Origin: Oscillospiraceae bacterium
Lineage (GTDB): Bacteria; Bacillota; Clostridia; Oscillospirales; UBA929
Length of the DNA: 64,000 bases
Reading direction: 5' to 3'
Assembly (NCBI GenBank): GCA_031265355.1
Contig: JAISCT010000060.1
Coordinates: 1-64,000, forward strand
The notes beneath the pieces were generated by a model, which worked only from the letters and a program-made list of their open reading frames with translations, was not told where the DNA came from and ran no database searches. This document shows positions 1-64,000 of the stretch, in pieces. Position numbers and translations under genes: made by a program. Within the stretch, counting starts at the first letter, position 1. Every line of letters starts with the position of its first letter.

Positions 1-628
1 TCACTGTCTCCGCCGCGCCGCCCACCGCGGCCACGGACGCGGTGAACTGCTGCGTCGTCCCTCTCGTGACGCTGGCCGTACCGGGCGTGACCGTTACGCC
101 GGTGACAGCCGGAACAGGGCTGGGAGGATTTGAACCGGAATTGGGAACCGCGGTGACTAGATTGGCCCCAAAGGGTGGGACGATAGCTGTGTCAATCACG
201 CCAATTTCCCCGGTATATTTGGTCAGCCTGACCAAAAAAATGACAATGTCGGACGGCGCCGTACCCGTACCGGTATACTTGATATTGACCGTACAGACCA
301 GTGGATCGGTATAAGCATTCATCAGACTTGAAATGCCAAAATAGATACCGCCCTCCCTCTCGCCGGGAGAGGGGCTTATTCCGGAGACACTGTACGAAAC
401 GCTTGTGATTTCCACCTCCGATGGCAACGACACCAGGAAGTCAACACCGCCGAACGGCGCGTCCGGCTGAACGGTGATTTGAAAGCGGCCGCTTTGAGCG
501 GCATCCAGGTTCACGGTGACCGGATCCAACGAATAAGAGAGCGCGTCCGCGCTCGCCACAGGCAAAAACAGGTTGACCGCCATGATGGCGACCAGGGCAG
601 CCATAAGATTGCTAAAAAATTTTTTCAC
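1..628 (-). CDS. Secreted cohesin-like / Ig-like surface protein (C-terminus beyond left edge)
   Basis: The reading frame is open from a GTG at 628 to the window edge (209 codons seen). The GTG follows GAGGGG at good spacing; an in-frame ATG at 649 has no ribosome site. Residues 1-29 form a signal peptide (two Lys, hydrophobic core, VASADA). Residues ~30-155 are a beta-sandwich module clearly paralogous to the N-terminus of the SLH protein at 4032-5456: both have L-x-YS, a GV-(D/E)-F block, the ITSVSYS/ISSVSYS segment, LxCTV and a KYT/QYT motif. I read this module as cohesin-like. From ~177 a second module begins (VTVTPGTASV, then TTQQFTA), typical of bacterial Ig-like group 2 domains. An SLH or other anchor may lie in the missing C-terminus. 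Confidence 0.85.
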   Translation of the reverse strand, partial: MKKFFSNLMAALVAIMAVNLFLPVASADALSYSLDPVTVNLDAAQSGRFQITVQPDAPFGGVDFLVSLPSEVEITSVSYSVSGISPSPGEREGGIYFGISSLMNAYTDPLVCTVNIKYTGTGTAPSDIVIFLVRLTKYTGEIGVIDTAIVPPFGANLVTAVPNSGSNPPSPVPAVTGVTVTPGTASVTRGTTQQFTASVAAVGGAAETV

Positions 629-791
629 GAATACCCCTCTTCTCTTCATGGAATGTCTTCTAGCCCATCTGTGAAAATGCCAAAGCGCGACAAATGCTAC
701 ATTTTTGTTTCACCTCCCCAACCCCGCGCCCGCGTCTCAGAGGCGGGGTGTTGCTTTCATGATGCGAGTCTTACCGAGCGCAAAATATGGG

Positions 792-820
792 TTGACAAGG
801 GAATCAAAAACAATTATAAT
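792..820 (+). promoter_or_regulatory. Sigma-A promoter of the PrsA/SurA-like lipoprotein gene
   Basis: TTGACA (792-797) and TATAAT (815-820) are both perfect consensus, 17 bp apart. The expected start near 827 leaves a leader of about 28 nt before the GTG at 855. Confidence 0.9.
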
Positions 821-854
821 GATTAAAAACAACAAATGATAGGGGTTGTATCTT

Positions 855-1907
855 GTGAAAAAATACCGTTTAATTGCCCTATGTGCTTGTTTCTATCTGG
901 CGCTGACCGCGTGTGACAATCCACCGGAGCCGAGCCCGTCAAGTACGCCGGAACCGGAGATCACGAAGGATTCCGTGGCCTTCTACGTCGGCGAAGAACC
1001 GATCTATTACGCCGAATTTAACTTCCATGTCGTCTCTGGAATCAATACGTATTACAACAGCGAAGAGGGACAAGCAAGTGGATTTGACCCCAATCTTCCA
1101 CTGGCCGAACAGTTTTACCAAGACTCCGAGCTCACGATGGAGGAGATGTTTACAGAGAACACGATAAAAGACTTGCAAAGCATTGTCGCGATGTATCTTG
1201 AGTCGAAGGTCAATGGATACGCAATAGACGAACAAGAAACAGAGAGTATCAATGCATACTTTGAAAGCCTGAATGTCTACATCGAACAGGAAGGCATCAC
1301 AGAAGAAAAGGCATATGAGGATAAGTACGGGGTCGCCATGTCTCACGAGGAGGTATATGCCATCTTGGAGCGGAGTTTAACCGGCAAATCCTATGAGAGC
1401 TACATACGTGAAAACATGACCGCCACCGACCAAGAGCTTGAAGCGTTTTATGAAGAGCACAAAAACGAAGTCATACTCCCCGACTGTCACGAGGTGTCCC
1501 TGCGACTCATCAATTTCACCAACAAGCAAATCGCGTTGGACGTCCTGGAAAAGTTCGAAAACGGCGACAAATCCGAGGAATCGTTTATCGACTTGGTGGG
1601 GCAGTATTCAACAGACGAGGGGGACATCGAGTATGGAGGTCTGTACACCAACCTGTCGCCGCAGAATTACAGCGCCGCGTCATTTGACGAAGTGGAGTCC
1701 TGGGTATTCGACAACGTGCGTGTGCCGGGCGACTATAGCGTTCTCGACACGAAAAACGGATATGAGCTGGTATATTTTGTGGCAAAGGGAGACCCGCTCT
1801 GGAAGTCGTGGAGCCGTTACGCAAAAGAAAATTTAGATATCCAAAGTATCATCGACAAATATCCTATTTCCTATCCGGAAGGCCAAGAATCACCGCGCCG
1901 GCGCTGA
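855..1907 (+). CDS. Lipoprotein of the PrsA/SurA foldase type (divergent parvulin)
   Basis: The GTG at 855 follows AGGGG (841-845) at 9 nt; an upstream in-frame TTG at 846 touches the ribosome site and is unlikely. The 350-aa product has a lipoprotein signal with lipobox LTAC, then a Pro/Ser/Glu linker. The first half (VAFYVGEEPIYYAEF and following helices) resembles the SurA/PrsA N-terminal chaperone domain. A later part (HEVSLRLINF, then EYGGLYTN, then NGYELVYFVAKG) follows the layout of a PpiC-type rotamase, but degenerately. The likely role is folding of exported proteins at the outer face of the membrane, fitting the secreted surface proteins around it. Catalytic isomerase activity is uncertain. 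Confidence 0.75.
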   Translation: MKKYRLIALCACFYLALTACDNPPEPSPSSTPEPEITKDSVAFYVGEEPIYYAEFNFHVVSGINTYYNSEEGQASGFDPNLPLAEQFYQDSELTMEEMFTENTIKDLQSIVAMYLESKVNGYAIDEQETESINAYFESLNVYIEQEGITEEKAYEDKYGVAMSHEEVYAILERSLTGKSYESYIRENMTATDQELEAFYEEHKNEVILPDCHEVSLRLINFTNKQIALDVLEKFENGDKSEESFIDLVGQYSTDEGDIEYGGLYTNLSPQNYSAASFDEVESWVFDNVRVPGDYSVLDTKNGYELVYFVAKGDPLWKSWSRYAKENLDIQSIIDKYPISYPEGQESPRRR

Positions 1908-2023
1908 CGCTCGTAGCATCGACATTCGTGACAATACAAAAGTGCCTGCTGTGTGTGATCGCGCTTGAACAACAAGCCCGCTGTTTGTGCAAAGCAATTT
2001 GCGGCGATACGACTCCGGCTCAT

Positions 2024-2037
2024 AAAGGTATACATTT
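2024..2037. promoter_or_regulatory. Palindromic operator, copy A
   Basis: AAAGGTATACATTT, one mismatch from the palindrome AAAGGTATACCTTT. It lies 74 bp upstream of the -35 box of the promoter at 2112-2140 and is preceded by CTCAT, as is copy C at 9493. Centre-to-centre distance to copy B is 159 bp. Confidence 0.6.
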
Positions 2038-2111
2038 CTGGACACATCCAATGTACCCATCCGGTCTTCCTCGGATTGACCAAAACTTACAAAATTCAAA
2101 CAAATAGGGCC

Positions 2112-2140
2112 TTGACTTTTATATTAATTTGGGATATAAT
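2112..2140 (+). promoter_or_regulatory. Strong promoter with no long gene downstream
   Basis: TTGACT (2112-2117), 17 bp, TATAAT (2135-2140). Only ~130 bp separate the expected start (~2147) from the terminator at 2271-2317. The region 1908-2531 otherwise has no long gene. Confidence 0.8.
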
Positions 2141-2182
2141 AAGGAAAAATCATAAGTTTTGATCTTATATCAACGCTTTCTA

Positions 2183-2196
2183 AAAGGTATACCTTT
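2183..2196. promoter_or_regulatory. Palindromic operator, copy B
   Basis: Perfect palindrome AAAGGTATACCTTT followed by CCAG. Exactly 42 bp lie between the -10 box (ends 2140) and this core, the same distance as for copy C at the GH3 promoter. Confidence 0.7.
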
Positions 2197-2270
2197 CCAG
2201 ATGCGCTCAATCTCGGCAACCCTTTCTGCCACAGTCGGTATAGACTTCAATGTCTTCTATTTTTCTCAAA

Positions 2271-2317
2271 AAAACAGAACAGACTATTATCCATAAAATA
2301 ACAGTCTGTTCTGTTTT
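2271..2317. terminator. Bidirectional intrinsic terminator
   Basis: A perfect 15-bp stem, AAAACAGAACAGACT (2271-2285) against 2303-2317, with a 17-nt loop, an A-run on the left and a T-run on the right. It separates plus-strand transcription from the convergent gene at 2532-3737. Confidence 0.9.
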
Positions 2318-2531
2318 TTATTGTTTATTCTCACTTTTTTCTACTATATCTGGTTGCGCACTCCTATATATAGTGGTTTAACCGCCCCGACTGCCGGCAG
2401 GGTACGTATTTTCTTATTTGCTTCCGCGCCCCGTCAGAGGCCTCGACGACGGAGTGTCTCAAGCTCAGGCCTCCAATCCACTCCCGGGAGACGAGCGCCG
2501 GGGGCTCTAGGTTGCAGAATATTCCATTGCC

Positions 2532-3737
2532 CTACACTGGGTCAGACCGTAGCGTATCATCGGGGACAACAGATTGGATACTGCCAAGGCTAAGTAGCTG
2601 TGACGCCCGTTTTTGCATGTGACGTTCAATTGCACTAAGGTTGTCTTCAGGGAGATTGATTTTCGGGTGGCGCGCAAAAGTGAATCCCAGCATTTTACGC
2701 AGCATGGCCGCTTGACGCGGTGTCATAGCCGACGCACAAATGCTCTCGAATTTCGCCCCGCAAGCGGGATGAGGTGATCTCGTCAAAGCGTACTTATCTA
2801 AGTCAGCATAACTGTCCTTCGAGGCAAAGTTGAACAGCGCATTGCCATTGTCAAACACTGGCGCGGGCGCGATCACTTTACCGGAATGATTGTCTCGAAG
2901 AACGCCAAAATTGTTGAAGTGCCTATCCTCATTGTATATGAGCGCATCAAAAACGAGCATGTCTCGTATGCTGTCGGCAAATGTCTGACCTTGCCGGTCA
3001 TAGTATCGCACAACAGCGGCCAAACTACTATTTTTTACGATACGATAGATCGGCACATATGCCGTGTCGATATCAGTAAATAGCTTACACTTTGAAGCGA
3101 GAATTTCTTTCCAGTTCTCCAAATCATAGTGAACCGCATGGATACCCATATGCTCGGCGATCTGGCAAGCATAGTACTCACTGTAGGGTTCCTTACCTGT
3201 GTTGGATGCTCCTGACGTACCTCCCTTGTACAGATAAATACCATCTCTGTCAATGAACCGCCACGCTTTTGGAAGCATTCCATCCGTGGTCAGTTCAGGG
3301 GATGTCGTGAACACCACGTCGCCGTGAGGAGCGCCCGTATACGCCACAAGCGAGAGCATCTCCGAAAAACGATTTTCATAGAGATTACAGTCCGCAAATG
3401 TGCCGTCAAACCCTTGCGGAACAACCCAGTAGCTATCATTCAGCGACAGCCCTTTGCAGACATCAATGATGCCCTTTGGGTTATCGGCGGACAAACCAAG
3501 CGATTGTAAAATCTCCTCAACAAATGCTCTATTTTTGGGTATGACGCGCCGTCTCAGCCAGTCGCCGAGCGTATCGGGGTTGATCTGCTCAGCTGGGAGA
3601 AGATCCATCGGCAGCAATTCCGCCTTTTTCGGCACAACTGATATATGGCTGACATCAAGCGCCTCAAACGCTCCGCTTGTCATTTCAAACAAAAGCAGCG
3701 ATTCATCAAATAGTCTAAGTTCATATTTGTTATCCAT
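2532..3737 (-). CDS. HipA-like kinase domain protein (stand-alone)
   Basis: ATG at 3737 follows GGAGG at 9 nt; 401 aa. The C-terminal half carries the HipA kinase signature: NEDRHFNNFG at ~269-278 (catalytic Asp ~271, metal-binding Asn) and FDNG at ~295-298 (metal-binding Asp). YKGGTSG near 170 may be the nucleotide-binding loop. Family members phosphorylate protein substrates; in HipBA the target is glutamyl-tRNA synthetase. No HipB/Xre-type antitoxin gene is adjacent, and the first ~100 residues do not look like the usual HipA N-terminal subdomain. It may be a toxin-like or regulatory kinase rather than a classical toxin. Confidence 0.75.
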   Translation of the reverse strand: MDNKYELRLFDESLLLFEMTSGAFEALDVSHISVVPKKAELLPMDLLPAEQINPDTLGDWLRRRVIPKNRAFVEEILQSLGLSADNPKGIIDVCKGLSLNDSYWVVPQGFDGTFADCNLYENRFSEMLSLVAYTGAPHGDVVFTTSPELTTDGMLPKAWRFIDRDGIYLYKGGTSGASNTGKEPYSEYYACQIAEHMGIHAVHYDLENWKEILASKCKLFTDIDTAYVPIYRIVKNSSLAAVVRYYDRQGQTFADSIRDMLVFDALIYNEDRHFNNFGVLRDNHSGKVIAPAPVFDNGNALFNFASKDSYADLDKYALTRSPHPACGAKFESICASAMTPRQAAMLRKMLGFTFARHPKINLPEDNLSAIERHMQKRASQLLSLGSIQSVVPDDTLRSDPV

Positions 3738-3932
3738 TTCAGACGGCCTCCGATTTTTTCTCTTCGTTTTGGCCTTTTATACAATCGCAAATCGCTGTTA
3801 TTGCCAATCATAACACAAGGTATATTGATTTGTCAAGAGGATTCATCAGGAATTTGACAAAGGCCACAAATGATGGGGCTGCGGAGTATACATCCTCTCT
3901 CAGCCCTAGGCGCATACTCTGGATAAATCGGT

Positions 3933-3964
3933 GAAGGCGCCGCTCATTTTTGAACGGCGCCTTC
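3933..3964 (-). terminator. Hairpin downstream of the SLH protein gene
   Basis: A perfect 10-bp stem, GAAGGCGCCG (3933-3942) against 3955-3964, with a 12-nt loop, 68-99 bp beyond the stop of the gene at 4032-5456. There is no clear U-tract, so the termination role is inferred. Confidence 0.5.
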
Positions 3965-4031
3965 GGTCTGTACGAGTAAGGATATCTAAAAAGGAGAGAA
4001 AGTGTATATGAATGACCAAGGTGCGGGTGTC

Positions 4032-5456
4032 CTATTGTTTCACGGCCACTAAGAACCTGTGCAGCATCGCTGCGAACTCGGCGCGGGTCGCCGTCCCCTG
4101 CGGGTCGAACGCGTCGTTTGACCTGCCCCTGATGATATCCTGCAAAACCAGCGCGTTCACGCTTTCTTGCGCATAGCCGCTGATCTTGTCCTTGTCGGTA
4201 AAGTCGCGCGTTTCGGCTGTGTTCTCCGGTATCTTTTTAAGGGCGTTCTCATAGCGGTGGATGATGGTCGCGAGTTGTTCCCGCGTGACGTTTTCATTGG
4301 GACCGAATTTGCCGTTCGGATAGCCGAGTACGATCTTTTCAGCCGCCGCCCAGATCACCGCGTCGGTGTAATACTCTCCCGCAGCCACATCGGGGAAGGG
4401 GTTGCCCAATTCGGAAACGTCAGGCCTCCCTTCCATGCGATACAACACGGTGACCACCATGCCGCGGGTAAGTGTCCTGTCGGGGCTAAACAGCGTGACC
4501 GACATGCCGTTCATCAATTCGTTTTCCCACATATAGTACACATCGCCGTAGAACCAGTCGCTCTCCGCGACGTCCGTGAACGGGAAGAGCGACGCGAGCG
4601 GCGCCGTGTTGTCGCCGACATCCTCTGTACCGCTTACGACGCTCGAACCGCCGCTCGAACCGCGGGTTATGGTAATAACGTACTCCTTTTTCGTTACATT
4701 GTCTTCAGCGGTCACGGTAACCGTGAGCCTGTTCACGCCCACGGCCAGAGAGAGCGCACCCGCACCCGCCACCTTCGCGCCTGCGTGATTGGCAACCGCC
4801 GTTACGGTGACGCCGCTCACGCCGTTGGCCACGGAGGATGTATAGGAAGTTGTATTCGGATCAAAAGCCGGGGTCAACGTACCGGGGCTGACTGTCAGAC
4901 TGAAAAGCGTCGCATCTGTGGAACTTGCGGATGTGCCGCCGCCAAATGGAACCAGCGCGACCCTGATCTCCTTATCCGAAACGCGATCCTCAGTCGTATG
5001 TACAGGATCGTCCGGTTTTTCCCCGATTTTTGTATATTGCTTGATTTCTTTGATAACAAGAGCCGTTTCAACCGAACCCTCGTAAACAACGCTGACCGTA
5101 CATGTCAGCGCGGCGGTAAATTTATTTTCCAACGCGTAACATGAAAAGTAAACCGTATCCGGCTTCTGGCCGCCAGGAGGCGTCATCGGAAGATTTTCGG
5201 CTGCGTCCGTCAAACTGTAACTGACCGAGCTGATCGTGACCCCGCTGGGCAGTTGAATCTCAAATTCGACGCCGGCATACGGCGCCGCCGAACCTGGCAC
5301 CGTTATGTCAAAACTGCCGGTTCCGGCTTCGGTCATATTGATCCTTGTCGAAGATACACTGTAGTCAAGTACGCCAACCACGGCCGCCGCCGCCGTCGTG
5401 GCCAACAGACCCGTTGTCAGAATGACAATCAAGAGCGCAATGAGAATCTTCTTCAT
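4032..5456 (-). CDS. SLH-anchored surface protein with an N-terminal cohesin-like module
   Basis: 474 aa. Order: signal peptide (1-24); cohesin-like beta-sandwich (~27-170) paralogous to the partial protein at 1-628; a cadherin-like beta-sandwich (~182-265, starting LFSLTVSPGTL and ending KEYVITITR, the PF12733 pattern); a Gly/Ser linker; three SLH repeats (~290-474: FPFTDVAESDWFYGDV, FPDVAAGEYYTDAV, DFTDKDKISGYAQ). SLH domains bind pyruvylated secondary cell-wall polymers, so the protein should sit on the cell surface. It lies directly downstream of the dockerin-bearing GH3 gene on the same strand, with a strong hairpin between. The obvious hypothesis is that its cohesin-like module holds that enzyme; cohesin identity rests on fold-level resemblance only. 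Confidence 0.85.
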   Translation of the reverse strand: MKKILIALLIVILTTGLLATTAAAAVVGVLDYSVSSTRINMTEAGTGSFDITVPGSAAPYAGVEFEIQLPSGVTISSVSYSLTDAAENLPMTPPGGQKPDTVYFSCYALENKFTAALTCTVSVVYEGSVETALVIKEIKQYTKIGEKPDDPVHTTEDRVSDKEIRVALVPFGGGTSASSTDATLFSLTVSPGTLTPAFDPNTTSYTSSVANGVSGVTVTAVANHAGAKVAGAGALSLAVGVNRLTVTVTAEDNVTKKEYVITITRGSSGGSSVVSGTEDVGDNTAPLASLFPFTDVAESDWFYGDVYYMWENELMNGMSVTLFSPDRTLTRGMVVTVLYRMEGRPDVSELGNPFPDVAAGEYYTDAVIWAAAEKIVLGYPNGKFGPNENVTREQLATIIHRYENALKKIPENTAETRDFTDKDKISGYAQESVNALVLQDIIRGRSNDAFDPQGTATRAEFAAMLHRFLVAVKQ

Positions 5457-5480
5457 GATTATTTCTCGCTTTCCAAAAGT

Positions 5481-5524
5481 GTTTCATATCCGCCGCCGCG
5501 GATATACGGCGGCGGATATGAAAC
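5481..5524 (-). terminator. 18-bp perfect hairpin between GH3 and SLH genes
   Basis: Arms 5481-5498 and 5507-5524 are perfectly complementary (GTTTCATATCCGCCGCCG) with an 8-nt loop. There is no U-tract, so partial read-through or an mRNA-stabilising 3' end is as likely as full termination. Confidence 0.6.
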
Positions 5525-5560
5525 TGAATGTTGAATGACGTGTGTCTGTCGGTTGTTTGG

Positions 5561-8500
5561 TTATGCGGCGAAATAGGAGCTGATGATCAAGATATCAGCC
5601 AGATTGACGATGCCGTCGGCGTTGGCGTCAAATGCTTGGGCGTCAGCCCAGCCGGCGTCGCCGGCCATATACAGATAATATTTGTTGATGACCCAGGAAA
5701 GGTCAAGGATGTCAATGTAGCCGTCACCGCCCGGAACATTGACGTCAAAACGCCATTGGTTTGAGACGACGGCCGTGGCGCTGGACGGGTTCAGCACGGC
5801 ATAAGCGGCGATCACTTCGGTCGGCGACACCTCGGGTATCAGGACCGATGTGAGCTCTCCTTTGACCTGAGCATTGTTTGTCAGACCGCTTTTGGCCTTA
5901 AAGTTCACCGTCAGTATCTTGACGGGATCTTCAACCGACCAGACCACCCCCTGTTTCAGCAGTACAATGGCGGCCTTGTATACACCGGTTTCGGCGTTGT
6001 AAGTCGGATCTTTCAGGAAGAATGGGCTGAACGAATCCGGAATGTTGATGACGCTGTCGACATAGTCGAGCTTGGCACTGTCGAACTTGGCCGTGAGCTC
6101 GAAGGCATTGGTCCCGGGCACATTGCTCACGGTAACGCCGTAGCTCAGCGCTCCGGAAGAAACAGTGTCCAGAACGGCCGGAGCGATGATACCGGCGACA
6201 AGTTCACCTTCGCCTACCACTTTTTCCACCGTGACTGTCGCGGACAGAGGAAGATTGGCGGAAGAGCCGCCGACCATAAAGGTTCTCTCGCCAAGTACGG
6301 GCTGCCACTTCCCCTTTGTGCCGTCAGACTGCGTGGCGAGCGGCGCGTTGATATCCCAGTACATCAGCTGCTCCCAGCCCACGTCCATGGTAACGGTACG
6401 TTTCTCGCCGGGATCGAGGTACACCTTGTCAAACTGTACCAGCGCTTTCTTGGCGATCTGGACTTCCTCTATGATCTGATTGCGGTTGAGGGCGGGCATC
6501 ACATAGTCCTTGGGCGCACTCAGATAGACCTGGACAGCCTCTCCGCCGGCCACATCGCCGGTGTTCTCGACGTCCACCGAGACGGTGTAGCCGTACTTCG
6601 CACCGGGGGTCGGGACGACTTTCAGGTTGGAGTACCCAAATGTGGTGTAGGACAGACCGTAGCCGAAGGGAAATAAGACCCCATCCGACCCGTTCTTCTG
6701 CCAATCATACCATTTGTAGCCGCCGTAGATCCCTTCGAAGTACACGCTGTAAGTACCCGGAGACGCGACGTTGGCGTTTTGGTTGTATTCGTTTCCGAAT
6801 TGGGACTGCTGCGAGTCCGTCGGGAAGGTGATCGTCGTCTTGCCGCTGGGGTTCACGACGCCGGTCAACAGTTGGGCCGTCGCTGTGCCGATCGTGTCGC
6901 CGCCCAACCACATCCACAAAACGGCATCCACTTTGTCGATCCACGGCATGGAAACGGCCAGAGAGATGTTGCCCACGAAGATGACTTTGTTGCCCGCGGC
7001 GCGCGCGGCGGCGGACACCTCTTCCAGAAGTGACACCTGTACGGCGGCAAGTGTATTGGTGGTTTCTGCGGCCGCGCTTCCGCCGTTGCTTCTCTGATGA
7101 GCGAAGAAGACCACGTCGGTGCCAGGTACGCCGGCGGCGGCCACAGCGGCCGCACGGGAGGCGTCGGTCGTGTTACCTGGCAGCCAGTTCACTTGAAACT
7201 GCGCGTCTTTGGCGTTGAGGGTGGTCCACATGCCAGTCTCTAGCTTATACCAACGGTCCTTGATCAGGGTCACGCTCGTAAAGGTTGCGGGGATATTCAG
7301 ACCCTCACGGGTGGCCACGTCGCTGGACGTGCCGTAGCCCGATCCGGCGGGGATGCTGCTGCCGCGGCCGAAGTTGGGGGCTGCCGTGAAAGTGATGTCC
7401 GTGGAACTTTCGACCTCCATGTCGTCGCCGAGCAGGCTGATTCGACTGTCGCTGACGGCGCCGTAACGGGTACCGCCTATGTTCAGGATTTTGAACCCAT
7501 AGATGCCGTCGGCGGGCGCCTTCAGATAAGTGACGACTCGGCCGGCCTGCCCCTTCACAATGCCGTTGCCGGTGGGGCCGTTCTTATAATCGTTGGTGCC
7601 GGTAAGCACTTTGAGATCCGGGAGGATCTTGCTGACCGTATTGGTCAGTGCTTCCGAGGCCGTGGCCGCGTCGCCGACCGTGAAATTGACGCCGGCGGTG
7701 ACGCCGTCATAATCGCCGGTGTACTGGGGCTGCGTGGGTCTCTCGATCTCGGACCACAGAAGATCGGCCGGGATGGGCTCGCCGACGATGTCGTTGACGC
7801 CGATGTAGCCCTTGACGTCGGAGTTCGGCATCAATTCATCAATTTTCTCCAGTGGGGAGAACTTGGCCTGCACCCAGCCGGCGGAGGCTTCGGAGTAGTG
7901 GCTGGTCAGAGCGTACTGGCCGGAGAGACCGATCACGGCGATTTTCTTGCCGGCGGCGTCCTTCAGCGGCAGCGCGTTGTTCTCGTTTTTCAGGAGGACG
8001 GCGCCCTTGGTCTCGACCTCCAAGTTGAGCGCTTCATTCTCCCAGAGAATGTCATATCTCTCCTGGCCCAGCGGATGGGCGAGCTCGATGGAGTTGTGGC
8101 CGCCTGCGATCGTACCGCGGATGGCCACGCCGTTGTCATCGAGCTGGACGAGACCCAGATAGCCGAGCTTGCCGATGGCCTTCAGGTTGTAATAGGCGTT
8201 CAGCCTGACGTCTTCCAAGGTACCGTAACCCAAGTCTATGGCCTCCTCAAATCTGGCCTGGGTGTTGCGGGAGATCGTGCCGGTCTCAAGGGTGGTGCCC
8301 GAGAAGCCGGAGAACGTCGTGTTTCCGCCCCAGTCTGTCATCGTGAGGCCCTGGTAACCATACATGTTGCGCAGGGTGTCCTTCAGCAGATATGTGTCCC
8401 AGGCAGCTTGGTAGCCGACGGGAAATTCTTTCTCCGATTGGATTGCGTTGGGATTGGGTATACCGACCTGCGGGTAAAAAGCGTTGCCCTGACTGGAGTA

Positions 8501-9337
8501 GAATTTCGGTGCGTCGTTCGCGGCCCAGGTGTCGTAGAAGGGCAAGTTGATCCTGTTGTAGGAGGTCATGATGGCCGAGGCGCCGCCTTCCACGATGGCC
8601 GCTCTGGGCGCCGCCATCCAGTTTTCGTGGAAGGTCTGCTCGTCGACTCTGACGTCGCGGTTTGTGCCGGTGTTGAAGTTGTACCCGGCCACGTGTTTCA
8701 GCGTGGCGGCGACGTTTTGGTCCTCCATGCCCTTGACGAACTGAACCGCCAACTGGGCGCCGAGATACGCATCCTCACTCAGGGTGTCGCGGCTGCGGCT
8801 GAAGTGCGTGGAGCGGATCACATCGATCTGGCTTCCCAGCTGGACGTTGGCCGAGGAGGCTTTGTTGTCCCGGCCGTAGGACGTACCGTACTTATACATG
8901 GCGTCCCTGTCCCACGTGGCGGCCGCGGCGGGCTCGGAGGGGGGCAGCGTTGTATCGAAGTGTCCAACGGTGACGACGCCCTGGGGGCCGTCCCAGAAGC
9001 GCATAACCGGGACGCCCAGGGCGCCGACCATGTGCACATAACCGGTGCCCCAGGTATAGCTGTCTTCCCAGACGCCGGTGTTACGGCCGCGGGTGGTGTT
9101 GGAACCGCCCTGCAGATCGTAGAGCTCCACCGTCGTCAGGGCGTTGACGACGCCCCAAGCCAGGGCATCCAATCTCGGGTCGTCCCAATCCAAGGGTTTG
9201 ATGGCGCTTTCCGGATAAATGGCCGGGAATTCCGGCGGGTCCGCCGCAGATACAACGCCGAAGCCGGAAAACAGACTGATGATCATGATCAGTGTCACAG
9301 CGAGTGCCAACAATTTTTTCACATTGTTCTTTTGCAT
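5561..9337 (-). CDS. Secreted GH3 beta-glucosidase with PA14, cohesin-like and dockerin modules
   Basis: 1258 aa; the ATG at 9337 follows an AAAGGGG-type site. Order: signal peptide (1-31); GH3 N-terminal barrel (~50-400) with LKHVAGYN near 214 and the nucleophile Asp335 in TMTDWGG; GH3 C-terminal domain (~430-900) interrupted by a PA14-like insert (~550-700); fibronectin-III-like domain ending in a YLDPGEKRTV block; a cohesin-like beta-sandwich (~1055-1190, with VTVSNVPGTNAFELTAKFD); and a type I dockerin (~1195-1258) with two Ca-binding segments (GGDGYIDILDLSWVI and DANADGIVNLADILI). It should hydrolyse beta-glucosides outside the cell. Having a dockerin and a cohesin-like module in one chain is unusual. 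Expression is probably controlled by the operator-flanked promoter at 9549-9577. Confidence 0.93.
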   Translation of the reverse strand: MQKNNVKKLLALAVTLIMIISLFSGFGVVSAADPPEFPAIYPESAIKPLDWDDPRLDALAWGVVNALTTVELYDLQGGSNTTRGRNTGVWEDSYTWGTGYVHMVGALGVPVMRFWDGPQGVVTVGHFDTTLPPSEPAAAATWDRDAMYKYGTSYGRDNKASSANVQLGSQIDVIRSTHFSRSRDTLSEDAYLGAQLAVQFVKGMEDQNVAATLKHVAGYNFNTGTNRDVRVDEQTFHENWMAAPRAAIVEGGASAIMTSYNRINLPFYDTWAANDAPKFYSSQGNAFYPQVGIPNPNAIQSEKEFPVGYQAAWDTYLLKDTLRNMYGYQGLTMTDWGGNTTFSGFSGTTLETGTISRNTQARFEEAIDLGYGTLEDVRLNAYYNLKAIGKLGYLGLVQLDDNGVAIRGTIAGGHNSIELAHPLGQERYDILWENEALNLEVETKGAVLLKNENNALPLKDAAGKKIAVIGLSGQYALTSHYSEASAGWVQAKFSPLEKIDELMPNSDVKGYIGVNDIVGEPIPADLLWSEIERPTQPQYTGDYDGVTAGVNFTVGDAATASEALTNTVSKILPDLKVLTGTNDYKNGPTGNGIVKGQAGRVVTYLKAPADGIYGFKILNIGGTRYGAVSDSRISLLGDDMEVESSTDITFTAAPNFGRGSSIPAGSGYGTSSDVATREGLNIPATFTSVTLIKDRWYKLETGMWTTLNAKDAQFQVNWLPGNTTDASRAAAVAAAGVPGTDVVFFAHQRSNGGSAAAETTNTLAAVQVSLLEEVSAAARAAGNKVIFVGNISLAVSMPWIDKVDAVLWMWLGGDTIGTATAQLLTGVVNPSGKTTITFPTDSQQSQFGNEYNQNANVASPGTYSVYFEGIYGGYKWYDWQKNGSDGVLFPFGYGLSYTTFGYSNLKVVPTPGAKYGYTVSVDVENTGDVAGGEAVQVYLSAPKDYVMPALNRNQIIEEVQIAKKALVQFDKVYLDPGEKRTVTMDVGWEQLMYWDINAPLATQSDGTKGKWQPVLGERTFMVGGSSANLPLSATVTVEKVVGEGELVAGIIAPAVLDTVSSGALSYGVTVSNVPGTNAFELTAKFDSAKLDYVDSVINIPDSFSPFFLKDPTYNAETGVYKAAIVLLKQGVVWSVEDPVKILTVNFKAKSGLTNNAQVKGELTSVLIPEVSPTEVIAAYAVLNPSSATAVVSNQWRFDVNVPGGDGYIDILDLSWVINKYYLYMAGDAGWADAQAFDANADGIVNLADILIISSYFAA

Positions 9338-9492
9338 GGAATTGTCCCCTTCTTTCTTCTTTCCTGACCTAACCCGGTGTAGCCGGAATCAAAAATTGAT
9401 CTATCTTACCGCGCCTTTGGACGACACACCCCCTTCCACGGTGCTATTTGACCTTTTGCCGGCATCTCCCCCTTTCCATCATCGCAACTCAT

Positions 9493-9506
9493 AAAGGTAT
9501 ACCTTT
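9493..9506. promoter_or_regulatory. Palindromic operator, copy C
   Basis: Perfect AAAGGTATACCTTT in the GH3 leader. Forty-two bases separate it from the -10 box (ends 9549), identical to copy B and its promoter. Confidence 0.75.
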
Positions 9507-9548
9507 CCAGCGTATAGATAACACAGTGCTTTCAGAAATATCAGCTCT

Positions 9549-9577
9549 ACTATATTACAACATTTCAGCAAAGTCAA
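9549..9577 (-). promoter_or_regulatory. Promoter of the GH3 beta-glucosidase gene
   Basis: On the minus strand TTGACT (9577-9572), 17 bp, TATAGT (9554-9549). This predicts a ~200-nt leader before the ATG at 9337. That leader holds operator copy C and no long ORF. Confidence 0.85.
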
Positions 9578-9681
9578 TAGACTATTTTGTACGATTTTCG
9601 AAAAATTTCTGCAATACTTCCAATTTTTAACATATTTTTACAAGGGAAAATCATAAAAAACTCTCAAATGCGCCCACCTGG

Positions 9682-9695
9682 AAAGGTATGCGTTT
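9682..9695. promoter_or_regulatory. Palindromic operator, copy D
   Basis: AAAGGTATGCGTTT inside GGAAAGGTATGCGTTTCC (9680-9697), a near-perfect 18-bp inverted repeat. It is 104 bp upstream of the GH3 -35 box and 189 bp centre to centre from copy C. A GGAAACGTTTTC element at 9714-9725 resembles a degenerate catabolite-response element. Confidence 0.65.
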
Positions 9696-9823
9696 CCGGC
9701 GTTTTTTGAGCGGCGGAAACGTTTTCTTTTCTTGCAGAAATCGCTCGTTACAACTGTAAAATCGCGAAAATCGTCTTCAATATCGATTGAGTTGAGAAAT
9801 CCTCTCAGTCGTCAGCCGGACAT

Positions 9824-9873
9824 GCCGCAGGCCCCCGGCCCGCCTTCTTAAAGACGGGCCGGGGGCCTGCGGC
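9824..9873. terminator. 19-bp GC-rich hairpin
   Basis: GCCGCAGGCCCCCGGCCCG (9824-9842) pairs perfectly with 9855-9873 around a 12-nt loop, 16 bp after the stop of the gene at 9889-11193. A T-rich stretch follows on the plus strand. Confidence 0.75.
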
Positions 9874-9888
9874 TGATTTGATTTTCTT

Positions 9889-11193
9889 TTATCCGAAGAC
9901 GCGGCTCAGAAGCCCTTTTGGGGGATTCTGGGCCTCTTTGACCTCCATGGCATGCCACAGCATCTCGGCGGCATCGGCGCGGGTGAGTGTCTCCGACAAC
10001 CGCATGGTCCCGTCGCGGAAAGCGCTGAGAACGCCCGTCGCATTCATATTGGCGGCGGCCTGCCGGGCCCAGGCGGGGGCTGCGTCGCGGTCGGCAAACA
10101 CCGGCTGGCCCGCATCGGCCGGCCGCAGCATGTTGTCTAAAATCACCGCCGCCTCCGCGCGTGTGACCGGCCGGTCCGCGCGCAGCGCCTTGCGCCCGTC
10201 CGGCAAGCCCACGCCGTGTATGACCCCGGCCTTGATGGCCGCCGAAGCGTAAGGCTTCACCCAGGCGGGCGTCACCGCGTCGTCGGAGAAACCCGTCACC
10301 GCCGCCGGCGTCACCGCCCGATCCCCAACGGCCGTCATGGCCAGTGTGATGAACTCCCCGCGGCTGACCGGCAACTCGGGGCTGAAATAGTGCAGATTCC
10401 CCATCTGTTCACCGACAAATACGCCCTCTTCACACAGCCGGATCGCCGCGAAGTGGGCGGGATGCCCCTCCATGTCGGCGTAAGTGGTCTTTGTCTTCGG
10501 TTTCTCGATCTTGATATTGACAACGGCCTCCTCGGAGTTGTGTCCCTGGGTGTCGACAGCCACATAAGAGAATGTGTCGGCGCCGGTCTTGTTTCGATAA
10601 GGCGTGTACGTGAACAGATCCTCCGTCCCGACCTCCACGTCGCCGCGCCGTGCCTTCTTCGTGACCTTGTAAAGGAGAGCGTCCCCGTCGGGGTCCGACC
10701 CCTTGAAGGCCTGTGTGACGGCAATGTTCTTGTACGTGACGAGGGTCAGATCCTCCGCCACCGGCGGACGGTTTATGGGCGCCGCGAGGGTCAGCCGCAC
10801 GGTGACGGGCGCCCCATGGGCATACCCGTCAAACACCGGCAGATAAGAAAAGCTCGTCTCCGCCGTACCAAGCGCAGCGGGCACAAAACGCAGTGTGTCC
10901 AGCGCGTCTGCCACAACGGCTTCACCCGCCATCATCGTGCGGGTGTCGCAGACGAGCGCCCCAATTTCGGGCGGCGGCAGCGCGATCAACACAATGCCCT
11001 CCAACGGGGTGTCCCCGCCCGCGCGCCGTACAAATTCCTCCCGGGTGAACAAGATCTCCCCGTCGATCGACCCGGTGCGCGTCGGTACGTCCCTGTCCGC
11101 GTCGGCGGACGAGCGCGCGATCACGCCGGGTACGACCGCGGCGAGCAGCGTCAGCACCAACGCCAACGCGAAAAACCGGTATCTCTGCCTCAA
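9889..11193 (-). CDS. Secreted Ig-like / SLH surface protein
   Basis: TTG at 11193 is preceded by GGGAGG at 7 nt; an upstream in-frame ATG at 11217 would place that ribosome site inside the gene. 434 aa. Order: signal peptide (hydrophobic FFALALVLTLLAAVVPGV); an Ig-like stretch (~35-140); a second Ig/cadherin-like domain (~140-235: NRPPVAEDL, GSDPDGDALLYKV, GADTFSYVAVD), the pattern of tandem bacterial Ig domains; then three SLH-like repeats (~245-425; the GEFITLAM, RAEAAVILDNM and RADAAEMLWHAM ends are clear). Probably a structural or adhesive S-layer protein; no catalytic motif is seen. Confidence 0.8.
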   Translation of the reverse strand: MRQRYRFFALALVLTLLAAVVPGVIARSSADADRDVPTRTGSIDGEILFTREEFVRRAGGDTPLEGIVLIALPPPEIGALVCDTRTMMAGEAVVADALDTLRFVPAALGTAETSFSYLPVFDGYAHGAPVTVRLTLAAPINRPPVAEDLTLVTYKNIAVTQAFKGSDPDGDALLYKVTKKARRGDVEVGTEDLFTYTPYRNKTGADTFSYVAVDTQGHNSEEAVVNIKIEKPKTKTTYADMEGHPAHFAAIRLCEEGVFVGEQMGNLHYFSPELPVSRGEFITLAMTAVGDRAVTPAAVTGFSDDAVTPAWVKPYASAAIKAGVIHGVGLPDGRKALRADRPVTRAEAAVILDNMLRPADAGQPVFADRDAAPAWARQAAANMNATGVLSAFRDGTMRLSETLTRADAAEMLWHAMEVKEAQNPPKGLLSRVFG

Positions 11194-11225
11194 TTTGTTT
11201 ACCTCCCAACAGCACATGTAATATT

Positions 11226-11393
11226 CTAGTAGACTGTGTCACCTAAATGTTTACCAAGCGCCGGTCTTTTTCCCGCCAGACAGCGTTGGCGGAACCCGCT
11301 GATACACGCCAGTATCAGCGGGACCCGCCGCCTTGTCTGACGAAAAAAATCCTCGCCGCTTGCTGACAACCTTTAGATGACACAGCCTACTAG
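11226..11393. mobile_element. MITE-like element with 22-23-bp terminal inverted repeats
   Basis: The left end CTAGTAGACTGTGTCACCTA and the reverse complement of the right end (CTAGTAGGCTGTGTCATCTA) differ at two positions. The 168-bp interior holds a perfect 11-bp hairpin (CCCGCTGATAC, 6-nt loop, GTATCAGCGGG) and no ORF. It fits a non-autonomous transposable element mobilised by an insertion sequence elsewhere; no clear target duplication is seen beyond the CTAG at each tip. Confidence 0.7.
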
Positions 11394-11436
11394 GGGCCGG
11401 AAACAAGACAAAAATGAACTGTTCCCTTTTCCCCTC

Positions 11437-11465
11437 TTGACAGATTCGCCAAAATGCGGTATGAT
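11437..11465 (+). promoter_or_regulatory. Promoter of the solute-binding protein gene
   Basis: TTGACA (11437-11442), 17 bp, TATGAT (11460-11465); predicted leader of ~50 nt to the ATG at 11520. It lies just outside the MITE right end. Confidence 0.85.
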
Positions 11466-11519
11466 AGAGACATATAATACATATATTCTTAATATGTATT
11501 TGGAAAGTGGGGGAATGCA

Positions 11520-12587
11520 ATGAAACATGTCAAATTGTGGGCGTGGCTGCTGGCCTTGGCGCTGCTTCTGGCGCTGCCTGGGTGTGCGGCCGGGGAGACG
11601 GCCGACGACGCCGCGCCGCCCGCCTCGCAGGGCGGTGTGGCGCAGGACGACGGCGGGGACGAGCTGTTCACGCTCCGGATGATCACGATCACCGCCTTCA
11701 ATGAACTCAACGTGGCGGACGCGCTGGGTTTCTTTCGTGACGAGGGCATTCAAATCGAGTACATCGGCGCGCTGAACAAGAGCGTCACGGAGCACCAGCT
11801 CCTCACCCAGGGCGAAGTCGACGTCTTTGTCCAGTCCCATCCGCCGGTGGTGGCGCAGGCGCGGCTCGCCGGTATGAAGTCCATCGCCGTGACCACCGGT
11901 ATCGTCGACCATGAGGAGTACACGCATGTGCGCTACCTGGTGCAAAAGGACAGCCCGATTCAGTCGCTGGACGAGGCCGTCGGGCACAAGGTGGCCATCA
12001 CCCGCATCAACCCGTGCGAGGACGGCTATGTGAAATATTATTTAAAGACCCGGGGGCTCGACCCGGAGGGCGCCGAGTTTGTGACGCTGGAGGCCGGTAC
12101 GCTGGAACAGTCGCTGGTGCAGGGCCTGGTCGACATCACCACCTCCCATCCACCCCACGCGGGCGCCGCGCTGGCGACCGGTGAGGTGCGTGAGATCTTC
12201 AACACTTGGGAGATGTTCGGAAGCCCCGGCGCCGGCCTCTCCACACGCGGATTCAGGGAGGATTTCATCCAAGAGCACCCGGACGTGGTGCAGGGCTTCG
12301 TGAACGCGCTGTACCGGGCGCGGGTCTGGATCAACAATAACATCGACGAGGCCAAGGCAATCGTCGCTGACTTTTTGGACCTCGACCCGTCGGATCTCAG
12401 TTCGTTTTACTTCGACGAAAACAAGAACATAGACCCCGCTTACATCGAAAAGTGGTTTGAGATCTCCGAGGAGATTGACCTCTGGGAACCGGGGGACATC
12501 CTCCCCACAGACATCTACACAAACGATTTCGTCCCGGCGGATATCCCCGAGAGCGACGCCACGCGCCACTGGGAGGGCGGCGCATAG
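11520..12587 (+). CDS. Lipoprotein solute-binding protein of the NMT1/TauA/SsuA type
   Basis: 355 aa; ATG with a GTGGGGG-type site. A lipoprotein signal ends in LPGC, then an acidic linker. The mature protein shows the NMT1/ABC-nitrate-sulfonate fold: NVADALGFFRDEGI, EVDVFVQSHPP, the GHKVAITRINP segment and a long helical tail. Such proteins deliver small organic ions (sulfonates, nitrate, pyrimidine precursors, aromatic acids) to an ABC importer. No permease or ATPase gene is next to it, so it must share a transporter encoded elsewhere. It converges on the amidohydrolase operon, so a functional link is possible but unproven. Confidence 0.85.
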   Translation: MKHVKLWAWLLALALLLALPGCAAGETADDAAPPASQGGVAQDDGGDELFTLRMITITAFNELNVADALGFFRDEGIQIEYIGALNKSVTEHQLLTQGEVDVFVQSHPPVVAQARLAGMKSIAVTTGIVDHEEYTHVRYLVQKDSPIQSLDEAVGHKVAITRINPCEDGYVKYYLKTRGLDPEGAEFVTLEAGTLEQSLVQGLVDITTSHPPHAGAALATGEVREIFNTWEMFGSPGAGLSTRGFREDFIQEHPDVVQGFVNALYRARVWINNNIDEAKAIVADFLDLDPSDLSSFYFDENKNIDPAYIEKWFEISEEIDLWEPGDILPTDIYTNDFVPADIPESDATRHWEGGA

Positions 12588-12595
12588 CGCCTGCC

Positions 12596-12628
12596 CACCT
12601 TCCAAGCCATGGCATGGCTCGGAAGGTG
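12596..12628. terminator. Hairpin after the solute-binding protein gene
   Basis: CACCTTCC...AGCCATG against CATGGCT...GGAAGGTG, one internal mismatch and a very tight loop, 9 bp after the stop at 12587. It has no U-tract. Confidence 0.5.
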
Positions 12629-12665
12629 AATGCGAGAATTGGACCGAGGCGCCTCAGCGCTTCGC

Positions 12666-12708
12666 AAAGAATGGGCTTGCGGATGTGAATTCCGAAAGCC
12701 CATTCTTT
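12666..12708. terminator. Bidirectional terminator between convergent genes
   Basis: AAAGAATGGGCTT (12666-12678) pairs perfectly with 12696-12708, with a 17-nt loop and flanking A/T-rich ends. It serves the plus-strand binding protein and the minus-strand amidohydrolase operon. Confidence 0.75.
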
Positions 12709-12742
12709 TCCATTACGGGTATGATCGGTTCCCAATTGGGGG

Positions 12743-13654
12743 TCAAAAATCCAGTTTCATCAGGGTGGCCATGTTGGCGCAGGCCACTTTGTCGAGGACT
12801 TCGGGGGCGTCGGGGAAGGCGCGGTCCAGTTCGGCGATGGAGTAGTGGAAGGAACCGAAGGGCACATCCGTGCCGAAGAGGATCTTATCCTCGCCCAGCA
12901 GCTCGACGCCCTGACGCATCCGTGCGGCGGAGCACATTGAGGTGTCCGTGTATACATGGGAAAGCCCCCGCACCATCGGGTAGAACTCCTCCACATCGCT
13001 GCAGCAATGCGCCACGATGATCTTCACGTCACCCCACCGGCGACAGAAGTCCACCACGCGGGAGACCTCGCTGTACGCCGGTGTGCTCACGCGGCTGTGG
13101 GGGCTGTCCGAGGTGTAGTAGGGGTTGTCGCCGCAGTGCGTGAGAACCGGCAGATCGGCCTCGCGGAACACCGCCATGGCCGCGTCTACGCGCGGGTCGC
13201 TCAGCGGGACGTTTTGGATCGTCGGGTGCAGCTTCAGCCCTTTGGCGCCGAGGGCGACGTCGCGGCGCAGCTTGTCTTGCATCTCGCCCACCGGCATGTC
13301 AAACACACAGGTCGTAAACGGAATGATGCGGGGTTCGAGCTTCGACGCGGCCAGATACTCCTCAAAGGTCTGGTTCGGCCAGATGGGCAGCATAACAATG
13401 CCGACCACCTCCGGGTGTTCGTCCAGTTCCTTCGTCAAGTTCTCAAGCGTCCACTCCCAACTGCGGTACTGGCCGGCGCGTATCAGATCCTCGACCTCCT
13501 TGGGAATCAACGGGATCGTGTAGCCGGAGCGCTCGCAGTCGATGAACGGGTCCTCGTAGTCACCCTTTTGGATGTTCGTCTTGAATGTGATGTTCTTATT
13601 CCCGTGGAAGATATCGCCGATGTGGGCGTGAGAATCGATAATGCGTTTGGCCAT
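12743..13654 (-). CDS. Amidohydrolase-2 family TIM-barrel metalloenzyme (paralogue 1)
   Basis: The ATG at 13654 follows GGAGGG at 6 nt; the frame extends upstream but without a site. 303 aa. Metal-ligand motifs of the amidohydrolase-2 family are present: HAH in DSHAHIGD near residue 8, GLKLHP near 160, LTHCGD, VAHCCS and GTDVPF. Members are hydrolases or non-oxidative decarboxylases of small acids; the substrate cannot be read from sequence. It is paralogous to the next gene over its whole length (shared FEEYLAASKLEPR and GAKGLKLHP). It is last in a run aldehyde dehydrogenase-ptb-buk-amidohydrolase-amidohydrolase, so it probably prepares or clears a substrate of that pathway. Confidence 0.85.
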   Translation of the reverse strand: MAKRIIDSHAHIGDIFHGNKNITFKTNIQKGDYEDPFIDCERSGYTIPLIPKEVEDLIRAGQYRSWEWTLENLTKELDEHPEVVGIVMLPIWPNQTFEEYLAASKLEPRIIPFTTCVFDMPVGEMQDKLRRDVALGAKGLKLHPTIQNVPLSDPRVDAAMAVFREADLPVLTHCGDNPYYTSDSPHSRVSTPAYSEVSRVVDFCRRWGDVKIIVAHCCSDVEEFYPMVRGLSHVYTDTSMCSAARMRQGVELLGEDKILFGTDVPFGSFHYSIAELDRAFPDAPEVLDKVACANMATLMKLDF

Positions 13655-13749
13655 GATTTTCCCTCCTGATGGGCGCCGCGTCCGGCGCTGCCTGGTCGGC
13701 GCGGTGAGGGGCGCCCTTTTGTCGTTCCGGCGCCCGGCGGGCGAGCGTC

Positions 13750-14652
13750 TCACAGGTGCAGCAGACGCGCGATGTTGCCGTAGAAGACCTTATCCTTTGT
13801 GACGGGGTCGTCCGCGAAGGCTCTGTCGATGACCTCGACACAGAATTTTTCATTGACAAAGGGGTAGTCCGTGCCGAACATCACGCGGTCCGCTCCCATG
13901 ATGTTTACGGCTTTGCGGGCCAGGTCCACCGAACAGAACGAGGTGTCGGCGTAGACGTTCTCCAGACCGCGGCAGCCCTCCATCAGGACGTCCGCGTCGG
14001 CCGCGCAGTGGGCGGCCACCAACACCTGGTCCTTCCGGAGCCGGGCGAACGAGAAGAAGTCCGCCATCGCGCCGTACTTGGAGTTTACGGGGTAGTTCTT
14101 GTCCGCGGAATAGTACGTCCCCTCGCCAACATGGATCACCACCGGCAGATCCACCTCGGCAAACACCTCCGCCGCGGCCACCATGCGGTCGTCCATCAAG
14201 TGAACGTTTTGCAAAATTGGGTGGAGCTTCAGCCCCTTGGCGCCCCGGCCGACATCACGGCGCAGCTTGGCCGTCATCTCGTCCAGCGGCAGCGTCATGT
14301 CCGCGGCCGTGAAGGGGATGAGGCGCGGCTCGAGCTTGGAGGCGGCCAGGTACTCCTCGAAGGTCGTGTTCGGCAGCACGGGCAGCAGCACGATACCGGC
14401 CATCTCGCACTCGTCCAACTGGCGCACGGTGTTCTCCAGCGTGGCCTCCAGGCAGCGGAACTGCCCGCCGTCGATGACAAGCTGCAGATCGCGCGGGTCG
14501 TCCGTAAAGAGAGGCTTTTCAAACAGAGACTCCTCCAGCTCGATGAAACGGTCCTCATAGTCGCCTTTCTTGACGTTCGTCTTGAAACTGATGTTCCGAT
14601 TTTCGTGGAAAATGTCTCCCAGGTGCGCGTGCGCGTCGATGATCCTTCGCAT
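13750..14652 (-). CDS. Amidohydrolase-2 family TIM-barrel metalloenzyme (paralogue 2)
   Basis: ATG at 14652 preceded by GGAGGATC. 300 aa. Motifs: HAH in DAHAHLGD (near 8), GLKLHP, VIHVGEG, AAHCAA and GTDYPF. The third motif reads IHVGEG where its neighbour has THCGD, so the two active sites differ and the enzymes may act on different but related compounds or form a hetero-oligomer. Gap of 95 bp to the next gene, 67 bp from butyrate kinase. Confidence 0.85.
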   Translation of the reverse strand: MRRIIDAHAHLGDIFHENRNISFKTNVKKGDYEDRFIELEESLFEKPLFTDDPRDLQLVIDGGQFRCLEATLENTVRQLDECEMAGIVLLPVLPNTTFEEYLAASKLEPRLIPFTAADMTLPLDEMTAKLRRDVGRGAKGLKLHPILQNVHLMDDRMVAAAEVFAEVDLPVVIHVGEGTYYSADKNYPVNSKYGAMADFFSFARLRKDQVLVAAHCAADADVLMEGCRGLENVYADTSFCSVDLARKAVNIMGADRVMFGTDYPFVNEKFCVEVIDRAFADDPVTKDKVFYGNIARLLHL

Positions 14653-14719
14653 AAGGGATCCTCCTTCCGAGATTCCAAATTTTTACATATAATTTTGTGT
14701 GCGATCGGGCATGCTGGGA

Positions 14720-15790
14720 TCAGAGGACCTTTTGGAAGGTGTGGGCCGTCTCTTCGCCGCGCAGGACGCGCAGTGCGCCGAGCGCGAGCGCCTCCATCTC
14801 GTTTTCCCCCGCCATCACCTCCACCGGCGCGAGGAAACCGACGCGCGCCGTTATCCAGCCCGTCAGACGTTTCGAGTGAGCGAGGCCGCCGGTGAGAAGA
14901 ACGGCGTCGAGCCGGCCGTTCACCACGACGGACAGTTTCGCGATGTTCTTGGCCACCTCCAGCGCCATGGCCTCAAACACGAGCTGCGCGTGCGCGTCGC
15001 CCGCGACAATGCGTTTTTCCACTTCGCGGGCGTCCTTGGTACCGAGGTGGGCGGCCAGACCGGCGTTGTGGTGCACGCGGTCCATGCCGGCCCGCCTGTC
15101 TCCGCCGTTTTCGGCCATCATGTCGATCACCTGAAAGATCGGCAGTCCCCCCGAGCGCTCGGGGGAAAAGGGACCCTCGTCGTCCGAAATCATGTCGATG
15201 ATGCGGCCCTCGCGGTGCAGCGTGAGGGTGATCCCCCCGCCCAAGTGCGCCACCACCACCGTGAGCGCACCGTACGGCCGTCCGATTTGTTTCGCGTAGC
15301 GCAGCGCCGTGGCCCGCATGTTCAGGTTGTGGCCCATGCCTTTGCGGCGCATCTCCGGCAGCCCGGTGAGACGGACCAGCGGGATGAGCTCGTCCACCGT
15401 CACCGGGTCGTACACGTAGGCCTTGACGCCGACCTCGTCTGCGATGGATTTTGCGATGGGCGCCGCCAGGTTGGAGGCGTGGTTGTTTTGGGGCTTGTGA
15501 CAAAGCTGCCAGACCATGTCGTCGTTTACCTCGTATGCACCGGCGCGGACGGGCGGGAGCAGGCCGCCACGGGCGACGACGGCCGTCAGGTCATGGCGGT
15601 CCACGCCGCGCGCCTCCATCTCCGCCCGCACCAGATCCCGGCGGAAGGCGTATTGATCCCCTATCTCCCGGAAGGGGGCGAGCGCCTCCGCGGTGTGTTC
15701 GAGCGCGGCGGTAAACAGCGGCGTCTCTCCGTCGTAGACCGCGATCTTCGTCGAGGTGGAGCCCGGGTTTAGCACCAAAATCTTTTCCAT
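14720..15790 (-). CDS. buk: Butyrate kinase
   Basis: 356 aa from the ATG at 15790, the usual length. Typical acetokinase-family signatures: ILVLNPGSTSTKIAVY at the N-terminus, VVARGGLLPP, HNLNMRA, VVVAHLGGG and the C-terminal DAVLLTGGLAHS. It catalyses acyl phosphate + ADP to carboxylate + ATP (butyryl- and related short-chain acyl groups). Placed after ptb, it completes acyl-CoA to acid conversion with substrate-level phosphorylation. Two hairpins fill the 134-bp gap to ptb. The frame extends upstream to ~15925 but without a start fitting the family. Confidence 0.93.
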   Translation of the reverse strand: MEKILVLNPGSTSTKIAVYDGETPLFTAALEHTAEALAPFREIGDQYAFRRDLVRAEMEARGVDRHDLTAVVARGGLLPPVRAGAYEVNDDMVWQLCHKPQNNHASNLAAPIAKSIADEVGVKAYVYDPVTVDELIPLVRLTGLPEMRRKGMGHNLNMRATALRYAKQIGRPYGALTVVVAHLGGGITLTLHREGRIIDMISDDEGPFSPERSGGLPIFQVIDMMAENGGDRRAGMDRVHHNAGLAAHLGTKDAREVEKRIVAGDAHAQLVFEAMALEVAKNIAKLSVVVNGRLDAVLLTGGLAHSKRLTGWITARVGFLAPVEVMAGENEMEALALGALRVLRGEETAHTFQKVL

Positions 15791-15812
15791 AAGACGCCTG
15801 TCCTCTCCTAAT

Positions 15813-15875
15813 GTGGGTTGCACCTGCAACCCACAACCCAAATTCTTGTTTTTTGTTGCCGCTTCGCGGCAACAA
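15813..15875. repeat. Two hairpins in the ptb-buk intergenic gap
   Basis: GTGGGTTGCA (15813-15822) pairs with 15825-15834, and TTGTTGCCGC (15853-15862) pairs with 15866-15875 around a TTC loop. Neither has a U-tract on the coding strand, so they may tune mRNA stability or the ptb:buk ratio rather than terminate. Confidence 0.6.
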
Positions 15876-15924
15876 GGTACTATAGCACTTCGTGATGCGC
15901 GCGGTGTCCGCCGCGCCTGCCGCA

Positions 15925-16854
15925 TCAGTCGGCCGGGGTACCGTCGGCGACGGCGCAGGCCAGCACCAACGCGTTGTATTTTTCCTCGGCGGACGAACCG
16001 CGCGATGTGACGATGATGGGGCAGACCGCCCCCATTACGAGTCCGGCCATCCGGGCGCCGGCCATCTCCACCAGACTCTTGCCCAGGATGTTGCCCGTGT
16101 GGATATTCGACACGACAAGGATATCGGCGTCGCCGGCACAGGGGCTCCGATATCCTTTTGTTTCGGCGCGCGCACGCACCAAGGCGAGATCCAGGGAGAT
16201 CGGCCCTTCCACAATGCAGTGCCGGATCTCGCCGTCCCGGTTCATCTCTCTCAGCGCCGCCGCCTCCACCGTCTCGGGCATGCGCGGATTCACCTTCTCC
16301 ACCGCGGCCAGGATCCCGACCTTCGGTGTGTCGTTGCCCAACGCGCGCATCACGCGCACGGCGTTGTCGATGATGTGCTTCTTCTGTTCCATCGTCGGAT
16401 ACGGCAGCATGCCGCCGTCCGTCGTGATGAGCAGCTTGTGGTACGCGGGGATCTCGTTTACCGAGAGGTGCGACATCACACCGCCGAGAGAGAGCCCCGC
16501 CTCCTTGTGCAGCACCGCGCGCAGCAGTTCACTGGTCTCCATATGGCCTTTCATCAGAACCTGCGCCCGGCCCTCACGAATCAGCGCGACCCCCGCCTGC
16601 GCGGCGGCGTCCGTGGTCTCTGCATCGAGGATCCGATCGTCGGAGACCGTGCGGCCCAGCCGTTCGGCCGCGGCGCGGATCTCTGCGGCGCGGCCGACGA
16701 GAAGCGAACCCAGCAGCCCCTCCGCCTCCGCCTGGAACAGCGCCGCCAGCGCGTGTTCGTCCGCCGCGCAGACAAGCGCTACCGTCCGCCGCGCCGGCGC
16801 GGCTTTTACCCGCCGCGCCACTTCTGAAAACGATTTGATTGTCACGCCGCTCAC
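15925..16854 (-). CDS. ptb: Phosphate butyryltransferase
   Basis: 309 aa from the GTG at 16854, which overlaps the TGA of the upstream gene (GTGA) and follows GGGAGG; a GTG at 16845 is an alternative start. Family signatures: QVLMKGHMET, LSHLSVNEIPAYHKLLITTD, GILAAVEKVNPRMPET, EGPISLDLAL and DILVVSNIHTGNILGK. It catalyses acyl-CoA + Pi to acyl phosphate + CoA. It is translationally coupled to the aldehyde dehydrogenase and is followed by buk. Confidence 0.93.
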   Translation of the reverse strand: MSGVTIKSFSEVARRVKAAPARRTVALVCAADEHALAALFQAEAEGLLGSLLVGRAAEIRAAAERLGRTVSDDRILDAETTDAAAQAGVALIREGRAQVLMKGHMETSELLRAVLHKEAGLSLGGVMSHLSVNEIPAYHKLLITTDGGMLPYPTMEQKKHIIDNAVRVMRALGNDTPKVGILAAVEKVNPRMPETVEAAALREMNRDGEIRHCIVEGPISLDLALVRARAETKGYRSPCAGDADILVVSNIHTGNILGKSLVEMAGARMAGLVMGAVCPIIVTSRGSSAEEKYNALVLACAVADGTPAD

Positions 16855-18230
16855 GCCTCCTCCCAAATTTGTTCGACGGTGGGGATGTCCTCTTCCCGGC
16901 GCATCCAGCCGATGCGCGAGATGTTGATCAGATGTTCAAACGTCAGGTTCTCTGAGATCGAGTTGTTGCCCCAGGAACCGCAGCCCAGCGTACTGGTGGG
17001 GTTGAAGCCGTTGGCCAGCGCGGGGTTTGCGGCAAAGATGCCGGGCTGATTCACCAGCAGCCGGCTCACAGGGAGCTGCGTGCCGCAGTACTCGGCCTTT
17101 TTCTCGTCGTTTGTATGGACGACGGCGGTGTGACCCGCGCCCTCATAGCGCAAATTGGTCTTCGCGATCTCCACCGCCTGCTCAAAGGTGTCATAGGGAA
17201 AAGCCACCAGCACCGGGCACATCTTTTCGCCGCACAGCGGGTCGGCCGCGCCGATCCGTTCGGAATCTCCCAGCAGCAGGATGGCGGCGGTCTCCGGCGG
17301 GATCTCCACACCGGCCTCCCGGGCGATGGCCTGGGCATTCTGACCGACAAGGCGCCGGTTGATGGGTCCGCCGTTTGGAAACAGCGCCGTACGGAATTTT
17401 TCCACCTCGTTCGGATCTTCAACGTAGTGGGCTCCGCTGGCCTGCAGCGCCGCAACGACCTCGCCCTGGTCCGTCCGCGGCAGGATGACGGACTGGTTCC
17501 CGGCGCAGATGAGGCCGTTGTCGAAGCTGCGCCCGAGGACGATCTGGGCGGCGGCCTGCGCGTAGTCAACGTCTTTGTCGAGGATGGTCTGCACATTGCC
17601 GGGTCCTACGCCGAAGGCCGGACGGCCGCTTGAGTACGCCGCCTGCACCATCGCAGCGCCGCCTGTCGCGATGATCACATCGCAGCGCCGCATCAGGAGC
17701 TGCGTGCACTCGATCGAGGGTTCCTCGACGCACTGGATCAGGTGTTCGGGCGCGCCCGCCTCCGCCAGCGCGCGGGTCAGGATCTCTACGGTGTGGCGCG
17801 TGGTCCGCTTGGCCCGGGGGTGCGGCGCCACGATCAGCACATTGCGCCCCTTGAGGGCGAAGGCCGCGTTGAAGAGCACCGTGATGTTTGGGTTTGTCGT
17901 GGGCGCCACCGAGCAGAGGACGCCCTTGGGAGAAGCGACGTAGGTCAGGCGCTTCTCAGGATCGGAGCCGATGACGCCCACCGACCGCTTTCTTTTCAGC
18001 GCATACCAGATGCCGTCGGGGGAAGTCGTGTTCTTCTCGAGTTTCGACGCGTAGTCCCCAAGGCCGGTCTCCTCGACAACCTCGCGGGAGAGCGCCTCCG
18101 CATGCGCTTTGAAGGCGAGGAGCATCATCCTGAGGCAGGCGTCGACGCGCGCCTGATCAAAGACGGAGAAGGCCGCAAGCGCCGTACGCGCCCTGTGAAG
18201 CATACCGGCAACAATTTGTTCGTTATCCAT
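16851..18230 (-). CDS. CoA-acylating aldehyde dehydrogenase
   Basis: 459 aa; ATG at 18230 with AAAAGGAG upstream. The catalytic Cys lies in NGLICAGNQSV (~residue 240). The C-terminus (TLGCGSWGNNSISENLTF, then HLINI) is the hallmark of the acylating AdhE/EutE/SucD branch, not of acid-forming dehydrogenases. It would convert an aldehyde + CoA + NAD(P)+ to acyl-CoA, or the reverse. With ptb and buk it makes an energy-conserving aldehyde-to-acid route. Sulfoacetaldehyde and succinate-semialdehyde enzymes belong to the same branch, so the aldehyde is not fixed by sequence. No microcompartment genes or targeting peptide are seen. Confidence 0.88.
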   Translation of the reverse strand: MDNEQIVAGMLHRARTALAAFSVFDQARVDACLRMMLLAFKAHAEALSREVVEETGLGDYASKLEKNTTSPDGIWYALKRKRSVGVIGSDPEKRLTYVASPKGVLCSVAPTTNPNITVLFNAAFALKGRNVLIVAPHPRAKRTTRHTVEILTRALAEAGAPEHLIQCVEEPSIECTQLLMRRCDVIIATGGAAMVQAAYSSGRPAFGVGPGNVQTILDKDVDYAQAAAQIVLGRSFDNGLICAGNQSVILPRTDQGEVVAALQASGAHYVEDPNEVEKFRTALFPNGGPINRRLVGQNAQAIAREAGVEIPPETAAILLLGDSERIGAADPLCGEKMCPVLVAFPYDTFEQAVEIAKTNLRYEGAGHTAVVHTNDEKKAEYCGTQLPVSRLLVNQPGIFAANPALANGFNPTSTLGCGSWGNNSISENLTFEHLINISRIGWMRREEDIPTVEQIWEEA

Positions 18231-18348
18231 AATTTTTTAGCTCCTTTTCGTGGTATTTGCATCATTCTGGCCCCTTCATCGTACCACGCTTTGTATATGC
18301 GCGATTGTATTTAAAGGCGCCTCTCTCAGGGCGCCTCTCCATCGAAAA

Positions 18349-18396
18349 CGCCCCGGAGGAAAAGCGGCCAAAGCGGTCCGCATTGCCTCCGGGGCG
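18349..18396 (-). terminator. Terminator of the AraC regulator gene
   Basis: CGCCCCGGAGG against CCTCCGGGGCG (18349-18359 / 18386-18396); on the minus strand the stem is followed by TTTTCG, 20 bp after the stop at 18416. Confidence 0.75.
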
Positions 18397-18415
18397 CTGG
18401 GAGCCGTGCATGTCC

Positions 18416-19273
18416 TCACGAAAGGGCCGCCGCGCGCGCGCGGGCTGAACGGAATGTCCGGCGGAACCTGTCCGGCGGCATCATGGCAAACCGCTTGAAG
18501 TCCCGTATCAGATGCGCCTGGTCAAAATACCCGTTGTTGAACACAAGGGACGAGACCCCGACATCCTTCTCTTTCAGAAGATCCTTGAGCACGCTTTGGA
18601 AGCGCATGACGCCGCTGTACTGTTTGGGAGAACAGCCGTGCACTTCTTTGAAACGCTCCCGGCAGTACCGCTCGGAGTAGCCCGTCACCTGCCGCATGTT
18701 GTTAAACAGGACATTGCCCCTGGAGGAGCAGATCATTACGGTGAAGTAATCGATGAAGGTAGGATCGTAGTCGTGGTTTGTCATATGTCGGTCGGCAAAC
18801 GTGCAGAACAGACGAATCCGTTCTTCAAAATCGCCGGTTGCACGCATCTGCGCCAGCAGTTCCTCCGTCATGGGGTAGGCCTCGCAAAAGGATACGGCAG
18901 AATCGGCGAGTTCGCTCAGTTTGAATTTCTCGCACTTGAGTCCGAGGTTTGAGTACGGTTTGAACCCGAAATACTCGGTGTCCGGTTTGACGGTGAGCAT
19001 CTTAGGCTCAAAGAACGCCCCCGAGAAGATCGCGTCGGGATTTTGAAAACCGCACTCGATAAAGACATTCGAGCACGCGTCCGGCAGGATGCGAATCTGA
19101 CACAGTTCCGGATCCGGGCTGGACCGAAACTGATAACAGAGCGCGCCCTTTTTAATACCGACGCCGTTCCAGTTGATCGCCTTCTCCCGGTAATCTCGGA
19201 CTCGGATGTTGAGAAGGGGCTGAAAGGGGGGCGAATTGTCCTGAAGATCTCGAAGAACATCTGCCACAATCAT
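18416..19273 (-). CDS. AraC-family transcriptional regulator
   Basis: 285 aa. The C-terminal ~100 residues hold two helix-turn-helix motifs (MRQVTGYSERYCRERFKEVH and SSLVFNNGYFDQAHLIRDFK, then MMPPDRFRRTFR), the AraC/XylS arrangement. The N-terminal ~150 residues look like a cupin-type sensor. It lies immediately upstream of, and co-directional with, the aldehyde dehydrogenase-ptb-buk-amidohydrolase run and has its own terminator, so it is the natural candidate regulator. The inducer is unknown. Confidence 0.85.
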   Translation of the reverse strand: MIVADVLRDLQDNSPPFQPLLNIRVRDYREKAINWNGVGIKKGALCYQFRSSPDPELCQIRILPDACSNVFIECGFQNPDAIFSGAFFEPKMLTVKPDTEYFGFKPYSNLGLKCEKFKLSELADSAVSFCEAYPMTEELLAQMRATGDFEERIRLFCTFADRHMTNHDYDPTFIDYFTVMICSSRGNVLFNNMRQVTGYSERYCRERFKEVHGCSPKQYSGVMRFQSVLKDLLKEKDVGVSSLVFNNGYFDQAHLIRDFKRFAMMPPDRFRRTFRSARARAAALS

Positions 19274-19485
19274 TCGTCGTCACTCTTTTTCTGTAATCTC
19301 GCAGGCCGGAAACGCTGCCCGCGGTGATGGAAAAAAGGTCCGCCCTTGCCTCGCCGATCGTCCTCTCCGAGCGACAATACACGGACGGCCTTCAGGATCC
19401 GACCTCTACACTATGATTTTACCCGATCTGGCGTTAAAAATCAAGTCAAAACGTTCAAAATTTCCCAAAATTCGCCATTGCCTCC

Positions 19486-19860
19486 TCAGACGGTTGCAAA
19501 CAATTTCGAAATGATGCGCCACCGCCCATCCGTTTTGATCAAGTGGAAGAAGTCCACGAGCCGCCCCTCGCTGCGAAAGCCTGTCTCGGACAGCGTCACC
19601 GAGGCAACGCCGCCCTCGATGTGAATATGCTCCACCTCGGCCTGGTAGGGGTCTTTGTTTGAAGCCATCGACGGAAGACCGCCAATGTCGGCGATGAAGC
19701 CGGAGGGATCCGCCAGGAGCACATTCGGCCCCAGGTACCCGTTCATGACGGCCTTCTCGTGGAATACGTCCTTCAGCAGATCCACATCCGCCCGGTACGT
19801 GCCCTCTTTGTAATTTTGGATTACTTGCAGGATCGCTTTTGTCTCTACATGGTTGTTCAT
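19486..19860 (-). CDS. NTF2-fold / putative lumazine-binding family protein
   Basis: 124 aa; ATG at 19860 with AAGGAGG upstream. The pattern (ILQVIQNYKEGTYRADVDLL, then FHEKAVMNGYLG, GRLVDFFHLIKTDGRWRII) matches the PF12893-type SnoaL/NTF2 fold: a helical start, a cone-shaped beta sheet and the terminal GRWRII strand. Members are small-molecule-binding or isomerase-like; the function is unknown. Its position between the AraC gene and the divergent MFS permease suggests a role in the same pathway. Confidence 0.75.
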   Translation of the reverse strand: MNNHVETKAILQVIQNYKEGTYRADVDLLKDVFHEKAVMNGYLGPNVLLADPSGFIADIGGLPSMASNKDPYQAEVEHIHIEGGVASVTLSETGFRSEGRLVDFFHLIKTDGRWRIISKLFATV

Positions 19861-20217
19861 TCATATATCCTCCTTATGTTTATCGTAACATCTCCTCCTC
19901 TACCATAGCACACTGTTTTCGGCGGGCATTGCAAAAAACGGAAGCCGCCGGCGTGCCAATACCGCATGGAATATCTTATTTATATCCCCTGTGTTTTACA
20001 GTTTTCCCTTTGATTTCATCATTTTCTATATATGATTACGTTAAAATATGATGAAAATATCCGCTTTTTGCAATCAGAGCCCCATCTTTGATGCTACACT
20101 ATGGGCATAGCACAAAATACACAAAAACAACGGTGAGATTGTGTGTTTTTCAGTGCGGATACCTCCTTGCGGTTGGAAGCAAATTGCATAAAAATAATCA
20201 GAAGGGATTGTCGCCGC
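19861..20217. other. Divergent intergenic region (357 bp)
   Basis: AT-rich control region between the NTF2-fold gene (minus) and the MFS gene (plus). A TTGCAA at 19930-19935 followed on the minus strand by a CTATGG-like -10 could drive the minus gene. No clean consensus promoter is seen for the plus gene, and no ORF or repeat. Confidence 0.4.
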
Positions 20218-21420
20218 ATGCAGAAGAAAACAAGCAGCATCGCCCTAATCATCGCCATCCTGGCCCTGGCCTGCCTGGCTCAGATGAACGACATGGTTTC
20301 CGTCATCATGGCCGATCTCGACGCCGCGTTCCCCACCGCCGGCCCGATTGCCATCCAGTACGTCATGCAGATGGGTATGATAGGCGGGTTCCCTATCTCT
20401 CTCCTCGTCGGTTTCCTGACGCACAAATTCCGCATCAAGTCCATGCTCCTTGTCGGCGCCGCGTGCATCATCGTCGGCGGTCTCACGCCGCTCTTCATCC
20501 ACGGACATCTGGCCGTCTTGTACGTCTGCAATTTCCTCGTGGGCGCCGGTCAGGGCTTCATGCTCCCGCTCATCACCACACTGATCATGCAGCACTTCGA
20601 AGACCGCCGCCAGCACACCCTGCTCGGTCTCAACGCCACCTTCAACGCGGGCGCCTCCGCGCTGCTGCTGCTGGCCGCGGGCCCTCTGGCCGTCAGAGGC
20701 TGGGTCAACATCTTCTACCTCTACCTGATGGCCGTGCCCATGTTCCTCGTCGCACTTTTCTGCCTGCCGAAAGGTGAACTGGCGCCCCCGCCCCCGGCCG
20801 GCGCCGCCAAAAAGGTCCCCGTGCCTGTGAAGGGCTGGATCCAATGCATCCTCGTCGTGCTGATGTTCGTCTGTTACGTCACGTTCCCGCTCAACATCTC
20901 TCTGTACATCAGCGCGGAGAGCCTCGGCGACGCCACGGTCTCCGGTCTCGCGATGTTTGTCACCACCGTCGTCGGCGCGGGCGTCGGCGTCGTGTTCCAG
21001 CCGCTCATTCGCCGGGTGAAGCTCTATGTCGGCGCCTTGGCTTCCCTCTTCGGCCTGGCCGGCATGCTGGCCGTCGCCCTTTTCCACGGCATCTTCTTCA
21101 TCTATCTCTCCGCCGTGTTGCTCGGCATCTTCTTCGGGGTCCAGATCAGCGGCGGCAGCTATGTGGTCGGGCGCCTCTGCACCTCCGACCAGATAGCCCC
21201 CACACTCTCGATCTCAATGAGTTTCATGACGCTTGGCGTCATCCTCTCTCCCATCCTCATCAATGCGCTCACCGCACTTTGGGGCGGGCTCGGCGCCAAA
21301 GGCGCGTTCACCACCTCGGCCATTCTCTTCGGCATCATCCTGGCGCTGGAGATCGTCTGGAGCGCCTACCTCACAAAAACCTGCCCAAACCCAGCGCCGG
21401 AGGCGCGCCCCGCCGTCTGA
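20218..21420 (+). CDS. MFS transporter
   Basis: ATG at 20218 with AGAAGGGA upstream; the frame opens earlier (20143) but the charged extension is not membrane-like. 400 aa with about 12 hydrophobic segments in two six-helix halves around a basic loop (PAGAAKKVPVPVKGW). The helix 2-3 loop (GFLTHKFRIKS) matches the MFS G-x-L-(D/T)-(R/H) signature. It should move a small solute using the proton gradient; the neighbouring pathway makes an organic acid or related substrate plausible cargo. Confidence 0.85.
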   Translation: MQKKTSSIALIIAILALACLAQMNDMVSVIMADLDAAFPTAGPIAIQYVMQMGMIGGFPISLLVGFLTHKFRIKSMLLVGAACIIVGGLTPLFIHGHLAVLYVCNFLVGAGQGFMLPLITTLIMQHFEDRRQHTLLGLNATFNAGASALLLLAAGPLAVRGWVNIFYLYLMAVPMFLVALFCLPKGELAPPPPAGAAKKVPVPVKGWIQCILVVLMFVCYVTFPLNISLYISAESLGDATVSGLAMFVTTVVGAGVGVVFQPLIRRVKLYVGALASLFGLAGMLAVALFHGIFFIYLSAVLLGIFFGVQISGGSYVVGRLCTSDQIAPTLSISMSFMTLGVILSPILINALTALWGGLGAKGAFTTSAILFGIILALEIVWSAYLTKTCPNPAPEARPAV

Positions 21421-21471
21421 CGCCGGGCGTCTGGCATGTGTAATTTGCACAGATTGTATGCGAAAATCCGC

Positions 21472-21500
21472 TTGACTTTACCCCCACTTCGTGATATTTT
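21472..21500 (+). promoter_or_regulatory. Promoter of the GH97 gene
   Basis: TTGACT (21472-21477), 17 bp, TATTTT (21495-21500). Leader of ~105 nt to the ATG at 21612. Confidence 0.75.
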
Positions 21501-21522
21501 AGAGGGGATAGAGATCAACTGA

Positions 21523-21590
21523 GCGCCTCTGGGGGCGGCCAAAGGCCGCCCCCGTTTCTGCCAAAGGCAGTGACGAACACGGAGAGGCGC
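21523..21590 (+). promoter_or_regulatory. Structured leader of the GH97 mRNA
   Basis: A 10-bp hairpin GGGGGCGGCC-AAA-GGCCGCCCCC (21531-21553) sits inside a second pairing, GCGCCTCT (21523-21530) with AGAGGCGC (21583-21590). The structure ends just before the ribosome site (AGAAGGGAG, from ~21596). An attenuator or translation-control role is inferred. Confidence 0.5.
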
Positions 21591-21611
21591 CGGAAGAAGG
21601 GAGCAAGCACG

Positions 21612-24600
21612 ATGTCTACCTCTCACGCGCGCACCTCATCCCCGCGCTCGGCCGGCCGCCGGGGTGGTCTGCGGATCGGCCGATTGGCGGCCTTTGTCGC
21701 CGCCGTAGCGCTGCTGTTTGGGCTGTACCCGCCGCTGCCGGTCCCGCCGGCGGCCGCGGCCCCCGGGTATCTGCAGCTCGAGACGCTCACGCCTGTTTCC
21801 ACCAGCTACACCTACGACAGATACCGCGTCAACGAGGCGCCGGACGGTCGCGGCGCTCTGAAACTGAAGGACCCAGACGGCCAAACGGTCACTTATGCGT
21901 ACGGCTTTGCCGCGCACGCCAATTCAGAGGTGGTCTTTGCCGTCGAAGGCTTCCACGCAACCCGGTTCACTGCCTTTTACGGCGTCAACGACCCCGACCG
22001 GGCCGCGAACAACGGCCGCGTGCAGTTCTTTCTCTATGCGGACGATACCCTGCTGCTGGACAGCTCGATCCTCGGGGTCGGCTACCTGACAGACCGGGAC
22101 GTGCGCGGCGCGGCGGACGTGGCGATCCCCGAAGGCGCCCAGACACTGCGGCTTCTGACCCGGGGCGTCGCGGAGGGCGGCAATTCGATCAGCCACGCGC
22201 ACGGCATCTGGGTAGAACCCAGGCTGTACGTCGACGACACGGACCGTCTCCTCACTTCGTTGTACCTGCCGGCCACGCTGGAGGCCGGCGGCACGGCGCT
22301 CGCCGTGCCCCGTTTTTCAACGCTGGCCGGCGCCCCGGTGGACGCCGCGCCGAGCGAGCAGCATTTTTCCTCTTCAAATGAAACCGTCGTCACCGTGAGC
22401 GAAACGGGCGCCCTCACCGCCCACGCGGCCGGGGAGGCAATCATCCGTTACCGCGCGGTCGTAAACGGCCGGGAGACGGCGGCCGCCGCCCCACTCCGCG
22501 TGATCGCATACGCCGAAGCCTGGACGCTGAACGCCCCGAACGGACGCGGCGGCGTGCGTGCGCGGCTCGACGACAGCGGCATTTTGTCTTACTACGCCGT
22601 GCAGGAGACCGAGATCGTCGTGGAGCCGTCGCCCATCGGATTCAAGACGAGTTTGGGTGATTTTTCCAATGGCCTCACATTCCTGGGCCGAGAGGATCGC
22701 ACGATCGACGAGACCTATGACGTCCTCTCCGGCAAGGCCTCCACCTACACAAACCGCGCCCAGGAGATGACGTTGCGTTTTGCCAAGGGCGACGCGCACT
22801 TCGACGTCATCTTCCGGGCCTACGACGATGGCGTCGCCTTTCGCTACCGCATCGCCCGGGCGGACGGCGCGGAGGCAGACATCACGCTGACGGACGAGAC
22901 CAGCGCCTTTGCCGCGCCCGCCGGGTCTACCGTGTTCGCCATGCCGAACGGCAGCGGCAGTTTCTCTCACGAGGGCACCTACGCGCAGACCACCATTGAA
23001 AACCTAAACGGCAAGCAGACGCTGCCGCTGCTCTACGAGACGTCCGGCGGCGCCTGGGTGCTGCTCAGCGAGGCGGACCTCATCACACAGCCGTACTGCG
23101 GCTCTGTCCTCGATACGGCGGCCGGTTCGACGACGATGGAGCTCGGCTTGCCGCAGCAGCAGTCGAGCGCGCCGACGGGCCGAACCCCGTTTCAGTCGCC
23201 CTGGCGCTTCGCCGTCACGGGGCCGCTGGGTCATGTTGTAGAAAATACGATGGCCGAGAACCTGAGCCCCGCACCCGACCCAAAGTATCAGTTTGAAGAG
23301 TGGGTAAAGCCCGGCGTCTCCGTCTGGACCTGGATGGTCGGCGGGGCCGGCATCCAGAGCAACCAGACCGAGATTCGCCGTTACATCGACCTCGCCGCCG
23401 AGATGGGCTGGCAGTACTTCATCCTCGACGAGGGCTGGCAGTCGGCCGGCCGGGGCAATTACGACGGGCGCTACCCCGCAAACTTCAAGGAGAATGTCCT
23501 CGATTACGCCAAAGAGAAGGGCGTCGGCATCCTCGTGTGGGTCCATGTGAGCGACTTCGACACGGAAGCGGAGCGCCAGGCACACCTGACACAGTGGGCA
23601 AACGACGGTATCGTGGGCATCAAAGCCGATTTCTTCGACCGGGAGTCGCAGGACAGAATACAGCTCTACAGCGAGCTCTACGCGCTCTGCGCCGAGCTGC
23701 GCCTGATCCTCAACTGCCACGGCGCCAACAAACCGACCGGCGAGATCCGCACCTTCCCCAACGCACTGAACCGCGAGGGCGTGCGCGGCGAGGAGGCCAA
23801 CGGCAATTCCAGGGCGCAGGACACCATTCTGCCATTTACCCGCAGTGCTGTCGGCCCCACGGATTTCACGCCGCGCATCTACCCGGTGAGCGGCAGCAAC
23901 ATCACGACAAGCCAACAGCTCGCGCTGAACGTTCTGCTGGAGAGCGGCATCCCCTGCATGGCGGATAACGCCGCAAATTACCGCCGGACGCCGGCCTATC
24001 CGTTCCTCAAAAATCTCCCGTCCGCCTGGGACGAGACCCTCTTTCTCAGCGGACGGCCGAACGAATACGCCGCCGTCGCGCGGCGTCGGGGCGGCCTCTG
24101 GTACGTGGGCGCCGCCAACAACAACGGGCAACGGACCGTCACCTTCGCGCTGGACTTCCTCGACGAGGGCGTCGCCTACCGGGCCGAGATTTACAAAGAC
24201 AGAGTCGGCGGCGGCAAGGACGACATGGATGTGGAGACCCGGAGCGTCGTGAAAGGCGATGCAATCGACGTGGTCATGATCGACGGTGGCGGTTGCGCGC
24301 TGAAACTCATCCGGCCGACCGCTTTCGAGAGCCTTTCGCTGCCCAAGACTGTGACGGTGGCGCAGTTTGACACCTACCGCTTCGTCCCCGTGACGACGCC
24401 CGCTTTTTACGACCCCAGCGACCTGCTCTGGTCCTCCAGCGATCAGGCGGTGGCGAGCGTCTCCAGCACCGGGCTCGTCACCGCGCACGCACCCGGTCTG
24501 GCGGTCATCACCGCGCGCGCAGCCATGGGCGATGTGCAGGCCGTCTCCACGGTCCGCGTGACGCTACAGCTCGGCCACGCCCCCACAGACGGCTGGCATG

Positions 24601-25751
24601 TCCTCCGGCCGCTGGCCGGCGGGCCGGTCTACCACACGCCGACTTCGCTCACGATCACCTCGTCTCTGGGCGATTTCGGCCCCTCCGATCTGGCCAACAA
24701 CATGGTGCTCCGCCCCCCGGCGGACGCCGACTTCGACATCAGCGTGAGAGTGACGGGCGTGCCTGTAATAAATTACCAGTCATTTGCGCTGGTGGTCCGC
24801 CCCGTCGCCAACCCCACCCGGATCGTAGCCGCCATCAAGCGCTACCACAGCAGTTTAGCCATCGACGGATCTCCCAATATTTACCAATTATTCTCCTACA
24901 CCGGCGGCTACAACGAGCGGCAGGTGAAGGGCTCCGCCACCCATGTGACCAGCTATCTGCGTCTTGTGAAGAGCGGCTCCCAATTCACGGCCTACTATAA
25001 AGTGAATGCGGAGGACGACTGGACGCAGATCAGCGCGCTCACAAACGCCGCCTTCGACGGTCTGGCGGCGGAGGCCCTGGAGATCGGCGTCATGGCGACA
25101 AACAGCAACACCACGCTTTCCGCGGAAACGCTCATCCCCGTGACCTTCGAGGATTTCACTTACAACGGCGTCGTCCTCCCGTTTACGTCGTTTGTGGAGG
25201 ACTATGTGCTGGCGGCGGAACCGTTGGCGCTCTCGGCGGCCCAGGGCACGCCCGTGGACGCGCTCGGTCTGCCCGAGACCGTTCCCGTCCTCTTGGCCGG
25301 CGGTGGCGGCGGCGTTTATCCGGTGACGTGGATCTCCTCCGATTACGATCCCGACACGCCCGGGCAGTATCTCTTTGAGGGCGCGCTGGACGACACGGAA
25401 GGGCCGGTGAAGAATACGAAAGGCGTCAAGGCACGGCTTACGGTCACCGTCCGGGCCGCCGGCCTCTCGGTGGACGTCGAGACACGGGAGATCGGCGACG
25501 GCGGCCTCACCGTTACGGCGTCGATCCTAAACGACATGTCCGCGCCCGCCTCGCTGCACCTCCTGCTGGCGCTGTACGACGAAGCCGGCCGGCTAGCCTC
25601 CTGCGACGTCCAAGACGCCGCCGTCGGCGCTCACACCGCCGGCGACGTCGTCTTCACCGTCGACAGCGAAACCCTCTCCGCCCACAGGGTCAAACTCTTC
25701 GTCTGGGATACGGAATACCGTCCGCTGACGGACGGACACACCATCCCCTGA
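21612..25751 (+). CDS. Secreted multidomain GH97 glycosidase
   Basis: The ATG at 21612 follows AGAAGGGAG; 1379 aa (an in-frame GTG at 21570 lacks a site). Order: signal peptide (~1-50); NPCBM carbohydrate-binding domain (~55-205); Ig-like group 2 (~212-300); GH97 N-terminal sandwich (~303-560), catalytic barrel (~560-800) and C-terminal domain (~800-900); Ig-like group 2 (~905-985); a concanavalin-like sandwich (~990-1190); an Ig-like domain (~1200-1290); and a C-terminal beta domain. GIKADFFDR puts an Asp at ~673 where retaining GH97 alpha-galactosidase-type enzymes have their nucleophile; REGVRGEE follows at ~721-728. I therefore favour a retaining alpha-galactosidase-like enzyme over an inverting SusB-like alpha-glucosidase. 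No SLH or dockerin is present. Confidence 0.88.
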   Translation: MSTSHARTSSPRSAGRRGGLRIGRLAAFVAAVALLFGLYPPLPVPPAAAAPGYLQLETLTPVSTSYTYDRYRVNEAPDGRGALKLKDPDGQTVTYAYGFAAHANSEVVFAVEGFHATRFTAFYGVNDPDRAANNGRVQFFLYADDTLLLDSSILGVGYLTDRDVRGAADVAIPEGAQTLRLLTRGVAEGGNSISHAHGIWVEPRLYVDDTDRLLTSLYLPATLEAGGTALAVPRFSTLAGAPVDAAPSEQHFSSSNETVVTVSETGALTAHAAGEAIIRYRAVVNGRETAAAAPLRVIAYAEAWTLNAPNGRGGVRARLDDSGILSYYAVQETEIVVEPSPIGFKTSLGDFSNGLTFLGREDRTIDETYDVLSGKASTYTNRAQEMTLRFAKGDAHFDVIFRAYDDGVAFRYRIARADGAEADITLTDETSAFAAPAGSTVFAMPNGSGSFSHEGTYAQTTIENLNGKQTLPLLYETSGGAWVLLSEADLITQPYCGSVLDTAAGSTTMELGLPQQQSSAPTGRTPFQSPWRFAVTGPLGHVVENTMAENLSPAPDPKYQFEEWVKPGVSVWTWMVGGAGIQSNQTEIRRYIDLAAEMGWQYFILDEGWQSAGRGNYDGRYPANFKENVLDYAKEKGVGILVWVHVSDFDTEAERQAHLTQWANDGIVGIKADFFDRESQDRIQLYSELYALCAELRLILNCHGANKPTGEIRTFPNALNREGVRGEEANGNSRAQDTILPFTRSAVGPTDFTPRIYPVSGSNITTSQQLALNVLLESGIPCMADNAANYRRTPAYPFLKNLPSAWDETLFLSGRPNEYAAVARRRGGLWYVGAANNNGQRTVTFALDFLDEGVAYRAEIYKDRVGGGKDDMDVETRSVVKGDAIDVVMIDGGGCALKLIRPTAFESLSLPKTVTVAQFDTYRFVPVTTPAFYDPSDLLWSSSDQAVASVSSTGLVTAHAPGLAVITARAAMGDVQAVSTVRVTLQLGHAPTDGWHVLRPLAGGPVYHTPTSLTITSSLGDFGPSDLANNMVLRPPADADFDISVRVTGVPVINYQSFALVVRPVANPTRIVAAIKRYHSSLAIDGSPNIYQLFSYTGGYNERQVKGSATHVTSYLRLVKSGSQFTAYYKVNAEDDWTQISALTNAAFDGLAAEALEIGVMATNSNTTLSAETLIPVTFEDFTYNGVVLPFTSFVEDYVLAAEPLALSAAQGTPVDALGLPETVPVLLAGGGGGVYPVTWISSDYDPDTPGQYLFEGALDDTEGPVKNTKGVKARLTVTVRAAGLSVDVETREIGDGGLTVTASILNDMSAPASLHLLLALYDEAGRLASCDVQDAAVGAHTAGDVVFTVDSETLSAHRVKLFVWDTEYRPLTDGHTIP

Positions 25752-25787
25752 CGCTCTCCGCCGGCCGGGTACCCACCGACTGACATC

Positions 25788-25837
25788 AAAAACGGATCCG
25801 GCGCGGCCTGTCACAGGGTCGCGCCGGATCCGTTTTT
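25788..25837. terminator. Bidirectional terminator overlapping the alcohol dehydrogenase 3' end
   Basis: AACGGATCCGGCGCG pairs with CGCGCCGGATCCGTT (right arm from 25820) around a 14-nt loop, flanked by A and T runs. The right arm lies inside the coding sequence of the convergent gene and its stop codon is in the loop. Confidence 0.85.
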
Positions 25838-26995
25838 GGCATCGCACCATATGGCCTCCAGCAGCCCCGCCGCCTCGGGTTCTCCCACGGGGCGCGGGTT
25901 GAGCGTGGCAAAGGGCTCGGCCGCCACGGCGGCGGCCAGGGCGGCGATGTCGGGGGACTCCGGTAGATAGCGCGCCAGCGGCCGCAGACCCAGGCGCGCA
26001 CCGAAGGCGCGGTAAGCGTCGCGCGTCTTCGCGCCGATCTCTTTCGGACTTTCCCGCCCGGTGAACGAGGCGCCCAGCAGTGTGCCGAGACGGCGTGTCT
26101 CCTCGGGCACGGCGGGGGCGTTGAACGCCAGCACCCACGGTTCCGCGTAGGCGCAGGCGGCCCCGTGGGGGATGTGAAAACGCGCGCCGAGTACGTGGGC
26201 AATCGAATGCCCCACATGGGCGCCGTGGTTGGCCAGCAGACAGCCGGCCATCGTGGACGCGATCGCCATCTGCGCGCGGGCCTCGCGGTGCGCGCCGTCG
26301 CGCACGGCCACCGGCAGCCAGGCGACCACCCGCGCGGCCATCGCCTCCGCGAGGGGCAGCGTGAAGGGGCTGCGGCGGACGGTGGTGGCCGTCTCACAGA
26401 GGTGCGCCAGCACATCCAACCCCGTGTGGGCGGTGAGGACGGGGGGCATGCCCGCCATGAGACCCGGGTCGACCAGGGCGTACTCCGACATGCCGTCGAC
26501 CGCCAGGATGGGCACCTTGGTCCCCGTCTCCGTGTCGGTGATGATCAGTCCGTCCGAAGTCTCGCTGCCCGTACCGGCGGTGGTGGGGACGGAAAGCAGC
26601 CCCGGGCTGCGCGCCGGCGGCTGCTCGGCGTACGCCAGGGCCAGAATAGGACCCCGGTTGAACCGCAGCAAATTGATGCCCTTGGCCGTGTCGAGACTGC
26701 TCCCGCCGCCGAGACCGATCACGGCGTCGCAGCCGGCCTCGCGGCACAGCCGCGCGCCCTCGTCCACCAGATGAGCCGGCGGATCCGGTTCCACCCGACC
26801 GAAGAGAACATAGGCAACGCCGGCGCCGTCCAGCGCGGCGGTCAGTTTGCCGAGGAGCCCCGCGCCGCGCACGCCGTCGTCGAAGACAACCAGCGCACGG
26901 CTGCCTCCCATCGCGCGGACGACCGCGCCGGCCGACCTGACCGCGCCGTCTCCATAGATCACTTTGACTTTTTGATGAAATGTGATGTCCGTCAT
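25811..26995 (-). CDS. Iron-containing (group III) alcohol dehydrogenase
   Basis: 394 aa; ATG at 26995 with AAGGAG upstream. GLGGGSSLDTAKGI is the NAD(P)-binding signature, PTTAGTGSETS follows, and the metal ligands are recognisable in HTGLDVLAHLCE and GHSIAHVLGARFHIPHG. It reversibly interconverts alcohols and aldehydes/ketones. The family includes 1,3-propanediol, butanol and maleylacetate enzymes, so the substrate is open. It is monocistronic and divergent from the nucleotidase gene. Confidence 0.88.
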   Translation of the reverse strand: MTDITFHQKVKVIYGDGAVRSAGAVVRAMGGSRALVVFDDGVRGAGLLGKLTAALDGAGVAYVLFGRVEPDPPAHLVDEGARLCREAGCDAVIGLGGGSSLDTAKGINLLRFNRGPILALAYAEQPPARSPGLLSVPTTAGTGSETSDGLIITDTETGTKVPILAVDGMSEYALVDPGLMAGMPPVLTAHTGLDVLAHLCETATTVRRSPFTLPLAEAMAARVVAWLPVAVRDGAHREARAQMAIASTMAGCLLANHGAHVGHSIAHVLGARFHIPHGAACAYAEPWVLAFNAPAVPEETRRLGTLLGASFTGRESPKEIGAKTRDAYRAFGARLGLRPLARYLPESPDIAALAAAVAAEPFATLNPRPVGEPEAAGLLEAIWCDAKNGSGATL

Positions 26996-27161
26996 CGGCC
27001 TTTGTCTCCTTCTTGTGTTGTGTCCGCTCGCGCCGTGGGCGCTTTACACCACCCAGGCCGCATGATATGATGGATAAAGGGCTGTTTAACGGTCCCATTG
27101 GGCGCCGCACCCGGCAGGCGTGACGAGGCGCCGAGTCCACATCGGAACAGGAGGAGCGGCT

Positions 27162-27749
27162 TTGCCGTACCATTTTTACGCCCTCATCGCACGCATGCGC
27201 CACATCGCCCGCTGGGGCCTCATGCGCAACACCCAGCCGGAGAATCTTCAAGAGCACAGCTTTGTGACGGCCGTACTGGCCCACGCGCTGGCGCTTATCC
27301 GGCGCGAGATCTTACATCTGCCGTCCGCCGACCCGGCCCGCGCGGCGGAGGCGGCGCTCTTTCACGATGCCGCCGAGATCTATACGGGGGACCTGCCAAC
27401 GCCGGTCAAGTACTTCGACCCGGAGATCCGGGCGGCCTACCAGCGGGTGGAGACCTCCGCCTGTGCCCGGCTGCTGTCGCTGCTGCCGGAGGCGCTGCAC
27501 GCGCACTATCGGCCCCTCGTCTCGGAGAGCGGCGAGGACGAGCTTCTGCACACTGTGCGGGCCGCCGACAAACTGGCGGCTTACCTCAAATGTCTTGAGG
27601 AGCTGCGCGCCGGCAACGACGAATTCGCCCGGGCCGCCCGGCAGTCTCTGGACAAGCTGCAGGCGATGCGCCGCCCGGAGGTCGACTGGTTCCTCACCCA
27701 CTGCGCCCCCTCCTTCAGTCTCTCTCTGGACGTACTGACGGACAACTGA
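27162..27749 (+). CDS. YfbR-like HD-domain 5'-deoxynucleotidase
   Basis: TTG at 27162 follows AGGAGGAG at 5 nt and aligns with the YfbR N-terminus (YHFYALIARMRHIARWGLMR); the upstream GTG does not. 195 aa, close to the family length. HD motif residues: His in QEHSF, the HD pair in FHDAAEIYTGDLPTPVKYF, and a distal Asp in VRAADKLAAYLKCLEE. YfbR removes phosphate from deoxynucleoside 5'-monophosphates. Confidence 0.87.
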   Translation: MPYHFYALIARMRHIARWGLMRNTQPENLQEHSFVTAVLAHALALIRREILHLPSADPARAAEAALFHDAAEIYTGDLPTPVKYFDPEIRAAYQRVETSACARLLSLLPEALHAHYRPLVSESGEDELLHTVRAADKLAAYLKCLEELRAGNDEFARAARQSLDKLQAMRRPEVDWFLTHCAPSFSLSLDVLTDN

Positions 27750-27823
27750 AAGACCCCATTGGGGCGTCGGGAAATAACCTTGATCATCTTTCTGACAAGC
27801 GTGCCCACTTCGCGGCGCTTTAT

Positions 27824-27876
27824 GCGACGACACCACCGCATCTTGCGGATTTCACAAGATGCGGTGGTGTCGTCGC
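27824..27876. terminator. 22-bp perfect inverted repeat
   Basis: 27824-27845 pairs perfectly with 27855-27876 (GCGACGACACCACCGCATC at the base), with a 9-nt loop. It lies between convergent genes. There is no T-run; the stem is longer than needed for termination. Confidence 0.65.
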
Positions 27877-27935
27877 ACTCCGGAACGGTTGTGCCGGATG
27901 TGATGCAAGACGCTTGGGGATTTTCCGGCCGCCGC

Positions 27936-28520
27936 TCACCGCGCGCTGAAGCGTCTCCTCAGTTCGGACACGATGGGTCGGCGAAAGCCCACCAGCGCCA
28001 GTATGACGAGCGACCCGGTGAGTCCGAGCAATACGATCCGCGGCCAGTTGAGCCCCCAGGGCGCAAAGAAACCGACGGCCACCGTGACCAGAGCGACGGC
28101 CAACATCTGAAACATCGGCAGCAGATTCTTGCGCTGTTTCCTGAACCCCAAAAAATAGATGCCGGCACTGAGGCAGAGTACCCCCAGGTATGTCAGCGGC
28201 ATCGCCTTCTCGGAGGCGCCGCCGCCGAACCAGTCCGTCAGCAGCAGCAGCCCGCAGACGGGAAACAGCACGGACATCAGCTTTTGCAGCAAGGTAGCCT
28301 CGATCGGCTCCTTGGCCAGGCAGGCGCGGTACAAGATGCATTCGCCCGCGGCCACCAGGAAACTCCACGGCGGGCCACCCACCGCCAAGTTGACGATGCC
28401 GCATACGACAAGCGCCGCGAGCAGCGCACGCGCGGTCCATCCGCGCACTCGGTTCAGCGTGACGCGTTTGATCTTCATCCGAGGGTAGAGCGTGTGTTTG
28501 ATCTCAAACCCGGCCGTCAT
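27936..28520 (-). CDS. Membrane protein (DUF6320-like)
   Basis: The ATG at 28520 overlaps the upstream stop (ATGA). 194 aa. After a basic N-terminus (MKIKRVTLNRVRGW) come six hydrophobic segments and a basic tail. It is coupled to the acyltransferase-like gene, an arrangement I recall for DUF6320 proteins in Clostridia. No catalytic motif is visible. It may anchor or supply the partner acyltransferase at the membrane. Confidence 0.65.
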   Translation of the reverse strand: MTAGFEIKHTLYPRMKIKRVTLNRVRGWTARALLAALVVCGIVNLAVGGPPWSFLVAAGECILYRACLAKEPIEATLLQKLMSVLFPVCGLLLLTDWFGGGASEKAMPLTYLGVLCLSAGIYFLGFRKQRKNLLPMFQMLAVALVTVAVGFFAPWGLNWPRIVLLGLTGSLVILALVGFRRPIVSELRRRFSAR

Positions 28521-30001
28521 AGGCTCACTCCCTCTATGTCCACGTCGATTCCGTTTTCGACCAGAATCTCGTACATTTTTCTCTCCAACGTGTCTTCCAG
28601 CGTGGATTTTGTGATGGAGAGGACGTTCTTGTCTCCGTACCCCACCATCGCGCAGCACGCCCCGTGGATGCGGTTGGCGCACAACACCATTTCAAAAAAA
28701 TCGACCTCGCCGCCGAAGTCGGTCCTCACCATGCCGAGGTTTGACAAAGTCGCCGTCAGCGCGCGCGCGTCAAAAAAACTCACGATCCGGCGAAAGACGG
28801 GGCGCTTCACCATAAGCGGCAGGAAACACAGGATGGGATGCGCGACAAGGGCGTTTGTCAGGTTCATCATGCGGTCCATCGCCTCTTTGCCGGTGCCCGC
28901 GCGCAACCGCGCCTTCACGATGGGGATCACGGCTTTGAGGTCCGTGATCTCGTCGTATGTACACTGCAAAATGCTATACATGGAAAAATTGCGCAACGAT
29001 TTCGACGGGTAAAACTGCCGCATGTTTACCGGGATCTGTATGTGCAGCCGGCGCTTCGGCCCCGGCCGGCGCAGCGCCGCCGCGGCCGCCACGAACAACG
29101 CGGCGGCAAGAAACCCTGTCACCGTCGTGCCGTGCGCCTTCGACACCGCCCGCAGTTTCCCGGACGACATGAGAAAATGCAGCACCCGGGCGGGCTGGAT
29201 GCCGGTGCGCCAGCCCCGGATCTGCGCGGCGGGCCGGGCCCAGAAGCCCTCTTTGTCCGCCTTGTCGGCCAGTGGAAAGTCGTTTTGCAGCTCGGCGCCG
29301 TCCGGCGCCTCGGAGACGCTCAGGACGTCCGTGTCGTAGGGGATCTCCCGGCCGAGCAGACGAAGATACTCCCGCACCAGCGTCTTCAAAAATGTCAGCG
29401 CGCCCGTACCGTCCGTCAGGATGTGAAAGGCCTCCAGGGAGATGCGCCTTTCGTAGTATTGCAACCGGAAACTGAGCGCCCGCGCACCGCTCACGTCGAT
29501 GGGAACGCACGGTAGGTTGTCCTCTTTTTTGACGGTAAACCGGCCTCGCGTCGCGTCGATATAGTGCCAGAAGAACCCTTTGCGCACCGTGGTGGCAAAC
29601 AGCGGGAACCGCTTGACCGTGGACAGCAGCGCGACTTGCAGCACACAGGGCACCACCGGCCGGCACAAATAGGCCGAGACGCGAAACACCGACATGGACG
29701 CGTGCGTGAGCATCAGCGGGTAGACTTTGGCCGCGCTGTCCAGCGGGTACCACTCCTCCGGCGCGGCTTCGGTGTAAAAATCGCCCAGGATATCGCCGCC
29801 GATCCGCACCGTGGCCGCCTGCGCCGTCAGCCCCTCCGCCAGATAGAAGCGGATGAGCCGCGCCATGTCCTCGACGATGGCCGCCGTCTCCTTCGGCGAG
29901 AGTCGGATCCGGCGTTCGATGTCCGCAAGATATTGCTCAATGACGGCCGCGTCCGCCTCCGGCAGCCCCTGCCACCTGCCCTGCTGTCGGATCTCCCACA
30001 A
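28517..30001 (-). CDS. Condensation/alcohol-acetyltransferase-fold protein with N-terminal HAAS-like segment
   Basis: TTG at 30001 follows AGGAGG at 8 nt. 494 aa. Residues ~22-75 (YLADIERRIRLSPKE..., ending GGDILGDFY) resemble the HAAS/DUF1700 helical domain. The rest is a chloramphenicol-acetyltransferase-like fold with the HxxxDG active-site motif (FHILTDGTGALTF, ~residue 192) and the later NMRQFYPSKSLRNF region of the AAT/PapA group. It probably transfers an acyl group to an alcohol or lipid hydroxyl. The linked membrane protein suggests a lipid or cell-envelope substrate. Confidence 0.75.
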   Translation of the reverse strand: MWEIRQQGRWQGLPEADAAVIEQYLADIERRIRLSPKETAAIVEDMARLIRFYLAEGLTAQAATVRIGGDILGDFYTEAAPEEWYPLDSAAKVYPLMLTHASMSVFRVSAYLCRPVVPCVLQVALLSTVKRFPLFATTVRKGFFWHYIDATRGRFTVKKEDNLPCVPIDVSGARALSFRLQYYERRISLEAFHILTDGTGALTFLKTLVREYLRLLGREIPYDTDVLSVSEAPDGAELQNDFPLADKADKEGFWARPAAQIRGWRTGIQPARVLHFLMSSGKLRAVSKAHGTTVTGFLAAALFVAAAAALRRPGPKRRLHIQIPVNMRQFYPSKSLRNFSMYSILQCTYDEITDLKAVIPIVKARLRAGTGKEAMDRMMNLTNALVAHPILCFLPLMVKRPVFRRIVSFFDARALTATLSNLGMVRTDFGGEVDFFEMVLCANRIHGACCAMVGYGDKNVLSITKSTLEDTLERKMYEILVENGIDVDIEGVSL

Positions 30002-30104
30002 GAAGCATCCTCCTCACAGCGTCTCGGGCGCCCCCTGCGGGCGGCGGGACGCCGTCCGTGAAGCCCGCCGGATGGGGCTTCCCATTACTCTATCAGATGG
30101 AGCA

Positions 30105-30134
30105 ATTGTAACACGGCCGTTTGGACTGTGTCAA
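30105..30134 (-). promoter_or_regulatory. Promoter of the acyltransferase/DUF6320 operon
   Basis: Minus strand TTGACA (30134-30129), 18 bp, TACAAT (30110-30105); leader ~100 nt to the TTG at 30001. Confidence 0.8.
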
Positions 30135-30200
30135 GTCTTCCGCGGGCTTTTTTGTCCGGCCCGCGCAAACAAGTGCAATTTTTACGAACGCCAAAACATT

Positions 30201-31334
30201 TCAGGGCGCCGTCTCCGGCCAAAGCGGCGGGGCCGCTTGCGGTGATTCCCCTGCACCGTCCGCCGCGACAGAGCCGTCCGCAAGCGGCGGGTTTGTCGCA
30301 TAGAAAATTTTAGAAACCTCCACCGTTTGAGTGTCCACGCAATCGAACAGTGTTTCATCGAAAACAGCCACATTGTTCCCGCCCTGTTTCAGCGTGCTTG
30401 CGTATTCGACGCCGTCGTAATTCTCGCTCTTGATGAATTCGGTGATGTACTGCGTCGACAGATACTCCAGCGGGCTGTCGCTTCGCCGCAGCGGTTTCGC
30501 AATCTCGGCGGCGATCTCTTGAAACACCTTGCGATTGGCCGCGAATTGTTCCAATTCACCTTCGTACAAAAACGGACTCGTCTGCGCGACGCCGGAGAGA
30601 TTGACGACCCGAATGTCGCGCGTGTTTTGAAATGTGCCGATGGTGACGTAATCAAACACACTGGCGCGCACTTCGTTGAGAACGGTTTTGACGTCCGAAG
30701 ACAGATATAAAACGCCGATCCCCTCGGGGTTAATTCGTCCGGCGCTCCGTTTGTCTCTCGACGGCGCACCCATATCGTCTTTGGAAAAACCGCCTCTGTC
30801 TGCGGAAATTCTCGCTCTGTATAACCGGGACCTCGCAGGATACATCTTCGTGACGATCGACAAAAACGACGCGAATACGCTGGCATTGAACATCCCGCTG
30901 TGAAAGCGGTTGCCGTACTTGATGGAGTTTGAGAATTCGCCCCAACTGTACCCACGCACAACGCCGTACTCGCGGAGAAAATCGCGATCCGCGAGCTGTG
31001 GAATAAACACATGTTTCGTAAAAATATCATCGCCGTCGGCATAGGCAGATTCACAGAGCTTTTTCACCAGCGTCAGTATCAGCTCCGGCTCGGCATTGAA
31101 TATGTCCCAGTCGTCGCAAAGTGCAATCTTCAAAGGCTTCGCGTCTTCACTGTCAGAAACGGAGTATGTCTGTACTAGTCCTATGATCATCTCGGCGATT
31201 GGGTTGGGCGTCGCACCGAGACCATACACCGCCGCATTCTTCGAAGCGCAGAAGTCACAATCCCCCATCTTCCCCCAGTTCTCTACGGCAGCCCGTATAT
31301 GCGCATCGCAGAAACATTCAATACAACAATTCAT
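30201..31334 (-). CDS. RES-domain toxin with HEPN/RES-type N-terminal domain
   Basis: ATG at 31334 overlaps the upstream stop (ATGA); GGAGG 10 nt before. 377 aa. The N-terminus has paired cysteines (CCIECFCDAHI, DCDFC), as in the HEPN/RES N-terminal domain. Residues ~165-345 form the RES domain: LYRARI, SAGRINPEGIGVLYLS, NEVRA, then STQYITEFIKSENYDGVEY. RES toxins (Xre-RES systems) degrade NAD+. No Xre antitoxin is adjacent; the gene is coupled to two upstream genes instead. The last ~35 residues are Pro/Ala-rich and unlike the rest. Confidence 0.85.
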   Translation of the reverse strand: MNCCIECFCDAHIRAAVENWGKMGDCDFCASKNAAVYGLGATPNPIAEMIIGLVQTYSVSDSEDAKPLKIALCDDWDIFNAEPELILTLVKKLCESAYADGDDIFTKHVFIPQLADRDFLREYGVVRGYSWGEFSNSIKYGNRFHSGMFNASVFASFLSIVTKMYPARSRLYRARISADRGGFSKDDMGAPSRDKRSAGRINPEGIGVLYLSSDVKTVLNEVRASVFDYVTIGTFQNTRDIRVVNLSGVAQTSPFLYEGELEQFAANRKVFQEIAAEIAKPLRRSDSPLEYLSTQYITEFIKSENYDGVEYASTLKQGGNNVAVFDETLFDCVDTQTVEVSKIFYATNPPLADGSVAADGAGESPQAAPPLWPETAP

Positions 31335-32263
31335 CTCGCCGTGCCTCCGTCGAGGTATTGACCGACAAGTTCCAGGTGATGCATGACGGAAAGTTTTTTG
31401 ATGGTGGGCAACCCCGGGTAATAGCCATTTTCATAATGATGTAAAAAGGCCGACAAGGCGCTGGTCTTTTGCCCCTGGTGTCCATCATAATACCACCCGA
31501 CCAGCTTCGTCACAGCTTCGTAATATTTCCCGGCCACGTCCTCCGTTCCCACATTGGAATCGGAAACAAAATGACGCATCCGCAATGTGTCGTCACTCGC
31601 AAAATACACGATGTGAATGGCCACTGCCGTAGGCGCGAATCCGCTTTCATCATATTTATTACCGACAATGGAATAGTCCCCGAAGCCGACGCAACCCTCC
31701 TCTTCAAAAAACAGATGGTCGTCGGAAAAAAATTCGTCCGTATTCTTGGCATAATCGGCGTTCTTATCCTGCTTGATAAACCGGTCTGTAAACAGAACCT
31801 TCCCCCGTTTCACCGCGCGCTTGATCTGGCGTTCATCCGGGTACAGTGTATACTGCGGGGCAGTGTCTGAGAACTGGTCTTTATAGAGCCCCAGGAAATC
31901 CCGCTTGTCGAGGATTGTGATGATATTCGATCGCGTCACGCCTTGCGCCGCCATAGCTGAAAGGACGACAGACACATTGGAACCCATCAGCAAAGCAGGC
32001 ATGACATGACCGACGACGCCGCCTCTGGCGCAGTAGGCGTCTATGAAATGGCAGCTGCCTCCGTACTCACCGACAGCCGGATTGAAAACGAGCGCCATCC
32101 TATTTTGTACGTCGGCAAATGTGCGCAGAACGGTATCAAACGTGGTCGTCAATCTCACAGGCTCCACCACAGGGATTATAGACTTGCTGAGCAGCCCGTC
32201 TCTGGCCATGTCCCTGAGCGCGAGCAGTTCATATTGCCGCCCTCTGAGATAGGGAAAATACAT
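31331..32263 (-). CDS. sce7725-family protein
   Basis: The ATG at 32263 lies 8 nt after AGGGGG and begins MYFPYLRGRQYELLAL, as expected for the family; a GTG at 32272 touching the upstream stop is the other candidate. 310 aa. I recognise the sce7725 family by this N-terminus and by its position after an sce7726-type gene. The PVVEPVRL, NPAVGEYGG and KVLFTDRFIKQ segments suggest a barrel-like ('beta protein') core, but no catalytic residue can be assigned. Its stop overlaps the RES toxin start. Confidence 0.75.
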   Translation of the reverse strand: MYFPYLRGRQYELLALRDMARDGLLSKSIIPVVEPVRLTTTFDTVLRTFADVQNRMALVFNPAVGEYGGSCHFIDAYCARGGVVGHVMPALLMGSNVSVVLSAMAAQGVTRSNIITILDKRDFLGLYKDQFSDTAPQYTLYPDERQIKRAVKRGKVLFTDRFIKQDKNADYAKNTDEFFSDDHLFFEEEGCVGFGDYSIVGNKYDESGFAPTAVAIHIVYFASDDTLRMRHFVSDSNVGTEDVAGKYYEAVTKLVGWYYDGHQGQKTSALSAFLHHYENGYYPGLPTIKKLSVMHHLELVGQYLDGGTAR

Positions 32264-32268
32264 GCCTG

Positions 32269-33144
32269 TCACCCCCTGTAAGTTGTTTGAAGGAGCTGCT
32301 CTATGTCCGGCAGTTTCTTTGTCAAATCCGAAAAATAGACAACGGATTTGAGTTCCGGCGGGATGCGTTCAAACGCAGTTTTTGTGATCTTATTTCGTTT
32401 TTTGAGTTCTTGAAAGGCCAACGCTTGCGCAGTGAGAATGGGGATCTGCCCAAACTGTGCAAGACAGGCCCGGTAGTAAAACACCGGCGCGACCTGCGGT
32501 ATATGACCGCCGTATGCCAGCAGCACATTTTCATACTCGCGTTTGCGCAGAAGGTTGAAAATGCAACTGTGGTCAAGGCAGTCGTCAAACGGCTTCGGTT
32601 CTCTGCCATGGACCTTGCTAAAAATGGTGTCGCGGTCGGACAAAACATGGATGCCGACACCTTCGCCCATAGCGCCAAACCCGGAAAGCACTCGCTCAAC
32701 CCGTTTCAGTGCACGTACCGACACCAAAATCGATACTTTTCTGAATGCCTTGTAGTAGCTGCTCACTTGGTCATACAGTCTGTCGAAGTTGTCAAGCTCG
32801 GACTTCACTTCCAGCGCGTATATCTTCTCCTCGCCGTTGATCACAATGAAATCGGCGACGGCCCGCCCGACACGCACCTTCGACAAGGCCGTCGTGGTGG
32901 CGACGCTGTGAATGCCTGCAAGCAGCTTGTTCAGCAGCGTATTCATGTAATAATACTCGTTGCGCTGTTCCTGCCCGAGGTGCGCGTATATCTCGCTGAA
33001 AAGCGCCCCGTATGTTTTGTTTTCCGGTTCGTCAATATAACGATGCACAACGCAGTCGAACACCGCGTTCGTACCGTTCCGAAGCAAGCCGCCTACAACG
33101 CCGCGTGTGAATACGCGGTGGATCGCTCTGCCGTCGTCCGCCAC
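32269..33144 (-). CDS. sce7726-family protein with PD-(D/E)XK nuclease-like core
   Basis: 291 aa from the GTG at 33144 (the first possible start after an in-frame stop). Residues 90-120 read RVGRAVADFIVINGEEKIYA then LEVKSE: Asp98 and Glu112-x-Lys114 fit the D-(X)n-ExK nuclease/restriction-endonuclease core, followed by FDRLYDQVSSYY as in many such folds. The first gene of the overlapping operon sce7726-sce7725-RES. A nucleic-acid-cleaving or -sensing role is inferred. Confidence 0.75.
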   Translation of the reverse strand: MADDGRAIHRVFTRGVVGGLLRNGTNAVFDCVVHRYIDEPENKTYGALFSEIYAHLGQEQRNEYYYMNTLLNKLLAGIHSVATTTALSKVRVGRAVADFIVINGEEKIYALEVKSELDNFDRLYDQVSSYYKAFRKVSILVSVRALKRVERVLSGFGAMGEGVGIHVLSDRDTIFSKVHGREPKPFDDCLDHSCIFNLLRKREYENVLLAYGGHIPQVAPVFYYRACLAQFGQIPILTAQALAFQELKKRNKITKTAFERIPPELKSVVYFSDLTKKLPDIEQLLQTTYRG

Positions 33145-33168
33145 GCCGCTACATCACCGCCCCTCATG

Positions 33169-33197
33169 AATATATCACACTATCCGCTAAAATGCAA
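33169..33197 (-). promoter_or_regulatory. Promoter of the sce7726-sce7725-RES operon
   Basis: Minus strand TTGCAT (33197-33192), 17 bp, TATATT (33174-33169), ending 25 bp before the GTG at 33144. The -35 box is part of one of two direct repeats. Confidence 0.75.
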
Positions 33198-33220
33198 CCA
33201 TTTCATCCGCTAAAATGCAA
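33182..33220. repeat. Two 16-bp direct repeats over the -35 region
   Basis: ATCCGCTAAAATGCAA occurs identically at 33182-33197 and 33205-33220 (23-bp period, about two helical turns). Copy 1 covers the -35 and spacer, so a bound protein would block transcription of the toxin operon. Confidence 0.75.
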
Positions 33221-33341
33221 AAATTATCATCACTATCACGCGAGTTGATATGCACGCTTTCCGCCATGCTTTCGTCAAACTCAGTGATATGCCATCATTT
33301 TGCTTTCATCGGTAAAGTCATCATACTTAGTCCTTCCAATC

Positions 33342-34400
33342 TCATTCCTGCTTATCGGTCTTCCCGTAAGCCGTTGACCTGCCACCGCCAATTTTGACAA
33401 GGTATCCGCTCTTGACGAGTGCCGTCAAGGTACGCTCCACAGTGACCTTGCTGATGTCGGGGCAGACTTCCAGAATCTCTTTCTTTGAGACTTTGCCGAT
33501 TTTGCGATCAATGAACGCCTTGATACGGTCAGGCTTCGATAATCCCTTGTCGGAAAGGTATTCGATACGCTCCTCAAACTCGTTATAGGATTTCTCTATG
33601 ACACCAAGGTAATAACAGACAAAAGGCGCGTAGTCATTCTTGTTCTCATGCCAGCCGTTGGAGCTGTCCTGCAAAGCCTCATAATAGGTGTCCTTGCTTC
33701 CCTCAATGAGCTTTTCCACGCTGATGTACTTCCCGACGATGTATCCGGCACGGTAGAACAGCAGCAAGGTGAGAAGCCTGCTTATCCTGCCGTTGCCATC
33801 GTTAAACGGGTGGATGCAAAGGAAATCCAGTACGAACATCGGAATCAGAAGAAGCGGGTCATATTCACTTTTTCCCAGACTCTCGATGAATGCGGTGCAT
33901 AGGTCATCCATTGCAGAGGCGGTCAGGAATGCCGGTACAGGCTGGAAACGGACGCTCTGGTTTCCCTCGGCATCGGTCTCGGCGATGAAGTTGTCAGAGT
34001 TCTTGTAAGAGCCTCCTATCGCGCTCTTGGAGAACGAGTAAAGCTGCTTGTGCAGTTGCAAGATGATGTTCGGACGCGGGTAGATGTAATCATAGCTCTC
34101 GTGTATGGCGGCGAGGACATCGCGGTATCCGGCGATTTCCTGCTCTGTACGGTTGCGCGGCGCGGACTTGTCCCTGACCAGTTCCTCCAATCTTTTGTCA
34201 GTGGTGTGGATACCCTCGATGGCGTTAGACGCGCCCGTGCTTTGGATTTTCGCTATCTCCATCAAGGTCGTCAGAACGTCGGCGTGAGCTTCGACATAGA
34301 GTTCCTGCTTTCCCTTGTGTTCATGTATGGAGGACAGCATCGCCACAATCTCAGGTGTAAGCAGAGCCCCAGGGATGCCTTTATAATCAAAAACTTTCAT
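33342..34400 (-). CDS. Fic-family AMP-transferase with N-terminal inhibitory motif and winged-helix tail
   Basis: The ATG at 34400 follows AAGGAG at 7 nt. 352 aa. SNAIEG at 58-63 fits the (S/T)xxxE(G/N) inhibitory helix of class II Fic proteins. HPFNDGNGRISR at 197-208 is the complete catalytic Fic motif (His197). The last ~70 residues form a winged helix (KKEILEVCPDISKVTVERTL). It should AMPylate a protein target under self-inhibition. It stands alone, with its own promoter, between the RES operon and a primase remnant. Confidence 0.92.
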   Translation of the reverse strand: MKVFDYKGIPGALLTPEIVAMLSSIHEHKGKQELYVEAHADVLTTLMEIAKIQSTGASNAIEGIHTTDKRLEELVRDKSAPRNRTEQEIAGYRDVLAAIHESYDYIYPRPNIILQLHKQLYSFSKSAIGGSYKNSDNFIAETDAEGNQSVRFQPVPAFLTASAMDDLCTAFIESLGKSEYDPLLLIPMFVLDFLCIHPFNDGNGRISRLLTLLLFYRAGYIVGKYISVEKLIEGSKDTYYEALQDSSNGWHENKNDYAPFVCYYLGVIEKSYNEFEERIEYLSDKGLSKPDRIKAFIDRKIGKVSKKEILEVCPDISKVTVERTLTALVKSGYLVKIGGGRSTAYGKTDKQE

Positions 34401-34434
34401 TGGCAATCTCCTTCACGAATCATTTTACTCCATC

Positions 34435-34463
34435 ATTATACCTAAATATGATGGACATTGCAA
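34435..34463 (-). promoter_or_regulatory. Promoter of the Fic gene
   Basis: Minus strand TTGCAA (34463-34458), 17 bp, TATAAT (34440-34435), 34 bp before the start codon. An imperfect inverted repeat CATCAT...ATGATG around the -10 could be an operator. Confidence 0.8.
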
Positions 34464-34503
34464 GCCCTTGGCGAAGATTATTTCCCGTCATTTTCAAAAC
34501 ATC

Positions 34504-34683
34504 TCAATTAAATACGACAAAAAGATGCAAAAAATTTGCCGAAGACGTAGTAAACCTATACCCTCTCCTGTTGGCGGAGGCGTCCTTAACTGGATGCCCC
34601 CGCCTTTGGAGGAAGGCGGCGAGGTCGGTCTGCTTCGCCGCCTGTTTTTGGGATTCGGTAAAATGAATGTACCGTGTTGGCAT
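34504..34683 (-). pseudogene. Remnant of a DUF3991/TOPRIM-type mobile-element primase (N-terminus only)
   Basis: About 60 codons reading YIHFTESQKQAAKQTDLAA then FLQRRG resemble the start of DUF3991/TOPRIM primase-like proteins of conjugative and mobilisable elements; the rest is absent. The remaining bases of 34401-34817 hold only promoters. Confidence 0.5.
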
Positions 34684-34759
34684 AGGTTTGCACCCGCCTT
34701 TCTGCAATAGTGTGTAATCGATCGGGATAATTGTTTGCAAAAACGTGTAAAATAACTCT

Positions 34760-34787
34760 TTGAAAACCGCAGAAAACGTGTTATACT
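34760..34787 (+). promoter_or_regulatory. Promoter of the DUF4143 ATPase gene
   Basis: TTGAAA (34760-34765), 16 bp, TATACT (34782-34787); 30 bp to the ATG at 34818. Confidence 0.75.
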
Positions 34788-34817
34788 ATTTCTATCCCAA
34801 CATGAAAGGGGCTTTGT

Positions 34818-36110
34818 ATGAAACGAAACGCATTTGAACAGCTTTTGGCATGGAAGCGCGACCCGGAGCGCAAGCCGTTGATTTTGAAAGGCGCGAGGCA
34901 GGTCGGCAAGACCTGGCTCATGCGCGAGTTCGGGGAAACGCAGTACCAAAGCTATGTCTATTTTAACTTTGACGAGGAGGACGACCTGTCTTCCATCTTT
35001 GAGACCAACAAAAGCCCGCAGCGCATCATTGAGCGGCTGGGGCTTCTGAAAGGTGAAAAAATTCTGCCGGGTGAAACGCTCATCGTCTTCGACGAGATTC
35101 AGGAATGCTCAGCGGCGCTGAACTCTCTGAAATATTTCAGGGAGCAGGCCAATGAGTATCATGTCGTCGCGGCGGGGAGTTTGCTTGGCACATTGCTCGC
35201 CAAGCCGAAGTCCTATCCGGTGGGTCAGGTCAATCTGATTGACCTCTATCCGCTGGCCTTTGACGAGTTTCTCGCCGCCGTTGATGAACCGCTCTACGGC
35301 TACTTTACGCAAATCCAAAAAAATCAGCCCATTGAGGAGATTTTCCACAACTGGCTGTTTGAAGCGTACAGCAACTACCTGATCATAGGCGGTCTGCCCG
35401 AATGCGTCGCGTCATGGGTAAGCTATAAAGACCCGCAGCGCATCCGGCAGATTCAGAACGAGTTGGTGACCATCTACGAGAACGACTTCTCCAAGCACAA
35501 CGGCAAAATCAACAGCGGCAGGATTCTGCTAGTGTTCCGCAGCATTGTGTCCCAGCTCGCCAAAGGCAATGAAAAATTCATCTATGGCAGCCTGAAAGAA
35601 GGCGCGAGGGCGCGGGAGTTTGAGGAAGCTATCGAATGGCTGGTGTCAGTGGGTATGCTGAACCGCGTTTACAACGTATCCAAGCCGGAGCATCCGTTGA
35701 AAGCCTTTGAGCAACCGAACTATTTCAAGCTGTTTCTCTTTGACGCCGGGCTTTTGAAGCATATGGCTGGCGTCGACAATGCCGCTATCCTCTTGAAAAG
35801 CGATTATCAGTTTAAAGGGCCGCTGACGGAAAACTTCGTGCTGCAGCAGCTTGCCGGGCAGTTTGAAGTGGAGCCGCGTTTCTTCGCGGACGGACGCGGC
35901 GAGGTGGATTTCCTGATTCAGAACGGCATGGAGGTCATTCCGGTGGAGGTGAAAGGCGGTGAGGACAAAACCGCCGCCAGCTTCAAGGCGTACATCAAGA
36001 ACCGCCGGCCCCGCATGGCGATCCGCTACTCCAAGCGAGGCTATGTCAAGGACGGCTGTATTACCAATATCCCGCTGTATCTTGCCTGCATCACCAGGAA
36101 ACTGATTTGA
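34818..36110 (+). CDS. AAA_14 / DUF4143 ATPase
   Basis: 430 aa; ATG after AAAGGGG. Walker A LKGARQVGKTWL (~23-34), Walker B TLIVFDEIQE (~87-96), sensor GSLLG (~118). The C-terminal DUF4143 domain ends in a restriction-endonuclease-like core (GEVDFLIQNG, then PVEVKGGE, ~365-388). This widespread prokaryotic family has no firmly established function and often sits in accessory regions. The gene is followed after 37 bp by the 59-codon gene and rtcB. Confidence 0.88.
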   Translation: MKRNAFEQLLAWKRDPERKPLILKGARQVGKTWLMREFGETQYQSYVYFNFDEEDDLSSIFETNKSPQRIIERLGLLKGEKILPGETLIVFDEIQECSAALNSLKYFREQANEYHVVAAGSLLGTLLAKPKSYPVGQVNLIDLYPLAFDEFLAAVDEPLYGYFTQIQKNQPIEEIFHNWLFEAYSNYLIIGGLPECVASWVSYKDPQRIRQIQNELVTIYENDFSKHNGKINSGRILLVFRSIVSQLAKGNEKFIYGSLKEGARAREFEEAIEWLVSVGMLNRVYNVSKPEHPLKAFEQPNYFKLFLFDAGLLKHMAGVDNAAILLKSDYQFKGPLTENFVLQQLAGQFEVEPRFFADGRGEVDFLIQNGMEVIPVEVKGGEDKTAASFKAYIKNRRPRMAIRYSKRGYVKDGCITNIPLYLACITRKLI

Positions 36111-36147
36111 AAGTGGTCGAATTCGACCACTTGGCGGAGGTGTAACG

Positions 36148-36327
36148 ATGCGGAACCCTTTTCTCTTTGACGATATTGACGTTCTCCGCAATTTAGGCAA
36201 TATCCGAGATGCGGAGGAATTGCGGCGCGCGGAGGGCGACACCACCATTGAAGGATACTATGTAGCTGATTATAAAGAGCAACCGCATACCTATATGGAT
36301 GACAAGGACAACGGTGAATCGCAATGA
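36148..36327 (+). CDS. 59-aa protein coupled to RtcB (weak Fic N-terminus resemblance)
   Basis: ATG at 36148 follows GGAGG at 7 nt, and the TGA overlaps the rtcB ATG (ATGA), so the gene is very likely translated. The protein is acidic: MRNPFLFDDIDVLRNLGNIR, then DAEELRRAEGD. That stretch resembles the N-terminal helices of Fic/cell-filamentation proteins, though no Fic motif follows. It may be a small regulator or a truncated Fic relic now coupled to the ligase. Confidence 0.7.
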   Translation: MRNPFLFDDIDVLRNLGNIRDAEELRRAEGDTTIEGYYVADYKEQPHTYMDDKDNGESQ

Positions 36328-37514
36328 TCGAACTGCAGGGCAAATATAACACCGCCAAGGTGTTTACCGATAATATTGAATCCGAGGCGATTTCCCAGAT
36401 CATCAACCTGCTGAATCAGGGGTTCGTCGCCGGCAGCCAAATCCGCGTCATGCCGGACACCCACGCCGGCGCGGGCTGCACTATCGGCACGACCATGACA
36501 ATCAGCGATAAGGTTGTGCCCAACCTCGTGGGCGTGGACATCGGCTGCGGCATGGAGACGGTGATTCTGCGTGACGAGCGCGTGGAGCCGCAGCAACTAG
36601 ACAAGGCAATCCACCGCCTGATTCCAGCCGGCTTCGATACGCGTAAATCACCGCACCAGTATATGGGCGAGATGGATTTATCCAAGCTGCGTTGCGCGAA
36701 ACATGTCAATCTTGAACGGGCGGAGCTGAGCCTAGGCACGCTGGGCGGCGGCAACCACTTTATTGAGCTTGACCGCGACGGCGACGGCAGGCTCTATCTT
36801 GTCGTCCACACCGGCAGCCGGAATCTGGGCAAGCAGGTGGCCGAGCATTATCAGAACGCCGCCGCCAAAGACCTTCAGCGCAAGGCCAAGGACGTGAACG
36901 CCCTAATTGCCGACCTCAAACGGCAGGGTCGCGAAACCGAGATTCAGGCGGAACTGAAAAAGCTGGGCGTCCGCAAGGTTGACCGCAATCTTGCCTTCTG
37001 CGAGGGCGCGCTGTTCGACGATTATCTGCACGACATGGCCATCGTCCAGCGCTACGCCGACTGGAACCGCCACGCTATCGTCCGTGATATTGTCAAGGAA
37101 GTGAAGTTCAAGGTTGACGAGCAGTTTACCACCGTCCACAACTATATCGACTTGGATACCATGATCCTCCGCAAGGGCGCGATCTCCGCCAAGATCGGCG
37201 AACGCGTGTTGATCCCGATGAATATGCGGGACGGCAGCCTGATCTGCGTCGGCAAGGGCAACCCGGACTGGAACCAGTCGGCGCCGCACGGTGCCGGACG
37301 TCTGATGAGCCGGTCGGCGGCCAAACAGGCTATCACGCTGACTCAGTTTGAGAAGTCGATGGAGGGTATCTACTCCTCCACGGTGAACAAGAGTACCATC
37401 GACGAGTCGCCCTTCGCGTATAAGCCCATGGATGAGATCATCGCGAACATTGGCGACACGGCGGAGATCGTCAAAACCATCAACCCGCTGTATAACTTCA
37501 AGGCGGCGGAATAG
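36324..37514 (+). CDS. rtcB: RtcB-family RNA ligase
   Basis: 396 aa. RtcB active-site motifs are all present: MPDTHAGAGCTIGTT, GVDIGCGME (metal-binding Cys), GTLGGGNHFIEL (His/Asn), VVHTGSRNLGK, VHNYID, RKGAISA and QSAPHGAGRLMSR (the guanylated His). RtcB joins RNA 2',3'-cyclic phosphate or 3'-phosphate to 5'-OH ends using GTP. No archease or RtcA gene is adjacent. Its location in an island with nuclease- and toxin-like genes suggests RNA repair after toxin cleavage. Confidence 0.93.
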   Translation: MIELQGKYNTAKVFTDNIESEAISQIINLLNQGFVAGSQIRVMPDTHAGAGCTIGTTMTISDKVVPNLVGVDIGCGMETVILRDERVEPQQLDKAIHRLIPAGFDTRKSPHQYMGEMDLSKLRCAKHVNLERAELSLGTLGGGNHFIELDRDGDGRLYLVVHTGSRNLGKQVAEHYQNAAAKDLQRKAKDVNALIADLKRQGRETEIQAELKKLGVRKVDRNLAFCEGALFDDYLHDMAIVQRYADWNRHAIVRDIVKEVKFKVDEQFTTVHNYIDLDTMILRKGAISAKIGERVLIPMNMRDGSLICVGKGNPDWNQSAPHGAGRLMSRSAAKQAITLTQFEKSMEGIYSSTVNKSTIDESPFAYKPMDEIIANIGDTAEIVKTINPLYNFKAAE

Positions 37515-37528
37515 AGGGAGCGTGGATT

Positions 37529-37813
37529 ATGACGTGGATCGGATACGGTGTCGTCGCGCTCGCCATTTGGAACGCGGTGGTTTTCTGCTTGTACGGCTGG
37601 GATAAACGCAGAGCCAGACGCGGTGGCCGGCGCGTCAGCGAGAAAACACTGCTGACAATGACGGTGCTCATGGGCGGGCCTGGCGCACTGCTCGGGATGT
37701 ACATATTCCGCCACAAAACAAGGCATCTGAAGTTTCAAATTGGCGTGCCGCTGCTTTTGGTGCTGAATACAATGGTCGCGGTGATCGCCATTATGTACGC
37801 ATCAGCACTGTAA
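37529..37813 (+). CDS. DUF1294 membrane protein
   Basis: 94 aa; ATG with GGGAG upstream, 14 bp after rtcB. Two to three hydrophobic segments around a basic loop with the DUF1294 signature (CLYGWDKRRARRGGRRVSE, then GGPGALLGMYIFRHKTRH). The function is unknown. Confidence 0.88.
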   Translation: MTWIGYGVVALAIWNAVVFCLYGWDKRRARRGGRRVSEKTLLTMTVLMGGPGALLGMYIFRHKTRHLKFQIGVPLLLVLNTMVAVIAIMYASAL

Positions 37814-38007
37814 ACATCGGAAAAATAAAAATCCGGGCTTGGTTCGTGTTCAAACCATTGCCCGGATTTTTTGCGGTTATACGCTTTCGGATTTGGTGTT
37901 GCCCTTGTGATTGGATTTACATCGCCCCAGTCTTTGCGTTGGGCCGTGTAGTATGCCCGCTGTTTGCGCTTGGCTTGCTTCTCAAGCGGAATGAATCGTT
38001 GCTTCAA
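37735..38007 (-). CDS. Small basic protein of a clostridial uncharacterised family
   Basis: TTG at 38007 follows AGGAGG at 8 nt. 90 aa. The central segment (KRKQRAYYTAQRKDWGDVNP, then ITRATPNPKAYNRKK) resembles small lysine/arginine-rich proteins I recall from Clostridia. The 3' end reads through the terminator hairpin at 37827-37871 and overlaps DUF1294 by 79 bp, so the true end may be disturbed. 38008-38265 holds no convincing gene. Confidence 0.5.
   Translation of the reverse strand: MKQRFIPLEKQAKRKQRAYYTAQRKDWGDVNPITRATPNPKAYNRKKSGQWFEHEPSPDFYFSDVYSADAYIMAITATIVFSTKSSGTPI
37827..37871. terminator. Terminator after the rtcB-DUF1294 genes
   Basis: AAAAATCCGGGC (37827-37838) pairs with GCCCGGATTTTT (37860-37871) and continues into a T-run on the plus strand. 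Confidence 0.85.
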
Positions 38008-38265
38008 ATGAACCGCCTCCTGGAAACCAGTATACCACACTATATTCAAAAAGCCACCACCGATTATTCCAGGAGCGACAAGACCGTTGGCCACGAGGAA
38101 CTTCACAGCTTGGCGCAGGGACTTTTGGAGTTCTTTCTCGCGGAGCTCGGGCGGCATATCGAAGCGGGGCAGATCCGTAGAATTCCAGAGTTATTGCCGG
38201 GCGCAGATACATGGAACGACCCAAAACATGGCGCTGTCATCGAAAAAGCAGCAGATAAGGCATCG

Positions 38266-38811
38266 CTAAAAATCAAGAGCATTCAAAAAACTCTGAAAAC
38301 TCTTTGATTTATTTTCCGCTATCGACTCTGGTGTCATGGCGCTACCAATTTTGGATGCTATATATATCTGTCCCGCTTGTTTTGTAATACGTTTAATCAT
38401 CTGTTTCGCATTGGCGATTTTATCTGGCTCTCGATATTTTTTCTTTCCTTTATCGCGTGCAAGATTGGTCCCAAATGCAACATCTATTGATGCCAAATCG
38501 CCCAAATACCAAGATTCCAATTCATGACATACAATTCGGATTTTATAATTTTCTTTCCCGGATTTTTTGCACAAGTCATCAATGTTTTGTTTCAATTTCT
38601 TGCAGTCAGGAGAACTATCTTGATCCACGAGAACGATGACTCGTATATTCGCATCGGAATGAGCTTTCAGTTTGTTTATGATCGACTTTTTTAAGTCATC
38701 TTTCCCTTCATGATGTACAACTCGGAACTTCAACGTCGGAAATATGTTTTTGAACAATGCGCTGAGAAATGTTGACATGGACCTCTCTTCTGTCAGAAAG
38801 ACATACTTCAC
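38266..38811 (-). CDS. DUF4276 (TOPRIM-like) effector partner
   Basis: 181 aa from the GTG at 38811, 3 bp after the stop of the ATPase gene. TEERS at the N-terminus, VIVLVDQDSSP (~57-67) and CHELESWYLGD (~95-105) are the DUF4276/RloB-like pattern of acidic residues in a TOPRIM-type nuclease fold. Pairing with a single AAA ATPase gene is the layout of OLD/RloAB-like and PARIS-like two-gene immune systems. The ATPase would sense and the TOPRIM-like partner act. Confidence 0.8.
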   Translation of the reverse strand: MKYVFLTEERSMSTFLSALFKNIFPTLKFRVVHHEGKDDLKKSIINKLKAHSDANIRVIVLVDQDSSPDCKKLKQNIDDLCKKSGKENYKIRIVCHELESWYLGDLASIDVAFGTNLARDKGKKKYREPDKIANAKQMIKRITKQAGQIYIASKIGSAMTPESIAENKSKSFQSFLNALDF

Positions 38812-38814
38812 ACA

Positions 38815-39996
38815 TTACACCTCGTTCTTCGCGAAGTAACCCTGTTTCCAAAGCCAGCCCAATTTGTCGCCATATTCAACCAGCCTTGCAAGTGTCGCAT
38901 CCTTTTTCAACATCCGCGCCGTGGTGTACCCATCCGCTTTTTCTAAGACGATTACTTCCGACAATGCAACGGCATTCAGAAAGTCTGGCGAATGCGTGGA
39001 GACAAAGATCTGTCCCCGCTTTGAATACTCGCGAAATTCTTCCGCGAGTATTTCGAGTATTTCCGGATACAATTGATTTTCCGGTTCTTCAATGCAAAGA
39101 AGGGGATTGGGCTGCGGGTCATGTAATAGGACCAGATAGGCAAGCATTTTGATGGTTCCATCGGAGGTATATACAGATAAAAATGGACTTTTAAACGCGC
39201 CATCTTTAAACTTCAACAACAGTCGATTGTCTTCCGTTGTCGTGGCCTCTATGCCCGCAACGCCAGGTATGCGTTCCTGCATTTTCTGCAATATATCCTT
39301 CCATATTTCGGGGTGATTCTCATAAATAAATTTTGCGACTTGGGAGAGATTGTCTCCCGTTCGCGATAAATGTTCGCTGTAGACTGATTTCTGTTCGGTA
39401 GTCCTAGCCTCTGAAATCCGAAAATCCGAAACTGTCCAATTTTCCACCATTTTTCTGAAGGTTGCAATGGCTTCAAAATCAGAGAATTGTCCCAGGCCTT
39501 TGATGGCCAATATGTCGGCGGAATCCAGCGCCTGTTCCCGCCGTCGGTCCGCTTTTTTTACATCTTCATACGACGAAACTTTCCCAGAAACAGCTGTCCC
39601 TCTTCCGTTTGCAAATTCCAACATGCGCCAAGGGGCGCCACGACTTCCGCGGCGGTATTGCAAGATTTCTCTGCTCACGACGGGTCTTCCCGTTGAATGA
39701 GACAGCTCCAATATATATGTCACAAGTGGCTCGTCTTTTTCCGCTCGAAACTTGATTTCAAACAAGATGGACTCGTTCTCTTTTCCTCTCGACACCACTT
39801 CTTTAAAACCGCCGCGCATCTCCAGCGCTTTTCGGACATTTTGCTCAAGACAATCGCGCAAGAAGCCAAAGACGTCAAAAAAGGTGGACTTCCCCACACC
39901 ATTTTTCCCCACGACAACTGTCATATTAGAGATGCCTGTTATACTCACATCTTGCAGCGCCCGAAAATTTTTGATGTGAATGCTCTCAATGCGCAC
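38815..39996 (-). CDS. AAA_21/OLD-like ATPase, partner of DUF4276
   Basis: The GTG at 39996 lies 6 nt after AGGAGGGG; the open frame continues far upstream through the tRNA region but without a fitting start. 393 aa. SIHIKNFRALQDVSI starts an ABC/SMC-like head. Walker A GKNGVGKST (~30-38), Walker B PLLCIEEPENQLYPE (~300), and the STHSPDFLNAV motif with the switch His. Full length for the family and seemingly intact. Confidence 0.88.
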   Translation of the reverse strand: MRIESIHIKNFRALQDVSITGISNMTVVVGKNGVGKSTFFDVFGFLRDCLEQNVRKALEMRGGFKEVVSRGKENESILFEIKFRAEKDEPLVTYILELSHSTGRPVVSREILQYRRGSRGAPWRMLEFANGRGTAVSGKVSSYEDVKKADRRREQALDSADILAIKGLGQFSDFEAIATFRKMVENWTVSDFRISEARTTEQKSVYSEHLSRTGDNLSQVAKFIYENHPEIWKDILQKMQERIPGVAGIEATTTEDNRLLLKFKDGAFKSPFLSVYTSDGTIKMLAYLVLLHDPQPNPLLCIEEPENQLYPEILEILAEEFREYSKRGQIFVSTHSPDFLNAVALSEVIVLEKADGYTTARMLKKDATLARLVEYGDKLGWLWKQGYFAKNEV

Positions 39997-40233
39997 GATG
40001 AGCCCCTCCTGTTCAAAAACAGCATCCTGCCAGTGTCCCACACCAGGTAACGGATACATCGCCAACGCCTCTGCCGCGATGTCTGTAAAAAATCCGCAAC
40101 CTGTCACAGTTACCGGCAAAAGAGTGAGAACAATATTGCATAAGTTTTTTTGCCGGGCAACAAAATTCGGGGCAGCACGGGCAACTTGAGCAGCAAAAAC
40201 AAAAAGCGTGGCAACAAACGGTAGAAAGAAAAA

Positions 40234-40258
40234 GCCTGAAATCGTTGAAATTTCAGGC
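40234..40258 (-). terminator. Terminator of the tRNA-Ser gene
   Basis: On the minus strand GCCTGAAAT pairs with ATTTCAGGC (7-nt loop) and is followed by CTTTTTCTTTC, 4 bp past the CCA end. Confidence 0.85.
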
Positions 40259-40262
40259 TCCG

Positions 40263-40351
40263 TGGCGGAGAGGGTGGGATTCGAACCCACGTGGGATTGC
40301 TCCCAAACTGATTTCGAGTCAGCCCCGTTATGACCACTTCGATACCTCTCC
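40263..40351 (-). tRNA. tRNA-Ser (anticodon CGA)
   Basis: 89 nt including an encoded CCA. Acceptor stem GGAGAGG/CCTCTCC with discriminator G; T arm GTGGGTTCGAATCCCAC; anticodon stem GCTGA/TCAGT around CTCGAAA, giving CGA for UCG codons; a long variable arm (TTTGGGAGCAATCCCAC region) as in class II tRNAs. Confidence 0.96.
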
Positions 40352-40675
40352 CTATACAAGACGCCGCCGCGACGGGGATTTTCTCCCGCGTCCGCGGAGC
40401 CTCCGCATTTCATTATACGCCCAGCCAGTCATAAAATCAAGGGCGAAATTCCTCTGCCGCCCAGAGGCGGCTTCGAGCAACCGCACCCTTGCCTCAGACC
40501 GTGTCGCGGCTTTCGTGTCCTCACCGATGATACGGCGAAGGTTTGAACGGAGCTGCACAAAACCTTCCCTTGCGGCGCTGGACGTGATATACTGTATGGA
40601 CATCACAATCGGGCGTCTCTCTGCGCTGCCACCGGCAGCGGCTTGCGAGAGCTGCCCGCCTACGAGGGGCGGCCT
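40352..40675. other. Intergenic region upstream of prfA
   Basis: 324 bp. An extended -10 (TGATATACT; TATACT at 40588-40593) without a clear -35 could drive prfA, with a start near 40600. An 83-codon minus-strand frame (start 40603) has no ribosome site and is not called. Confidence 0.5.
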
Positions 40676-41749
40676 ATGCTGGAAAAACTGAAACTGCTCG
40701 CGCAGCGCGATGAAGAGCTCTCGCGGCTGCTGACCGCGCCGGCGGTCTTTGCCGACCGGCCGCGCATGACAAAATTGCTGAAGGAACAAAAAGAGATCGC
40801 CCCCGTCGTCGCGGCCTACCGGGCCTACGCCGCCTGTGAGCGGCGGGCGGCCGACGCGCGGGGGATCTTGGACGGCGCCGAGGACGCCGATCTGCGGACG
40901 CTGGCCCAGGAGGAGTTCGACGAGACGCGCGTCGAGCGAGTCCGTCTGCTCGAACAGATCCGCGTGCTGCTGCTGCCCCGCGACCCGAACGACGACAAAA
41001 ACGTCATCGTCGAGATCCGCGGCGGCGCCGGCGGCGAGGAGGCGGCGCTGTTTGCCGCCTCGCTGTGGCGCATGTACACCATGTATGCCGAACGGCGGCG
41101 CTGGAAGACGGAAGTCCTGAATCTGAATGAGACCGAGCTCGGTGGCGTCAAAGAGATCTGCTTCATGATCGAAGGCGTCGGCGTTTATTCGCGTCTAAAA
41201 TTTGAGAGCGGCGTCCACCGCGTGCAACGGGTGCCCGACACCGAGGCGTCCGGCCGCATCCACACGTCCACCGTCACGGTGGCGGTGCTGCCGGAGGCCG
41301 AAGAGGTGGATTTTGAGATAAATCCCGCCGACCTGCAGACCGACACTTTCCGCTCCAGCGGCGCCGGCGGACAGCACGTCAACAAGACCGAGAGCGCCAT
41401 CCGCATCACCCATTTGCCGACCGGCCTCGTCGTCGAGTGTCAGGACGAACGCAGCCAGTACAAAAACCGTGACAAAGCTATGAAGATCCTCCGTTCCCGG
41501 CTGCTCGAACGCAAGCGGGCCGAACAGGAGGCGCTCATCGCCTCCGACCGCAAGAGTCAGGTGGGCACGGGAGACCGCTCCGAGCGCATCCGCACCTACA
41601 ACTTCCCCCAGGGGCGCGTCACGGACCATCGCATCGGTCTCACGCTCTATAAAATTGACGCCATCCTGGCGGGCGATCTGGACGAGATCATGGACGCGCT
41701 GATCACCGCCGACCAGGCGGACAGACTGCGCGCGCAGGAGGAAACATGA
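40676..41749 (+). CDS. prfA: Peptide chain release factor 1
   Basis: 357 aa from the ATG at 40676 (GAGGGG upstream), the usual RF1 length. The catalytic loop [15 protein letters not shown] contains [17 protein letters not shown] contains the PxT-type tripeptide region that reads UAA/UAG. It releases nascent peptides at stop codons. First gene of a tight operon; its stop overlaps the next start (ATGA). Confidence 0.96.
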
Positions 41750-42774
41750 GTCGGATCCACACCATGCTTCTGACGGCTTCTTCGCCGGACGACATCGCCT
41801 CCGCGGGCCGATTGCTGCGCGCGGGGCGGCTGGTCGCGGTACCCACTGAGACGGTGTACGGCCTCGCGGCCAACGCCCTGGACCCGGCCGCCGTGGCGCG
41901 CGTCTTCGAGGCCAAGGGCCGCCCGGCTGACAACCCCCTCATCGTGCATATCGCCGAACCCGAGGATCTGACGGCGCTGTGCCGGGAAATCCTACCGGCC
42001 GCGCTGACGCTGGCCCAGCGCTTCTGGCCGGGTCCGCTCACCCTGGTGCTGCCCCGGCGTGCCGTCGTGCCCGATGTAGTGACGGCCGGACTGCCCACCG
42101 TGGCGGTCCGCCTGCCCGCCCTGCCGGCCACCCGCGCGGTCATCCGGGCCGCCGGAACACCGCTGGCCGCTCCCTCCGCCAACCTGGCCGGCCGGCCCAG
42201 CCCCACGACGGCAGATCATGTCCGAGCGGACCTCGGAGGGCGGATCGACGCCATTCTGGACGGCGGCCCCTGCCAGTGGGGCATCGAATCCACCGTGGTA
42301 AGTGTGGCGCACCACCCGCCGAGACTGCTCCGACCGGGCGGCGTCACGCGGGAGTCGCTCTGCGACGTGATCCCCAACTTGATGATCGACCCGGCGGTAC
42401 AGGGGGCACTGGCCGACGGCGAAACCCCCAGCGCACCCGGTATGAAATACCGCCACTACGCCCCCCGCGCGCCGCTCACCATCCTGTGCGGCCCGGTCAG
42501 TCGGGCCGCGGACTACGTCCGCCGTCAGTCCGGACCCACTGCCGTGCTCTGCTTTGACGAGGAGTGGGACGACTTCGCGGGCCTCTCCCGGGTGAGCTAC
42601 GGTTCGCGAGCCGATCCGCTCTCGCTGGCCCGTTCGCTCTTCGACGCGTTGCGCCGGCTCGACGCCCTGGGCGCGCGGCAGCTCTTCGCCCGCTGCCCCG
42701 AGGGCGGCGGTGTGGAAGCCGCTGTCCAAAACCGTCTGCGCAAAGCCGCCGGCTTTCAAGCGCTGGACGTTTAA
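41746..42774 (+). CDS. L-threonylcarbamoyladenylate synthase (Sua5/YwlC, TsaC-type)
   Basis: 342 aa, the long Sua5 form. The N-terminal YrdC domain shows [44 protein letters not shown] and [18 protein letters not shown]; the KYRHYAP linker precedes the C-terminal Sua5 domain. It makes threonylcarbamoyl-AMP for the t6A37 modification of ANN-decoding tRNAs. Start and prfA stop overlap by 4 bp. Confidence 0.95.
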
Positions 42775-42806
42775 TCATCTCGATTTTACAGGAAGGGCGG
42801 CCGCGT

Positions 42807-43400
42807 ATGATTGTCATCGGGCTGACCGGCGGGTCCGGTACGGGAAAGACCACGGTGATGGGCGTGTGGGCCGGCCTCGGCGCGTATTGCATCGACGCCG
42901 ACGAGGTGTACCACCGCCTGTTACAGACGGACACGGCCCTGGAGGAGGCCATCCGGCGCGCGTTCCCGGCGGCGTTCTCCGGCGACCGGTTGGACCGCAA
43001 AGCGCTGGGACGCATCGTGTTCGCCGACGTGGACCGACGGCGGATTCTGGAGACGCTCACCCACGGCGCCGTCATCCGCGAGATCGAACGGTTGCTGGCG
43101 GCGGCGCGGCGCGGCGGGCACCGGGTGGCCGCCGTGGACGCCGTGGCGCTGCTGGACGGGCCGCTGGCCGCGCGTTGCGCGGCGCTCGTGTGCGTGCTGG
43201 CGCCGCTCGAGGCCCGGTTGGCGCGTATCGTCGCGCGGGACGGCGTGGACGTCGCCTACGCGCGGGCCCGCGCGGCCGCCGGGCGGCGCGACGAGGACTA
43301 CCGCGTCCGCTGCGACTTTGTGCTCGAAAACAACGCGGACCCGGCCGCCCTCGCCCGCGCCGCCGAGGTTCTCTACCGCCAGCTCACCGGAAACAGGTAA
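42807..43400 (+). CDS. coaE: Dephospho-CoA kinase
   Basis: 197 aa; ATG at 42807 with GGAAGGG upstream. P-loop GLTGGSGTGKTTV, substrate-site CIDADEVYHRLL, LDRKALGRIVF and a lid region rich in Arg (RARAAAGRRDEDYR). It performs the last step of CoA synthesis, ATP + dephospho-CoA to CoA. It is 32 bp after the Sua5 gene. Confidence 0.95.
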   Translation: MIVIGLTGGSGTGKTTVMGVWAGLGAYCIDADEVYHRLLQTDTALEEAIRRAFPAAFSGDRLDRKALGRIVFADVDRRRILETLTHGAVIREIERLLAAARRGGHRVAAVDAVALLDGPLAARCAALVCVLAPLEARLARIVARDGVDVAYARARAAAGRRDEDYRVRCDFVLENNADPAALARAAEVLYRQLTGNR

Positions 43401-43422
43401 TTTTGCGAAAAGAGGTCGGAGT

Positions 43423-44820
43423 ATGTCTGAGACAAGCAAGAGTCCGCGCCGCGAGGCGCTGTTTTATCAGCCAAAGAACGGTTTCGACACATTGGAGGAC
43501 GGCCAGTGGGACCGCGTGCGGGCGCTGGGGGAGGATTACAAACAATTTCTGACGGTGGGGAAAACCGAGCGGCTGTCGGCTGCGGAGGCGGTGCGCCGCG
43601 CCGAGGCGCGGGGCTTTTCCGCCTACCGGCGGGGGCTCGCCGTGCGCCCCGGCGACAGATTCTACCAGGTCAACCGGGACAAGGCGGTCACGCTGATCAT
43701 CGCGGGCCGGCGCGGGTTGGACGAGGGCGTGCGTCTCGTGGCCGCGCACATCGACGCGCCGCGGCTGGATGTGAAGCCCCGCCCCCTCTACGAGGACAGC
43801 GAAACGGCCCTGCTGAAGACCCACTACTACGGCGGTATCAAGAAGTATCAGTGGGTGGCGCTGCCGCTGGAACTGCACGGCGTCGTCGTCAAGACGGACG
43901 GCGCCGTGGTGCCGGTGTCCATCGGCGCCGCGCCGGACGACCCTGTCTTCACGATCACCGACCTGCTGCCTCATCTGGCCGGGGAGCAGATGAAAAAGAA
44001 CCTCCGGGAGGCCATCACCGGCGAGGGTCTCAATGTGCTCGTCGGCACGCGCCCGGACGCCGAGACCGGGGAGGGGCGCGTCAAACTCGCGGTGTTGGAG
44101 CTGCTCCACCGCCGATACGGCGTCACAGAGGCGGATTTTCTTTCCGCGGAGCTCTCCCTCGTGCCCGCACTGCCCGTCCGCGACGTGGGACTGGACGCCT
44201 CGCTGATCGGCGGGTACGGGCACGACGACCGCGTGTGCGGTTTCGTCGCGTTGCGCGCGCTGCTGGACCTTGAGGGCGCCCCGGAACACACGGCGGTCTG
44301 CCTGCTGGCCGACAAAGAGGAGATCGGCTCGGAGGGCGTGACCGGGATGCGCAGCGCCGCTTTCGACACCCTGATGACCGACCTGTGCGCCGGGCAGGGC
44401 GTACCGCTCGGGGCGTGCTTCGCGTCCTCGTTCTGTCTGTCGGCCGACGTTTGCAACGCGTTTGACCCCAACTACCCGGAGGTGTCGGATAAGACCAACG
44501 CCCACCGGCTGAACTACGGGCTCGGTCTCATGAAATACACGGGCGTGCGCGGCAAAGCCGGATCCTCCGACGCCTCGGCGGAGACCGTCGGCCGGCTGCG
44601 CGGCCTGCTGGAGCGCGACGGCATCCGTTACCAGTTCGGCGAGCTGGGCAAGGTGGATCAGGGCGGCGGCGGCACGGTGGCCGTCTATATGGCGCAGCGC
44701 GACATCGAAGTTGTGGACGCCGGCGTGCCGGTGCTCTCGATGCACAGCCCGTTCGAGATCATCTCCAAACTGGACCTCTTCGAAACCTACCGCGCCGCTT
44801 TGACGGTGTATATGAATTAA
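43423..44820 (+). CDS. M18-family zinc aminopeptidase
   Basis: 465 aa from the ATG at 43423 (AGAGGTCGGAG upstream); the frame overlaps coaE further 5' but without a start site. M18 motifs: AAHIDAPRLDVKP, YYGGIKKYQWVALPLELHG, YGHDDRVCGF (bridging Asp), LLADKEEIGSEG (catalytic and metal Glu) and the terminal SMHSPFEIISKLD with the metal His. It removes N-terminal, often acidic, residues from peptides in the cytoplasm. Confidence 0.93.
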   Translation: MSETSKSPRREALFYQPKNGFDTLEDGQWDRVRALGEDYKQFLTVGKTERLSAAEAVRRAEARGFSAYRRGLAVRPGDRFYQVNRDKAVTLIIAGRRGLDEGVRLVAAHIDAPRLDVKPRPLYEDSETALLKTHYYGGIKKYQWVALPLELHGVVVKTDGAVVPVSIGAAPDDPVFTITDLLPHLAGEQMKKNLREAITGEGLNVLVGTRPDAETGEGRVKLAVLELLHRRYGVTEADFLSAELSLVPALPVRDVGLDASLIGGYGHDDRVCGFVALRALLDLEGAPEHTAVCLLADKEEIGSEGVTGMRSAAFDTLMTDLCAGQGVPLGACFASSFCLSADVCNAFDPNYPEVSDKTNAHRLNYGLGLMKYTGVRGKAGSSDASAETVGRLRGLLERDGIRYQFGELGKVDQGGGGTVAVYMAQRDIEVVDAGVPVLSMHSPFEIISKLDLFETYRAALTVYMN

Positions 44821-44845
44821 CAATTATTTCCAAATATGCCGCGTA

Positions 44846-44883
44846 AAGAAAGCAGGGGTCGGTATGCCGGCCCCTGCTTTCTT
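44846..44883. terminator. Terminator after the prfA operon
   Basis: AAGAAAGCAGGGG (44846-44858) pairs with CCCCTGCTTTCTT (44871-44883), the stem extending inward by four more pairs; it lies between convergent genes. Confidence 0.85.
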
Positions 44884-44912
44884 CGTGTGTTGGGAACTGA
44901 AGAAAATCTTAT

Positions 44913-47900
44913 TTATGAGCCGATGTGGACGCTGAGGCGGGCCAGGAGGGCGGCGGCTTCGGCGCGGGTGGCGGTGCGCTGGGGGTCAAAACGGCCCTCG
45001 CCGGCGCCCCGGATGAGCCCCGCCTCCGTGAGGGCTTGCACCCCTTCCCGCGCCCACGCGCCGATGTCCGCGACGTCCGCAAAGGTCTCCGCGGTCTCGG
45101 ACGGGAGCGTGACGCTCGCGAAACGAGTGTAGCGGTACAGAATCGTCGTCATTTCCTGACGCGTAACCGCGCGGTCGGGTGCGAAACGGTCTTCCCCCAC
45201 CCCGTCGACGATCCCTTTGTCGCGGGCCCACGCCACATAGGGCGCATACCACCGGCCCTCCGCGACATCGTCAAACGGGCTGTCCGCGTAGGCTGCCTGG
45301 TCTGCGCCCGCGAGCCGGCCGAGCACCGTCACAAACATCGCGCGGGTCATCGGGCGGTCTGGCGCGAAGGTGTTCGCGCCGACGCCATAAAACAGCGATT
45401 TTTCCACCACGTACCGGATGTACTCGTAGGCCCAGTGTTCCGCCGCGTCCGCGAACGCGTCCACGGGGGAGGGCACGGCCTGAAGGCCTTCGGCGAGCGC
45501 ATAGAGGCCGAGGCGCGTGAGCGGCGCCGTGTAGATGCCGTCCAGGGCAGTGCCCCGAACCAGTGTGGCGGTGCCGTCGTCGTTGATGCGGTAGAGCGCG
45601 GCCCGGCGCCCGTCAAAGCCGTCCGGAAGCGGGATGTGCACGGTGATCGCACCCTCCGGCTGCACCTCGGCGCCGTCGGCGCGCACGGCGATGTCGTAGA
45701 GGACAAAGCGCGCCGCGGTGTCGGCGAGCACGCTCGAAGCCCGCGTGTACTCGGTGCCAGATGTGACCGCCGCAACACCAAGCGCGGCCTCCGCCGGCAG
45801 CACGCCCTCCGCCGCTTTCAGGCGGATCCCCGTCGCCGCGTCGGTCAAACCAACGGCGACGGCGGACGCCACGAGCGGCGTCTCAGGCGTCAGCACGGTC
45901 TCGTCGTTCGTGTTCCGGCTCAACGTACTCCAGTCGATCCGCAGCCGGGCATACATCCAGCCGTCCGTCGTCACCTCGTCCATCGGGGTGTAGGGCACCT
46001 TCAGCCGGACGGGGACATAGACGTCCGTCGTGTTTTTCAGGTCGATCTCAAAGATGCTGAGATAGGTGAGCTCGTGGGCCACGCCGTCGAATTTCATCGT
46101 CGTCGTGTGACGGCCGGTTTCGACCGTGCGTGCGTCGCGCCAACCGCCGCCGATGTCGTACTGCACGTCCGTGAGGGCGGAACTGTAGCCGCTGTTGTTG
46201 ACCGGGCCTGTGACCGCCTGGAGCCGGTAGGCGCCGCCCGACACGGTCAGGAGGCCCTGCCCCGTGAACGCATCGTTGCCCATCGACGCCTGCGCGGCCT
46301 GTTGATGCCAAAGGGCCACCGACACGCGGTAGGTCCCGTCCGCGGGCGCCGTCGGGGTCTGCGTCTTGCCGCCGCCCGTAATGGGTGTGTCTCCGTTCTC
46401 GTCCGGGAGGACGGTCGGGCGCGCCTCATCCCAGTCGAGGACGATCTTGGCGGCCTGGCGGCTCTCGCCCATCGCGTCCACGTCCACGCGGACATAGAAG
46501 TACGGCTCGCCGGCGGTGTCGCGCGTGATGGCAAACACTTTGGGGTAGTCCGTACGGCCGTTTAGTCCCTCGTCCTCGGTCATCTGTACGACGGCGGCTT
46601 TGTATTCGTCTTTTTCGTAGTCCGCGGGCGCCCCCGTGGGCAGTTCGGCGCCGGGGATGTTCCAGAGCGTCAGCAGGTGGCCGCGAAGACCGCCCTCTGT
46701 CACACGGGCCTTGAACGTCAGCAGATAGGTGGCGCGCCCGTCGGCGACGATCACCGTCGCCGGGCCGTCCACGGCCTCGGCCGCCATCGAGGGCTGGTTC
46801 AGGAAGGCGTTTTGGATCGTATAAGGCACTTCATAGACGCCGTCGGCCAGGGTCTCCGGCGGCTCCGGCGTGAGAGCCGGGCGCAGGGCCGCGCGGGACG
46901 CGTCCAGCGCGGCGGCCCGGGCGTCCACCATGGCCTGCGTCACACCAAGCTGGGTCCAGAGCGCCTCAGCCGCCGCAATGCCCGCCGTCAGTGCGGCGTA
47001 GGAGGCCGCGGTACAGTCGGCGGCACGCACACCGCGGGCCGCGTCGAGCGCGGCCTCAAGCGCCGCCATGTCAAGCGCCTCGCCCAGGGCAAACCCGCTC
47101 CAGTCGATCCGCAGACGCGCGGGCTGGTCTGCGGAGTCGCCCATGACCGGGACCGTCACATAAACATATGTGTATTCCTCTCCGGGCACGACCTCCAGGC
47201 TGATCTCCTTCGGGTACCAGACGCCTCTGTCCGGGTCGTCCTTTTTGGTCGGGCCGTAGTCGTCCGTCACGCCCTCGTACACCGCGTGTACGGCGGCGGG
47301 GACAAGTGTGGACCGGTTGACGTCGAGGTTGCCTTCGGCGTCGATGTACCGCTCCGAAAACCGGGCGATCTCCGCCAGATATCCGCTCGTACCTGCGAAC
47401 ACCATCGGCCCAAAGAACAGGTGCACATAAGCTTTGCCGTCCTCGACCACCAGGTGGGACGCCCCGTGATCGACGGCTGGGTGCCCCATAGACGCCTGAT
47501 TCATGCTGTAGTGCCAGAGCGCCGTCTTGTCCGCGAGACTGTAGTCGCCGTCCGCAAACGCGACGGCCAGGTCGTCCGTCGCCGCGAGCGCGGCCTGCGC
47601 GGTCTCAAGCGCCGCGACCTGCGCCGCGGTCTCTTCTTCGGTCAAATTCCCGGTCGCGGCGGTCTCCGCCGCCGTCACAGCCTGTTCCAACGCCCGGTAC
47701 GACGTCTCAAGGTACCCGTCGCCGCCTGTCAGCAGGGCTCGGGCCGCTTCGAGCGCGCCATCCAGCGTCAAAACCGCAGGCGGTTCCGACGTGAGAGCCG
47801 CCTGCGCGACCGCCTCCGCCAGCGTGTCGGCGGCGGCTTTGATGTCCGCAGACGTGGGCGCGGCCGCGTCGTAGACCGCCCAAGCCGCCGCCACAGCCCC

Positions 47901-50165
47901 GCCGAGCGCGGCCTTGGCGGCGCCGGTCAGCGCGGGGTCCCGCAGCAGCCGGCTGGCCCGGTCGAGCTGTGCGCGGATGACGGTTCTGTCGTACCCGGCA
48001 AGCGGGTTGTCTCCCTCGACCCGCTGCACGTCGTGGATCATCCACAGCGCCTCGGCGGAAATCCGGGTCCCGTCGCTGATCGAACCGGACATTCCGTCCA
48101 TCATCGGGATGTTCAGGGCGACGCGGTAGTACCCATTTTCCGTCATCTCCCCCAGGGGCACCGCCATCCGTTTGGGGTAGCAGATGTCGTATACGTCGCC
48201 GAAGAGTTCCGCAATGACGTCGACTTTCAGACTGCCTGTCTCAGTCGCGTGGTACGCGAGGTATTCCGCCTCCGCCGGCGCGGCGGTACCATAATAAAAC
48301 ATCCGGCGCAGCCACCCGGGCAGGCCCATGACAGAGGTGGACTGCAGCGTGAGATACAATGTTTTTTGGCCGCCCTTCACCTCGATGTAGCCGATGTTGT
48401 CCCGGATGACAAAGGCGCTCATCGAGACGTCGTCCTGATTCGCGTTTTTGCTGAACACCCGCGCGCGGTAGAGGCCGTCCTCCGTGAGCACCGCCGGCAG
48501 GTCGTCCGGCATCCCCTTCTCAAGCAGCAGGTAATCGGCGTTTAAATCTTTCCATTCCCGCGTGACGACAGTCACCGCGCCGGCCGCTGCGTCCAAAGTG
48601 AATTTGGGGTTGTTAGTGCCACTGCTGCCGCCGAAGCGGTAGAGCGTCACGCGGTTCGCCGCCCACCCGTCGGGGATCGGGAAGCGCAGCGTCACCTCCT
48701 GCTGGGGCGACACGGGGTTCCCTCCGCTCGTGAGCGACATGGCGTAGAAGGCATAGTGAGGCCCGTCCGCCCCCACTCTCGCGAACGCGGTGTATCCGCT
48801 GAACCGGTCCGGCAGTACGTGGCGCACACCGGCGTACTCCGTGCGCGCCGGCGCCGCGAACACGCTGCTGCCCGGGATGTCGGTCGACAGGCAGGACAGC
48901 GTCACCCCGCTCCCCTCGTCGCGCAGCTCCAGCGGCACAGCCTGCACCGGGTCAAGCCGGAGCCACCCGTGCAGATACTCCGTGCGCGTCGGTTGGGCCG
49001 CATTGTTGTTCGCCTCCGTCAGTACGCGGAGATAGACGCCGAATGCCAAGTCCTCATACGTGAGGGTGAGTGTGTCGCTCTCCGCGCCTGCGGCGGCGTA
49101 TATCGTCTCAAAGGTGGTGTTGTACGCTTCGCACCAATAAGCTCCGATGCCTGAGGCCGTCTTGACCGTCTCGAAATCGCCCCGGTCTACAGCTTTTTCG
49201 ATGGTCAGCACCGTATTCTCAGGCCCCGCGGGGGCCTTCAGCGTGAAGACCGCCATCAGGGCCCCGTCCTCCGCCGCGGTAACCGCTACTGCACCCTCAA
49301 AAATGTCCGGCATCGGCACGATTGAGGTGGCGCTGACGGCTACAGTCCCAGTGAATGCCGTGAGTCTTCCCCGTCTGACGTTCGTCCACGCCCATCCAAG
49401 GGTGTGTGTACCGGCTTCCGGGACAAGCGCCTCCGGCAGCCGAAGGGCCGAACCCGGCTCAAAACACATGATCAGGGCATAAGGCGCGCACTCGACGCCG
49501 GATGCCGCGTTCTCCGACAACAGGCGCGAATATGCTTTGATCAGCACCTCATCCGTCAAATTGGGTACCGTGAACGAGAGATAGCCCGTATCGAGGGCTT
49601 CATCCGCCCACGTGTTTGCCACGTCTGTGCGGTAGTATTCGTCGAAACCGGGTAGGATGTATATTTTCTCGTACAGGCTTCCGCCCTCGCGCAAACTCTC
49701 TAAGATGTACGCCGGGCAGTTGAACGCGCCGGTCGGGAAATATTGGAAATTCGGATATGGGGCATTCTCCGCCGCCAGCAGCGCCTTCACCTCCGCCAAT
49801 TTCTCCGGCTTCACAATCTGGATGAAGTCGTAGGCACTGTAAGAGTTATAAAGCAGCGTCACCTCATATTCGTCCCCGTTTTTTCGTACCAGCGCGCGTC
49901 TGTTGAACTGGACACGGGCCGTTCCATTCGCACCAAGTTTTCTCTCCCCGATGCTGAACTGACCGTCATAGAAATGCAACGGCACGGTATATACGCCGTC
50001 CGTCAATCCTGCACCGAGCTCCTCCGCCCCTTCCTCTCCTTCAACCGCCCACACGCCTGCCGGTAACAGGGACAGCAACATGACGCATGCGGCAAGCAGG
50101 GCTGCCGCCCTGCGCCTCAAACGCCCCGCCCTTTTCTCGCCGCGGGCCTCGAAATCCTTCTTCAT
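44913..50165 (-). CDS. Giant SLH-anchored NEAT-domain haem-binding surface protein
   Basis: 1750 aa from the ATG at 50165; a GTG at 50213 opens the same frame but gives a poor signal peptide. Order: signal peptide (~1-40); a divergent NEAT-like domain (~55-230); beta-rich region (~250-550); NEAT-like (~563-705, with DDVSMSAF); FIVAR helices (~725-790, ~800-862); NEAT (~873-1025, ALWHYSMNQASMGH); FIVAR (~1033-1095); NEAT (~1108-1247, NAFLNQPSMAAEA); NEAT (~1277-1415, ALWHQQAAQASMGN); a beta domain; three SLH repeats (~1568-1750). NEAT domains bind haem and pass it along a relay. SLH repeats fix the protein to the wall, where it would capture haem for the importer at 53485-56241. Confidence 0.88.
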   Translation of the reverse strand: MKKDFEARGEKRAGRLRRRAAALLAACVMLLSLLPAGVWAVEGEEGAEELGAGLTDGVYTVPLHFYDGQFSIGERKLGANGTARVQFNRRALVRKNGDEYEVTLLYNSYSAYDFIQIVKPEKLAEVKALLAAENAPYPNFQYFPTGAFNCPAYILESLREGGSLYEKIYILPGFDEYYRTDVANTWADEALDTGYLSFTVPNLTDEVLIKAYSRLLSENAASGVECAPYALIMCFEPGSALRLPEALVPEAGTHTLGWAWTNVRRGRLTAFTGTVAVSATSIVPMPDIFEGAVAVTAAEDGALMAVFTLKAPAGPENTVLTIEKAVDRGDFETVKTASGIGAYWCEAYNTTFETIYAAAGAESDTLTLTYEDLAFGVYLRVLTEANNNAAQPTRTEYLHGWLRLDPVQAVPLELRDEGSGVTLSCLSTDIPGSSVFAAPARTEYAGVRHVLPDRFSGYTAFARVGADGPHYAFYAMSLTSGGNPVSPQQEVTLRFPIPDGWAANRVTLYRFGGSSGTNNPKFTLDAAAGAVTVVTREWKDLNADYLLLEKGMPDDLPAVLTEDGLYRARVFSKNANQDDVSMSAFVIRDNIGYIEVKGGQKTLYLTLQSTSVMGLPGWLRRMFYYGTAAPAEAEYLAYHATETGSLKVDVIAELFGDVYDICYPKRMAVPLGEMTENGYYRVALNIPMMDGMSGSISDGTRISAEALWMIHDVQRVEGDNPLAGYDRTVIRAQLDRASRLLRDPALTGAAKAALGGAVAAAWAVYDAAAPTSADIKAAADTLAEAVAQAALTSEPPAVLTLDGALEAARALLTGGDGYLETSYRALEQAVTAAETAATGNLTEEETAAQVAALETAQAALAATDDLAVAFADGDYSLADKTALWHYSMNQASMGHPAVDHGASHLVVEDGKAYVHLFFGPMVFAGTSGYLAEIARFSERYIDAEGNLDVNRSTLVPAAVHAVYEGVTDDYGPTKKDDPDRGVWYPKEISLEVVPGEEYTYVYVTVPVMGDSADQPARLRIDWSGFALGEALDMAALEAALDAARGVRAADCTAASYAALTAGIAAAEALWTQLGVTQAMVDARAAALDASRAALRPALTPEPPETLADGVYEVPYTIQNAFLNQPSMAAEAVDGPATVIVADGRATYLLTFKARVTEGGLRGHLLTLWNIPGAELPTGAPADYEKDEYKAAVVQMTEDEGLNGRTDYPKVFAITRDTAGEPYFYVRVDVDAMGESRQAAKIVLDWDEARPTVLPDENGDTPITGGGKTQTPTAPADGTYRVSVALWHQQAAQASMGNDAFTGQGLLTVSGGAYRLQAVTGPVNNSGYSSALTDVQYDIGGGWRDARTVETGRHTTTMKFDGVAHELTYLSIFEIDLKNTTDVYVPVRLKVPYTPMDEVTTDGWMYARLRIDWSTLSRNTNDETVLTPETPLVASAVAVGLTDAATGIRLKAAEGVLPAEAALGVAAVTSGTEYTRASSVLADTAARFVLYDIAVRADGAEVQPEGAITVHIPLPDGFDGRRAALYRINDDGTATLVRGTALDGIYTAPLTRLGLYALAEGLQAVPSPVDAFADAAEHWAYEYIRYVVEKSLFYGVGANTFAPDRPMTRAMFVTVLGRLAGADQAAYADSPFDDVAEGRWYAPYVAWARDKGIVDGVGEDRFAPDRAVTRQEMTTILYRYTRFASVTLPSETAETFADVADIGAWAREGVQALTEAGLIRGAGEGRFDPQRTATRAEAAALLARLSVHIGS

Positions 50166-50296
50166 ACGCTGACACGTCCCTCTCATCAATCTAAAAATGA
50201 CCAACTTTGCCACAAAACCGGTCGAGAGGGGCGACGCCGCCGAATTTCGCCGGCATCGCCCCTCTCTGCAAATTCACCGCCGCACGCGCGCGCGGC

Positions 50297-50824
50297 TTAC
50301 TCCGCCGCCGGGATGGTGTTCAACTGCAAGATAAAGTCCTGCCCACCGGGATGATCATCCTCGCCGGGGTAGTAGAACGCGACGGTGACGGGAATCCTCG
50401 CCACCGTGACACCTCCCACTGTTTCAAAGTAATCCGACAGATCATAAATGACCGCCGTTCCGACCCCTGTCGTCTGGTTGACGTTGAAATCGACGCTGCC
50501 ACCATCCACCGTAAATCCTTCCACGATGACGTCGTCATCAAACACGACGCCCACACCCGGTCTGGTGACCGTCACATGACCCAGCTTGAAGTAGATCGTC
50601 GCTGTGTCGTCATCCAGATCGACGTCGTAGCTGTCCACGACGTTGTTGCCGTGCGGCGCGGCGTTGCCGGTGCTCGCCGAGTAGAAGTAGACTGGGTCAT
50701 CGTTTTCGTCGAGGGGCGCGGTATTAGCGTACTGGCCAACTTGGGCGCTGGCGGAGATGGCGAACACGCTGAACGCCAGTACCGCGGCGAGGGCAAGGGC
50801 ATAGGCTCTGCTTTTGGTTTTCAT
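50297..50824 (-). CDS. Small secreted beta-rich protein of the haem locus
   Basis: 175 aa; ATG with AAGGAGCG upstream; signal peptide ending SASA. The mature part is acidic (pI low) and probably all-beta; it has no anchor, so it is likely released. No family recognised; a degenerate single NEAT-like fold is possible but the conserved S-M motif is absent. It lies between the metal-responsive operators and the giant NEAT gene and is probably co-transcribed with it (131-bp gap). Confidence 0.7.
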   Translation of the reverse strand: MKTKSRAYALALAAVLAFSVFAISASAQVGQYANTAPLDENDDPVYFYSASTGNAAPHGNNVVDSYDVDLDDDTATIYFKLGHVTVTRPGVGVVFDDDVIVEGFTVDGGSVDFNVNQTTGVGTAVIYDLSDYFETVGGVTVARIPVTVAFYYPGEDDHPGGQDFILQLNTIPAAE

Positions 50825-51032
50825 TTGAAACGCTCCTTTCTCCGGCGCCGGTCCGTTGGGACCGGCAATCGTTTCTTCCCCCCGACAAATGCCGTGTATC
50901 CCTCCAATCGGTTATCTGCCAAAGAGAACTTCTATCATCATGTTCGGCCGAACAATGGTGAGCAACCATGCCGCGTTCTTTCCCATCCAACCTGCGCTTA
51001 AGGGAAGACGACGGCCCATAGGGAGAATTTAG

Positions 51033-51046
51033 TTAGCGTTTACTAA
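51033..51046. promoter_or_regulatory. DtxR-type operator, site 1
   Basis: TTAG-CGTTTA-CTAA. It begins one base downstream of a minus-strand -10 (TACAAT, 51053-51048), the place for a repressor site, in front of the gene at 50297. Confidence 0.7.
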
Positions 51047-51146
51047 TATTGTAGGCTATTTCAGCCGATTTTTCTGACTTCCAAGTAAACATATTGCCCC
51101 TTTGATATCCTCTGGACCGAGGATATGACCTGGTGGTCCTCTGTGG

Positions 51147-51160
51147 TTAGTAGTTTCTAA
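51147..51160. promoter_or_regulatory. DtxR-type operator, site 2
   Basis: TTAG-TAGTTT-CTAA, extended to GTTAG...CTAAC. It covers the transcription start expected from the promoter at 51172-51200. Confidence 0.75.
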
Positions 51161-51171
51161 CTACAGTCCAT

Positions 51172-51200
51172 ATGATAGCAGAAACCCTCGCGCTTGTCAA
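51172..51200 (-). promoter_or_regulatory. Promoter of the NEAT surface-protein operon
   Basis: Minus strand TTGACA (51200-51195), 17 bp, TATCAT (51177-51172). Leader ~340 nt to the ATG at 50824, with GGACC/GGTCC hairpins around 51112-51140. The rest of 50825-51520 shows no ORF worth calling. Confidence 0.85.
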
Positions 51201-51520
51201 GGGCGTTCAAAATGGCACGACAAGGCTCTTTATATTACATATTTTTCCATTTTTGAATTGCGATTAATTTTTTGAATCGATTGCGGCACAGCTTGTTCAC
51301 ATGTATTTGGCGCCTCTGTCCCAAGAGCAATTTTGGCGTTCGGCGTGCCTAACGCGGGGTGCGAAAAAATTTTTTGCGCACCGCTTCTCCCCATATTTTC
51401 AGGCCATTTTTCATTGCTTTTTTGACGCATTGATGGTAAGATAATGGACGGATTGCAGCCCTGGGAAGAAACGGCTTTGTCACACAGACGGCCACGGTTT
51501 TCGGAGGTGAAAGGAGATAC

Positions 51521-52351
51521 ATGTCCATCACGGCAAGGCAGTATCAATATCTGCTGTACCTGCGCAACCGGCCCGGCAAAAGCCGGACGCTCGCCGCGCT
51601 GGCCGGCTACTTTGACGTCAGCCGGAGCACGGCCTTTGACGTCGTCGCGGCGCTGGAGAAGAAGGAACTCGTGTGCAAGGGTGAAAACGAGATCCGGCTC
51701 ACCGCAGCGGGGCAGAAAGCCATCGCGCCCCTGTGGGAGCGGTATGAGGACTCCGTCGTCTTTCTCCGGGAGGACATGTGTTACACGGACCGCGAGGCAC
51801 GGGCGCTGGCACTGTTCTTCCTCTGTCACGTGCCGGAGAACCTGGCCGGGGTCGCCGCCGGCCGCCAGATCGCCCGTCACGCCGCGCGCCGGGTCCGGTT
51901 TGCGAAACACGAGGCGCTGTCCAACATCCCGGACGGCATGTACCGGGTGAATTTTACCGTGTTCCAGCCGGAAAAACCGGTGACGTCAATGGGCGACATC
52001 GGCTTTCGTAAGCCCGCCCGCCTGCTGTTCTTCAACCGATGCTGCGCGCTGGAACTGCGATCTCGGACCATCCGCTACCAAAACCGCGAGACCGGCCGCC
52101 TGATCCGCGGGCAGCTCGACCGCCTCTATTTCCATCAGACGGATACCTGGCACGAAGTGCGCGAGGACAATGGACGCTGGCTGATCCCTGGCGACGCAAT
52201 CCGTCTGCGCCGCGGCGACGGCGGTCTGGAGGGAAGCGTCCGTATCCGGGCGCGGGCAGAGGCCTGCGGCATGCCCGAGAGCGAGGCGGATCTCGTGCTG
52301 TTTTTGAAACAGAGCGACCTCAAAGAGCACCTCTTTTCGCCCGGAGGTTAG
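51521..52351 (+). CDS. DtxR-like metal-dependent regulator with unusual C-terminal domain
   Basis: 276 aa; ATG at 51521 with AAAGGAG upstream. Residues 1-70 are a winged helix of the DtxR/MntR kind (LAALAGYFDVSRSTAFDVVA then LEKKELV, and the wing IRLTAAGQKA). Residues 75-110 (RYEDSVVFLREDMCYTD, then LFFLCHVPENLA) parallel the dimerisation helices with Cys87, Cys102 and His103 as possible metal ligands. Residues ~120-276 are a basic, beta-rich domain (ending GDAIRLRRGDGG, then VLFLKQSD) not found in classical DtxR, which is ~225 aa. It is adjacent to three TTAG-N6-CTAA sites and is the obvious regulator of the locus. Confidence 0.75.
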   Translation: MSITARQYQYLLYLRNRPGKSRTLAALAGYFDVSRSTAFDVVAALEKKELVCKGENEIRLTAAGQKAIAPLWERYEDSVVFLREDMCYTDREARALALFFLCHVPENLAGVAAGRQIARHAARRVRFAKHEALSNIPDGMYRVNFTVFQPEKPVTSMGDIGFRKPARLLFFNRCCALELRSRTIRYQNRETGRLIRGQLDRLYFHQTDTWHEVREDNGRWLIPGDAIRLRRGDGGLEGSVRIRARAEACGMPESEADLVLFLKQSDLKEHLFSPGG

Positions 52352-52361
52352 TTTTTTCTAA
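52348..52361. promoter_or_regulatory. DtxR-type operator, site 3
   Basis: TTAG-TTTTTT-CTAA. It overlaps the stop codon of the regulator gene and precedes the Shp-like gene by 77 bp, so it is placed to control the haem-import genes separately. Confidence 0.7.
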
Positions 52362-52438
52362 TCATTGCGACGACAACCTGCCGGTCCCCTTCGGGCCGTC
52401 GGCAGGTTTCAAACCACACAACAGGGGGAACGCTTTCC

Positions 52439-53488
52439 ATGAAAAAGAGACGGATCTGTCTGCTGGCGCTGTGGCTGTGCGTGTCCGCCGCAGTGCCCGC
52501 GCGGGCCGCGGCGGACGGGACTTACCTGGCTGCGACCCACACCCATTACCTGAACCCCGACACAGGCCGTACGGACGACGGCGGCACACAAAACGCCGCG
52601 CTGGGCGAGGGAATGTGCCGCAGCGTCGTCTACGAAAAGGCACTGGCGGAGATCCGGGACGGACGCTGCTTCGTCACGGTGCGCCTGCAACTCATGAGCA
52701 ACATGCGGGATTTCCGCCTCTCGGCGCAGCAGACGCCGGGCGGGGCCTACGCGGCCATCACACCCGCCGTGATGCAGGAGGACGCCGCCCAAGACACGGC
52801 GGACTACCGCTTTGAGATCCCCGCGCTCGACAGCTACCTGTGCTGGGAGATGTATGTCGTCCCGATGGGGCGGGACGTGAAATTCTACATGAACCTGGAC
52901 ACGGCCCTCACCGAGGGGACGGGCGACTTTGTCGCCCCGCGCCGGACCGACGCCGGGACCGACACGTCGGATGCGGGAGTGGAGACGTCATCCGCCGCGA
53001 ATTCCGCCGGGGACACCCCAAACACGCCGGACGGAGTGGACACGGCGGCGGCCGGCGGAACCGGCGCCGGAACCCCGGTGCCCGACGCGTCCGCATCGCC
53101 AGCCGATACGTCCGCGCCGAATACTGCCGGACCAGCAGACCCTCCCGGCGACGCCGGGGTCTCCGGTGACATCGGAGTCTCCGGGAATGCCGGAGACACA
53201 GGAAACACCGGAAACACTGAGAACACTGAGAACACTGAGGCCGCCGGCGAAACCGCACTCGCCTTCGGCGGTGGAACAGACCCGGCGGGCGGAACTGGGA
53301 CCGACCTCGGAGCCAATCCCGGAGCCGCCGCACCGGACGAAACGGTCCCCGCCGCCGCGCCGGCGGACTCCGGCGCCAAGGACACAGTAACCGGCACAGG
53401 GTTCCTTGCCATCTTCATCGCGCTGGTCGTCTTTGCGGCGGTGACCGCGACCTCACTCCTCCTGCGGAAAGCGAGGCGAACTCGATGA
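52439..53488 (+). CDS. Shp-type haem-binding membrane-anchored protein
   Basis: 349 aa; ATG after ACAGGGGGAACG. Signal peptide (1-23); a haem-binding Shp-like domain (~25-165) with DGTYLAATHTHYLNPDTG, GEGMCRSVVYEKALAE, VTVRLQLMSNMRDF (Met pairs fit bis-methionyl haem ligation) and CWEMYVVPMGRDVKFYMN; a ~150-residue Ala/Asp/Gly/Pro/Thr linker with ENTENTE repeats that would span the wall; one transmembrane helix (GFLAIFIALVVFAAVTATSL) and a basic tail. In streptococci Shp passes haem from surface proteins to the HtsA lipoprotein; the next gene encodes the equivalent. Confidence 0.85.
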   Translation: MKKRRICLLALWLCVSAAVPARAAADGTYLAATHTHYLNPDTGRTDDGGTQNAALGEGMCRSVVYEKALAEIRDGRCFVTVRLQLMSNMRDFRLSAQQTPGGAYAAITPAVMQEDAAQDTADYRFEIPALDSYLCWEMYVVPMGRDVKFYMNLDTALTEGTGDFVAPRRTDAGTDTSDAGVETSSAANSAGDTPNTPDGVDTAAAGGTGAGTPVPDASASPADTSAPNTAGPADPPGDAGVSGDIGVSGNAGDTGNTGNTENTENTEAAGETALAFGGGTDPAGGTGTDLGANPGAAAPDETVPAAAPADSGAKDTVTGTGFLAIFIALVVFAAVTATSLLLRKARRTR

Positions 53489-54492
53489 CAAAATACACAC
53501 GCGGGCGCGAGGCCATGTTATCTGTTATCTGTTCATTGTTGTCTGTGGCGCTGGGGCTCATGCTCCTGCCTGGCTGTGTGGACCAGCACCCGGCCGTCAC
53601 GCCGGACACGGACCGGGCGGTACCTCTCTCCCCGGCGGTCGTCCTCACACCGACCGCATCGGATACGGCATTCGCCGAGATCTCGCCGGACATTGCGCCG
53701 TCCGACACGCCGGCGTACCGACTTGTCGCCACGTCCCGCGCGGCGGTGGAGCTCTGCGACAGGCTGGGGCTCACGCTCGTCGGCCGCCCGGCACTGGAAG
53801 GGCTGCCGGCGCGCTATGCAGACGTCGCCGAGACGGGGACTTCGATGGCCCCCGATCTGGAAACCATCCGGCTCTTGCGTCCCACCGAGATCATCGGCCC
53901 CGACACCCTGGCGGGCGACCTGGCGCCCGGCTATGAGAACGCGGGGCTGCCCGCCACTTTTTTGAACCTCCGCAGCGTCGCGGGGCTCTACGAGAGCGCC
54001 GTCTATCTGGGCAAGAAGTACGGACAGGCGGACCGGGCGCAGGCGATGGTCACGGAATATGAATCCTCGCTGGCGGATCTCGCGGCCGCGAAAGGGGATC
54101 GGGCGGGTCCCACGGTGCTGATTCTGATGGGGCTGCCCGGCGCGTACGTCTCGTGCACACCCCACTCCTACGCCGGCAGTCTGGTGGAGATGGGCGGCGG
54201 CGTCAATGTCGTGACCGACCCGGCGGACTCCTTTGTGAGCTGGAACACCGAGGCGCTGCTGGCGCTCGACCCGGACATCATCCTGCGCACCGCCCACGCG
54301 CTGCCGGACCAAGTGGCGGAGATGTTCGCGAAAGAGTTTTCGGAAAACGAGATCTGGCGTCACTTCCGCGCCGTGCGGGAAGGGCGCGTCTACGACCTCG
54401 ACAGCGAGGTGTTCGGCATGAGCGCGAACTTCCGCTGGCCGGAGGCGGTCGCCCGGATGCAGGCCCTCTTCTACGGGGCAGAGGCCCCATGA
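53485..54492 (+). CDS. Haem/siderophore-type ABC substrate-binding lipoprotein
   Basis: 335 aa; ATG overlaps the previous stop (ATGA). Lipobox LLPGC near residue 31. BtuF/FhuD-type class III fold: RLVATSRAAVELCDRLGL, ETIRLLRPTEIIGPDTL, a long central helix and ALLALDPDIIL. Met residues in ETGTSMAPDLE and a Met in VFGMSANF match positions used for haem ligation in IsdE/HtsA-like proteins. It would receive haem from the Shp-like protein. Confidence 0.88.
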   Translation: MTKYTRGREAMLSVICSLLSVALGLMLLPGCVDQHPAVTPDTDRAVPLSPAVVLTPTASDTAFAEISPDIAPSDTPAYRLVATSRAAVELCDRLGLTLVGRPALEGLPARYADVAETGTSMAPDLETIRLLRPTEIIGPDTLAGDLAPGYENAGLPATFLNLRSVAGLYESAVYLGKKYGQADRAQAMVTEYESSLADLAAAKGDRAGPTVLILMGLPGAYVSCTPHSYAGSLVEMGGGVNVVTDPADSFVSWNTEALLALDPDIILRTAHALPDQVAEMFAKEFSENEIWRHFRAVREGRVYDLDSEVFGMSANFRWPEAVARMQALFYGAEAP

Positions 54493-55478
54493 GGGCGGGC
54501 CTGCGCAAGGCCGCCGGTGCGTGCGCCTGTCTGATCCTCGCCGCGATGACGGCCGCACTGCTGCTGGCGGCCATGAAATCCGGCAGCATTCGCCTCACTT
54601 GGAGTGAACTGCTGCGCGGACTGTTTCAGGCCTATGACGCGCGTGTAGCGGCGGTCTACGATCTGCGCTTCCCGCGCATTCTGGTCGCCCTACTGGCCGG
54701 CGCGATGCTTTCGGGCGCGGGGCTTTTGCTCCAGGCCGCGCTAAAAAATCCGCTGGCCGACCCCGGACTCATCGGCATCTCCGGCGGTGCGGCGTTTGCG
54801 GCGGCCGCGGTCGCCGCATGTTTTCCGGCGCTATATCTCTCGTTGCCGCTCTTTGCCTTCTTGGGCGGGGTACTCGCCTTTCTGGTGATCTACGCCCTCT
54901 CGTGGAAAGGTGGGCTCGACCCGGTACGCATCCTTCTCATCGGCGTGGCGATCGGCGCGGTGTTCTCGGGGCTCACCGCCGTGCTGGACGGCATGACCGC
55001 CGCCGGCGGCGTGTCGGTGTCGGCCGGCGGCCTTACCCAGCGTTCGTGGACGGACGTGACCCGTCTGGCCGGCTATGCCGCCGCGGGCCTCACCGCCGCG
55101 CTGGCGCTTGCCCCTGCCTGCAACCTGATGGCGCTGGATGACCGGACCGTGCGGGGGCTGGGCGTGCGCGCGGACCGTTTGCGCATTGTCGTCTCCTGCG
55201 CGGCGGTGTGGCTCGCCGCCGCCGCCACGGCGTCCGTCGGCGTCGTCCCCTTCCTCGCGCTGTTGGCGCCGCACATCGCGCGGCGGATCGTCGGACAGGA
55301 CCATCGGATCCTCACGCCGTTTGCCCTGCTGCTCGGCGCCTTCACGTTGCTGCTGGCGGACACGGTGGGACGGCTGGCCGCCGCACCGCGCGAGATCCCG
55401 GCGGCGGTGGTCATGAGTGTCGCCGGCGGCCCGTTTTTTATCGTTCTGCTGCGAAGGAGGGAGCGAATTGGCCGCTGA
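54489..55478 (+). CDS. FecCD-family ABC permease of the haem importer
   Basis: 329 aa from the ATG at 54489, overlapping the previous stop by 4 bp. About nine or ten transmembrane segments with FecCD signatures: RFPRILVALLAGAMLSGAG, ALKNPLADPGLIGISGGAAF, ALDDRTVRGLGVRADRLR and FLALLAPHIARRIVGQDHR (the ATPase-coupling loop). It forms a homodimeric channel with the neighbouring ATPase. Confidence 0.93.
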   Translation: MRAGLRKAAGACACLILAAMTAALLLAAMKSGSIRLTWSELLRGLFQAYDARVAAVYDLRFPRILVALLAGAMLSGAGLLLQAALKNPLADPGLIGISGGAAFAAAAVAACFPALYLSLPLFAFLGGVLAFLVIYALSWKGGLDPVRILLIGVAIGAVFSGLTAVLDGMTAAGGVSVSAGGLTQRSWTDVTRLAGYAAAGLTAALALAPACNLMALDDRTVRGLGVRADRLRIVVSCAAVWLAAAATASVGVVPFLALLAPHIARRIVGQDHRILTPFALLLGAFTLLLADTVGRLAAAPREIPAAVVMSVAGGPFFIVLLRRRERIGR

Positions 55479-56241
55479 TCATCTGGTCGTCGAAGACCTG
55501 CATTTCTCTTACGGCCGCACACCGGTGCTGCGCGGCGTCTCGCTCGCCGTGAAACCGCGAACGGTCACGACGCTGATGGGCGCGAACGCCTGCGGCAAGA
55601 CAACCCTCCTGCTGCTGATGACAAAGCACCTGCGACCGGACGCCGGACGCATACTGCTTGACGGGCGGGACATCGCGGGGATACAATTAAAGGACTTCGC
55701 ACGGCGCGCCGCCGTCGTACACCAGAGCAGCGCCGCGCCGGACGACCTGCCCGTGCGCGCGCTCGTAGCGTACGGCCGGGCCCCGCACGCCGTCCCGCTG
55801 CGGGGCCGGACCCAGGCGGACGAGGCGCGGATCGACTGGGCGATGGAGGCCACCGGGGTTGCGGACATCGCCGGTCAGGCGCTGGGCACGCTCTCGGGCG
55901 GACAGCGCCAGCGCGCCTTCCTCGCGATGGCGCTCGCTCAGGACACCAAGCTTTTGTTTTTGGACGAACCGACGACGTTTCTCGACGTGCGCCACCAGGT
56001 AGAGACGCTGCGGCTCGTGCGGCGGCTGGGCGCGGCGCATGGCCTCACAATCGTCATGGTGCTGCATGACATCAATCAGGCGCTCATGTACTCGGACGAA
56101 GTGATCGGTCTGAAGGACGGGCGCGTGCTCGCCCAAGGCTCGCCCACCGCCGTCATCGATCGGGACGTCATCTTCGCGCTCTACGGCATTCATCTGGAGG
56201 TACGCACGCAGGAGGGCCGGATGTGGGTCCTGCCCGTGTGA
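55468..56241 (+). CDS. ABC ATPase of the haem importer
   Basis: 257 aa. TTG at 55468 lies 6 nt after AGGAGGG and overlaps the permease end by 11 bp. Walker A MGANACGKTTLL, signature TLSGGQRQRAFLAMALAQ, Walker B LLFLDEPTTFLD, switch His in MVLHDINQA. FepC/BtuD type. It powers uptake through the FecCD permease. Confidence 0.93.
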   Translation: MAADHLVVEDLHFSYGRTPVLRGVSLAVKPRTVTTLMGANACGKTTLLLLMTKHLRPDAGRILLDGRDIAGIQLKDFARRAAVVHQSSAAPDDLPVRALVAYGRAPHAVPLRGRTQADEARIDWAMEATGVADIAGQALGTLSGGQRQRAFLAMALAQDTKLLFLDEPTTFLDVRHQVETLRLVRRLGAAHGLTIVMVLHDINQALMYSDEVIGLKDGRVLAQGSPTAVIDRDVIFALYGIHLEVRTQEGRMWVLPV

Positions 56242-56253
56242 GAAGGGACGAAT

Positions 56254-56664
56254 ATGAAAACGATCATCAAACCGCTGTGCATCCTGCTCGGATGTCTCTC
56301 CCTCGGCCTTGGCGCGCTCGGCGTGGTGCTGCCCGTGCTGCCAACGACGCCCTTTTTGCTGCTGACGGCCTTTTGTTTCGCGCGCGGCTCGACCCGGTTT
56401 CACAACTGGTTTCTCGGCACCAACCTTTACCGACGTCACCTTGAGACCTTCATCAAGGACAAGACCATGCCGATGCGCACAAAACTCGCCATCTGCCTCC
56501 CTGTCACCGCCATGCTGCTCCTCGCCATTTGGCTGGCCCCCATCTGGCACGCCCGCGTCCTCATCGCCGTCGTTTTGCTGGGCAAATGGTACTATTTTCT
56601 CTTCCGCATCCGTACGGTTCCTACCCCGAAAAATCAAAATTCCCGTGGAGGTACCGATGTTTGA
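56254..56664 (+). CDS. DUF454 (YbaN-like) membrane protein
   Basis: 136 aa; ATG with GAAGGGACG upstream. Hallmark N-terminus GALGVVLPVLPTTPFLLLTA and the following CFARGSTRFHNWFL; several transmembrane segments; basic tail. The function is unknown, but the family is often found in haem/iron loci. Overlaps the next gene by 8 bp. Confidence 0.88.
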   Translation: MKTIIKPLCILLGCLSLGLGALGVVLPVLPTTPFLLLTAFCFARGSTRFHNWFLGTNLYRRHLETFIKDKTMPMRTKLAICLPVTAMLLLAIWLAPIWHARVLIAVVLLGKWYYFLFRIRTVPTPKNQNSRGGTDV

Positions 56665-58381
56665 CCGACGCCTGATGCGGTTTGCCGAGAGGGCGAACCG
56701 GTATGTGTTTCTCAATGTTTTGTTACAATGGGCCGGGCTGCTGTTGGGGGCGGTGGTGGTGTTTTCCCTCGCCGCGTGCCTGGGTCGGGCGCCGGCGGCT
56801 GGAATGTGGAGTCCGCTGGCCGCCGCCGCCGGGGCGGCAGGGCTGCGGGCCTTGTGCGGCCTCGGGGCCGCCCGGGCCTCGTTTTTGGCGTCCGCCGGCG
56901 TGAAGCGGCGACTGCGGCAGGCGCTCTACGACAAACTGCTCGCATTTGGCCCGTCGTACGCCGAGACCTTCTTCACCGCCGAACTCCTGCAAACGGCGAC
57001 GGAAGGGGTGGACCAGCTTGAGGCCTACTTTGGCAAATATCTCCCGCAGTTCTTCTTCAGCCTGCTAGCGCCGCCAACGCTGTTTTGTCTCCTCGCTCCG
57101 ATCAGCCTCTCTGTGGCAGGGATCTTGCTCGCCTGCACCCCGCTGATCCCGCTGATCATCGCGCTGATCCGGCAGATGGCCAAGAAGATGCTGGGACGGC
57201 ACTGGAAATCCTATGTGACGCTGGGCGACGCCTTTCTCGAAAACCTCCAGGGCATGACGGCACTGAAAGTCTACGGCGCGGACGGCGCGCGGCAGGCGCG
57301 GATGCGAGTGGAGGCGGAGACCTTTCGCCGCTCCACGATGCGGGTGCTCCAGATGCAGCTGGGCTCGATCGCCGTCATGGATCTCATCGCCTACGGCGGC
57401 GCGGCGCTCGGCGTGCTGCTCGCGGTGCTCGGCTGCGCCAACCGCACCCTCGACCTGCCGGGGGCGCTGACCGTGATCCTCCTGTCCGCCGAGTTCTTTT
57501 TGCCGCTGCGGCTGCTTGGCTCCTACTTTCACGTCGCGATGAACGGTTTGTCGGCCTCCGGCCGGATGTTCCAGATCTTGGACACCCCGCTGCCGGCGAA
57601 TGGGACTGAGGCGCCGCCGCCGGGACCCCTGACGGTCTCACTGCGGGACGTATCCTTCTCCTACGACCCGGCGCGCGCGGCGCTCTCCGGCGTGACGCTC
57701 ACGCTGGCCCCCGGGCGCCTCATCTCCCTCGTCGGTCCCTCCGGCAGCGGCAAGAGCACGGTGGCCGCGCTGCTCGCCGGGCGGCGGCGGGGCTACACGG
57801 GGCAGATCGGCGTCGGCGGGATCGAACTGCGCACGCTGGCCCGCGAGAGCCTGTCGCGCCGCGTCACCCTCGTGACGCACGAGGACTTCGTGTTCGCGGG
57901 CACCGTGGCGGACAACCTGCGCCTGGCCCGGCCGGACGCCTCCGACGAGGCGCTCACGGCGGCGTTGCGGCAGGCGCGAATATGGGATTTTTTAAAAAAT
58001 AAGGGAGGCCTCTCGATGACCCTGGCGGCGCGCGGTACGAATCTCTCGGGCGGGCAGCGACAGCGGCTGTGCCTCGCGCGAGCGCTGCTGCGGGACAGCG
58101 ACGTGTATCTCTTCGACGAGGCTGCTTCGAGCATCGACGCGGAAAGCGAAGCGTCCGTCATGGCGGTCGTGCGCGCGCTGGCGCGGACAAAGGCCGTCCT
58201 GCTGATCTCCCACCGGCTCGCAAACGTCGTCGCGTCGGACCAAATCTACCTGCTCGAGAGCGGAACCGTCGCCGAGTCGGGGACGCACGCGGCGCTTCTC
58301 GCGCGCGGCGGCGCTTACGCGCGCCTCTGGACGCGGCAGGCGGAACTGGAACAGTACGCGAAGGGGGGCGCCGCCCTGTGA
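56657..58381 (+). CDS. CydD-like ABC exporter subunit (permease-ATPase fusion)
   Basis: 574 aa from the ATG at 56657 (TGGAGGT upstream). Six-helix type IV exporter domain (~1-320), then an ATPase domain: VGPSGSGKSTVAALL, NLSGGQRQRLCLARALL, DVYLFDEAASSIDAES, LISHRLANV. It heterodimerises with the next product, as CydD does with CydC. CydDC affects cytochrome and haem handling, but no cytochrome bd gene is near. Position after the importer suggests haem or tetrapyrrole traffic. Confidence 0.88.
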   Translation: MFDRRLMRFAERANRYVFLNVLLQWAGLLLGAVVVFSLAACLGRAPAAGMWSPLAAAAGAAGLRALCGLGAARASFLASAGVKRRLRQALYDKLLAFGPSYAETFFTAELLQTATEGVDQLEAYFGKYLPQFFFSLLAPPTLFCLLAPISLSVAGILLACTPLIPLIIALIRQMAKKMLGRHWKSYVTLGDAFLENLQGMTALKVYGADGARQARMRVEAETFRRSTMRVLQMQLGSIAVMDLIAYGGAALGVLLAVLGCANRTLDLPGALTVILLSAEFFLPLRLLGSYFHVAMNGLSASGRMFQILDTPLPANGTEAPPPGPLTVSLRDVSFSYDPARAALSGVTLTLAPGRLISLVGPSGSGKSTVAALLAGRRRGYTGQIGVGGIELRTLARESLSRRVTLVTHEDFVFAGTVADNLRLARPDASDEALTAALRQARIWDFLKNKGGLSMTLAARGTNLSGGQRQRLCLARALLRDSDVYLFDEAASSIDAESEASVMAVVRALARTKAVLLISHRLANVVASDQIYLLESGTVAESGTHAALLARGGAYARLWTRQAELEQYAKGGAAL

Positions 58382-60006
58382 AGATCATGCGCCGGCTCCT
58401 CCGACTGGTCGGACCTCTGACCGGATATATGCTGTTGGCCGTTGTGCTCGGCGCGCTGGGTCACGCCTGCGCCATCTTCATCCCGGTGCTCGGCGGGCAC
58501 GCCCTGCTGCGCGCCGCCGCGCCGGCGGGGCTGCTCGCGGCGCTCCTCATTCTGGCCGCGGGCCGCGGGGTCTGCCGCTATGGCGAACAGCTCTTAAACC
58601 ACTATATCGCGTTCAAACTGCTGGCCGTCCTCCGGGATCGGGTCTTCGCGGCGTTGCGCCGGCTCTGCCCGGCCAAACTGGAGACCCGGGGGCGCGGGGA
58701 TCTGATCGCGCTGCTCACCGGCGACATCGAATTGCTGGAGGTGTTTTATGCCCACACGATCTCGCCCGTGGCCATCGCTGTCCTTGCGTCGCTGGGGATG
58801 GCGCTGTTTGTCGGATCTTTCCACCCGGTGCTCGGGTTGATCGCCGCCGCCGGCTACTTGACCGTGGGTGCACTCCTACCAGTGTTGACCGCTCGGGCGG
58901 CCCGGGCTGAGGCCGAACCGCTGCGGGACCAGGCCGGTGAATTTTCCAATTTTTACCTAGACAGTCTGCGCGGGCTGGCCGACCTCATGCAGCTTGGCCA
59001 GGGCTGCCGGCGGCAGGCGGAGATGGGCCGCATGACCGAAGAGATGGAGGCCGTCCAGGGTGCGCTCAGGCACCGCGAGAGCCGGACCGGGGCGCTCTCC
59101 GGCTTCGCCGTGACCGTCTTCTCCCTGTTCACGTTGTTCGCGGCCCGGCTGCTCGGGCCCGCGGCCGGGGTGGACGCCGCCGACGCCCTGCTTGCGACGC
59201 TCGCCGTGTTCTCTTCCTTCGGCCCCGTGCTGGCGCTGTCGAATCTCTCGGGCGCTCTGCCCGGCACCCTCGCGGCGGGCCGGCGCGTGCTGGCCCTGCT
59301 GGACGAGACGCCGGAGACGCCGGAGGTCCTGACGGGACCCACGCCGTCCTTCACGGGCGCGGAGAGCCGGGCCCTCTCCTTCTCTTACGACGCGCACGAG
59401 GTGCTGCGCGGGCTGTCGGTGCAGATCCAGCAGGGGACCGTCACAGGGATCGTGGGCCGGAGCGGGTCCGGGAAATCGACCTTTTTGAAGCTGCTCATGC
59501 GTTTCTGGCGCGCACCGGCGGGCACTCTCTTTTTGTCGGGCACCGCGCTTGACCGCATCCCAACGGCACATCTGCGGACGCTGGAGGGCTATGTGACCCA
59601 GGAGACCGATCTGTTTCACGACACAATCGAGGCCAACATCAAGTTGGGCCGGCCAGACGCCACGCGGGCGGAGGTGACGGCGGCGGCGCGCAAGGCGTCA
59701 GTGCACGACTTCATTGTCTCTCTGCCAAACGGGTACGACACACAGGTGGGGGAACTCGGCGGCACGCTTTCGGGCGGCGAGCGCCAGCGCATCGGGCTGG
59801 CCCGCGCCTTTTTGCACAACGCGCCGCTCTTGCTGCTTGACGAACCGACAAGCAACCTGGACAGCCTGAACGAGGGCGTCATCCTAAGAGCCCTGCGGGC
59901 GGAGTCCGCCGGTCGCACCGTCGTCCTCGTCTCGCACCGCCGCTCCACGATGGGCATTGCGGACACCGTCTATACCGTGGACGGCGGTACGATGCGCGAC
60001 GCGTGA
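58378..60006 (+). CDS. CydC-like ABC exporter subunit (permease-ATPase fusion)
   Basis: 542 aa from the GTG at 58378 overlapping the previous TGA (GTGA); an ATG at 58387 is possible. Exporter domain (~1-310), then VGRSGSGKSTFLKLL, TLSGGERQRIGLARAFL, LLLLDEPTSNLDSLN, LVSHRRST. The DLMQLGQGCRRQAEM region is typical of the CydC half. Last gene of the haem operon. Confidence 0.88.
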   Translation: MKIMRRLLRLVGPLTGYMLLAVVLGALGHACAIFIPVLGGHALLRAAAPAGLLAALLILAAGRGVCRYGEQLLNHYIAFKLLAVLRDRVFAALRRLCPAKLETRGRGDLIALLTGDIELLEVFYAHTISPVAIAVLASLGMALFVGSFHPVLGLIAAAGYLTVGALLPVLTARAARAEAEPLRDQAGEFSNFYLDSLRGLADLMQLGQGCRRQAEMGRMTEEMEAVQGALRHRESRTGALSGFAVTVFSLFTLFAARLLGPAAGVDAADALLATLAVFSSFGPVLALSNLSGALPGTLAAGRRVLALLDETPETPEVLTGPTPSFTGAESRALSFSYDAHEVLRGLSVQIQQGTVTGIVGRSGSGKSTFLKLLMRFWRAPAGTLFLSGTALDRIPTAHLRTLEGYVTQETDLFHDTIEANIKLGRPDATRAEVTAAARKASVHDFIVSLPNGYDTQVGELGGTLSGGERQRIGLARAFLHNAPLLLLDEPTSNLDSLNEGVILRALRAESAGRTVVLVSHRRSTMGIADTVYTVDGGTMRDA

Positions 60007-60013
60007 TAAATAT

Positions 60014-60054
60014 CCGGAGGGCCAGGGCGCATTTGATGCGCTCCGGCCCTCCGG
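60014..60054. terminator. Terminator between the ABC operon and the pilin gene
   Basis: CCGGAGGGCC (60014-60023) pairs with GGCCCTCCGG (60045-60054), with an inner GCGCA/TGCGC stem. It lies between convergent genes. Confidence 0.8.
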
Positions 60055-60105
60055 TGTTCGTTCTTCTTTCTCTTCTTGCCGTCTCGTTCGGTACGACAAG
60101 CCGGC

Positions 60106-60354
60106 TCAAGACAAATCGAAGTCACTCGTGAGTTCTGTCTCTTTGCCGCTGATCGAGCTCCAGATGTTCTTCACCAGTGTCCCCAGTTGGCTGCGAAACG
60201 CCACGGCAAGCAGGACGACGATTGCCACAAGGATGATCACCGCGATGATCTCGGCGCCCCCGCGCTCTTCATGGATGAAGTTTTTGGTCTTTTGGAGCAG
60301 GGCGTCCTTCGTCCACTTCGCCCTCACCAAGACACCGTTTAAGAGGTTGTTCAT
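60106..60354 (-). CDS. Flp1-type (type IVb) pilin-like protein
   Basis: 82 aa; ATG at 60354 downstream of AAGGAGGAGAC. A charged N-terminus of ~30 residues, then EERGGAEIIAVIILVAIVVL, which is the Flp1 prepilin-like processing and hydrophobic segment, then a short hydrophilic tail. Such peptides assemble into Flp/Tad-like pili; no tad genes lie in the window. It is driven by the promoter in repeat copy 1. Confidence 0.82.
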   Translation of the reverse strand: MNNLLNGVLVRAKWTKDALLQKTKNFIHEERGGAEIIAVIILVAIVVLLAVAFRSQLGTLVKNIWSSISGKETELTSDFDLS

Positions 60355-60561
60355 GTTCCATGTCTCCTCCTTCTACAAATAGATGTGTCTCCAGAGGACC
60401 TCCCACGACGCCCCGTATGCGCCTATACTTTTGCGAGGTCCCCTGTATCAATTAAATGGCGGACCATTTAACCCCCGTCAAACGCACCAGAGACACCCAA
60501 TGCACAAAAATACTACCAATTACCTACCCTTTTCCCCATTATTGCCCATTAAGACGGATAA

Positions 60562-60591
60562 ATTATACAATAAAATTCGACGTCATGTCAA
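60562..60591 (-). promoter_or_regulatory. Promoter of the Flp1-like gene
   Basis: Minus strand TTGACA (60591-60586), 18 bp, TATAAT (60567-60562). Leader ~200 nt with a GGACCTC/GAGGTCC hairpin near 60400-60440; no ORF in it. Confidence 0.85.
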
Positions 60592-60763
60592 TTGCCTGTT
60601 TTTGTCCTGTTTCTCGCTTTTCCCCATTTTTTGCACAAAAATGGCGCATTCCTGCGCCATTTTCCCCGTCAAGAGTGCAAATCGGAAGAGAACCAGCCCC
60701 AAAAAAATTTTTCCTCAGCCGCTTCGCCTTCCAATGTTGTGCATTTATTATAAAAATTTTCCA
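60584..60763. repeat. ~180-bp direct repeat, copy 1
   Basis: Aligns over its whole length with copy 2. Shared blocks: ATGTCAAT, an ATGGCGCA/TGCGCCAT hairpin, CAAATCGGAAGAGAA, TCAGCCGCT and a CATTTAT block. It carries the -35 of the pilin promoter at one end. The stretch 60764-60976 shows no gene. Confidence 0.8.
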
Positions 60764-60976
60764 CAAATTTGCAATATTCCCCGTCTATTGCGCTACACAG
60801 AGACGTGACACTCGAAGTGGTGAGCATCCAGAGGATATGGCCCCATTGCATTTTTTGACAATCCGATACTTAATCCGCATCTCCAGCACCTCAATTGTTT
60901 TCGCGCTCATTGATAAACGGGTGAACGCAGTTCACCTTCTATGTGTTGCGGGAACTGAAGGAACCCAGCCAACACC

Positions 60977-61219
60977 TCAATAATACACATAGGAGGCATC
61001 GGCGCTTGCCAAGTCCTCCACTGAAACCATAGCGGCTGCCGAGCCTTCTTTGACCTCGATGGTGGTTATGGGACAAAACGCAAAAGGAGCATTCCCAATC
61101 GCCTCCAAAGAAGCGGGAAGTCTGACGGATTCCAACGATTTATTGTTGGCAAACACCGCATCCCCCAACTCCTGCAGTGTCTCCGGTAATTCCACACGTT
61201 TTCTATGAAAATTTAGCAC
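60977..61219 (-). pseudogene. BspA-type leucine-rich-repeat remnant
   Basis: About 80 codons with two LRR_5 units (ETLQELGDAVFANNKSLESV then PASLEAIGNAPFAF) and a short C-terminal tail. Full-length BspA proteins have a signal peptide and many repeats; here the frame begins inside repeat copy 2, right after a promoter -35-like TTGACA with no -10, as if a deletion had joined them. Confidence 0.6.
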
Positions 61220-61220
61220 A

Positions 61221-61397
61221 ATGTCAATCGTTCGGTTTTAGTCCCCCTTGTCTCTTTTCCTCCTTTTTTGCATAAAAACGGCGCATTTCTGCGCCATTTT
61301 CCTCAACAAGAGCACAAATCGGAAGAGAATCAGCATTTAAAATTTTTTCTCAGCCGCTAACGTTTCTGTAATTACACATTTATTGTAAATTATTTCC
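61221..61397. repeat. ~180-bp direct repeat, copy 2
   Basis: Same orientation as copy 1 with many point differences. It keeps the GGCGCA/TGCGCC hairpin and the TTGACA block (minus strand) but has lost the TATAAT. Confidence 0.8.
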
Positions 61398-61413
61398 TTT
61401 TTATAATTCCTTA

Positions 61414-63396
61414 TCAGCTGATATCCGCTCTGTCGAGGTAGAGGGCGCCGCGTTCGGCGATGAATTCTTTGCGGCCGGCCAGGTTGTCGCCGAGGAGCGT
61501 ATCGAAATAGGCGGCCGTGCGGGCCGCGTCGTCTGGAAGCACCTGGATGAGCCGCCTTGTCTCCGGGTTCATCGTGGTCAGCCACATCATGTCCGGCTCG
61601 TTCTCGCCCAGCCCCTTCGAGCGCGCCACCACGGCGGACGCGCCGCCCAGCGCGCGCAGAACGTCGTCCTTTTCCCGGTCTGTGTAGGCAAACCAGGTCT
61701 TGTCCTTCGAACGGATCTCGTAGAGGGGACTCTCCGCAATGTAACACAGCCCCTCCTCGATGAGGGTCGGCGTCAGCCGATAGAGCATCGTCAGGATCAG
61801 TGTGCGGATCTGGTACCCGTCCACGTCGGCGTCGGTGCAGAGGATCACCTTGCTCCAGCGCAGCGCAGACAGATCAAAGGTGCTGAGCTCTCGGTGCCGA
61901 GCGGATACCTCCACCCCGCAGCCCAGCACCTTGATGAGGTCGGTGATGATGTCGTTTTTGAAGATCTTTCCGTACTCTGCCTTTAGACAGTTTAAAATCT
62001 TGCCCCGCACCGGGATGATCGCCTGAAACTCCGCGTCGCGCGCCAGCTTGCAGGCCCCCAGCGCGCTGTCCCCCTCTACGATGTAGATCTCCCGCCGCTC
62101 CACGTCCTTTGTGCGGCAGTCGACAAATTTTTGCACGCGCGAGGTGATGTCCACCCCGCCGGTCAACTTCTTTTTGATGCCGAGACGGGTCTTTTCCGCC
62201 GTCTCCCGGCTGCGCTTGTTGATCAGTACCTGCTCGACAATGCGGTCCGCCTCCGCCCGGTTTTCGATGCAATAGACCTCAAACTGCGCCTTCAAAAAGT
62301 CCGTCATGGCCTCTTGTACGAACTTGTTCGTGATGGCCTTCTTGGTCTGGTTCTCGTAGGATGTCGCCGTGGAAAAGTTGTTTGACACAAAGATCAGACA
62401 GTCGGCAATGTCGGCAAAGGTGATCTTCGCCTCGCCTTTTTGGTACTTCCCGCTCGCGCGGCAGCAGGCGTCCAGCGCCGACACCAATGCCGAGCGGGTC
62501 GCCTTGTCCGGGCTGCCGCCATGCTGGAGAAACGAGGAGTTGTGGTAGTGCTCAATGAGATTCACTCGGTTAGAGAAGCAGAAGGCTACCGAGAGCCGCA
62601 CCTTGTACTCCGGCTTGTCGGCCCTGTCCCGCCCCCGCCGCTCGGCCTTCCACAGCCGCGGTTCCGTCAGCGCGTCCTCGCCCGCGAACTCACGGACATA
62701 GTCCATGATCCCTTCCGTGTAGCAGAAGTCGTAGGACTGTACGCCCGCTCCCGTCTCGTAACGCAATCGGAAGGTGACGCCGGCGTTTACGACGGCCTGG
62801 CGTTTTAAAATGTCGATGAAGAATTCGATCGGGATGTTGATGTCGGTGAATACGTCCCGGTCGGGCCGCCAGCGGATGCGAGATCCGGTCTTCCGCCGGG
62901 TCGTCGGCTCCTTCGAAAGCCCTCCGATGTTCTCGCCGCGCTCAAAGTGCAGGCGGTACTCGTGCCCGTCTCGGCACACCCAGACATCCATATATTCGGA
63001 GGCATACTGGGTGGCACAGGCGCCCAGCCCATTCAGCCCCAGGGAGAATTCGTAGTTTTCGTCCTCGTTGTTGTGATACTTGCCGCCGGCGTACAGCTCA
63101 CAAAAGACAAGCTCCCAGTTGTAACGGTCCTCCGTCTGGTTGAAATCCACCGGGCAGCCGCGTCCGAAGTCCTCCACCTCGATGGACATGTCGGCAAACC
63201 GCGTGATCGCGATGAGACTCCCGTGCCCCTCGCGCGCCTCGTCGATGGCGTTCGAGAGGATCTCAAACACCGCGTGTTCACAGCCCTCAAGCCCGTCCGA
63301 ACCAAAGATGACTCCCGGCCGGCGGCGCACGCGGTCGGCGCCTTTGAGGGCGGAGATACTCTCGTTTCCGTAATTGGCTCTGCTTCTCATATTCAC
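61414..63396 (-). CDS. GyrB/ParE-like type IIA topoisomerase B subunit (divergent paralogue)
   Basis: 660 aa from the GTG at 63396, which overlaps the rex stop (GTGA) and has GGGGG 7 nt upstream; an ATG at 63390 is the alternative. GHKL ATPase (ILSNAIDEAREGHG, VEDFGRGCPVDF, SLGLNGLGACATQYAS), transducer, and TOPRIM (IVEGDSALGACKLARD, PVRGKILN, TDADVDGYQI). The usual EGDSAGG reads EGDSALG and the ATPase loops diverge from housekeeping GyrB. It is probably the second, ParE-like set with a GyrA-like partner expected downstream, but the next genes are a repeat and a pilin, so the A subunit lies elsewhere. Confidence 0.88.
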   Translation of the reverse strand: MNMRSRANYGNESISALKGADRVRRRPGVIFGSDGLEGCEHAVFEILSNAIDEAREGHGSLIAITRFADMSIEVEDFGRGCPVDFNQTEDRYNWELVFCELYAGGKYHNNEDENYEFSLGLNGLGACATQYASEYMDVWVCRDGHEYRLHFERGENIGGLSKEPTTRRKTGSRIRWRPDRDVFTDINIPIEFFIDILKRQAVVNAGVTFRLRYETGAGVQSYDFCYTEGIMDYVREFAGEDALTEPRLWKAERRGRDRADKPEYKVRLSVAFCFSNRVNLIEHYHNSSFLQHGGSPDKATRSALVSALDACCRASGKYQKGEAKITFADIADCLIFVSNNFSTATSYENQTKKAITNKFVQEAMTDFLKAQFEVYCIENRAEADRIVEQVLINKRSRETAEKTRLGIKKKLTGGVDITSRVQKFVDCRTKDVERREIYIVEGDSALGACKLARDAEFQAIIPVRGKILNCLKAEYGKIFKNDIITDLIKVLGCGVEVSARHRELSTFDLSALRWSKVILCTDADVDGYQIRTLILTMLYRLTPTLIEEGLCYIAESPLYEIRSKDKTWFAYTDREKDDVLRALGGASAVVARSKGLGENEPDMMWLTTMNPETRRLIQVLPDDAARTAAYFDTLLGDNLAGRKEFIAERGALYLDRADIS

Positions 63397-64000
63397 AGAA
63401 GTTCCCCCACGCGGTAAGAGAGTGTCAGGAGACTGTCGGCAAAGTTGACGTTTTCTACCACGGCGCCCTCCAGGGCGAGGTGCAGGTCGGCGCCCGTGAA
63501 GTTCCAAAATCCCCGCACCGAGAGGCGAGCCAACCGCTCCGCCATCGCGGGGGCCGTCTCGCGCGGCAGCGTGAGCACGGCGATGTCCGGCCGCCGCCGC
63601 TCCACAAAGGCGTCTAGCCGTTCGATTGCCTGCACGGTGAACCCGCCCACCGAGGAGCCCGCCACATTCGGATTGTTGTCGAAGATCCCGATGAGGCGGA
63701 TGCCCGCCCAGGAAAAGTCAAAGTTGTTGCACAGCGCGCGCCCCATGTTGCCCACGCCGATTAAAATGGCCGCGAGCCCCCGGCGCACCCCCAGAATGCC
63801 GCCGATCTCCCGCAGCAAAATCTCCACATTGTAGCCGTACCCCTGCTGGCCAAATCCGCCAAAGCAGTTGAGATCCTGCCGGATCTGCGAGGCGGTGAGT
63901 CCCAGCCGATCGGCCAGTTTTTGCGAGGAGATGCGGTGCACATCCTCCTGAAGCATCTCGTGCAAGTGGCGGTAATAGCGCGACAGCCGCCGCACCACCG
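63393..64000 (-). CDS. rex: Redox-sensing transcriptional repressor Rex (5' end beyond right edge)
   Basis: About 202 codons seen; the start lies outside the window. Winged helix (RRLSRYYRHLHEML, then SSQKLADRLGLTASQIRQDL), the GYNVEILLREIGGILG linker, a Rossmann NAD(H) site (AILIGVGNMGRALCN, IGIFDNNPN) and the C-terminal GFWNFTGADL then VVENVNFADSL. Rex represses fermentation and NADH-reoxidation genes when NAD+ is high. Overlap with the topoisomerase gene indicates co-transcription. Confidence 0.95.
   Translation of the reverse strand, partial: VVRRLSRYYRHLHEMLQEDVHRISSQKLADRLGLTASQIRQDLNCFGGFGQQGYGYNVEILLREIGGILGVRRGLAAILIGVGNMGRALCNNFDFSWAGIRLIGIFDNNPNVAGSSVGGFTVQAIERLDAFVERRRPDIAVLTLPRETAPAMAERLARLSVRGFWNFTGADLHLALEGAVVENVNFADSLLTLSYRVGELL

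Follow-up and report, generated by a model that had tools for sequence, protein, structure and literature searches.

A candidate AraC-controlled operon joining Amidohydro_2 proteins to an acylating aldehyde dehydrogenase, Ptb and Buk in an Oscillospiraceae bacterium

The operon and its surroundings

We found, in an Oscillospiraceae bacterium, a run of genes for an AraC-family regulator, an acylating aldehyde dehydrogenase, a phosphotransacylase, an acid kinase and two amidohydrolases, which is co-inherited, with a patchy distribution, in several other bacterial lineages. Judging from the sequences, we lean towards the reading that this is an AraC-controlled catabolic operon, by which a small molecule would be hydrolysed to an aldehyde and the aldehyde dismutated with substrate-level phosphorylation; the substrate is probably one small acidic molecule. 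The window, that is, the whole stretch of 64,000 nucleotides analysed here (G000:C60:1-64000, 60% G+C), belongs to a 3.08-Mb draft genome which is 95.8% complete. The genus relatives of this genome include Oscillospiraceae MAGs, whose termite-gut origin is our own reading of the isolate labels. The features are the following (coordinates in the window, strand, description and supporting match):

11520..12587, plus strand: NMT1/SsuA-type solute-binding lipoprotein (PF09084, 66.2 bits)
12743..13657, minus strand: AmhA, Amidohydro_2 metallo-hydrolase by family (PF04909, 73.6 bits)
13750..14652, minus strand: AmhB, Amidohydro_2 metallo-hydrolase by family, extra paralogue (PF04909, 70.1 bits)
14720..15793, minus strand: acid kinase of the butyrate kinase family, Buk (TIGR02707, 402.6 bits)
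15807..15882, no strand: dispersed repeat of about 75 bp, containing two stem-loops, between Buk and Ptb (repeat copies in the same genome)
15925..16848, minus strand: phosphotransacylase of the phosphate butyryltransferase family, Ptb (PF01515, 136.7 bits)
16851..18230, minus strand: CoA-acylating aldehyde dehydrogenase, ALDH (52% to C. kluyveri SucD; signature ICAGNQ)
18416..19273, minus strand: AraC-family regulator (HTH_18, 54.8 bits)
19486..19860, minus strand: NTF2-like protein, Lumazine_bd_2 (PF12893, 72.5 bits)
20227..21420, plus strand: MFS transporter (PF07690, 86.0 bits)
25811..26995, minus strand: iron-dependent alcohol dehydrogenase, FeADH (PF00465, 143.9 bits)

Profile matches place the AraC, ALDH, Ptb, Buk and two amidohydrolase genes exactly where the original prediction had put them, and its claim of a single run with an AraC regulator is borne out: the six genes lie on the minus strand, in the transcription order AraC, ALDH, Ptb, Buk, AmhB, AmhA, with successive gaps of 185, 2, 131, 67 and 92 bp. 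The NTF2-like gene stands ahead of AraC and the MFS gene is divergent. A scan for promoters and terminators gave a result no better than chance, and a search of Rfam returned zero matches. The dispersed repeat between Buk and Ptb has further copies in the same genome, 98.7-100% identical, and is outside the pathway.

Co-inheritance of the cluster

By scanning genome contigs with an alignment of the amidohydrolases (Amh) we obtained 68 loci. Genes for ALDH, Ptb, Buk and AraC stand no more than about 10 kb from Amh in a Spirochaetaceae bin (L029, which may be mis-binned), in another Oscillospiraceae bacterium (L032), in a Family XIII bacterium (L034), in Lutispora (L036 with L118) and in Pseudoflavonifractor (L039). 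The Lutispora cluster was pieced together from two contigs, the ends of which carry the halves of one split YtcJ gene. An NTF2-like gene is also present in the clusters of all these lineages, in L039 as a weak 28% match only. The original prediction had taken the genes for one unit, and this check of neighbourhood conservation agrees with it: they are co-inherited, the ALDH-Ptb-Buk-Amh-AraC set recurring in five other lineages. Considering this recurrence and the single rare clade formed by the ALDHs (see below), we concluded that the co-inheritance is patchy and that the cluster was probably transferred horizontally.

AraC orthologues of the same layout adjoin the cluster at L026, L031, L032, L033, L034, L039, L118, L128 and L129, and AraC is probably a local activator. 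NTF2-like orthologues, 36-74% identical, adjoin it in nine relatives, and the MFS protein of the window is 62% identical to one within the L029 cluster. The lipoprotein, MFS and NTF2-like genes had all been described as flanks; their positions are right, but the NTF2-like and MFS genes are conserved members of the cluster and not mere flanks, while the lipoprotein is linked to it only in the genus. The fuller clusters of the relatives contain in addition an OYE-type Fe-S flavoenzyme (a relative of BaiCD and of bilirubin reductase, with scores below the cut-offs), a YtcJ-type amidohydrolase, an OFA-type carrier and other MFS carriers.

The distribution has its irregularities. In the sister genome G004 (L026), the contig is collinear with ours but without ALDH, AmhA, MFS and nearly all of Buk, a loss which reflects either decay or an assembly fault. 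Clusters of Enterococcus (4/105 genomes) and of Vagococcus hold one Amh gene or two, along with AraC, NTF2 and MFS; they have no adjacent ALDH-Ptb-Buk, and this counts against the preferred reading. In Enterococcus, the Amh cluster co-occurs with an ALDH-Ptb-Buk cassette which is not linked to it (4/4 versus 14/101), an association which was discarded, as it is confounded by kinship. Carriers available in culture include Lutispora saccharofermentans, Enterococcus alishanensis and Vagococcus acidifermentans.

The amidohydrolases

AmhA and AmhB had been presented as paralogues with different active-site residues. They are paralogues indeed (51% identical, both above the PF04909 cut-off of 26.4), but their metal-site residues are identical, and the consistent differences between them (e.g. 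A117C, A217C, Y263V, N267S) lie elsewhere. In 55 Amh sequences (AmhA, AmhB and 53 relatives), D6, H8, H10, R66, K142, H174, H215 and D262 are invariant. In the AF2 model of AmhB (pLDDT 95.9), a His/Lys/His/His/Asp set sits at the ends of the barrel strands: strand 1 is followed directly by H8 and H10, strand 4 contains K142, strand 5 ends with H174, strand 6 is followed by H215, and strand 8 has D262. We take this arrangement to be the binuclear amidohydrolase layout. In this superfamily, a lysine in strand beta-4 accompanies binuclear hydrolase sites. Since this lysine is invariant in Amh and the metal site has such a layout, while ACMSD carries Gln in place of Lys142, we hold with modest confidence that Amh would rather be a hydrolase than a decarboxylase.

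Should Amh nevertheless be decarboxylases of the ACMSD/resorcylate type, the aldehyde, or a precursor of it, would arise from a carboxylic acid by loss of CO2, and the remaining pathway would be unchanged. The named PDB sequence matches and many of the top fold matches are ACMSD, gamma-resorcylate, carboxyvanillate and IDCase decarboxylases, and the invariant Arg66 fits an enzyme which binds a carboxylate. These decarboxylases and 2-pyrone-4,6-dicarboxylate lactonase have the same fold and family (Amidohydro_2) as Amh. However, the fold search returned Amidohydro_2 members only, at 14-17% identity and with mixed reactions, including the lactonase and the C-C hydrolase LigY, and all 55 Amh sequences have in strand beta-4 the lysine that ACMSD lacks. 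Hence, we regard decarboxylation as rather unlikely.

In the tree, AmhA groups with its counterparts from L029, L034, L032 and L033, and its orthologues in other clusters are single-copy; AmhB, 83% identical to the Spirochaetaceae copy, is an added paralogue. The Enterococcus Amh pair is separate from the AmhA/AmhB pair. Distant relatives (about 28-35% identity; Desulfobacteria, Syntrophomonas) were set aside as a guide to the reaction, the neighbourhoods examined being inconsistent. The Amh relatives of Eggerthellaceae have LysR and MFS alone as neighbours, a context which suggests an acid substrate.

The aldehyde dehydrogenase and the alcohol dehydrogenase

The PDB sequence closest to the window ALDH is SucD of Clostridium kluyveri (8cei; 506.6 bits, 52% identity), by a wide margin over the next PDB match (308.8 bits). 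Both have the acylating ALDH fold (SucD: PDB 8cei-8cek), and the window ALDH has kept the catalytic residues of SucD (Cys242, His and Thr). One could thus suppose that the aldehyde is succinic semialdehyde, as in C. kluyveri, with a SucD and an FeADH resembling 4-hydroxybutyrate dehydrogenase. According to the structure paper on SucD, Lys70 and Ser243 hold the distal carboxylate (PMC10249356). These residues are replaced by Ser and Ala in the window ALDH, and neither is kept in any of the six cluster ALDHs; because of this replacement, succinic semialdehyde is probably not the aldehyde. Furthermore, FeADH scores 176 bits against NF058672 (4-hydroxybutyrate dehydrogenase), the cut-off of which is 500. 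We therefore consider succinic semialdehyde improbable as the aldehyde of this pathway. The window ALDH also differs from SucD in its linkage to Ptb-Buk and amidohydrolases; C. kluyveri pairs SucD with CoA transferases. The cluster ALDHs form a single clade in the tree (support 1.000), and the signature ICAGNQ around Cys242 is common to this whole subfamily. The type is rare, being found at E<=1e-150 in 1/391 genomes of the class, namely that of the window.

The gene of FeADH lies 6.5 kb from AraC, beyond the MFS gene and a GH97-like gene; that this 4-kb gene parts it from the operon counts against the preferred reading. The nearest relatives of FeADH in this analysis, 47-50% identical, are FeADHs near Amh in Subdoligranulum (L024), Pseudoflavonifractor (L039) and Galloscillospira (L040), which adjoin Amh directly in L024 and lie one gene further in L039 and L040. 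Since this type is rare in the order (1/394 genomes at E<=1e-90, the window's own), yet stands beside Amh in three relatives, FeADH is probably a member of the cluster and the reductive arm which the original prediction had missed.

As every step is reversible in principle, the same enzymes might also work the other way round, Buk and Ptb activating an acid with ATP, and ALDH and FeADH disposing of electrons by reducing this acid to an alcohol; SucD does act reductively in C. kluyveri (PMC10249356). Such a reverse route would cost ATP, and it leaves the conserved hydrolases, the NTF2-like protein and the importers unexplained, so that we give it little credence. The pathway had been called energy-conserving: the enzyme set this calls for is there, by homology, but the gain of ATP presupposes the oxidative direction, which lies beyond proof by sequence.

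Ptb, Buk and the lipoprotein

The predicted route from ALDH through Ptb to Buk proved complete by homology, with the catalytic residues of ALDH in place. Buk scores 402.6 bits with TIGR02707, above the cut-off of 289.1, and Ptb 296.0 bits with TIGR02706, under the butyryl-specific cut-off of 410.5. Since the genome has another Buk (G000:C11, 480.3 bits), the Buk of the window looks like a dedicated copy. That Ptb-Buk would be an ordinary butyrate-forming step and the amidohydrolases unrelated neighbours is very unlikely: Buk does pass the butyrate kinase cut-off, but the second Buk and the low score of Ptb speak against it, and the association with Amh, kept across families and possibly phyla, already makes it unlikely.

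Two further observations count against the preferred reading. In the trees, the window Buk groups with L036/L039 and the window ALDH with L029/L034, and this conflict means that parts of the cluster were exchanged. Moreover, ALDH-Ptb-Buk is found without Amh in Enterococcus (L115) and Vagococcus (L116 and L117); it is therefore a recurrent module, which need not act on the product of Amh. Its partners there are TetR and a zinc-type ADH (L115, L116, L142) or an aminotransferase (L117). The TetR-ALDH-Ptb-Buk-ADH cassette of Enterococcus and Vagococcus (for example in E. gilvus pCR1A, L142) has ALDH, Ptb and Buk in the order of the window and ALDHs 47-48% identical to ours, but it has TetR where the window has AraC, an ADH of the zinc type and the ALDH signature CACQQ, and it lacks an amidohydrolase.

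The lipoprotein is 89-91% identical in the loci of the window's genus (L025, L026) and absent from the clusters of other taxa; its membership in the cluster is doubtful. No ABC ATPase or permease was recognised among the ORFs adjoining it in the window. We rejected as highly improbable a sulfonate pathway, by which sulfoacetaldehyde derived from taurine or isethionate would yield sulfoacetate with a gain of ATP: the matches of the lipoprotein to the SsuA subfamily and of ALDH to SauS, at 74.9 and 371.7 bits, are both far under the cut-offs (163.5 and, for SauS, NF047625, 600), the lipoprotein is not kept beyond the genus, and a sulfonate enzyme was recognised in none of the relatives' clusters.

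The proposed pathway

Coming back to the catabolic, oxidative reading, we infer from the gene content the following order of steps, in which the NTF2-like protein would also have a role. The MFS carrier would probably import the substrate. Hydrolysis of the substrate or of an intermediate to the aldehyde would fall to AmhA and to AmhB, a second copy acquired later. The acylating ALDH would convert the aldehyde into acyl-CoA with formation of NAD(P)H, Ptb would convert acyl-CoA into acyl-phosphate, and Buk would release the free acid with formation of ATP. FeADH would reduce part of the aldehyde to the alcohol, re-oxidising NAD(P)H, so that the net reaction would be a dismutation of the aldehyde. 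In the relatives, the OYE-type reductase and the YtcJ-type amidohydrolase would probably act upstream; the OYE gene fits a reduction ahead of hydrolysis.

The chemical logic is that of the Pdu and Eut dismutations of propanediol and ethanolamine, in which an acylating ALDH, a phosphotransacylase, an acid kinase and an FeADH turn the aldehyde into acid with ATP and into alcohol. The window differs in having Ptb and Buk family enzymes for PduL and PduW, in the expected source of the aldehyde (a hydrolase, and not a diol dehydratase or an ammonia lyase), and in lacking a shell: the BMC shell protein (PF00936) has 0 matches in the window genome at its 95.8% completeness. A microcompartment pathway was rejected, as the shell genes are absent from the genome. 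Another likeness is offered by the enamidase of nicotinate fermentation (Eubacterium barkeri), an enzyme of the amidohydrolase superfamily which, after a reductase step, opens a reduced ring to give an aldehyde-acid and ammonia; we know of no Ptb-Buk route described for it. It belongs to a different amidohydrolase family from Amh, and would be a precedent for a ring-opening amidohydrolase giving an aldehyde.

Novelty and meaning

The original prediction did not recognise the arrangement from any described pathway, and our full-text literature searches, whose coverage leaves out most subscription journals, likewise gave none with this gene set. As far as searches of this incomplete literature show, the ALDH-Ptb-Buk arm is of a known kind and the cluster headed by amidohydrolases is undescribed. 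A bolder reading, which we put forward tentatively and would not yet call probable, is that the cluster would encode an undescribed pathway of anaerobic metabolism, spread by horizontal transfer. Hydrolases of a new Amidohydro_2 family would open the ring of a reduced compound and so give an aldehyde, to be dismutated by ALDH-Ptb-Buk and FeADH with a yield of ATP. The OYE and YtcJ enzymes would act first in the fuller versions. The pathway would be one of gut clostridia and possibly of spirochaetes, and enterococci would have a related set for the upstream part.

The cluster points to an unnamed fermentable compound of termite and other guts. The gene set is compact and testable: besides a dedicated regulator, it has a single ALDH and no more than two hydrolases. 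The inducer or substrate, once found, would give functions to the Amh family, to the NTF2-like protein and to a subfamily of acylating ALDHs across several bacterial families.

Operon integrity in related genomes

The gap between the phosphotransacylase (Ptb) and butyrate kinase family (Buk) genes is occupied by the following element:

15807-15882: dispersed repeat, about 75 bp, with two strong stem-loops

Copies of this repeat are found at loci L001, L137 and L146 of the same genome with 98.7-100% identity, and diverged copies on the sister contig L025. In the sister genome G004, contig C6 (L026, 2617-6154) is collinear, without AmhA (one of the two Amidohydro_2 metallo-hydrolase paralogues, Amh), the MFS transporter, the CoA-acylating aldehyde dehydrogenase (ALDH) and nearly all of Buk; the beginning of an ALDH is joined in frame to Ptb. 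The missing genes and this fusion reflect either gene decay or an assembly fault.

ALDH and Amh genes in other settings

A cassette TetR-ALDH-Ptb-Buk-alcohol dehydrogenase-Mpv17-like, a further putative aldehyde route, is repeated in Enterococcus and Vagococcus (L115, L116, L142), in Enterococcus on megaplasmids too. In Vagococcus acidifermentans (L117, 5126-11307), ALDH, Ptb and Buk form an uninterrupted row with a permease-like gene and a class III aminotransferase gene, which suggests an aldehyde route starting from an amine.

In two Oscillospiraceae (L024, 9833-14102; L037, 70-1961), a GlcNAc-kinase-like gene immediately precedes Amh; in the former, a Subdoligranulum, it follows a GlmS/NagB-like SIS gene, and an iron-dependent alcohol dehydrogenase gene follows Amh. 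In view of these neighbours, Amh may also have a role in an amino-sugar-like context. In Eggerthellaceae (L041-L045), the only companions of Amh are a regulator of the LysR family and an MFS carrier, which may be of the aromatic-acid type; this is a minimal setting in which to seek the Amh substrate.

Follow-up and report, generated by a model that had tools for sequence, protein, structure and literature searches.

What role unites the three genes that follow one another on the reverse strand of a 64,000-nucleotide stretch of an Oscillospiraceae bacterium contig (hereafter, the window) and that encode an sce7726 protein, an sce7725 protein and a RES-domain protein? An initial annotation had taken them for an uncharacterised abortive-infection module with a RES toxin. 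In the passages that name them, papers on sce7725 and sce7726 list the genes without a function, and an answer would give a testable role to two nameless protein families.

A conserved and mobile three-gene unit

The overlapping sce7726, sce7725 and RES genes were confirmed on the reverse strand with their catalytic residues intact (Table 1). Chance open reading frames are ruled out by the invariant catalytic residues and by the family scores of the window proteins, which match NCBIfam NF033832 (sce7726; 131 bits, cut-off 70), NCBIfam NF033831 (sce7725; 311 bits, cut-off 60) and Pfam RES (61.9 bits, cut-off 23.2, residues 171-336). As listed, neighbouring frames overlap by 4 bp each. M4 of the listed sce7725 frame is the invariant first methionine among its aligned relatives; translation may therefore start at 32263, in which case sce7725 would not overlap sce7726. 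The single promoter suggested for the operon was not recovered, as the 197 bp preceding sce7726 yielded no site in a consensus scan. Exact repeats of at least 11 bp, of any sequence, precede the operon in 7 of up to 58 aligned rows, the window included, and the 16-bp repeat of the window was not seen upstream of the relatives' operons.

Table 1. Positions of the three genes and associated features in the window
Feature	Position	Strand	Description
sce7726	32269..33144	-	291 aa; CII-family PD-(D/E)xK nuclease-like protein; D98, E112, K114
sce7725	31331..32272	-	313 aa; predicted (beta/alpha)8 barrel; probable remote P4 Beta relative; candidate RES switch
RES protein	30201..31334	-	377 aa; Zn-ribbon-like motif, HEPN/RES-NTD1-like part and RES domain
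RES catalytic domain	30327..30824	-	R173, R200, Y210, E221, S313, N321 invariant
16-bp direct repeat, two copies	33182..33220 (33182-33197, 33205-33220)		just upstream of operon; possible operator

The three genes are a conserved, widespread and mobile unit. Of the 80 best loci in a scan keyed on sce7725, 79 have sce7726 directly upstream, 77 have RES directly downstream and 77 have both; in L028, RES is only a remnant. This rules out a one-off neighbourhood, and the RES gene is conserved beside sce7725 and sce7726, as the immune-module proposal presupposed. Across 46 loci, the distance matrices of the three proteins are correlated (Mantel r 0.80-0.85, reached in 0 of 2000 permutations), in a comparison that does not control for host kinship. 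All three genes are adjacent in 18 of 5426 complete E. coli genomes; in the three of these 18 that were viewed, they adjoin KwaB-like, BREX, AbiE or caspase/TIR/cyclase genes. The window copy likewise lies in an island of low GC content, together with putative defence genes (PADLOC HEC-01, PDC-S01 and Fic), in line with the defence setting that had been proposed. No att-like repeat of at least 12 bp was found between the two ends of this island. Closeness to defence genes is common for addiction modules too.

An addiction module would have sce7725 neutralise RES and sce7726 regulate or assist, thereby keeping plasmids, integrative elements and islands, with phage protection as an incidental effect. 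We consider this unlikely. The set does occur on plasmids and in integrative elements, for example in an element of P. aeruginosa PA_HN002 that is described with three such genes (PMC9394441, in part), and RES can be broken while the other two genes are kept: it is split in L019, L026 and L036, reduced to a remnant in L028, and annotated as frameshifted in E. coli UTME-9. However, a third conserved gene with an intact nuclease site in 58 of 58 aligned sequences exceeds the needs of an addiction pair, and the related P4 set is reported to protect against phages.

Predicted features of the three proteins

The alignments of sce7726 and sce7725 each hold the window and 57 of 66 length-filtered members, and that of RES holds the window and 55 of 68; because rows were dropped, the counts of invariant residues given here include too few broken copies and near-duplicates. 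By sequence comparison, sce7726 is in the family of phage P4 CII. Its profile scores 66.8 bits against CII, and the PADLOC "cll" model, which gives 376 bits for P4 CII itself, matches 58 of 58 members (46.8 bits for the window protein). D98, E112 and K114 are invariant in all 58 aligned sequences, which were picked for full length and so favour intact copies; the same D, E and K are invariant in 41 of 41 sequences of a wider set that includes P4 CII. In the predicted structure, the core runs helix, three strands (85-92, 95-102, 108-113), helix, strand, with D98 and E112 on strands and K114 just after, so that D and ExK sit on adjacent core strands as in the PD-(D/E)xK superfamily. The best solved matches of the model are 3dnx, of unknown function (Z 9.4), and the type IIS restriction enzyme PaqCI (Z 8.7); the matches are mostly nuclease-fold proteins, with Z below 8.4 after the top two. 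Foldseek alone gave no match at E<=0.001 (best E 8.6e-3), and a sequence search of solved structures with the three family profiles returned a single hit, for sce7726, at E 0.84. We describe sce7726 as having a predicted PD-(D/E)xK nuclease fold, and the D...ExK core proposed for the first gene stands.

The sce7725 protein is predicted to be a TIM barrel. The model (pLDDT 93.2, pTM 0.92) matches TIM barrels with a best Z of 11.2, and Foldseek returned only general TIM barrels. The conserved polar residues E37, N64, D163 and D199 are placed at the ends of predicted strands or directly behind them, as in barrel enzymes. The protein is probably related to P4 Beta, though remotely, over most of its length: hhalign gave 90.5% (E 1.4e-6, 297 columns), as compared to at most 1.0% in 60 column shuffles, 0.4% for the reversed profile, 0.1% for RES and 0.4% for sce7726. 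Beta_protein was matched by more sce7725 members than any other Pfam family (17 of 58 at E<=0.1, with 41 of 58 giving no Beta hit at this level), PD-Lambda-2_C was likewise the PADLOC model with the most matches (5 of 58, weak), and the lowest E in the Pfam scan, 1.3e-4, belonged to one member against an aldolase family. The window protein scores 15.0 bits against Pfam Beta (PF14350), under the cut-off of 27, and matches no PADLOC model, the beta model included; in plain HMMER, the sce7725 profile gives Beta 6.1 bits, barely above Gop at 5.9. The remote relation appears only in profile comparison. Among viral structures, the model best matches an uncharacterised protein of a Gordonia phage (E 3.6e-10, TM 0.62). 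P4 Beta is absent from the 50 matches listed from BFVD, a database that may not hold it, and the relation to Beta rests on sequence profiles.

The third protein carries a Zn-ribbon-like CxxC...CxxC motif (C4, C7, C26, C29), followed by a part resembling HEPN/RES-NTD1 and by the RES domain, which Pfam recognises in 56 of 56 members. The earlier HEPN label appears to be wrong; at best, this part is HEPN/RES-NTD1 (PF18870), which is described as a helical domain at the N-terminus of fusions with HEPN or RES effectors (PMC3710099, in part). PF18870 matches 44 of 56 members at E<=0.1 and gives the window protein 15.2 bits, under the cut-off of 27.4. A reading of this part as a HEPN RNase found no support: in a search for the Rx4-6H motif, the first 150 residues contained no pair of R and H columns 4-11 apart in which each residue is retained in at least half of the rows. 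The domain order, including the Zn ribbon of some RES fusions, is the same as in the fusions of Anantharaman 2013, which, in contrast, are described with RES as a predicted RNase; the passages on these fusions do not mention sce7725 or sce7726 partners (PMC3710099).

The six residues of the RES domain listed in Table 1 are invariant in 56 aligned sequences. Five of them (R173, R200, Y210, S313 and N321) agree with active-site residues reported for the NAD+ phosphorylase NatT, according to our own mapping, which was aided by one ordinary RES. This fit speaks against a quite improbable alternative in which RES, instead of causing bulk NAD+ loss, produces a signalling nucleotide or acts on a macromolecule as a modifying enzyme, with sce7725 as the enzyme or sensor of the product. 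RES relatives do differ in their reactions, being described in part of one paper as phosphorylases, ADP-ribosyltransferases and a predicted glycohydrolase (PMC12457610), and the barrel-enzyme-like placement of the four polar residues of sce7725 agrees with such a role. Other RES toxins are reported to consume NAD+, and some RES proteins are described as non-toxic when alone. The present protein shares the RES domain and its conserved residues with the RES-Xre systems NatT-NatR, MbcT-MbcA and ParT-ParS. It differs from them in its N-terminal motif and HEPN/RES-NTD1-like part, and in that no Xre, MbcA or ParS antitoxin adjoins it; sce7725 and sce7726 are its neighbours instead, as had been noted from the start.

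Relation to gop-beta-cII and PD-lambda-2

The module is not without known relatives, contrary to the first description: its nearest known systems are gop-beta-cII, through the CII family, and, through Beta, PD-lambda-2. The former is a tested anti-phage system of satellite phage P4, reported to protect against lambda and P1, in which Gop is toxic without Beta (PMC9122126, in part). Both sets are mobile and accessory and comprise three genes including a toxin; CII and sce7726 belong to one family by sequence, and Beta and sce7725 are the probable remote relatives described above. The toxin, however, is RES here and the 133-aa Gop in P4: the RES profile scores 1.5 bits against Gop, and the RES protein has no PADLOC gop hit. 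All genes lie on one strand here, whereas cII of P4 runs opposite to beta. Gop as a membrane protein was set aside as poorly supported; a simple hydropathy count gives one stretch in Gop, none in the Pasteurella phage neighbour and one in sce7725.

PD-lambda-2 is described as a toxin-antitoxin-derived Abi system with a P4 Beta-like third component (Vassallo 2022; PMC9519451, in part), and P4 Beta scores 49.5 bits against its PADLOC C model. Its other parts are HigB-like and HigA-peptidase proteins, instead of a CII-family nuclease-like protein and RES; neither part is matched by any of the three window proteins in Pfam, NCBIfam or PADLOC. The same paper reports that the Beta-like protein is needed for defence and not for neutralising the toxin.

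The regions around sce7726 split between sce7725 and Beta. Among 56 regions, 18 hold sce7725 and RES, 2 sce7725 alone, 25 Beta and 10 neither, and in one the gene was not re-found. RES therefore adjoins sce7725 in 18 of 20 sce7725 regions, the exceptions being L024, with a broken sce7725, and L212, in which it is not broken; some of these regions look nearly identical (L208-L210), and the count is 16 of 18 without L201 and L215, whose genomes were used to reach their phylum. This RES family is absent from all 25 Beta regions, and of the 22 Beta genomes that were checked, out of 25, 7 have a Pfam RES, in each case on a contig other than that of the Beta gene. Transcription of sce7725 and sce7726 runs in one direction both in the window and in all 20 sce7725 regions. 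The sce7726 protein is longer beside sce7725 (283-327 aa by our open reading frame calls, one broken copy aside) as compared to beside Beta (188-281 aa in 21 of 22 regions, with a single region at 341 aa, which may reflect a miscalled start). The survey leaves out G702, G623 and G987, all under the cut-off, a second G1118 match and a repeat scan of the window's own phylum. Six regions at first lacked an sce7726 gene, and a six-frame search assigned three to Beta, two to sce7726 alone and one to none; the phyla behind two scans were inferred from the anchors Stenoxybacter and Sphingobacteriaceae.

These counts also bear on a fairly unlikely reading in which sce7726 is the main effector, a nuclease acting on phage DNA or RNA, and RES is a back-up suicide enzyme for when the nuclease fails or is inhibited. 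Its invariant D-ExK residues and predicted nuclease-like fold agree with this, as does its occurrence without sce7725 or Beta nearby in the ten regions above and on four plasmids as annotated. Nevertheless, RES follows sce7725 too regularly to be an occasional extra, and the toxic product reported for P4 is Gop.

A possible mode of action

We slightly favour, with odds a little better than even, an abortive-infection module that joins a P4-type core to an NAD+-consuming RES toxin, similar to gop-beta-cII with another toxin. The functional steps in this operon are our inference. The RES enzyme would be the toxin and would degrade NAD+, probably by phosphorolysis to ADP-ribose-1''-phosphate. The probable Beta relative sce7725 would either silence RES until infection or trigger it; we call it a switch, not simply an antitoxin, because the Beta-like protein of PD-lambda-2 is not the antitoxin, a finding that makes an inhibitor role doubtful. 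The nuclease-like sce7726 might sense or cut phage nucleic acid, and growth would halt ahead of phage release.

If true, this would turn RES, a large family of NAD+-consuming toxins, into an immune effector; excerpts of a 2024 paper state that a role in immunity had not been attributed to any RES toxin-antitoxin system. It would also link both nameless families to two proven, poorly understood systems. We found no publication on the sce7726-sce7725-RES set among the matches listed in a literature search that covered few subscription papers and no bioRxiv, and that included a term search of the DefensePredictor main text (PMC13092281). A search with PADLOC models would miss it, since only sce7726 was matched, through the CII model. 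The E. coli copies make direct tests possible.

A broader and more tentative possibility is a modular immune family that combines a nuclease (sce7726 or CII), a TIM-barrel switch (sce7725 or Beta) and exchangeable toxins, with sce7725 as an enzyme or ligand sensor gating the toxin and with the present set as the first RES-effector immune system to be tested. The toxins would be Gop in P4, HigB/HigA-peptidase in PD-lambda-2 and RES here, possibly joined by a GNAT enzyme in a single Enterococcus lineage.

Conservation of the sce7726-sce7725-RES unit

The conservation scan of bacterial genome contigs was keyed on sce7725 and confirmed 479 places, of which we compared the best 80, those nearest to the sce7725 of the window, with a few near-duplicates among them. 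Within these 80 loci, the gene directly upstream of sce7725 is sce7726 in 79, and the one directly downstream is RES in 77, so that RES, which the initial annotation had joined to sce7725/sce7726 as one candidate immune system, is indeed kept beside them elsewhere. The 77 include one locus with a RES remnant only (L028); two loci lack RES (L034 and L061), and one contig begins within sce7725 (L099). Over 46 loci, the three proteins show concordant pairwise distances (Mantel r 0.80, 0.85, and 0.84; 0 of 2000 permutations; host kinship uncontrolled), as would be expected for co-travelling genes.

Features of the operon and its neighbourhood
Feature	Position	Strand	Basis
sce7726	32269-33144	-	NCBIfam or Pfam match above cut-off
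sce7725	31331-32272	-	NCBIfam or Pfam match above cut-off
RES	30201-31334	-	NCBIfam or Pfam match above cut-off
AAA_14/DUF4143 ATPase	34818-36110	+	PADLOC candidate PDC-S01, 540 bits
RtcB-family RNA ligase	36324-37514	+	within the low-GC island of the operon
DUF4276 protein and AAA_21 ATPase	38266-40413	-	PADLOC HEC-01, ATPase 553 bits

The three reading frames overlap and share one strand. All 58 aligned sce7726 sequences keep Asp98, Glu112, and Lys114, and all 56 aligned RES sequences keep R173, R200, Y210, E221, S313, and N321. In a mapping aided by alignment to one ordinary RES, R173, R200, Y210, S313, and N321 appear to correspond to R23, R82, Y93, S184, and N193 of the RES toxin NatT (PMC11535050). 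The RES protein also carries a Zn-ribbon-like motif (C4, C7, C26, and C29) and a part resembling HEPN/RES-NTD1 (match in 44/56 members at E<=0.1), an N-terminal domain described as common to HEPN and RES effectors (excerpts of PMC3710099). This part resembles HEPN/RES-NTD1 and not the HEPN domain that had been read into the protein. A RES search of the source genome returned no second match besides that of the operon. Ahead of sce7726, a 16-bp direct repeat occurs twice (33182-33220), a possible operator that was not seen in front of the operon in relatives.

Relation to CII and probable relation to Beta of satellite phage P4

The sce7726 of the window matches "cll", the PADLOC model for CII of the P4 gop-beta-cII anti-phage system (E 7.8e-13), and this model matches all 58 sce7726 members and, at 376 bits, P4 CII itself. 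CII is labelled a sce7726 family protein in the P4 record and is found by the sce7726 profile at 66.8 bits, and the D/E/K residues are kept in 41/41 sequences, P4 CII among them. The evidence for a relation between sce7725 and Beta is weaker. Plain HMMER related sce7725 to P4 Beta through an N-terminal motif only (6.1 bits, against a chance level of 5.9 with Gop), and Pfam Beta scored 15.0 bits on the sce7725 of the window. Profile-profile comparison with Beta covered 297 columns at 90.5% (E 1.4e-6), against at most 1.0% for 60 column-shuffled versions, 0.4% for the reversed profile, 0.1% for RES, and 0.4% for sce7726. Among 24736 Pfam models, Beta_protein recurs in 17/58 sce7725 members (best E 2.7e-4) and the next family in 2/58; in one member, an aldolase family match is slightly better than the best Beta_protein match. 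The most recurrent PADLOC model is PD-Lambda-2_C (5/58, best E 0.0052), from the abortive-infection system PD-lambda-2. These profile comparisons suggest that sce7725 is likely related to P4 Beta.

In three phyla, sce7726 is present in 24/398, 19/398, and 16/296 genomes. Among 56 sce7726 regions, window excluded, 18 hold sce7725 with RES, 2 sce7725 without RES, 25 Beta, and 10 neither, while sce7726 was not re-found in one. Adjoining sce7725, sce7726 is long and co-directional; adjoining Beta, it is mostly shorter and opposed to the Beta direction, like in P4. Two Beta genes checked against Pfam scored 146 and 197 bits. The RES family of the sce7725 operon occurs in 0 of the Beta regions; the general Pfam RES model finds a RES gene in 7/22 Beta genomes, none on the same contig as the Beta gene. 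One genome (G1132) has loci of both types on separate contigs (L218 with Beta, L209 with sce7725 and RES).

Beta has Gop as its neighbour in P4 and, in Pasteurella phage Pmp11, a gene for a 131-aa protein. In five regions (L155, L197, L199, L200, and L202), a 145-229-aa protein and a peptidase-like gene stand with Beta and a convergent short sce7726; the peptidase-like gene matches PADLOC capP in 5/5 (93-110 bits) and PD-Lambda-2_B more weakly, and the set resembles PD-lambda-2 as a further arrangement built on the P4-type core. Related cores thus seem to have exchanged one toxin for another. On a Priestia plasmid (L111:4001-7587), a RES protein is followed by a phospholipase D-like gene and a Shedu-domain gene, possibly another RES defence set.

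Known systems, predicted structures, and a proposed mechanism

PD-lambda-2 joins HigB-like and HigA-peptidase proteins to a P4 Beta-like third component (PMC9519451, in part). The operon fits neither this system nor gop-beta-cII as they are defined, and sce7726 is co-directional with sce7725 in the window, whereas CII is opposed to Beta in P4. In the literature covered, with preprints and subscription papers mostly outside it, the names sce7725/sce7726 occur in 5 papers; at least two of these merely list the genes, one of the two together with RES from an integrative element of P. aeruginosa (excerpts of PMC9394441). A 2024 paper states, in its available text, that no RES toxin-antitoxin system had so far been implicated in immunity (PMC11535050), and a survey from 2022 includes domains of the RES clade in the repertoire that prokaryotic immune systems deploy (PMC9503650, in part); the idea of an immune RES as such is therefore already proposed.

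The sce7725 model (pLDDT 93.2, pTM 0.92) matches TIM barrels generally (best Z 11.2, with many unrelated enzymes near 10), so the fold gives no function. E37, N64, D163, and D199 are placed at the ends of predicted strands or immediately beyond them, a position that would resemble that of active-site residues in barrel enzymes. The sce7726 model (pLDDT 88.2) contains the nuclease core; its best structure matches are 3dnx, of unknown function (Z 9.4), and PaqCI (Z 8.7 and 8.3), followed mostly by nuclease-fold proteins (Z 4-7), and Foldseek alone returned no match at E<=0.001.

According to the available text, P4 Gop is toxic in the absence of Beta and the gop-beta-cII set confers protection from lambda and P1 (PMC9122126), while the Beta-like protein of PD-lambda-2 is dispensable for toxin neutralisation and required for defence (PMC9519451). 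Given these roles, sce7725 would likely be the switch linking infection to RES, either as an inhibitor, as in P4, or as a trigger, as in PD-lambda-2. Phage nucleic acid would be sensed or attacked by sce7726, and RES, once freed, would drain NAD+ and stop the cell. We infer each of these functional steps; the operon probably works like gop-beta-cII and PD-lambda-2.

Distribution and mobility

The operon is accessory and mobile. With the source genome counted, sce7725 is present in 9/398 genomes of the phylum and 2/57 related genomes; it occurs in 0/5 other genomes of the genus, four of them <90% complete, and in 1/12 genomes of the rest of the family. The stretch holding the operon (30-40 kb) has 44-56% GC, against mostly 59-71% in the flanks, with a tRNA-Ser at its right edge. 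Beside the operon lie Fic (SoFic) and the PDC-S01 and HEC-01 matches. The HEC-01 ATPase as listed (532 aa) overlaps the tRNA-Ser (40263-40351); its matches start only at about residue 141, which puts the probable true start near 39993.

Plasmids of Moraxella, Pseudorhizobium, Rhizobium, and Shinella carry the three genes in identical order, and so does a Salmonella houtenae record, where they adjoin integrative-element genes. On an Enterococcus plasmid (L011), a GNAT-like gene follows sce7726 and sce7725 where RES would stand, and an Arthrobacter plasmid has sce7725, annotated short, then an IS3 transposase. A contig filed as Listeria phage (L222) has the Enterococcus order, with the GNAT-like gene replacing RES. 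Four Staphylococcus and mycobacterial plasmid loci (L106, L108, L109, and L110) have sce7726 without annotated sce7725 or Beta, the plasmid annotation being incomplete; in one, the gene preceding it encodes a type I restriction R subunit. The record of L069, a contig filed as Arthrobacter, may be misnamed or misbinned, as a phylum search centred on its genome gave the window's own phylum.

When the Salmonella operon served as a DNA query, 18 of the 5426 complete E. coli genomes searched contained it (at least 80% length, 95-99% identity). Three of these copies were viewed, and all have recombinase and relaxase genes around the operon; two have a KwaB-like gene nearby, one of them also BREX and AbiE genes. 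In the third, that of E. coli 300444 (L228:5109-14869), genes for caspase, TIR, and cyclase proteins adjoin the operon, along with phosphoribosyltransferase-like and reverse transcriptase genes. Among the viewed copies, that of E. coli UTME-9 has a RES gene with an annotated frameshift.
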